A stretch of DNA of 23,749 nt from a virus: IMG/VR virus record IMGVR_UViG_3300049810_001420, positions 1 to 23,749 of that record; one strand, given 5' to 3'. A program made the position numbers and the translations under genes. Position 1 is the first letter of the stretch, and each line of letters starts with the position of its first letter. Below, piece after piece: positions 1 to 23,749 of the stretch. The notes under the pieces are model-generated. The model was given only the letters and a program-made list of their open reading frames with translations. It searched no databases and was not told where the DNA came from.

Positions 1-424
1 TCCAGTTTTTACTACTAGGAATACCTGGAGTCATATGATTACTCATATCATCAATCAAGCAACCTATACAAACACCTTTATCTTTAACACCTTCAAGAAA
101 AGTTACAACAACTCTAACTCCTGGATCAGGTGGCGACATCCACATTCCGTAACTGTATATGCCATCAAGTTGATCTTTACCTATATTGTCTTTATCTGTT
201 TTGCCGTAGTATGGTGTACTCCATTGTATTGGTATCCAACTGTTTGTTGCTTGTTCAGGACCGCCAAATGCTGGAATGTATACTTCAATACGTCCTGTTC
301 TTAACACGTCACTGTTGTTTTTAATAATACCTTCATAAGGACCTGGATCAACAATCTGACGTTTTTTCATTACGTCGAGGTCTGGATCAATCCTATTAAA
401 AAACTGTTGTGTGGTTGTACTCAT
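1..424 (-). CDS. gp5-like baseplate central spike protein, OB-fold N-terminus (partial)
   Basis: The reading frame starts with ATG at 424, sharing bases with the TGA of the upstream hub gene (ATGA overlap), and stays open to base 1, so only the first 141 residues are visible. The segment around residues 100-125 (GVRVVVTFLEGVKDKGVCIG and following) resembles the OB-fold that begins T4 gp5, where a beta-barrel precedes the lysozyme and the spike helix. Known in the family: gp5 trimers sit under the gp27 hub and form the membrane-piercing spike. Position directly downstream of the hub gene supports this. Whether a lysozyme domain follows cannot be seen. It could instead be a gpV/VgrG-type spike without lysozyme; either way a baseplate spike is likely. 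Confidence 0.7.
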   Translation of the reverse strand, partial: MSTTTQQFFNRIDPDLDVMKKRQIVDPGPYEGIIKNNSDVLRTGRIEVYIPAFGGPEQATNSWIPIQWSTPYYGKTDKDNIGKDQLDGIYSYGMWMSPPDPGVRVVVTFLEGVKDKGVCIGCLIDDMSNHMTPGIPSSKNW

Positions 425-3153
425 GTTGCTATTGTCCTAGCACTTTTAAGCAGATTTGTTCCTGCTTTTTTAGCCTTTGCTATAGTGCCTGGTTTAGGTG
501 ACCAACCACCTGTAATTGCTTCTACGCCTTCACCTATGCTATTAACATCACCGGGTGGAAATGCTTTTCCTAAACTACCTGCTTTGTCTATTGCATTCTT
601 AACTGCATTGGATCCTGTTATTGTTTTATCAAAACTATCAGGTTCTAGTTTGTTGGCTGCACTAAATGGGTTACCAGGACTATTATTTTGTATTGCTTTT
701 GTAAGTTGAGATTTAATATCCGGAGTTTGTTTAATTTTTAAATCCACACGCTGATTAATTTCTTTTACACTTTCGACACGCTTCTGGCCCTCAGACTTAT
801 CAACAAAATCAGATAACTGTCTGCCTCTTTCTCTAATTGCTTTTATACTCTGTGTAAACTTACCACCTGTAAATTTACTATCAACTTCAACGGCTTTGTA
901 TATGCCATTCATAGTAGGTGCAGTAACTTCTGCAAGTCCATCTTTGTCATGTCCAAATCCGCTATACAATCCTGTTTCGGTATTAATATCTTCTGGGTTT
1001 CTAAATGATAATGACAAATGCCACTCTCTGTCTGGATTTAAAGATTTATCATCTGGAAAGTAAGTTGGTGCTTCTGATGTAGCATTACTTACTATTCTTA
1101 AATCTTGTGATTGTATAAAAGCAGGATCTCCTATAATTTCAAGAGATACTTCAATTAAATCTGCACCTGTTGAAAATACATCTTGCATAAAGTTATCAAC
1201 AATCATTGAACGTGGGTCGCTTCTAGGATCGCTTATTCCTTTTGAACTTCCAACATCTATTACTGCTTCTTTATTAAATGGAGCAATAACACTAACTGAG
1301 TTAGCATCTGTCTTGGCTAAATTACCTGCGGCAAAATCTGATGGATCATATGCAGACTTTTGTGTTGGAGACTTTTTTGCCTTTTCTGCAATTTGATATA
1401 AGTTTTTTTGGTAATACGCACTATTAAACTGAATGTCAAAATTTAATATGTCGTTGTTCTGTCCTGTGTATAGGTATTTATAATCTTTAACAACGTCCTT
1501 AATAGGTGCCTGGCCAAAGTTTTCAAAGTCTTTACCGTGCATGTTATACTTTTTAATTGTATAGGTCATTTTTCTTGCAAAGCAATTTCGCTTTGTGTCC
1601 CACTTATCTAGTAGTGTAATCTTAGGAACAATTCTGTAAAAGTTAATTGGTGTGTCTTCATTTTCTTTATACTGACTAAATTGTTTGTCAGGTACTAATT
1701 GCAAGTTATCGTTCTTAACTTGGTTTGTCATGTATGTGCTTGTTCTCATTATACTGTGAATACACTGTATTAGGTTTGTACCTGCACGTATTGAATAAGA
1801 CTGCTTTGACTCATTATAATTAAAGTTTTTTAAGAACTGACCTTGTGCCTTTTTAGCAGGATCGTTTTCATTTTTAATTTTTCTATATTCAACAACATCT
1901 TGTAATGTAATAGTTGATGTAGAAATATCAGGATCTACTACAAATTCATATTCGTCAGCGTATAGTTTAGTTCCTTGTTTTACTTGCTCTTTTTCAATTA
2001 AATTAAAATAACCTGCAAGTCCACCTTGTACAACGTCTGATCTGATTGCGTCTACTATATCCTCTGGGTCGCCCATTGGATTTGTTATCTTCTTTCTGTA
2101 CTTGGTAAATGTTGTAATATCACTAGTTAGAAATTCTCCAATAGTAGTTGCATTAACTTTAACATCAGTTTTAATTGTTGCTTTAGTATTTTCTAATGCT
2201 AAACTATGATAAGGTACACATTCAATGTTGTAAACTGTGCCTGCCTCAGTTGCTCCAAACGTAAACTTTTTTATTTTTATAGGAATATATCTTGTTGATT
2301 CAGCGGATGCTTTTTCAATTAACACGCCGTCTTTGTCATATCCTTTAAAACTTACTTTTAACAAATATGGTTGATTAGTATAGTTATAACCGCCCATTTC
2401 TTTAGCTGCCATTACAAGTCCGTTGAGTAATGTCATTCCGTATGGTTCTGTAACTGTAAAACTAACTTCTGTGTTTACACTTCCAACATTACCGGCACCC
2501 GGTGCAATTTTACTAGCAATCTCAACATCATCAATAAAGTAGTCTAACTTAAAGTATTTGTTTCTATTCTTTTGACTACCGCCACCTGATTTAATTAATA
2601 GGCGTCCGGGTAAGTCTTCAACAGTAAACTTAGGGTCTTCTACAAAATTATTAAAATCATCTACTCCTAAAACAAACAACTCAAAATGATATGTATAACT
2701 TGCATATTCATGTAATACGTTTTTCTTAAACAGTGCTGGAATTTTAGTTGTATCTTTTGTTTGTGATCTTTCTAGTACTTCAATTGCCTCATCACTTAGC
2801 TCAGAATCATCGTCTGCTTGGCTGAGACGTACATTCTTAGTTGCAACATCTTTAGTTACAACCGGAGCCTCTTTTTTTGTTGGAGTAATTTCTACACGTT
2901 TTGTTTCTGTATATGAAAATCCATCTTTGTCTATACCTTTAGTAACAACTTGTTTATATTGTTTCTTAGTAGGATCTCCTATTTTTTCTTTACCGCCTGA
3001 ACCGGAACCAGCAATACCTTGTGACTTTCCGCCAGGACCGCCAGTTAGTGCATTCATATGTTTCATTGCGGCCGCAGCATCTTTATTGTATGCTTCTTTT
3101 TGACTTTCTGGTACTAGTTTACCCAAGCCATTTACTAAGTTTTGAAGTGCCAC
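421..3153 (-). CDS. large baseplate hub protein (gp27-like position), 910 aa
   Basis: Starts with GTG at 3153, with AGGA a few bases upstream and the stop of the gp53-like gene 2 bases before it. Its TGA overlaps the ATG of the spike gene. The N-terminal 100 residues are low-complexity and Gly/Lys-rich. A folded region follows from about residue 145. A segment around residues 690-705 (IIGDPAFIQSQDLRIV) resembles GDP-aromatic motifs I associate with tail hub proteins of marine myophages. The last 150 residues are polar and probably extended or helical. Placement between a gp53-like protein and a gp5-like spike argues for the hub that docks the spike on the tail tube. At 910 residues it is over twice T4 gp27 (391 aa), so it probably carries extra domains. 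The exact T4 orthology is inference. Confidence 0.55.
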   Translation of the reverse strand: MALQNLVNGLGKLVPESQKEAYNKDAAAAMKHMNALTGGPGGKSQGIAGSGSGGKEKIGDPTKKQYKQVVTKGIDKDGFSYTETKRVEITPTKKEAPVVTKDVATKNVRLSQADDDSELSDEAIEVLERSQTKDTTKIPALFKKNVLHEYASYTYHFELFVLGVDDFNNFVEDPKFTVEDLPGRLLIKSGGGSQKNRNKYFKLDYFIDDVEIASKIAPGAGNVGSVNTEVSFTVTEPYGMTLLNGLVMAAKEMGGYNYTNQPYLLKVSFKGYDKDGVLIEKASAESTRYIPIKIKKFTFGATEAGTVYNIECVPYHSLALENTKATIKTDVKVNATTIGEFLTSDITTFTKYRKKITNPMGDPEDIVDAIRSDVVQGGLAGYFNLIEKEQVKQGTKLYADEYEFVVDPDISTSTITLQDVVEYRKIKNENDPAKKAQGQFLKNFNYNESKQSYSIRAGTNLIQCIHSIMRTSTYMTNQVKNDNLQLVPDKQFSQYKENEDTPINFYRIVPKITLLDKWDTKRNCFARKMTYTIKKYNMHGKDFENFGQAPIKDVVKDYKYLYTGQNNDILNFDIQFNSAYYQKNLYQIAEKAKKSPTQKSAYDPSDFAAGNLAKTDANSVSVIAPFNKEAVIDVGSSKGISDPRSDPRSMIVDNFMQDVFSTGADLIEVSLEIIGDPAFIQSQDLRIVSNATSEAPTYFPDDKSLNPDREWHLSLSFRNPEDINTETGLYSGFGHDKDGLAEVTAPTMNGIYKAVEVDSKFTGGKFTQSIKAIRERGRQLSDFVDKSEGQKRVESVKEINQRVDLKIKQTPDIKSQLTKAIQNNSPGNPFSAANKLEPDSFDKTITGSNAVKNAIDKAGSLGKAFPPGDVNSIGEGVEAITGGWSPKPGTIAKAKKAGTNLLKSARTIAT

Positions 3154-3154
3154 G

Positions 3155-3454
3155 TTATATTCCTAAATCATTAAATAGTCGTTCTTGCTCGGGTAAGAAT
3201 ATACTAACTCCTTGCTTCATATCCCATATTGGGTCATGAATTACATTTGGATTACGTTGTGCAAATACCCACCATAACTTTGGATTATCGTATAAGTCAC
3301 TCGCGAGCAAGTCTGGACGATATTCATATGTGGTGTTGATTGTTAATATTTGGTCACCTACTGAAGCACTAATTGGTCGAGGTGTTAATGTCTCTAGTTG
3401 CCTGTTAGCATTTATTCCAGTTTTATAATAAGGGCTAGTGTTACTGTACGCCAT
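3155..3454 (-). CDS. gp53-like baseplate wedge protein with LysM-like fold
   Basis: A 99-residue protein with a good AAGGA ribosome site before ATG. Residues about 45-92 (YRPDLLASDLYDNPKLWWVF, then NPNVIHDP and GVSIFLP) match the pattern of the LysM-like domain in T4 gp53 and gpX-type tail proteins: a D-hydrophobic-A start, a Trp-rich helix, an N-x-hydrophobic-x-DP turn and a closing G-x-x-I-x-x-P strand. In T4, gp53 joins wedges around the hub; gpX-type relatives link tube and hub. T4 gp53 is about 196 aa, so this is the short form. It lies between the small membrane protein and the hub gene, both in the same late operon. The domain is convincing; the choice between gp53 and gpX roles is less so. 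Confidence 0.65.
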   Translation of the reverse strand: MAYSNTSPYYKTGINANRQLETLTPRPISASVGDQILTINTTYEYRPDLLASDLYDNPKLWWVFAQRNPNVIHDPIWDMKQGVSIFLPEQERLFNDLGI

Positions 3455-3463
3455 AGTGTTTCC

Positions 3464-3613
3464 TTACTTTATATATTTCTTCATTAGTAGGTAAATGCCA
3501 TAACAAGCAAACAAGTATGCAGTTGCTACGCCTACGTCTACTAAGTGTTCTCGCATGTGGTATATGAATTCTATACCTGCTTGTACATCGCCTTCGGTTA
3601 CTTTTTGTTCCAT
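3464..3613 (-). CDS. 49-residue single-pass membrane protein
   Basis: This gene is short but sits cleanly between two structural genes. Its ATG overlaps the TAA of the upstream tube-initiator-like gene by one base (TAATG), and its TAA lies 9 bases before the next ATG, leaving only the next gene's AAGGA site. The product starts MEQKVTEGDV, has a polar, amphipathic N-terminal half, then one hydrophobic stretch (about residues 27-45, including VATAYLFACYGIYLLM) and a basic end (KKYIK), which predicts an N-out/C-in or tail-anchored topology. I do not recognise a family. Late expression with baseplate genes allows a small holin-like, lysis-modulating or tail-assembly factor, but nothing in the sequence selects among these. 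An overlapping 69-residue frame (3441-3650) is a shadow. Confidence 0.65.
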   Translation of the reverse strand: MEQKVTEGDVQAGIEFIYHMREHLVDVGVATAYLFACYGIYLLMKKYIK

Positions 3614-4548
3614 TAGATAAATCCTTTTGAACTACCGGCTCCACTTGCAAGTGTATCTAAACCAAATTCTCTTAATTGATTTCTACTGTAAACCGGTGTA
3701 ACGCCTACACTTATTTCTGTTTGTCTTGGTACACGAGTTGTTCCTGGTGAACTATCAAAACCCCCTGCTGATAAACCTGGTATTGCCATATAGTCTACTT
3801 CTGCTGGTAGTGTAATCGATACGTTGTTAACAACACAAGGAATGTTTGGCATTAAATGTTGTCCGTGTCCACTTAATCTCATAATTGGAGGTGGGTTACC
3901 TGCAAGAGCTCCATCCGCTTCTCCAAACATTTTTGTAATTGTTCTTAAAAATTGTATTACTGCCATCACATAGATTGCATCAGGACCTGAATCAACAGTA
4001 AACGTCCCTGTTATTAATATGTCTTGTACTGCACTATTACTATAGAAATTAAAAGGATAATTACTATGTGTAGGACTTGTTCTTGAATAATCAACTTGAT
4101 GTTGAAATGTAATAGCAGGAGTATAAGGAAATACAACTCCATTTGTCTCTGCTAACGGTGAAATTAAACCGCCAGTACTGCCATTATATAAAATTTTACT
4201 TTTAGGAGGTAAACTAAGTCTTACTCTATGGTCTGAATTTTTATTACCAACAACCGGGTAACTAGTACTCATTGCTGCGCCTTTTTTATTAGCACTAGCG
4301 CCTTTAGTAATACCAGCACCAAATAGTCTGCCAATATCAGGAGCACCGCCACCTGCTATATCTTTTATGCCAGGAAATATACCGCCTGCAATTTTGGCAG
4401 CCATTGGATTTTTGTCTGCAAACTCGCCGTAACTTGCATAAGATGGAACAGTTGACGTTGTTACACCTTTGTTTTTTGCTAATTGCGAAACTGGCTTGCC
4501 TTTGGCAGTGTATTGTACATCGCCTTTACTATTTAAAATTCTACCCAT
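3613..4548 (-). CDS. baseplate tail-tube initiator/cap protein (gp54/gp48-like)
   Basis: A 311-residue protein, first gene of the leftward late operon, with a late promoter 26 bases upstream of its ATG and a GAGG-type ribosome site. The first 95 residues are Gly/Ala/Lys-rich and probably disordered. From about residue 100 it becomes beta-rich, with a central tube-like segment (ILITGTFTVDSGPDAIYVMA) and a later stretch (PNIPCVVNNVSITLPAEVDY) that resembles the strand pattern of T4-type tube initiators and caps, which share the tail-tube fold and seed gp19 polymerisation on the hub. The neighbours (gp53-like, hub, spike) agree. Which of gp48 or gp54 it replaces cannot be decided here; a single protein may do both jobs. 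Confidence 0.6.
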   Translation of the reverse strand: MGRILNSKGDVQYTAKGKPVSQLAKNKGVTTSTVPSYASYGEFADKNPMAAKIAGGIFPGIKDIAGGGAPDIGRLFGAGITKGASANKKGAAMSTSYPVVGNKNSDHRVRLSLPPKSKILYNGSTGGLISPLAETNGVVFPYTPAITFQHQVDYSRTSPTHSNYPFNFYSNSAVQDILITGTFTVDSGPDAIYVMAVIQFLRTITKMFGEADGALAGNPPPIMRLSGHGQHLMPNIPCVVNNVSITLPAEVDYMAIPGLSAGGFDSSPGTTRVPRQTEISVGVTPVYSRNQLREFGLDTLASGAGSSKGFI

Positions 4549-4563
4549 TATATAAAATACCTC

Positions 4564-4592
4564 TTGCTCTATGTATTTATTTACGTTATAAT
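4564..4592 (+). promoter_or_regulatory. sigma70-like early promoter of the gp55 gene
   Basis: TTGCTC (4564-4569), a 17-base spacer and a perfect TATAAT (4587-4592) lie 29 bases upstream of the gp55 ATG. Start of transcription is expected near 4599, giving a short leader containing AAGGA. The same TTGCTC box with a 17-base spacer recurs before the gp47 gene. Confidence 0.65.
4574..4580 (-). promoter_or_regulatory. late promoter for the leftward baseplate operon
   Basis: On the minus strand the bases read ATAAATA, matching the T4 late-promoter core recognised by gp55. It lies 26 bases upstream of the ATG at 4548 and points left, so transcription would start near 4568. It is interleaved with the rightward early promoter of the gp55 gene (4564-4592). 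Confidence 0.65.
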
Positions 4593-4621
4593 GTACACAT
4601 ATAATTATAAGGAATTCCTTT

Positions 4622-5455
4622 ATGGCAACAAAAAACTATCTTAATAACAGAGATTTATTAAAAGAAATACACAAAAGTAAAACAAGTTACGGATCATATA
4701 TTGATATTGAAGCAAAAGACGTTGATTGTATTGTACTAAGTGTAGCCGCTATTGACAAATCTGCTATCAAAGAAGCTCGCAAAGCACGGGCTGATAGATT
4801 ACAACGTGCGGCATTTGAAAAAAATGATAACAAAAAATTAAAAATGGCAGACTTTGCAGTTGATCCTGAAAGTTTTAAGTTAAGTGAACTAGTGTTCCGT
4901 GTAATGACATTTGAACATATTCCATTAGAACCAGGACGTAAAAAAACTCCTAAAACAGTTGCAGACCATCATACCAAGTGTTTGTTTCCTCCATATCAGC
5001 ATTATAGACATGATGACGACGGAGAACTACAACTAGTGGCAAAAAGTCATTGGGTTGGCGGAATGGAGAATGGTTACTTTAGTCAGGATCATGGAAAAAC
5101 ATCAACCAAACTTGCAAACATGTACATGAAACTGTGCGAGCGTTACAGTCATAGATATAACTGGCGTGGTTATACATATGTTGACGAAATGCGTGGACAA
5201 GCACTTGTACAACTTGCACAGATCGGTTTACAATTTGACGAATCAAAAAGTCAAAACCCGTTTGCTTATTATACTGCCGCTATTACAAATAGTTTTACAA
5301 GAGTACTAAACATTGAGAAACGTAATCAAAACATACGTGATGATATACTTGAAATGAATGATTTAACACCAAGTTATACCAGACAACATAACAGTGAATG
5401 GAATAACAGGATTGCTGAAGAATCTAAATTAGTGGCACCTAGAGACAAAAAATAG
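4622..5455 (+). CDS. 55: RNA polymerase sigma factor for late transcription (gp55-like)
   Basis: This 277-residue protein would direct host RNA polymerase to the TATAAATA-type late promoters found throughout the window. Residues about 160-245 carry the sigma region-2-like helices of T4-type gp55: KLANMYMKLCERYSHRYNW, DEMRGQALVQLAQIGLQFD, then NPFAYYTAAITNSFTRVLN and a basic helix. T4 gp55 is 185 residues; this one has about 100 extra N-terminal residues opening with NYLNNRDLLKEIHKSKTSYG, a segment I believe recurs in other marine phage proteins but cannot name. The C-terminus (ESKLVAPRDKK) shows no obvious hydrophobic sliding-clamp-binding peptide. It is transcribed from a sigma70-like promoter, as expected for a gene needed before late transcription, and gp47/gp46 follow as in T4. 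Confidence 0.85.
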   Translation: MATKNYLNNRDLLKEIHKSKTSYGSYIDIEAKDVDCIVLSVAAIDKSAIKEARKARADRLQRAAFEKNDNKKLKMADFAVDPESFKLSELVFRVMTFEHIPLEPGRKKTPKTVADHHTKCLFPPYQHYRHDDDGELQLVAKSHWVGGMENGYFSQDHGKTSTKLANMYMKLCERYSHRYNWRGYTYVDEMRGQALVQLAQIGLQFDESKSQNPFAYYTAAITNSFTRVLNIEKRNQNIRDDILEMNDLTPSYTRQHNSEWNNRIAEESKLVAPRDKK

Positions 5456-5456
5456 G

Positions 5457-5485
5457 TTGCTCTTTACTCAAAAAACCTATACAAT
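5457..5485 (+). promoter_or_regulatory. sigma70-like promoter upstream of gp47
   Basis: TTGCTC (5457-5462), 17 bases, then TACAAT (5480-5485), 33 bases before the gp47 ATG. The -35 box and spacing copy the gp55 promoter exactly. Overlapping imperfect arms (ATAGGTT and AACCTAT) could also form a 7-bp hairpin, but no T-tract follows, so a terminator is less likely. Confidence 0.5.
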
Positions 5486-5517
5486 AACGTATATTTCAGA
5501 AGCATGATAGGACTTGT

Positions 5518-6531
5518 ATGAGTAACTTATTCAAGAAAGCAGTAGTTTTTACGGATATACACTTTGGCAACAAAAGTAATGCATATGCACATAACGAAGA
5601 TTGTGTAGCATTTGTTGAGTGGGCTATTAAACTAGGAAAAGAACAAGGAGCAGAAACTTGTTTATTTCTTGGCGACTGGCACCATCACAGAGCAAGTATA
5701 AACGTTGCTACACTAAATTACAGTATTATGGCTATGACTAAACTTAGTGATGCGTTTGATCAGGTAATATTTTTGCCTGGCAACCATGATGAGTATTATA
5801 GAGATAAACGTGATTTCAATAGTGTAGCCTGGGTTAAGCATTTACCAAACGTAAGATTGTTTAACGACATTACAATTGAAGGTGATGTTGCTATTGTTCC
5901 GTGGCTCGTTGGCGACGAGTGGAAACAAATTAAAAAGATTGAAGCAAAGTATATGCTAGGACATTTTGAACTTCCTAGTTTTTATATGAACGCAATGATA
6001 CAAATGCCCGATCACGGTGAACTAAAGAACAACCACTTTCAAGGTGTTGAACGTATGTTTACTGGGCACTTTCACAAAAGACAAGAAGTAGGAAACATAA
6101 GTTACATCGGTAATGCTTTTCCGCACAACTATTCAGATGCATGGGACGATGATAGAGGTGCAATGATACTTGAATGGGACAAACCACATGTATTTCATAA
6201 ATGGCATGATGCTCCAAAGTATCGTGTGCTAAAACTTAGTGACTTACTTGATAATCCAGATAAACTATTGTTACCTAAAACGTATGCAAGAATTAACTTG
6301 GATATTGATATCAGTTATGAAGAAGCAAACTTTATAAAAGAAACATTTTATGAGCAATATGATGTAAGAGAACTTGCACTATTACCACAAAAGAACGTTG
6401 AAACAGATTATGATGAGCAAGTAGAAATTAACTTTGAAAGTGTTGATAGTATTGTATACAGTCAACTTACCGCAGTACAAAGTGAGTTGTACGACAGTAA
6501 TTTATTAATGGAAATATACAGGAATCTATAA
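5518..6531 (+). CDS. 47: recombination endonuclease subunit gp47 (Mre11-like phosphoesterase)
   Basis: A 337-residue metallophosphoesterase, close to T4 gp47 (339 aa). The five metal-binding motifs are intact: D13 and H15 (FTDIHFGN), D53 in LGDWHHH, N89 and H90 in LPGNHDEYY, and H184/H186 in TGHFHKR. With gp46 it forms the Mre11/Rad50-type complex that resects ends and supports recombination-dependent replication and host DNA breakdown. ATG at 5518 is preceded by GATAGGA. Its TAA directly abuts the TTG start of gp46, so the two subunits are translated together. It has its own promoter at 5457-5485 and may also be read through from gp55. Confidence 0.93.
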   Translation: MSNLFKKAVVFTDIHFGNKSNAYAHNEDCVAFVEWAIKLGKEQGAETCLFLGDWHHHRASINVATLNYSIMAMTKLSDAFDQVIFLPGNHDEYYRDKRDFNSVAWVKHLPNVRLFNDITIEGDVAIVPWLVGDEWKQIKKIEAKYMLGHFELPSFYMNAMIQMPDHGELKNNHFQGVERMFTGHFHKRQEVGNISYIGNAFPHNYSDAWDDDRGAMILEWDKPHVFHKWHDAPKYRVLKLSDLLDNPDKLLLPKTYARINLDIDISYEEANFIKETFYEQYDVRELALLPQKNVETDYDEQVEINFESVDSIVYSQLTAVQSELYDSNLLMEIYRNL

Positions 6532-8301
6532 TTGTTTAAAATAAACAGTCTTACAGCAAAAAACTTTATGAGTGTGGGTAATAGTACCCAAGCAGTTGAT
6601 TTTAATCGTGATGACTTAACACTTGTACTAGGTGAAAACTTAGATACAGGTGGTGGTGATAATGGTTCAAGAAACGGTACAGGTAAAACAACTATAATTA
6701 ATGCATTAAGTTATGCACTATATGGATTGGCTTTAACTAACATTCGTAGAGATAACTTAGTAAACAAAACTAACGGTAAGAATATGTTAGTTACTTGTGA
6801 GTTTGAACTTGGAGGATTACAGTATCGTATTGAACGAGGACGTAAGCCAAATGTACTAAAGTTTTATATTAACAATCATGAACAAGAAGCAAGTGATTCT
6901 GCACAAGGTGACAGTAGAGAAACACAAGCAGAAATTGAACGTTTACTTGGTATGCAACACAATATGTTTAAACACATTGTTGCACTAAACACATACACTG
7001 AACCTTTCCTTAGTATGAAGGCAAATGATCAACGTGCTATTATTGAACAGTTGTTAGGTATTACATTGCTTAGTGAAAAAGCAGATGTACTAAAAGAACA
7101 ATTAAAAGTTAGTAAAGAATTAGCAACTACTGAAGAGTTCAGTATTAAAAGTCAAATTGATGCTAACAGTCGTATTGAAGGACAAGTTGAGGCACTTAAA
7201 CGTAGACAAACATTGTGGAAGACTAAACACGACAATGATGCCAAACAACTTGAAGAAGGACTTGATGCACTATCACATGTTGACATTGAAGCAGAGCTTG
7301 AAGCACATAGTAAACGTAAAGAGTATAAAACTAAGCAAAGACAAATCAAAGAAACAACTGATTTACTAGATAGAATAACTGCTGAAACAAAACGTAATAA
7401 TAAAAGTATACAGAAACTTGAAAAAGAATTAGCACTACTAAGTCAACATAAATGTTATGCATGTGGACAAGAAATACATGATAACAAACAAGAAGATACA
7501 ATCAATAGTAAAAAAGAATCTCTACAAGAAGCAACTGATATTGTAGAAAAAAATAGTGTAGAAGAAAATAAGTTAAATATTGAACTAGATGAGTTAGGAG
7601 AACTTGGAGAAGTTCCTAATGTATTTTATGAGTCACTTGATGACGCATATGATCACCGAGGCAGTTTAGATAAACTAAAAGCAGAACTAGATGGTTTACT
7701 AGCACAAGTAGATCCATATGCAGAACAAATACAAGAAATGCAGGAGACTGCAATACAAGAAGTAGATTATACTACACTTAACGAACTTGTAAGAGTCAAA
7801 GACCATCAGGAGTTTTTACAACGATTACTAACTAGTAAAGATAGTTTTATAAGAAAAAGAATTATTGATCAAAATTTAGCATTCTTAAACAAGCGATTAG
7901 CATTTTATTTAGAACGTATAGGATTACCACATAGTGTTGTTTTCTTAAATGATCTAACAGTAGAAATACAAGAGCTTGGAAGAGATTTAGATTTTGACAA
8001 TTTAAGTCGTGGAGAACGCAACAGACTTATATTAAGTTTAAGTTGGGCTTTCCGTGATGTATGGGAAAATCTATACCAGCCAATTAATTTGTTATTCATT
8101 GATGAATTAGTTGATAGTGGAATGGACTCAAGTGGAGTTGAAAACTCGCTTGCCATATTAAAGAAGATTAGCAGAGAACGTAAAAAGAGTGTGTGGCTTG
8201 TGTCGCACAAAGACGAACTTGCTGGTCGTGTAAACAACATACTCACAGTTACAAAAGAGAATGGGTTTACAAGTTATAATACAGATATAGAAGTCATATA
8301 G
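6532..8301 (+). CDS. 46: recombination endonuclease subunit gp46 (Rad50/SMC-like ATPase)
   Basis: A 589-residue SMC-type ATPase; T4 gp46 is 560. Visible parts in order: Walker A GSRNGTGKTT (residues 45-54), a long coiled coil, a zinc hook CYAC (308-311) at its apex, a second coiled coil, the ABC signature LSRGE (491-495), Walker B LLFIDE (520-525) and a switch histidine in WLVSHKDE. The start is TTG at 6532, immediately after the gp47 stop, with AGGA 8 bases upstream; there is no better ATG because the N-terminal strand (FKINSLTAKNFMSVG) is required. It acts with gp47 in the cytoplasm on DNA ends. Confidence 0.93.
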   Translation: MFKINSLTAKNFMSVGNSTQAVDFNRDDLTLVLGENLDTGGGDNGSRNGTGKTTIINALSYALYGLALTNIRRDNLVNKTNGKNMLVTCEFELGGLQYRIERGRKPNVLKFYINNHEQEASDSAQGDSRETQAEIERLLGMQHNMFKHIVALNTYTEPFLSMKANDQRAIIEQLLGITLLSEKADVLKEQLKVSKELATTEEFSIKSQIDANSRIEGQVEALKRRQTLWKTKHDNDAKQLEEGLDALSHVDIEAELEAHSKRKEYKTKQRQIKETTDLLDRITAETKRNNKSIQKLEKELALLSQHKCYACGQEIHDNKQEDTINSKKESLQEATDIVEKNSVEENKLNIELDELGELGEVPNVFYESLDDAYDHRGSLDKLKAELDGLLAQVDPYAEQIQEMQETAIQEVDYTTLNELVRVKDHQEFLQRLLTSKDSFIRKRIIDQNLAFLNKRLAFYLERIGLPHSVVFLNDLTVEIQELGRDLDFDNLSRGERNRLILSLSWAFRDVWENLYQPINLLFIDELVDSGMDSSGVENSLAILKKISRERKKSVWLVSHKDELAGRVNNILTVTKENGFTSYNTDIEVI

Positions 8302-8310
8302 GAGAACAAC

Positions 8311-8493
8311 ATGGCAGATCAAATTCACGAACAAATCGTAGCGGCCTATGATGCATACTTAAAAGAGCATGCCGCTTGGGAAGACAAAGGCGTTAAAGCC
8401 GCAGCCGCTAGAGCAAGAAAGGCACTTGGAGACATTGGTAAACTTACTAAGTCAAGACGTGCTGAGATTCAAGAAAAGAAAAACAGCATGTAA
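8311..8493 (+). CDS. small Hc1/histone H1-like basic protein
   Basis: A 60-residue Ala/Lys-rich, probably all-helical protein. The core KGVKAAAARARKALGDIGKL resembles the short Hc1/H1-like proteins annotated in phages and bacteria, which may bind nucleic acid; that role is not demonstrated by sequence alone. It has no Asp-Ser-Leu phosphopantetheine site, so it is not a carrier protein for the adjacent adenylating enzyme. GGAGAA precedes the ATG, and its TAA overlaps the ATG of the next gene by one base (TAATG), implying translational coupling. Confidence 0.75.
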   Translation: MADQIHEQIVAAYDAYLKEHAAWEDKGVKAAAARARKALGDIGKLTKSRRAEIQEKKNSM

Positions 8494-9821
8494 TGATTTC
8501 AATATCGAGATTACAAAACGATATTGAAATACATGATTGCACTAACGAACGTATCTACAGTAAAGATGAGTTAACTTGTCTTGCTGGAGGATATCAGCGT
8601 TTCTTTGAAAGTCAAAAACTTACAAGAGGCGATCGTATTTCATTGTGTCTGCAAGAAGACATACATCATCTAGCAGTAGTGTTTGCTTCTATTGACTACG
8701 GACTTGTTCCTGTTATTAGTGGTGACCATTATATTGATGACGAGTACTGTGCAAGGAGCAATATTAAAATTGTTCTAACTCGTGGAATACAACCTGTAAC
8801 TGTAAAAACTATTAATGTTCCTCACATTGAGTTAGATGGCAATATTGAACCATCAAAACTCTATCGTGTTAACCATAACGATATTATACTAGAATCGTTT
8901 ACTAGTGGTACAACAGGGCATTCTAAAACAGTAACACATACACACGAAAGTATTACTTGTGCTTCAAACGATAGTATCAAGCACTACTGGAAAGATGCAA
9001 AAACAAGTTGGTTTTATCATAATATTGTACACTTAGGTGTTAGTACTGTGTATTTCTTTCCTGCATTATTTTCTAGTAAAAAGGTCGTTTTGCCACATTT
9101 GTGGGACACTTATGATGTTGAAACATTTAATAAACACAAACCTGATACAATGTTATTGTTTCCATCAAACTATGAACAATACGAAAATTTAAGCAAGTTA
9201 GATTTAAGTCATGTTCGCTATGTACTAACTGGAGGTTCAACAATTCCAAAAACATTTTGTGAAAAACTAATTGAGCAAGGTGTTGATGATGTTGTTGTAA
9301 TATACGGACTAACAGAATGTTTGCCTCCTATTATGCATAAGTTTGTAAACAAACAAAACATTGCTGATTATAATCAGCAGGATATGGGTGTAAACTGTGA
9401 TGATACTGCTGAATACAAAATTGACAGACACGGTGAATTAGTAATTGTTAAAAGTAAGCATTTAGCAAAGCAAATTAACGATTCTAATGTGGATACATTA
9501 AATACAGGTGACCGTGTAAACACGGTTGGCGATAATTATTATTTTGAAAAACGTAATAAAGATTTTATTAGGATTAACGGAGAATTAGTTAATCCGCAAC
9601 AACTTGTTGACGAAAGTCAAGCAACAAAAATTGTGTTGTTTGGTACTTCTCAGACACATGTTGTAGTCTGTGTGAATGACGATTCAGTGAATACTGACAG
9701 TTTGATCCAGAAATTAACAGGCCAGGGTATCAGTTATGATAAACTAATAATACCCATAGAGCTTAATGTATTAGGAAAACCTGATATAGGAAAATTAAGG
9801 CAGAAGTATGTTTCAAATTAA
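8493..9821 (+). CDS. ANL-superfamily adenylate-forming enzyme (acyl/aryl-CoA ligase-like)
   Basis: A 442-residue AMP-binding enzyme that should activate a carboxylate as an acyl-AMP using ATP. Signature motifs are intact: the P-loop TSGTTGHSK (137-145), YGLTE (271-275), the ribose-binding Asp in NTGDRV (337-342), the hinge RNKDFIR (from 354) and a C-terminal LGKPDIGKL whose K429 sits where the catalytic A10 lysine lies. It is about 60-100 residues shorter than typical acyl-CoA synthetases, with both subdomains trimmed but no motif lost. The thiolation partner and substrate are unknown; no carrier protein is encoded nearby. It is coupled to the Hc1-like gene upstream and overlaps the membrane-protein gene downstream by 14 bases. 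Metabolic auxiliary gene, or a modification enzyme, are both possible. Confidence 0.85.
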   Translation: MISISRLQNDIEIHDCTNERIYSKDELTCLAGGYQRFFESQKLTRGDRISLCLQEDIHHLAVVFASIDYGLVPVISGDHYIDDEYCARSNIKIVLTRGIQPVTVKTINVPHIELDGNIEPSKLYRVNHNDIILESFTSGTTGHSKTVTHTHESITCASNDSIKHYWKDAKTSWFYHNIVHLGVSTVYFFPALFSSKKVVLPHLWDTYDVETFNKHKPDTMLLFPSNYEQYENLSKLDLSHVRYVLTGGSTIPKTFCEKLIEQGVDDVVVIYGLTECLPPIMHKFVNKQNIADYNQQDMGVNCDDTAEYKIDRHGELVIVKSKHLAKQINDSNVDTLNTGDRVNTVGDNYYFEKRNKDFIRINGELVNPQQLVDESQATKIVLFGTSQTHVVVCVNDDSVNTDSLIQKLTGQGISYDKLIIPIELNVLGKPDIGKLRQKYVSN

Positions 9822-10026
9822 AGCTCATCTTAAAGAAGCCCGCAAAGGTTACTTTCAACATGGCAAATTTGCTGTTGTGGCAGGACTCGATCTTATACTC
9901 ACAGGTATCGTTAGTATTATACATGGTATACTTCCTAACGTTTTACCATTTTACGCAGAGAAAAAGGTTGACTATTACCACAAGAAGGCATTACAATTAC
10001 AACAGTTAAGAAAACAAAAGAAATGA
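9808..10026 (+). CDS. small membrane protein, DUF6356-like
   Basis: A 72-residue protein whose N-terminal half (KEARKGYFQHGKFAVVAG) followed by a hydrophobic stretch (about residues 24-48, LDLILTGIVSIIHGILPNVLPF) resembles what I know as the DUF6356 pattern: an aromatic-Phe-Gln-His helix, one or two membrane helices with IIHG-I-P, and a basic tail (LRKQKK). Function is unknown in the family. Its ATG lies inside the end of the ANL gene (14-base overlap) and its TGA overlaps the start of the endonuclease gene (ATGA), so all three are co-translated. A membrane site near the adenylating enzyme would suit an acyl or lipid substrate, but that is speculation. Confidence 0.7.
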   Translation: MFQIKAHLKEARKGYFQHGKFAVVAGLDLILTGIVSIIHGILPNVLPFYAEKKVDYYHKKALQLQQLRKQKK

Positions 10027-10463
10027 GTTGGACTTATAAAGGTGATCCTATCGAGCAGTTACCAAGTGACGTTGAAGGATTTGTTTACTTAATAACCAAC
10101 TTAAAAAGCAACAAAAAATATATTGGCAAAAAACTAGCAAGATTTAAAAAAACAAGACCACCTCTTAAAGGTAAGAAAAACAAAAGACGAACCACAGTAG
10201 AAAGTGATTGGAGAGAATATTATGGATCTTCAGATCACTTACAGGCAGATGTAGCAGAGCTAGGCAGTACAAACTTCACACGTGAAATATTATATCTTTG
10301 TTCAAGTAGAGGCTTAATGAGTTATCTTGAAGCAAAGGAACAATTTGACAGGGAAGTTCTTTTATCAGATGATTACTATAATGGCATTATAAACGTTCGC
10401 GTAGGCAGTAGCAAAATTCTCCACGAAGGCATTCAACAGTTCAAGAACAATCAACAATTATAG
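10023..10463 (+). CDS. GIY-YIG-type endonuclease (SegE-like)
   Basis: A 146-residue protein. Residues about 19-38 (GFVYLITNLKSNKKYIGKKL) form the GIY-YIG core in its VYL...YIG variant, followed by a conserved basic insertion (PPLKGKKNKRR) and ESDWREYYGS. A later Glu in SYLEAKEQF fits the metal-binding glutamate of the fold. Similar proteins in T4-like phages are free-standing homing-type endonucleases such as the Seg group or of unknown substrate. No separate DNA-binding domain is visible. The ATG overlaps the preceding TGA. The structured non-coding region begins right after its TAG, which is worth noting because GIY-YIG nucleases often travel beside RNA elements. Confidence 0.8.
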   Translation: MSWTYKGDPIEQLPSDVEGFVYLITNLKSNKKYIGKKLARFKKTRPPLKGKKNKRRTTVESDWREYYGSSDHLQADVAELGSTNFTREILYLCSSRGLMSYLEAKEQFDREVLLSDDYYNGIINVRVGSSKILHEGIQQFKNNQQL

Positions 10464-10474
10464 TTACAGTACTT

Positions 10475-10935
10475 AAGGTTAGCGGGCCAGTTTAGAATTC
10501 CGCTGTGGAAAAAGTTTCCGTATAGGAACACACGCAACATACAGATCAACACACCAGAGTGTGGAAGCCATCAAACAAATTGGGCTCACCGGTTAGTATA
10601 GATTGAATTACTGTCAATCAAAAAACACAATATAGTTTGTAAAAACCCATGGCAACAGGAACGAAGCGTGGGGTAACATAGCAATATGTATGTCGACGTA
10701 GGTTGGGAAAGGTCAGAGCCCATCAAACTTGTGTATAAACAATACCTACTTCCAAGTCTCGGCTGGATAATACTCGCATGAAGTCAAGATTAGATGGAAC
10801 CCTTAAACAGGTTCCGTCTGACTGAAACGATCTGCATGAAGACTTCAGTTATATAATCATTTAGTTGTATATTATTAATTAAGAAAAAAGCAATGAGTTT
10901 GAAAAACGAAATTGCTGATGAACTTTAGTTCATCT
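10475..10935 (+). ncRNA. candidate structured non-coding RNA, about 380-460 nt, unknown class
   Basis: This 484-base gap (10464-10947) has no credible ORF and is visibly richer in G+C than its AT-rich surroundings. It is packed with strong stems: 10481-10485/10500-10504; 10516-10519/10525-10528; 10550-10554/10559-10563; 10601-10606/10614-10619; a GCAA tetraloop hairpin 10676-10689; a junction closed by 10698-10703/10744-10749 with an inner stem 10704-10707/10719-10722; and a long 3' domain where 10779-10785 pairs with 10841-10847, 10787-10790 with 10830-10833, and a 10-bp hairpin 10792-10819 lies within. Plus-strand orientation is inferred from the GCAA loop and continuation of the upstream cluster. 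I found no tRNA, tmRNA, RNase P or group II signature. A decayed group I intron remains possible. The ends and any promoter are not defined. Confidence 0.55.
10917..10934. terminator. perfect 7-bp hairpin between convergent gene clusters, possible weak terminator
   Basis: GATGAAC, loop TTTA, GTTCATC, followed on the plus strand by TTATAG. It lies just past the stop of the leftward gene at 10948 and at the end of the structured region. The T-tract is poor on either strand, so termination is uncertain. It may equally be the 3' hairpin of the non-coding RNA. Confidence 0.35.
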
Positions 10936-10947
10936 TATAGTGTGATA

Positions 10948-11136
10948 CTAAAGTAATGCCATTCCGCTCTTCTCTGTATTCTTGATGTTTTCCGAAACGA
11001 TATCGTAGATAATCTTCTGCTCTTTCTGATTGAGCATGAATGCCTGATCCAGATTAATGCCACCACGCATATACCAAACTATCTTAAATATATTTTCTCT
11101 AATAGTGTCGGCTTCTGTGTCGAACTGCTTTAGCAT
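10948..11136 (-). CDS. tail-assembly-chaperone-like small protein, probably made as a -1 frameshift extension
   Basis: The ATG-initiated form has 62 residues (TIRENIFKIVWYMRGGINLD is its core) and looks all-helical. The ATG at 11136 has only a weak GAAG upstream. The same frame is open further upstream through RLLSLSNEDIES and reaches the AAATTTT heptamer at the end of the gp26-like gene. A -1 slip there would append 77 residues to residue 285 of that protein, giving a 362-residue fusion. A short helical ORF expressed as a frameshift tail is the classical G/GT arrangement of tail assembly chaperones that bind the tape measure, and a tape-measure-like gene lies next door on the other strand. 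Independent translation from 11136 cannot be excluded. I recognise similar short proteins in marine myophages but not a named T4 counterpart. Confidence 0.6.
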   Translation of the reverse strand: MLKQFDTEADTIRENIFKIVWYMRGGINLDQAFMLNQKEQKIIYDIVSENIKNTEKSGMALL

Positions 11137-11156
11137 CGATTCAATATCTTCGTTGC

Positions 11157-11187
11157 TAAGACTCAGAAGCCTTATGCGAAAAAATTT
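11157..11187 (-). promoter_or_regulatory. programmed -1 ribosomal frameshift signal
   Basis: Read on the minus strand in the gp26-like frame, the heptamer A AAT TTT (11187-11181) is a canonical X XXY YYZ slippery site. It is followed by a 6-base spacer (TTCGCA) and a hairpin TAAGGCT / loop TCTG / AGTCTTA (11174-11157), 7 bp with one G-T wobble. The zero-frame TAA is the first three bases of the hairpin. The -1 frame is exactly that of the downstream small ORF. Confidence 0.7.
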
Positions 11188-12035
11188 GAATTGTCAAATA
11201 CTATAGGTGTGTTATACTTTGTATCACAACCTTCATTTTCACAAGTTAATTCAAACTCTGCAAAACTGTTATTCACTCTTTCATTATCAAGATGTTTTTG
11301 AATAGTATCAAACATCTTTCTATCAACTCCGTGAACAAACTCGTTAATGTGTTTAATGTTTGTTACTTCAGTACCATCAGCAGTAGTAATTTTAAAAATT
11401 GTTTTAGCAATTAAGTCAACTGTGTGTACAGTAAGTTTTAAGAATGTATCGTTAAACAACTGTTGTTTTTGTTCATCAGTTGTTGTTTCATCATTGACAA
11501 TTCTCATAATTTTTGCTTCTTCAAACTGTCTAAGATTTTCAGTGTTTAAGTCTTTGTATGATAGTGGTTTAAATTTAATTGTTAAATCATCTACTTGCAA
11601 AGTATCATTGAACACCCATTTTCCGCTTTGGTCAATTAAGTTTGCTAAGTCAATGCCAAACTCATTTTTTGCTTGACAAGTAGGACAAGTGGCGGTAATA
11701 TCCATTTGATTACCGTATGTTGCAATACGAATAGCAATTAATAAAACATCCATATCTAAACTTGGTATGGACCACGGGTCTTTAATAGCAGGTACACAAC
11801 TCTTAATAACTTCAACGGTACTGCTTCCGTTAAGTAGTGCATCTGGAGTTTTAAAAACTAACTCGTCTTTTGCAGTCATTGGAAATACACCTATCTCTCC
11901 GTTTTGTGGAAAATCTATGGCACCGGGTGCATAGTAGTTTCCTTTGCTGGGTAGAGACACATATACTTCAGGTTTACGAAAATATCCGGTTAAGGGATTT
12001 TGATCCTGTTTTAAAGGATTCGCGTTTTCATCCAT
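11172..12035 (-). CDS. gp26/gp51-family baseplate hub assembly protein
   Basis: A 287-residue protein of the family I know as T4_baseplate (gp26/gp51). Hallmarks are an N-terminal LPSKGNYY turn, then FPMTAKDELVFKTPDALLNG and KSCVPAIKDPWSIPSLDMD, followed by a long helix. A probable zinc ribbon is formed by C117 and C120 (CPTC) with C265 and C270 (CENEGC). In T4 these proteins are needed to assemble the central hub rather than being major virion parts. The last codons hold a -1 slippery site that would extend it into the downstream ORF, which suggests it is the short partner of a tail assembly chaperone pair. ATG at 12035 is preceded by CGGAGC; a late promoter lies at 12084-12078. Confidence 0.75.
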   Translation of the reverse strand: MDENANPLKQDQNPLTGYFRKPEVYVSLPSKGNYYAPGAIDFPQNGEIGVFPMTAKDELVFKTPDALLNGSSTVEVIKSCVPAIKDPWSIPSLDMDVLLIAIRIATYGNQMDITATCPTCQAKNEFGIDLANLIDQSGKWVFNDTLQVDDLTIKFKPLSYKDLNTENLRQFEEAKIMRIVNDETTTDEQKQQLFNDTFLKLTVHTVDLIAKTIFKITTADGTEVTNIKHINEFVHGVDRKMFDTIQKHLDNERVNNSFAEFELTCENEGCDTKYNTPIVFDNSNFFA

Positions 12036-12046
12036 GTTTTGCTCCG

Positions 12047-12053
12047 ATAAATA
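12047..12053 (+). promoter_or_regulatory. late promoter for the tape-measure-like gene
   Basis: ATAAATA, pointing right, 42 bases before the ATG at 12096. It faces the leftward late promoter at 12084-12078, so both transcripts would begin inside the shared interval. Confidence 0.6.
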
Positions 12054-12077
12054 AACATATGTACATTAGTACAATAG

Positions 12078-12084
12078 TATTTAT
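12078..12084 (-). promoter_or_regulatory. late promoter for the gp26-like gene
   Basis: On the minus strand ATAAATA is followed by CTATT, giving ATAAATACTATT, very close to the full T4 late consensus. It lies 42 bases upstream of the ATG at 12035 and faces the rightward promoter at 12047. Confidence 0.65.
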
Positions 12085-12095
12085 CTGGGTAGATT

Positions 12096-14429
12096 ATGGC
12101 AGTTACAGTAGACATAGACGGTGGTAGAGTAGAAATCAGTGACGTAGCAACTGAGAAAACACTTGAACGATTAGTTAACTTAATGGAAAAAAGTGCAACT
12201 GGTAAAACTCCAGCTGCTGTTGCAGAAGTAAAAGCTCGTGCGGCAAACACAAAAGAATTAACAACAGGAGTGGTCAAGTTAAAAGGACTAGCAAGTGCTG
12301 GTTCAGATGCCACTGATGCATTAGAAGATGCAGCCAAAAGTGCAAACACATTTGCAGCCAGAGGCAAAAAAATGCTGGACGCAGTACTTGGTGCTGGTAA
12401 AGGATTAATCAACTTTGGCGGAGAAGTTGCTGGAACTGGCCTGAATATGAAGTCACTAGGTGACGCAGTAGACAAAAATGCTAGTCAGTTTGGTGCCTTG
12501 GGTGCTGTATTTGGTGCAGCCGCAGGTGCTATAGTTGGACACAGTGCAAATTTAATTGATACGTTTGATGGACTAAGTTCAACTGGTGCAACATTTACAA
12601 ATAACTTATTTGATCTTGAAAGAGTAGCGGCTAACAGTTATTTGTCATTAGAACAAATGACAGGTATGTTACGAGAGAATAGCGAAAGTTTAGCAGTATT
12701 TGGTGGTAGTGCAAGATTAGGTGCAAAACGTTTTAGTGAAATGAACCGTGTTGTACAAGACACTTATCGTACAGACTTTGCTATGATGGGTATTAAGGCT
12801 AGTGAAAGTGCAGAAATGTTAGCACAGTTCACTGCAATGCAAGCCAGAAACACACAATTTGCAACATTAGGTGTGCAACAACAAGCACAAGCAGGAGCCA
12901 ATTTTGTAAAAGAAGTACAAATGATGGCAAACTTAACTGGACAAGATCGTAAACAACTTGCTCAGAAAATGGCAAACGATAAACGTAGAGCAGATGTTGA
13001 ACTGCAGATGAGTCGTATGCAAGGTGAAGCAGCCAGTGGTGCCAGAGCTGCATTTGCAACAATGGGTACACAGTTTGGTGAAGGCTCGCCAATAATGGAC
13101 GCACTAAGAACTAGTTTCTTAGGATTACCGGCAGCGGCAACCACTGCTGGAAACATGTTACTACAAGACGGTAATATGGGTCCTGTTATTGCAAGGATTA
13201 CTGCTGGGTTAAAAGATGGCACAGTGAGTATGACTGACATCCAAAAAGAATTAGCCGGAGTTAGTACTACATTCATTGAAGCAAATAAAGGAATGGAAGG
13301 CATTGCACAATATAGTGAAATTGCAATGGCGTTTACAGAAGTATCGGCTGCATTATTAAATGCACAAAAGCAAAGATTAACAGTTGAAAAAGATTTTAAC
13401 GGAGACTATGACAAGTTTGTTGCAGCTCAAAAAACACAACTAGACGAAAATAGTAAGAACATGAAGAACGTTGACTTACTATCACAAGAAATTGGTAAAA
13501 CTGTAAGATTAGGTTTTAATAGTGTAACAGAGTCAGCAGTAAGCGTTATGTCAGCAGGTGTTAAATCTTTACAAACACTAGTTACTAGTATGCCAACATC
13601 AATGGACGCATTTACTAACGCAATTGGAGATGCTAGTAAACCAGCAACGGCAACAGGTGCCGCTATGGGATTGCAAAAAGGATTTACAAAAGCAGCAGGT
13701 CAGTTAAAAGTGTTTAAAGAAGCACTAGCAAAAATAGGAATTGGTGGCGGTACTGCTTCGGCAACTACTGCAACATCAACTAATATTGCAGAAGGTGTAA
13801 TAAAAGGAGCCCAATCATCAGATGAGGTAGCAAAAGCAGCCGGCCAATCAACTACTATGCTTAGTAAAGCATCTGGAATGTTAGGCAAGATTCTTCCAAG
13901 AATTCCTATTATAGGTTCAGCACTTTCGGGTGGTGTAACATATGCAACAAGTGAGCAAGAAACACAAGTTGGTAAAATTAGTGAAGGTATTGGTTCAGGA
14001 CTTGGATCATTTGGCGGTGCAGCCGGCGGAGCGGCAACAGGTGCATTAATAGGAAGTGCAGTTCCAATTATTGGAACTTTAATTGGTGGAATAATAGGCG
14101 GTATTGCTGGCGGTATTGGCGGAGATATGCTTGGTAAATCTGTAGGAGGTAAGTTAGCAAACTTTTTTGGATTTGCAGAAGGCGGAATCGTTACACAACC
14201 GATTTACAATGCTGCGATTGGTGAAAAACCAGGAACACAAGAAGGTGTTTTCCCTTTACCTGCAAACTTTGATAAAGACACAGCCTTTGACAGAAGTGGC
14301 GAGAAAGCAATGGCTCAAGCGGCACAACAGATAGCAAAAGCAGTAACTAACTTTGATAACTCTGAAATGTTACAAGAGATGAGAAAATTTAATAAAAATA
14401 TTAAAGTAGTCGGAGATAGACTAGCATAA
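12096..14429 (+). CDS. tail tape measure-like protein
   Basis: A 777-residue Ala/Gly/Met-rich, largely helical protein. The middle (about residues 160-540) is low in Pro and Cys and rich in amphipathic helices, as expected of a tape measure. Hydrophobic Ala/Gly-rich segments occur near residues 125-150, and there is a long glycine-zipper region near 625-690 (GALIGSAVPIIGTLIGGIIG and after). The tail end FAEGGIVTQPIYNAAIGEKP followed by EGVFPLP is the tape-measure C-terminal motif (FAxGGIVTxPxxxxxGExGxE..xPL). Tape measures set tail length and are ejected first into the cell membrane. In T4 the equivalent gp29 is 590 aa and sits with genes 27, 28 and 48; here it stands alone beside the putative chaperone pair. 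I see no T4 gp29 similarity, so the role rests on composition and the C-terminal motif. Confidence 0.6.
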   Translation: MAVTVDIDGGRVEISDVATEKTLERLVNLMEKSATGKTPAAVAEVKARAANTKELTTGVVKLKGLASAGSDATDALEDAAKSANTFAARGKKMLDAVLGAGKGLINFGGEVAGTGLNMKSLGDAVDKNASQFGALGAVFGAAAGAIVGHSANLIDTFDGLSSTGATFTNNLFDLERVAANSYLSLEQMTGMLRENSESLAVFGGSARLGAKRFSEMNRVVQDTYRTDFAMMGIKASESAEMLAQFTAMQARNTQFATLGVQQQAQAGANFVKEVQMMANLTGQDRKQLAQKMANDKRRADVELQMSRMQGEAASGARAAFATMGTQFGEGSPIMDALRTSFLGLPAAATTAGNMLLQDGNMGPVIARITAGLKDGTVSMTDIQKELAGVSTTFIEANKGMEGIAQYSEIAMAFTEVSAALLNAQKQRLTVEKDFNGDYDKFVAAQKTQLDENSKNMKNVDLLSQEIGKTVRLGFNSVTESAVSVMSAGVKSLQTLVTSMPTSMDAFTNAIGDASKPATATGAAMGLQKGFTKAAGQLKVFKEALAKIGIGGGTASATTATSTNIAEGVIKGAQSSDEVAKAAGQSTTMLSKASGMLGKILPRIPIIGSALSGGVTYATSEQETQVGKISEGIGSGLGSFGGAAGGAATGALIGSAVPIIGTLIGGIIGGIAGGIGGDMLGKSVGGKLANFFGFAEGGIVTQPIYNAAIGEKPGTQEGVFPLPANFDKDTAFDRSGEKAMAQAAQQIAKAVTNFDNSEMLQEMRKFNKNIKVVGDRLA

Positions 14430-14437
14430 CGGTTGCA

Positions 14438-14444
14438 ATAAATA
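14438..14444 (+). promoter_or_regulatory. late promoter for the head module
   Basis: ATAAATA followed by CAATAG, 51 bases before the gp20 ATG. Start near 14450. An AT-rich short hairpin (AATAG/CTATT, 14446-14459) lies at the expected 5' end. Confidence 0.6.
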
Positions 14445-14495
14445 CAATAGTATGCTATTATAATAGTTACAACCCACGTATTGGAAGAAGTATAA

Positions 14496-16202
14496 ATGAG
14501 CTGGAAAAAGTATTTTAAAGTAGTACAAGCAGATAACCTAACAGGTTCTGTTACTACTCCTGCAGGCTCTCAGCCTGATGTAGGATTTAAAAATTATCAA
14601 AGTGTACTACCAGAAGTGTACACAGGACATCCTAATCGTATTGATAGGTACAATCAGTATGAAACAATGGATAGCGACAGTGAAATCAATGCCGCATTAG
14701 ACATATTAAGTGAATTTAGTACACAAACAAATGTAGAAAATCATACACCTTTTGACATATTTTTTAAAAGTCAACCAAGTGATACTGAAACACAAGTTAT
14801 TAGAGAAGCACTATATAACTGGATTAGTTTAAATGATTTTGATAGACGTATCTTTAAAGTATTTCGTAATACTATTAAGTATGGAGATCAAGTGTTTATT
14901 CGTGACCCGCAAACTTTTCAATGGTTTTGGGTAGACAATGCAGATGTTGTAAAAGTTATTGTAAACGAAAGTGCTGGAAAGAAACCAGAGCAGTACATAC
15001 TAAAAAATATTAATGTTAACTTTCAAAATTTAACAACTACACAACCACAACATTCAGATCAAATGACTGGAAAGATGAGTGGAGATCAAAGTGCAGGCAA
15101 TGTTTATGATTTAGGTCAACATCAAGGATCATCAAGCAGTGGATCACGTTTTAGTAATAGTACAAATGAACTGGCCATTGATGCAAAGCACGTTGTACAT
15201 ATTAGTTTAACAGAAGGATTAGATCCTAACTGGCCATTTGGACTTAGTGTGCTTGAAAGTGTTTTTAAAGTATACAAACAAAAAGAATTATTAGAAGATG
15301 CGATTATTATTTACAGAGTACAACGTGCTCCTGAAAGACGTGTTTTCTATATTGACGTAGGTAACATGCCAGCACACATGGCAATGGGTTACGTTAACAG
15401 AGTTAAAAATGAAATACATCAAAGACGTATTCCAAGTCAAAGCGGTGGTGCTAATACAATGGATGCAACGTATAATCCATTAAGTATTAACGAAGACTAC
15501 TTCTTTCCACAAACTGCTGAAGGGCGTGGATCAAAAGTTGATACATTACCAGGTGGTACAGGACTTGGTGAAATTGATGACTTAAAGTATTTTACTAACA
15601 AGTTATTTAGAGGATTAAGAATTCCAAGTAGTTATTTGCCAACTGGTGCAGATGATGGAAGTTCAACAGTAGTTGACGGAAGAGTTGGAACTGCACTAAT
15701 TCAAGAATATAGATTTAATCAGTATTGTAAAAGATTGCAACACAGTATAGCAAGTACATTTGATTTTGAATTTAAAATGTTCCTTAATTGGAAAGGCTAC
15801 AATATAGATAGTAGCATGTTTGAACTCAGAATGAATGAGCCACAAAACTTTGCCGCTTATAGACAAGCAGAAATTGATAGTCAACGTGCTTCGTTATTCC
15901 AGAGTTTAGCAAGTACGGAATATTTAAGTAAACGTTTCTTACTTAAACGTTTCTTAGGATTAAGCGAAGAAGAAATAACTGATAACGATAGAATGTGGGC
16001 TGAAGAAAACGGAGCGGCTAACATAGGTAGCACTCCAGGACAAGAACTTAGAAGTGTAGGTGTCACACCAGGTGATATTAACACTGATTTTGATTCACTT
16101 GAAACAGGTGATGATGCAGACATTGGCGGTGACGCTGAAGTAGACTTAGACTTAGATGTAGGTGGAGGCGATCTACCGGCAGATGATGCTGCAGACGAGT
16201 AA
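14496..16202 (+). CDS. 20: portal vertex protein gp20
   Basis: A 568-residue portal protein (T4 gp20 is 524). Recognisable segments are the N-terminal DRYNQYETMDSDSEINAALD, the wing and crown region with an internal Gly/Ser/Gln-rich insertion near residues 185-220 (KMSGDQSAGNVYDLGQHQGS), the stem and clip part around EDAIIIYRVQRAPERRVFYI, RGLRIPSSYLPTGADDGSST, and the C-terminal helices EYRFNQYCKRLQHSIASTFD. The last 40 residues are strongly acidic. Dodecameric gp20 nucleates the prohead, is the DNA channel and binds terminase and neck proteins. ATG at 14496 follows GGAAG. It is the first gene of the head operon driven by the late promoter at 14438. Confidence 0.93.
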   Translation: MSWKKYFKVVQADNLTGSVTTPAGSQPDVGFKNYQSVLPEVYTGHPNRIDRYNQYETMDSDSEINAALDILSEFSTQTNVENHTPFDIFFKSQPSDTETQVIREALYNWISLNDFDRRIFKVFRNTIKYGDQVFIRDPQTFQWFWVDNADVVKVIVNESAGKKPEQYILKNINVNFQNLTTTQPQHSDQMTGKMSGDQSAGNVYDLGQHQGSSSSGSRFSNSTNELAIDAKHVVHISLTEGLDPNWPFGLSVLESVFKVYKQKELLEDAIIIYRVQRAPERRVFYIDVGNMPAHMAMGYVNRVKNEIHQRRIPSQSGGANTMDATYNPLSINEDYFFPQTAEGRGSKVDTLPGGTGLGEIDDLKYFTNKLFRGLRIPSSYLPTGADDGSSTVVDGRVGTALIQEYRFNQYCKRLQHSIASTFDFEFKMFLNWKGYNIDSSMFELRMNEPQNFAAYRQAEIDSQRASLFQSLASTEYLSKRFLLKRFLGLSEEEITDNDRMWAEENGAANIGSTPGQELRSVGVTPGDINTDFDSLETGDDADIGGDAEVDLDLDVGGGDLPADDAADE

Positions 16203-16216
16203 AGGTAAATAGTAGC

Positions 16217-16423
16217 ATGGAACTAAATGATCTTTTTAACAAGAATAGACAAGATGGCGAAAGCGATAGCAGTACATTAGAAATTACTGATACTCGAAAA
16301 AGCCGTTTGACCTTAGAGCAAATCAACAAAATGCGTCGTATTCGTGAAGCAAAGAAACTTGAAGAATATGAAAAGCTCAAACGTATAAAATTACAATACG
16401 GTGGCGGCAGCGGGTCAGATTAG
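16217..16423 (+). CDS. small basic helical protein between portal and prohead core genes
   Basis: A 68-residue protein with an acidic start (MELNDLFNKN) and a highly charged basic helix (KSRLTLEQINKMRRIREAKK and on) ending in a Gly/Ser tail. It starts 14 bases after the portal stop. In T4 this slot is taken by the small prohead core protein genes 67 and 68, so a core or assembly role is likely from position, but I cannot align it with either. A GTAAATA at 16206-16212 is too close to the ATG to be a normal late promoter. Confidence 0.65.
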   Translation: MELNDLFNKNRQDGESDSSTLEITDTRKSRLTLEQINKMRRIREAKKLEEYEKLKRIKLQYGGGSGSD

Positions 16424-16514
16424 ACTAGATTTAGTTCAAGTTATAGTTATCTCCAAATAAATGTCAAAAAGTGCTACTTTTTTGCCTTTATACCTACCTT
16501 TATTGAAAACATAA

Positions 16515-16521
16515 GTAAATA
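16515..16521 (+). promoter_or_regulatory. probable late promoter within the head operon
   Basis: GTAAATA, a one-base variant of the late core, 40 bases before the ATG of the prohead core gene. It lies within the inverted repeat AGTAA/TTACT. The preceding gap has an AT-rich hairpin (AAAAAGT/ACTTTTT, 16466-16482) that might weakly attenuate read-through. Confidence 0.4.
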
Positions 16522-16561
16522 TTACTACCATAATAAAACATATCCTAATAGGAGTCTGAAA

Positions 16562-17326
16562 ATGAGCGATAAATGGAAACAATTAATTGACCTAGTGGTC
16601 AATGAAGAAGAAGATAAAGCCTCTGAGCTTTTTCATGAGATTGTAATTGAAAATTCTCGTGAAATTTATGGAAACTTAATCAACGATGAAGCAGTTGAAG
16701 AAGATTCTGTAGAAGAAGTAAGCAGTGATGAAGTTGATAATTTTATTGACGATATCAAAGCAGACGAAGAAGGCGTTAGAGAAGAAGACGATGAAGATGA
16801 TCTCGAAGGTGCAGAAGATGAAGTTAATGATGCAATGGACGTTCCAAGTGACGAAGACCATGCAGAAGGCGACATTGAAAACCGTGTAGTTGATACCGAA
16901 GATAAGGTAGCAGAACTAGGCGACGAAATTGAAGCACTTAAGGCAGAATTCGCTGAGTTAATGAATGATGATTCTGAAGACGAGCCAGAAATGGAAGCAG
17001 TCGAAGAAGCAGAAGCAGAAGCAGTAGAAGAAGCAGTTGAAGAAGATGCTATTGAAGAAGCAACTGAAGAAGAAGCAGAAGCAGTAGAAGAAGCAACTGA
17101 AGAAACTGATGAAGATGCTATTGAAGAATCAGAAGAAGTTGTAGTTGAGTATACAGAAAAAGCACCAGCACCAAAAGGTGGTGATGATGATAATGCAACA
17201 TCAACTGTAGCAAAATCTGGTAAGGGCGGAATCAAAAATTCTAGTTCAGCAGAAGAAAAAGGTGGAGCAACACCTAAATCACAAAGCATGGGTGGAACAA
17301 CAAAGCCAGACATGAAAAAAGTCTAA
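16562..17326 (+). CDS. acidic prohead core protein (gp67-like)
   Basis: A 254-residue protein. The first 40 residues (KWKQLIDLVVNEEEDKASEL, HEIVIENSREIYGNLI) match the N-terminus I associate with gp67-type prohead core proteins of marine T4-like phages. The rest is extremely Glu/Asp-rich and low complexity, including a coiled segment (VVDTEDKVAELGDEIEALKAE) and near-perfect Glu-Ala repeats at residues about 145-190. The C-terminus is Lys/Gly/Ser-rich. T4 gp67 is only 80 residues, so this version is three times longer. Core proteins fill the prohead with gp22 and are digested by gp21 before packaging. Upstream AGGAG precedes the ATG; gp21 starts 12 bases downstream. Confidence 0.7.
   Translation: MSDKWKQLIDLVVNEEEDKASELFHEIVIENSREIYGNLINDEAVEEDSVEEVSSDEVDNFIDDIKADEEGVREEDDEDDLEGAEDEVNDAMDVPSDEDHAEGDIENRVVDTEDKVAELGDEIEALKAEFAELMNDDSEDEPEMEAVEEAEAEAVEEAVEEDAIEEATEEEAEAVEEATEETDEDAIEESEEVVVEYTEKAPAPKGGDDDNATSTVAKSGKGGIKNSSSAEEKGGATPKSQSMGGTTKPDMKKV
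17013..17125 (+). repeat. imperfect 60-base tandem duplication in the core protein gene
   Basis: The segment GCAGTAGAAGAAGCA at 17021-17035 recurs 60 bases later at 17081-17095, and GATGCTATTGAAGAA near 17045 recurs near 17114 after a short insertion. The copies encode the Glu/Ala repeats AEAVEEA...DAIEEATEE. Likely a replication-slippage expansion in a disordered acidic tract. Confidence 0.6.
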
Positions 17327-17337
17327 GGAGTACTTAG

Positions 17338-17973
17338 ATGACTTCAGTATATTTGAAAGAGAACTTGACATTTGATCAAGCTCGCATGATTACAGAAAGT
17401 TCAGATGACGGCAAGGACTTGTTCCTTAAAGGCATTTGCATTCAAGGTGGCGTTACTAACGCAAACGGACGTAACTACCCGGTAAGTGAAATTACTAAGG
17501 CAGTTTCGGCATTAAATGAACAGATTACTGAAGGCAGCTCGGTATTAGGAGAAGTCGATCATCCAGATGACTTAAAGATCAACTTAGATCGAGTATGTCA
17601 TATGATAACCGATGCATGGATGGATGGTCCAAACGGTTATGGTAAATTAAAAATACTTCCTACGCCAATGGGGAGTTTAGTACGAACAATGCTAGACAGT
17701 GGCGTCAAGTTGGGAGTATCAAGCCGCGGTAGTGGCAATGTCAATGAGGCTTCGGGAGAAGTAAGCGACTTCGAAATCGTCACAGTCGACGTAGTTGCAC
17801 AACCAAGTGCTCCAAACGCCTACCCAACTGCAATATACGAGGGTTTACTGAACATGAAAAATGGTCATAAAACTTTAGAAATAGCTGCAGAGGCACAGGG
17901 AGATGCTCGTGTGCAAAAATACTTAAGAGATGAGGCTTTACGCCTAATCAAAGAACTTAAACTAAGGAGTTAA
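17338..17973 (+). CDS. 21: prohead core scaffold protease gp21
   Basis: A 211-residue serine protease, essentially the size of T4 gp21 (212). The catalytic residues of the T4-type herpesvirus-like prohead protease fold are visible: H75 in GEVDHPDD, the serine in KLGVSSRGSG (S128/S129) and D151 in VTVDVVAQPS. It is an inactive scaffold component until capsid completion, then cleaves gp22, gp67 and gp23 after (I/L)-x-E. AAGGAG overlaps the end of the previous gene and precedes ATG at 17338; gp22 starts 6 bases after the stop. Confidence 0.93.
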   Translation: MTSVYLKENLTFDQARMITESSDDGKDLFLKGICIQGGVTNANGRNYPVSEITKAVSALNEQITEGSSVLGEVDHPDDLKINLDRVCHMITDAWMDGPNGYGKLKILPTPMGSLVRTMLDSGVKLGVSSRGSGNVNEASGEVSDFEIVTVDVVAQPSAPNAYPTAIYEGLLNMKNGHKTLEIAAEAQGDARVQKYLRDEALRLIKELKLRS

Positions 17974-17978
17974 CCAAT

Positions 17979-19061
17979 ATGTTTGACGCACTCAAACCAT
18001 TGCTTGACAGCGGTATTGTAAATGAAGAAACTAAGACCGAGATTCAAGAAGCCTGGGAATCCAAGTTAAATGAAACTCGTGATGAGATTCGCTCTGAATT
18101 AAGAGAAGAATTTTCAAGACGCTATGAGCATGATAAAAACACAATGGTTGAGGCTCTAGACAAAATGGTTACTGAAGGACTACAGTCTGAAATCGAACAA
18201 GTCGTTGCAGAACGCACAAAGCTCGAAGAAGACCGTGTCAACTTTAATGCTAAGATGACTGCAAAGTCAGAAAAATTTGAAGGCTTTATGGCTACCAAAT
18301 TAGCAGAAGAGTTAGCAGAACTAAACGAAGACCGTAAAGCACAGGCTAGTACACTTGATAAGTTACAAAAGTTTGTGGTTAATGCTTTAGCAGAAGAGAT
18401 TAGCGAATTCCATAAGGACAAGCAATCTGTTGTTGAAACAAAGGTTAAGTTAGTTGCAGAAGGAAAGAAACAAATTGAGTCATTAAAGACTAAATTTATT
18501 GATCGTGCTTCTACACTAGTTCAGAAAACAGTAACTGAGAACCTCAATAACGAATTAACTCAACTTAAAGAAGATATCGAACAAGCACGTCAGAATAACT
18601 TCGGACGTAAACTATTTGAAACTTTTGCGGCAGAGTTTGCAACTTCACATCTAAATGAAAACGCAGATATCAAAGACTTACAAAAGCAAGTTGAAGAAGT
18701 AAATGCAAAGTTGGCAGAATCTACAAAAACTATTGATGAGAAATCAGTACTAGTTGAAAGTAAAGAAGCCGAAATTCGTAGAATTAAAGATCGTATTGCC
18801 CGCGATTCAATGTTATCAAAGATGATGGCACCTTTAAATAAAGATCAAAAAGAAGTAATGGGTTCATTACTTGAGTCAATTACAACTGATCGCTTAGATG
18901 CATCATTTAACAAGTATTTGCCAGCAGTTCTTAAGAATGACACTAAAACAACTAATAAAGTTTTAGCAGAAACTAAAGAAGTAACTGGTAATAAAAAAGA
19001 AACCAAGCAGGATTCAGATGAGGGCAAAATCATCGAAATCAAGCGTTTAGCAGGTTTATAA
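17979..19061 (+). CDS. 22: prohead core scaffold protein gp22
   Basis: A 360-residue, nearly all-helical, highly charged protein with long coiled coils (about residues 20-270), as expected for the major scaffold of the prohead (T4 gp22 is 269). Several (L/V/I)-x-E sites (for example TEG and AEG contexts) would allow the known complete digestion by gp21. The conserved C-terminal part SMLSKMMAPLNKDQKEVMGS lies near residues 270-290, and the last 40 residues are polar and basic. Location between gp21 and gp23 is identical to T4. Start ATG follows AAGGAG by 10 bases. Confidence 0.88.
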   Translation: MFDALKPLLDSGIVNEETKTEIQEAWESKLNETRDEIRSELREEFSRRYEHDKNTMVEALDKMVTEGLQSEIEQVVAERTKLEEDRVNFNAKMTAKSEKFEGFMATKLAEELAELNEDRKAQASTLDKLQKFVVNALAEEISEFHKDKQSVVETKVKLVAEGKKQIESLKTKFIDRASTLVQKTVTENLNNELTQLKEDIEQARQNNFGRKLFETFAAEFATSHLNENADIKDLQKQVEEVNAKLAESTKTIDEKSVLVESKEAEIRRIKDRIARDSMLSKMMAPLNKDQKEVMGSLLESITTDRLDASFNKYLPAVLKNDTKTTNKVLAETKEVTGNKKETKQDSDEGKIIEIKRLAGL

Positions 19062-19087
19062 TACATTTTAACTAGGAGACGATAAAA

Positions 19088-20311
19088 ATGTCTAACTTAA
19101 TCGAAAGTCGCTGGGACGAAACAAAAGATGCCCTTTTAGAAGGCCTCGCAGGTTCTAAGCGAAAGAATATGGGTGTTGTTCTTGAAAACACCAAAAGATA
19201 TATCAGTGAAGCAGCAACAGCAGGTGCAACTGCAGCCGGCGACATTGGTGTACTAAACAAGGTAATTTTACCTGTAATCAGACGTGTAATGCCAACTGTT
19301 ATTGCTAACGAAATCGTTGGTGTTCAGCCAATGGCAGGACCTGTTTCACAGATCCACACACTAAGAGTTAAGTACAATGCAGCGGCAGACCATGCTGGTA
19401 CACAATTACAAGACTCAACAGGTGGAAACCTAGGTGCAGGTGATGAAGCATTATCACCAGCTGCAATCGCAGCAGGTTACTCAGGTATCGATAGTGGTAC
19501 AAGTGGTGCCCCGGATGCAACTGCTAACTTAGAAGGTAAAGCAGGTAACACAATGAGTATCGAAATTCTAAAAGAGACAGTAACTGCGAAAACTCGTAAG
19601 TTATCAGCTCGTTGGACTTTTGAATCAGCTCAAGACGCACAAAGCATCCACGGTATCGATGTAGAAGCAGAAATTATGGCTGCATTAGCACAAGAAATTA
19701 CTGCTGAAATCGACCAAGAGATTCTTGTAAGTCTAAGAGCATTAGCAGCTGCTGGTACAGGTTCCGCATTTGGCGCCAACACAGCCGCATACGATCAGGC
19801 TGCAGTAAGTGGTACAGCTACATACGTAGGTGATGAGCATGCCGCATTAGCAGTATTAATGAATCGTGTAGGTAACAAGATTGCACAAAGAACACGTAGA
19901 GGCGCAGGTAACTGGGCAGTTGTAAGTCCACAGGCACTTACAGTACTACAAAGTGCATCAACATCAGCATTTGCTAGAACTACAGAAGGTACTTTTGAAG
20001 CACCAACTAACACAAAGATGGTTGGTACATTAAACTCTTCAATGAGAATCTATGTAGACTCATATGCAGGCGACAGTACAGCAGTACTAGTTGGTTACAA
20101 AGGTTCAAGTGAAACAGATGCAGCAGCATTTTACTGCCCATACGTTCCACTAATGAGTTCAGGTGTTGTGCTTGATCCAGCAAGTCTAGAGCCAGTAGTT
20201 GGTTTTATGACACGTTATGGTTATCAGACACTAACAAACACATCAAACTCTCTTGGTAACGCGGCTGATTACTTAGGTAGCATTTCAGTTGCTAACCTAT
20301 CATTCAGTTAA
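19088..20311 (+). CDS. 23: major capsid protein gp23
   Basis: A 407-residue major capsid protein of the T4 gp23 type, with GVLNKVILPVIRRVMPTVIA, IVGVQPMAGPVSQIHTLRVKY and RKLSARWTFESAQDAQSIHG as diagnostic stretches and a C-terminal FMTRYGYQTLTNTSNSLGN. A gp21 cleavage site I-S-E|A is seen at residues 39-42, so the mature protein should start at A42 (366 residues). It is over 100 residues shorter than T4 gp23 (521), which suggests loss of the insertion domain. No gp24 vertex paralogue follows within the window. Codons are unusually biased and GC-richer than neighbours, in keeping with very high expression. TAGGAG precedes the ATG; a strong terminator follows the stop. Confidence 0.95.
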   Translation: MSNLIESRWDETKDALLEGLAGSKRKNMGVVLENTKRYISEAATAGATAAGDIGVLNKVILPVIRRVMPTVIANEIVGVQPMAGPVSQIHTLRVKYNAAADHAGTQLQDSTGGNLGAGDEALSPAAIAAGYSGIDSGTSGAPDATANLEGKAGNTMSIEILKETVTAKTRKLSARWTFESAQDAQSIHGIDVEAEIMAALAQEITAEIDQEILVSLRALAAAGTGSAFGANTAAYDQAAVSGTATYVGDEHAALAVLMNRVGNKIAQRTRRGAGNWAVVSPQALTVLQSASTSAFARTTEGTFEAPTNTKMVGTLNSSMRIYVDSYAGDSTAVLVGYKGSSETDAAAFYCPYVPLMSSGVVLDPASLEPVVGFMTRYGYQTLTNTSNSLGNAADYLGSISVANLSFS

Positions 20312-20332
20312 TAACTAAGATATGTTAAACAT

Positions 20333-20359
20333 AAAGCAGGGCTTAGGCCCTGCTTTTTT
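20333..20359 (+). terminator. strong intrinsic terminator after gp23
   Basis: AAAGCAGGGC, loop TTAG, GCCCTGCTTT: a 10-bp stem (7 bp G/C-rich core 20336-20353) followed by a T run to 20359. It ends the head operon 22 bases after the gp23 stop. Confidence 0.9.
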
Positions 20360-20363
20360 GTGA

Positions 20364-20370
20364 CTAAATA
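20364..20370 (+). promoter_or_regulatory. late promoter of the 152-aa structural gene
   Basis: CTAAATA directly after the gp23 terminator. Expected start near 20376, exactly where an 8-bp hairpin begins. Confidence 0.55.
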
Positions 20371-20375
20371 TAGTT

Positions 20376-20417
20376 GTAAATGCACAAGCATTTACTTATG
20401 GGGAAACCAACCCCGTA
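20376..20417 (+). promoter_or_regulatory. two consecutive 5'-leader hairpins
   Basis: GTAAATGC / ACAA / GCATTTAC (20376-20395) is a perfect 8-bp hairpin at the predicted 5' end of the mRNA. It is followed by TATGGGG / AAACCAA / CCCCGTA (20397-20417, with one G-T pair). Both lie well before the AAGGAG site, so they are more likely to protect the 5' end or tune stability than to block initiation. Confidence 0.5.
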
Positions 20418-20446
20418 TTACATAGAACGTAACTAAGGAGAAACAA

Positions 20447-20905
20447 ATGGGACGTCCACTAAATAAAAGACTTTTTACAACTGCGGCTGCAGGTGCAACT
20501 GCTGGTAAAAACGAAATTAAAGTAAACTTTCATAACGGTTCATCTGTTGTTGAAGGTACAATTATTAAGCAAAAAGGTTCAAAGAAATTTGTATGTGCAG
20601 AAACAGGTACTGCTGATACAACACACACTTGTACTTTAACAACTGGTAAATTAGCATCTGCACTAGCGGCAGGTGAAATGTCAATTTCAGTTGCAGGTAA
20701 CGACAGTGAAACTTATGGCGTAAGTAAAATTACTGCTCGTAAGATAACAGCCGCACAACCAAGTGCAACAGGTTCTAATGCATTAGACGGTTTATCATTA
20801 AAGTGGGACTTTGCCGCTGCATCAGCAGGTAAAGTAAAACTTGAAGAAGCAGGTGACGATGACGTTGCTAACACAGATGATGACGACTTTACAGAAGACG
20901 CTTAA
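20447..20905 (+). CDS. virion structural protein, possibly capsid decoration
   Basis: A 152-residue protein starting MGRPLNKRLF, a start I associate with structural proteins of marine T4-like phages. The body is Ala/Thr/Gly/Ser-rich and beta-prone (EIKVNFHNGSSVVEGTIIKQ, SKKFVCAETG, GVSKITARKI), ending in an Asp-rich tail (DDDVANTDDDDFTED). It is a single-gene transcription unit with its own late promoter, 5' hairpins and UUCG-type terminator directly after the capsid gene, the pattern of an abundant late product. A head decoration or accessory capsid role fits position and size, but no named family is recognised. Confidence 0.65.
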   Translation: MGRPLNKRLFTTAAAGATAGKNEIKVNFHNGSSVVEGTIIKQKGSKKFVCAETGTADTTHTCTLTTGKLASALAAGEMSISVAGNDSETYGVSKITARKITAAQPSATGSNALDGLSLKWDFAAASAGKVKLEEAGDDDVANTDDDDFTEDA

Positions 20906-20924
20906 TCTATAATAGATAACTTAG

Positions 20925-20954
20925 AGTTGCCTCTTCGGGGGCAACTTTATTTTA
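20925..20954 (+). terminator. intrinsic terminator with TTCG tetraloop
   Basis: AGTTGCCTC / TTCG / GGGGCAACT (20925-20946), a 9-bp stem with one G-T pair closed by C-TTCG-G, then TTATTTT. It lies 20 bases after the stop of the 152-residue gene. Confidence 0.85.
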
Positions 20955-20987
20955 GCATAAGTAATATAGACAACGTGTCATAAGATG

Positions 20988-20994
20988 CTAAATA
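20988..20994 (+). promoter_or_regulatory. late promoter of the fibre-like gene at 21015
   Basis: CTAAATA, embedded in the inverted repeat ATGCT-AAAT-AGCAT (20985-20998). Expected start near 21000 gives a leader of only about 15 bases that contains TATAGGA as ribosome site. Confidence 0.5.
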
Positions 20995-21014
20995 GCATAT
21001 AGGACTGAATTACA

Positions 21015-21812
21015 ATGGCAAAAACGACTAAAAGAATTAATGGTGATTATGATTTAATCACAAATGATGGCACAACTGGAACAGTATTAATTGATTCTGG
21101 AACAGTAACTATTAACGGAAATTTAGATGTAATTGGTACACAAACTACAGTATCGACAACAGATACTGCCGTTACAGATAACACACTTATATTAAACAGT
21201 GGAGAATCAGGTGCAGTTGTTACATCAGGAACTGCAGGTATTGAAATTGACAGAGGAACATCTGACAATGCAACGTGGCAGTTTAACGAAACAGACGATA
21301 CATTTGATGCTAAACTTGGAAGTGCATATATAAACATACAGGCATTAGATCCAACCGCGGCAGCTCACGTAGCAACAAAGAGTTACGTTGACACACAAGT
21401 AGGTGGTGGCGGAGCAGTAGTTGATAAAATTAATGAAGGTGACAGTAAACTAGAAATTGTTGATGCAGGCGTTGATATAAGGCTCTTTCTTGAACTTGAT
21501 GCAACACAAGTAATGGAAGTTACAAGTACTACGCTTTCTTATGCAAACGTATCTATATCTGGAAACACCATTAGTAATAGTGCAACAGATGAAGATTTAA
21601 TTTTAGCAACAACCGGAACAGGTGAAGTAAAAACTGCTGAAGTACTAACATTAACTGAACAAGGTTCAAATCCGACTGCACAAGCAGGTGAAACAAGATT
21701 ATATGCTAAAACACCAGGTGATGGCGGAAGTGGCATTTTTGTTGCCAATCAGGATTCAACAGACGAACTAGTAACGAAATCAAAAGCGATTGCTTTTGGA
21801 TTAATATTTTAA
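21015..21812 (+). CDS. virion fibre-like structural protein, 265 aa
   Basis: A Thr/Gly/Asp-rich beta protein. Its N-terminal part (RINGDYDLITNDGTTGTVLI, then GNLDVIGTQTTVSTTDTAV) is the repetitive turn-strand pattern of phage fibre shafts. AAHVATKSYVDTQV near residue 120 is a widespread fibre linker motif of the A-T-K-x-Y-V-D type. The C-terminal third holds GTGEVKTAEVLTLTEQ and GETRLYAKTPGDGG, also typical of fibre or collar proteins. It begins a rightward set of small virion genes (21015, 21825, 22135, 22660). The adhesin or shaft role is inferred from composition; which virion part it belongs to cannot be told. Confidence 0.65.
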   Translation: MAKTTKRINGDYDLITNDGTTGTVLIDSGTVTINGNLDVIGTQTTVSTTDTAVTDNTLILNSGESGAVVTSGTAGIEIDRGTSDNATWQFNETDDTFDAKLGSAYINIQALDPTAAAHVATKSYVDTQVGGGGAVVDKINEGDSKLEIVDAGVDIRLFLELDATQVMEVTSTTLSYANVSISGNTISNSATDEDLILATTGTGEVKTAEVLTLTEQGSNPTAQAGETRLYAKTPGDGGSGIFVANQDSTDELVTKSKAIAFGLIF

Positions 21813-21824
21813 AAGGTAACAATA

Positions 21825-22133
21825 ATGGCATTAGCACAAGCTCAATTAACAACAAGTACTGCCGCAATTTACACCAGTACCGGAAACACTGCAACAACTG
21901 TAATATTCTTTTGTAATACAAGTGCATCAGCAGTAACAGTTGATGTTTATGCAGTTCCAAATGCAGGAGCGGCATCGGCTACTACACAACTTATTTCAGA
22001 ATTATCAATCAATGGTAAAGACACATATATGTTAAACTTAGAAAAGATTGTGTTAGCAAATGGCGATAGTATTCATGCAAAAGCAAGTGCAGGTACTGCC
22101 GTAACTGCAACTGTAAGTCATGTAGGTATATAA
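21825..22133 (+). CDS. small beta-sandwich virion protein, 102 aa
   Basis: A 102-residue Ala/Thr/Ser-rich protein with alternating hydrophobic strands (TTVIFFCNTSASAVTVDVYA, TYMLNLEKIVLANGDSIHAK, VTATVSHVGI), which predicts a compact beta-sandwich. It starts 12 bases after the previous stop with AAGGTAA as ribosome site, and ends 1 base before the next ATG. Similar small proteins accompany fibre genes in marine myophages, perhaps as trimeric tips or connectors. No named family is recognised. Confidence 0.6.
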   Translation: MALAQAQLTTSTAAIYTSTGNTATTVIFFCNTSASAVTVDVYAVPNAGAASATTQLISELSINGKDTYMLNLEKIVLANGDSIHAKASAGTAVTATVSHVGI

Positions 22134-22134
22134 A

Positions 22135-22578
22135 ATGGCAAACTTTATAAAGCAGTTTTCAATTCCATCATCTAATTTAATTAAAGGACCTTTGGATGCA
22201 GGTACACAACTTGCAGTTGGTACATCGGCAGAAAGAAGTTCAGATCCTCTAATTGGAGAAATTAGATATAATACCGATAATACTGTATTAGAAGTTTATG
22301 ACGGAACGCAATACACTAACGTAGCCGGCGCAGGAAATGCCGCAATTACAAAAACATCAGTAGTAACAGGAGATGGAACTACAACTGCATTTACAAGTTT
22401 CTTTGCAACTGCACCTATTAGTGATCAAGCAGTTGTTATAGTAGTTGGAAACGTAGTACAAGAGCCAGGACAAGCATATACAACTTCCGGCACAACAACA
22501 CTTACATTTACAAGTCCACCACCAAATGGACATAGAATCTACGGCATTGTAGGTTTTGATAGTGTAACTGCTATATAA
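22135..22578 (+). CDS. virion structural/fibre-associated protein, 147 aa
   Basis: Residues about 40-64 (GEIRYNTDNTVLEVYDGTQY) match the short G-x-hydrophobic-R-Y-N-T...E-x-Y-D-G repeat common in phage tail-fibre and collar proteins. A second beta domain follows (TGDGTTTAFTSFFATAPISD, then VVIVVGNVVQEPGQAYT and PPNGHRIYGI), resembling the domain in which a functional output is parameterised as VxVxGxxQxPGxxYT in many phage fibre proteins. It is co-transcribed with the two preceding genes. Likely a fibre or neck appendage component. Confidence 0.65.
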   Translation: MANFIKQFSIPSSNLIKGPLDAGTQLAVGTSAERSSDPLIGEIRYNTDNTVLEVYDGTQYTNVAGAGNAAITKTSVVTGDGTTTAFTSFFATAPISDQAVVIVVGNVVQEPGQAYTTSGTTTLTFTSPPPNGHRIYGIVGFDSVTAI

Positions 22579-22598
22579 ATTTCTTTTTGTTTTCTAAG

Positions 22599-22606
22599 TA
22601 TAAATA
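22599..22606 (+). promoter_or_regulatory. late promoter (perfect TATAAATA) of the PKD-domain gene
   Basis: TATAAATA is the exact T4 late consensus, 53 bases before the ATG at 22660. Its predicted start (near 22612) is immediately followed by a CCCAGG / CACA / CCCGGG hairpin (22615-22630, one mismatch). Confidence 0.75.
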
Positions 22607-22659
22607 ACATTATACCCAGGCACACCCGGGAATGAACAGTGGTGTAGGAAGAGAATAAA

Positions 22660-23749
22660 ATGGCAATAGGAAGAATTTCTGGTGCTATGCTCAAGAATAA
22701 TCTTGAGAGATTAGGCACAGATTTATCATTTGAAACAGATTTATTATACCTCGACGTAGCAAACAGTCGAATAGGTATAGGAACATCAACCCCCACAACA
22801 ACATTACAAGCAGACAATGTAACGATTAGCGGATCTGCAATTAGAAGTGTATCCGGTGACTTAGACTTAGGTACAGACGCAACTAATATTACTATTGGTG
22901 GCGGAAGTGCAGACTATGTTTTAACCACTGATGGCTCGGGTAATTTAACTTGGGATTCATTAGGTAATTTAGCAACAAGCGGTGGCGGAGGCTCTGGAGC
23001 CTTTACTGGAATGGATATTAATTTATCTACACCATCAGATTCAAGTTTAACACAATACGGTGCAATTAATAGTTGGACTACTGCAACTAAAGTTACTAAT
23101 TCAATTGACGATTTAAATGAATTATCTCGTAACGTTATTAATAATACAGCAGTGATAGACGCAGATTTTACAGGAAGTCCTTTAACCGGCGGTGCTGGTA
23201 TGAACGTTACTCTTAATATTAGTTCAGATGGTAATGCAAATCAATATGTAATTGATTGGGGAGACGGAACATCTAATACAACAACTTCGTCTACTACTCC
23301 TAGTCACGTTTACGCAACTAACACCGGAAGCCCTTTTACAGTTACGGTTACGGCAAGTAACACCAGCGGTGAAGGTGCAGGAAGTTCATCACAAAAGGCA
23401 AGAACAAGTTATGTTACAATCTATACTGCTGACCCAGTAGTTAGTTTTGCAGCCTATGCCGCGGCAAGTGGCGGAAGTCCAATTACATATTGGGACGATG
23501 GTGCTACAGTATATTTTCAAAACAATACAACAAATACAACTGGAGCAACTGTTCAGTATACATACGCATGGGGCGACGGTTCAAGTGATGATGTTGTAAC
23601 ATCAGATAGTGATGCAGGTGGTGTAACAGGAACACGATTAGCACATACATTTGCTACAAGCACAGAAACAGAAGTAAGTAGAACAGTTGAATTAACACTT
23701 GATTCTCATAGTACTGCGTTACCAAGTGCAGTACCGACTGACGATTCAG
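22660..23749 (+). CDS. tail fibre-like protein with two PKD domains (partial)
   Basis: The frame opens with ATG at 22660, preceded by GTAGGAAGAG, and stays open to the window end, so 363 residues of an unknown total are visible. The N-terminus (SRIGIGTSTPTTTLQADNV, residues about 36-54) carries the IGIGTxxP fibre-shaft motif, followed by a Gly-rich linker near 116-122 and an NELS/NNTA helix. Two immunoglobulin-like PKD domains follow: QYVIDWGDGTSN (W200) with HVYA and FTVTVTASN, and YTYAWGDGSSDD (W304) with AHTFA. PKD domains in phage tails and bacterial surface proteins bind glycans or proteins, so this is a candidate receptor-binding or decoration protein. Further repeats may lie beyond the window. 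Confidence 0.8.
   Translation, partial: MAIGRISGAMLKNNLERLGTDLSFETDLLYLDVANSRIGIGTSTPTTTLQADNVTISGSAIRSVSGDLDLGTDATNITIGGGSADYVLTTDGSGNLTWDSLGNLATSGGGGSGAFTGMDINLSTPSDSSLTQYGAINSWTTATKVTNSIDDLNELSRNVINNTAVIDADFTGSPLTGGAGMNVTLNISSDGNANQYVIDWGDGTSNTTTSSTTPSHVYATNTGSPFTVTVTASNTSGEGAGSSSQKARTSYVTIYTADPVVSFAAYAAASGGSPITYWDDGATVYFQNNTTNTTGATVQYTYAWGDGSSDDVVTSDSDAGGVTGTRLAHTFATSTETEVSRTVELTLDSHSTALPSAVPTDDS

Follow-up and report, generated by a model that had tools for sequence, protein, structure and literature searches.

In Escherichia coli dnaX, the -1 frameshift signal consists of the heptamer A_AAA_AAG, a Shine-Dalgarno-like element roughly 10 nt ahead of it, and a stem roughly 6 nt past it. 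Among phage tail genes, gp13/gp14 of HK97 are counterparts of lambda gpG/gpGT. In lambda, a short protein and a longer one are produced by -1 frameshifting near the gene end and function in tail assembly, as the available text of PMC5009743 describes. T4, 44RR, and KP15 instead use two in-frame genes, 26 and 51, and no gp51-like ORF is present in the -1 frame of their gene 26.

Here we analyze a gp26-like gene encoded in 23,749 nt of DNA from a marine phage (IMG/VR record IMGVR_UViG_3300049810_001420; hereafter, the window). Like lambda G/GT, it specifies a short protein with a downstream-encoded extension that a -1 slip near the gene end would join to it. Unlike lambda G/GT, it belongs to PF12322 of the T4 superfamily, its 0-frame protein carries Cys-rich motifs, and the long ORF beside it is divergent (79/83 loci) rather than next downstream. 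With T4 genes 26 and 51 it shares membership in PF12322 and phrog_150, and the C-terminal domain of T4 gp51 corresponds to the domain encoded in the -1 frame in cyanophages. Many cyanophage loci also share the dnaX spacing of upstream element and stem; their heptamer, however, is T_TTT_TTC rather than A_AAA_AAG, and loci of the window's own type have a stem but no upstream element. Judged from sequence, it is nearly certain that the gp26-like gene ends in a programmed -1 frameshift site.

Slip site and coding layout in the window

In profile searches the gp26-like protein matched PF12322 (T4_baseplate; E 3.7e-17, 63 bits against a curated cut-off of 24.5) and phrog_150 (baseplate hub; E 9e-20). 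The last codons of its gene read TCA AAT TTT TTC GCA TAA. The first-pass annotation of this DNA had pointed to AAATTTT as a slippery heptamer and to an open -1 frame giving a 362-residue product next to the 287-residue one. The sequence agrees on both counts: the heptamer lies in the frame proposed, and the -1 frame is open as far as a stop at 10950-10948. A second heptamer, T_TTT_TTC, overlaps the first, and a slip on either yields the same long product (Table 1). The gene thus has the coding capacity for a short and a C-terminally extended form. A lone heptamer is little proof of function, because the 0 frame of 22 window genes (6819 codon positions) holds 29 X_XXY_YYZ heptamers in which Y is A or T. 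T_TTT_TTC occurs once in this set, at the slip site only, and the site is not a chance occurrence, since it is conserved among relatives (see below).

Table 1. Features of the gp26-like locus in the window (positions are those of the window)
Feature	Position	Strand	Basis
gp26-like gene, 0-frame short form (287 aa + stop)	11172..12035	-	PF12322 and phrog_150 matches
Slippery heptamer T_TTT_TTC, conserved core	11178..11184	-	exact TTTTTTC in 116/120 representatives
Slippery heptamer A_AAT_TTT, overlapping T_TTT_TTC	11181..11187	-	intact also in AAT TTT TCC loci
6-nt spacer GCATAA, containing the 0-frame stop	11172..11177	-	sequence
-1-frame extension (76 residues + stop)	10948..11178	-	pN/pS 0.29 ahead of any start codon
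Putative long form, 362 aa (286 + 76 residues)	join 12035..11178, 11178..10948	-	translation
5' arm of predicted stimulatory stem, GGCUUCUG	11164..11171	-	folding
3' arm of predicted stimulatory stem, CAGAAGCC	11110..11117	-	folding
Small 7-bp hairpin of the first-pass annotation	11157..11174	-	can form, not conserved
Divergent neighbor, candidate tape measure (777 aa)	12096..14429	+	phrog_167 and phrog_1047 matches

Elsewhere in the window, an ORF judged gp46-like by eye is followed by a gene for a 60-residue protein similar to histone H1-like Hc1 (8311-8493, E 1.5e-9), which touches an AMP-binding enzyme gene (8493-9821, PF00501, E 1.6e-28). Positions 9808-10026 encode a 72-residue protein that matches DUF6356 (E 7e-10), an unexplained family. 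A SegE-type GIY-YIG endonuclease gene (10023-10463, E 5e-36) lies on the strand opposite to the extension and ends about 485 nt from its end, and a PKD-domain protein (22660-23748) runs off the window end.

The slip site and the -1 frame are conserved among relatives

Three sets of loci were collected. A protein search of viral contigs provided the window-type set, the best 80 of 126 relatives, 79 of which were analyzed (L009 is truncated). Fourteen isolate records were chosen from 64 matches: Atu_ph07, PA5oct, Phosso, BF, GAP32, RaK2, Vibrio 2.275.O, 121Q, Munch, CBB, SCTP-2, XacN1, XbC2, and Kaldavass. Sharanji, another relative, has E. coli K-12 MG1655 as its recorded host. The cyanophage set consisted of the best 80 of at least 600 related viral-contig loci, 79 of them readable (L162 runs off), and of S-SSM7, whose gene 26 ends GCC GAT TTT TTC GCC TAA with the annotated gp51 ORF in the -1 frame. 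Together these make 173 loci (79 window-type, 14 isolates, and 80 including S-SSM7). Keeping only loci below 90% identity to one another left 120 representatives; limits of 70% and 60% left 52 and 36, respectively.

The arrangement seen in the window was present throughout. All 79 window-type loci have NNT TTT TTC or AAT TTT TCC near the gene end and a similar -1 extension; the 14 isolates share the arrangement, with TTT TTT in XacN1; and all 79 cyanophage contig loci have NNT TTT TTC and a -1 ORF, that of L143 being cut by the locus end. Overall, NNT TTT TTC, TTT TTT, or TTT TCC stands ahead of a -1-frame extension in 173/173 loci, each with a 0-frame X_XXY_YYZ heptamer before the stop and an open -1 frame. 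The filter used to locate the sites took only such patterns in the last codons of the gene; zero loci failed it, and unfiltered gene ends were inspected as well. Among the 120 representatives the heptamer is TTTTTTC in 116, TTTTTCC in three, and TTTTTTT in one. In none of the 14 isolates is a joined gene annotated. Their records list the extension on its own, in many cases shortened, as a hypothetical protein or a predicted ORF; those of PA5oct and RaK2 leave it unannotated.

Eleven further isolates were read singly, besides S-SSM7. Nine of them (P-SSM7, S-CRM01, Ah1, phiAS5, RHph_Y68, RL2RES, XG4, D490, and ORM_20) have T_TTT_TTC or its variants ending in TTG or TTA, so that the slip site is present in ten of the 12 individually read isolates with a -1 ORF (S-SSM7 is also among the 173 loci). 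Ah1 and phiAS5 are members of the Straboviridae, T4's own family, according to their genome records. In P-SSM7 (L193), the annotated gp51 (2001-2096) covers only the last 31 residues of a -1 ORF whose open frame already starts ahead of the slip site. The expectation of the first-pass annotation that relatives would keep the site and the -1 relation is thus borne out in all 173 loci and in ten of 12 singly read isolates. As to the site, it fails in the remaining two, K362 (a Vibrio phage) and Cygsa01 (a Pseudomonas phage), where the -1 ORF is retained but no canonical heptamer precedes it. At the gp26 end of both (L196 and L110, respectively) there is a stop-start overlap, TAATG, an apparent switch from frameshifting to reinitiation.

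Which of the two overlapping heptamers is used may differ between lineages. The first-pass annotation had singled out A_AAT_TTT; it is present and probably used in one sub-clade, but T_TTT_TTC is the most conserved. We rejected A_AAT_TTT as the sole general slip site, since 81/120 representatives open the site with a codon other than AAT. Four loci (L055, L066, L071, and L072) read AAT TTT TCC where others have AAT TTT TTC. There only T_TTT_TTC is broken while A_AAT_TTT stays intact, which suggests that these loci slip on the upstream heptamer. A_AAT_TTT is likely used by the sub-clade in which A(C/T)(G/A)GCTTC follows AAT TTT TTC/TCC; in these loci 5 nt would separate this heptamer from the stem.

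The slip site is under selection at the nucleotide level, and the -1 stretch is under purifying selection

The base preceding TTT is T in 120/120 representatives, and the residue whose codon it ends is S, N, D, H, T, A, G, R, or Y. Measured against the codon use of each gene, the joint log10 P of that T is -27.8 for the 120 and -10.8 for the 36 representatives; these values are too small because the loci are related, the 36-representative value being least affected. The slip site is therefore conserved and under nucleotide-level selection, and site and -1 frame are kept beyond what protein constraint accounts for.

The position of start codons in the -1 frame varies between sets. The first ATG comes at least 30 codons past the slip in 32/46 window-type and 3/12 isolate representatives (before codon 30 in the other 9/12), and in 22/46 window-type representatives the same holds for the first ATG, GTG, or TTG. 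Among the cyanophages, an ATG follows the slip by 3 codons in 48/62 representatives. The first-pass annotation had named a conserved strong start for the small ORF as evidence against the frameshift. No such start is conserved across the sets: most window-type loci lack an early ATG, whereas most isolates and cyanophages have one.

Selection was measured on the -1 codons between the 0-frame stop and the first start codon, in window-type and isolate pairs of at least 60% identity. Substitutions over the -1 codon positions were distributed 153:91:275, and pN/pS was 0.29 over 34 overlapping pairs and 0.107/0.377 over 11 disjoint pairs. The -1 stretch ahead of any start codon is under purifying selection, which is explained by frame-shifted reading and not by an independent start. 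In cyanophages and most isolates, with their early ATG, reinitiation could also make the small protein.

Predicted stimulatory stem and upstream element

As a stimulator we considered a stem 5-9 nt downstream or a Shine-Dalgarno-like element 10-14 nt upstream. For the window, folding predicts such a stem, GGCUUCUG/CAGAAGCC (-22 kcal/mol), which begins exactly 6 nt past T_TTT_TTC. The folding z of the region is -3.1, and that of a locus identical to the window (L002) is -4.2 against synonymous recodings. The 7-bp hairpin put forward by the first-pass annotation can form (-4.5 kcal/mol), but it is mutually exclusive with the much stronger long stem, and its full form was found in only three (L002, L006, and L007) of 14 loci inspected. 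We therefore rejected it as a conserved stimulator. Stems resembling the long stem recur among relatives. Those of Phosso (GGCUCUUG/CAAGAGCC), Atu_ph07 (GGCUCUUUGU/ACAAAGAGCC), and L014 (GGCUUUUGA/UCAAAAGCC) likewise start 6 nt after T_TTT_TTC.

Folding of the downstream region was compared across sets. In 75-nt windows the mean z was -2.58 (31 window-type loci), -2.16 (10 isolates), and -1.87 (11 cyanophages); in 40-nt windows it was -0.40, -1.19, and -2.81, respectively. Control means lay between -0.46 and +0.36 overall, with matched values of -0.28 (window-type, 75 nt), -0.45 (isolates, 75 nt), and -0.25 (cyanophages, 40 nt). Window-type loci show little signal at 40 nt (-0.40 versus -0.17 in controls); their stem is seen only in the 75-nt window because it spans more than 40 nt. 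Only 3/10 isolates passed z -2 in downstream folding. In comparison with recodings that preserve the -1 peptide, the mean z was -2.52 (window-type), -1.54 (isolates), and -2.22 (cyanophages), with values below -2 in 19/31, 4/10, and 5/11 loci. A stem score of at least 18 was reached in 14/46 window-type loci versus 9/230 swapped controls, in 5/12 isolates versus 5/60, and in 20/62 cyanophages versus 31/310; many loci lack a strong perfect stem at the expected place in this test.

In S-SSM7 and similar cyanophages, the predicted stem AGUAUGUCUCA/UGAGACAUACU buries the ATG of the -1 ORF. Its register is paired in 81% of cells over 48 loci, compared with 27-52% for slid registers; double changes (17) are not above those in slid registers (3-18), and the 14 cyanophage loci without that ATG are 38% paired in the same register. 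Upstream, 55/62 cyanophage representatives carry a GAGG whose end lies 10 nt from the heptamer, and GAG occupies that position in 55/62, compared with 451/1475 elsewhere. This GAGG is unfit as a ribosome site for the ATG because it ends about 25 nt upstream of it, which is too far. The window-type upstream consensus contains no Shine-Dalgarno-like element.

Relationship to T4 gp26 and gp51

T4 gp26 and T4 gp51 both match PF12322 over its whole length and both match phrog_150; they are hence paralogues. Residues 147-246 of T4 gp51 match phrog_634 (E 1e-23), as do the -1 ORFs of S-SSM7 (E 1e-26) and RL2RES. In hhalign comparisons, the cyanophage extensions align with the C-termini of T4-type gp51 at probability 97 (E 1e-10). 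The cyanophage -1 ORF is thus homologous to the C-terminus of gp51. The window-type proteins are related by homology to the T4/cyanophage family in their N-terminal part (probability 96.6, E 5e-10). Their extension aligns weakly with the gp51 C-terminus (probability 20-32), at the corresponding place, and the window extension gave no match to phrog_634 in the profile search. A scan with KP15 gp51 returned a single matching locus, 100% identical.

Two trees were built. One includes window-type sequences, which fall on one side of the root, and excludes 44RR, KP15, XG4, and other sequences. T4-type gp26 and gp51 group together in it (82/54), nested among frameshifting genes and next to phiAS5, Ah1, and D490 (93/90), and K362 pairs with Cygsa01 (99/97). 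An earlier tree omits the window-type sequences and keeps the long-branched 44RR, KP15, XG4, and others; there T4 gp26 and gp51 are not joined (fork 44/41, long branches), and frameshifting genes group with K362 and Cygsa01 (95/97). Taken together, the trees indicate that frameshifting is probably ancestral and that the T4 pair probably arose by duplication, the key fork being weak. T4 may thus have exchanged a frameshift for a gene duplication.

A putative tail assembly chaperone

The product of the divergent neighbor matches both phrog_167 (tail length tape measure, E 1e-5) and phrog_1047 (tail-associated lysin, E 1e-10), and the corresponding neighbor in RaK2 is annotated as similar to tape measure protein. 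Among window-type and isolate loci, 83 had sufficient flanking sequence; in 79 of these a divergent ORF of at least 250 codons adjoins the gene, and 25/83 show sequence similarity to the tape-measure candidate of the window.

The available sections of a T4 review present gp26 and gp51 as hub assembly chaperones, with gp51 not in the particle; they also report genetic support for gp26 in the hub. In the available text of the XacN1 paper, the baseplate hub protein ORF317 (gp26-like) is undetected in virions, and so is its RaK2 counterpart. For CBB, gene numbers were matched to the published virion table through RefSeq tags. In the part of that source available, a table of 55 virion proteins, CBB_249 and CBB_250 are missing and the divergent neighbor CBB_251 is represented by 29 peptides. 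RefSeq names the CBB gp26-like product "structural protein." The available text of the phAPEC6 paper (PMC7247149) holds no usable statement on the gp26-like protein.

Structural models were obtained for the short form (pLDDT 88) and for a T4-like gp51 (pLDDT 93). Residues 1-74 of the latter align with the HK97 chaperone chain 2ob9 (Z 3.9, rmsd 2.8, 70 aligned residues), which came second to C1QBP (Z 4.9) in the comparison with 974 chains top-ranked by Foldseek; the match is a lead only, since Z under 8 can be chance. For the window protein model, 2ob9 is not among the top 50 entries. Foldseek against the PDB gave no match at E 0.001 for either model, a result that excludes no family. Sequence search found no solved relative of the window protein, the entries returned by profiles included no phage tail protein, and no tail-chaperone family or chain was matched by the gp26-like family in sequence. 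It is quite likely, in our judgment, that the gene has a role like that of lambda G/GT; by analogy it would work in the same way, and the modest 2ob9 match is a lead toward a possible shared fold. The T4 review, the virion proteomes that lack the gp26-like protein, and the link to T4 gp51 support a putative pair of chaperones that would act on the tape measure.

Discussion

We propose that most ribosomes would read TTT TTC GCA TAA and stop, producing the 287-residue gp26-like protein. A minority, paused by the RNA stem 6 nt downstream, would slip back by one base on T_TTT_TTC or A_AAT_TTT and add 76 residues, giving the long form. In 121Q-like phages the junction of the long form would read SHFF|RVMLL. 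That slipping takes place, and at a rate that keeps the long form the minor product, is what we infer. The two forms may be tail assembly chaperones, as lambda gpG and gpGT are; both would bind the tape measure, with the extension recruiting a second tail part. The frameshift would be ancestral in the T4 superfamily, and in T-even-like phages a duplication would have fixed the short product as gene 26 and the long one, now in frame, as gene 51. We regard this reading as a whole, from the frameshift through short and long tail chaperones to ancestry and T-even duplication, as highly probable.

The downstream ORF might instead encode a separate protein made by termination-reinitiation near the stop, its -1 relation reflecting close packing. 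K362 and Cygsa01, with TAATG overlaps and no heptamer, look like such a case, most cyanophages and several isolates have an early ATG (in the former 3 codons past the slip), and annotated records give the ORFs apart or omit the second. Yet 32/46 window-type representatives go without an ATG, and 22/46 without ATG, GTG, or TTG, for at least 30 codons while the stretch is under purifying selection; the reading of P-SSM7 gp51 as a separate ORF cuts it to 31 residues; the T before TTT TTC is held whatever the residue; and the cyanophage ATG sits within a predicted stem. We consider reinitiation very unlikely as the general explanation. Gain or loss of a base by transcriptional slippage on the T run could also produce the fusion, given that each site has a run of five to seven T. 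Such slippage usually needs longer runs, however; 116/120 representatives have a run of six and a single one has seven. In addition, TTT TCC is present in some loci, and stems and GAGG lie at distances suited to the ribosome, which makes this explanation scarcely credible. Programmed -1 frameshifting by the ribosome accounts better for these observations.

A different doubt concerns the products, which could be parts of the baseplate hub rather than tape-measure chaperones even if the frameshift is real. The family names read baseplate hub (PF12322 T4_baseplate, phrog_150), and the genetic support for T4 gp26 in the hub and the "structural protein" label in CBB fit this view. Against it stand the chaperone assignment of gp26 and gp51 in the available sections of the T4 review, where gp51 is absent from the particle, and the lack of the gp26-like protein among the virion proteins of XacN1, RaK2, and CBB in the parts of those reports available. 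Hub parts thus seem unlikely, and we favor tail-assembly chaperones.

The evolutionary scenario is reasonably likely in our view: the ancestor of the T4 superfamily would have had one frameshifting tail chaperone gene, from which there were two escapes, duplication into 26 and 51 in the T-even lineage and the TAATG restart in the Vibrio/Pseudomonas lineage. T4 gp51 would then be a hard-wired frameshift product that serves the tape measure, gp29, as a GT-like chaperone.

The first-pass annotation knew of no report of a frameshift in the gp26/gp51 family, and we found none among the titles and abstract openings listed by our literature searches, which drew mostly on sources other than subscription journals and preprints. 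The best reading is that a programmed -1 frameshift of this family had gone unrecognized. If this is true, the slip site would be among the most conserved nucleotide signals of the T4 superfamily. The finding suggests a testable role for gp51, an essential but unexplained assembly protein of T4, and would explain the tiny ORF called gp51 in cyanophages. It would also mean that in marine, jumbo, and Aeromonas T4-like genomes one protein has been annotated as two, or part of it missed. Within the T4 superfamily, the frameshift and two-gene designs could then be compared in a single family, which may show why the ratio of short to long chaperone is kept.
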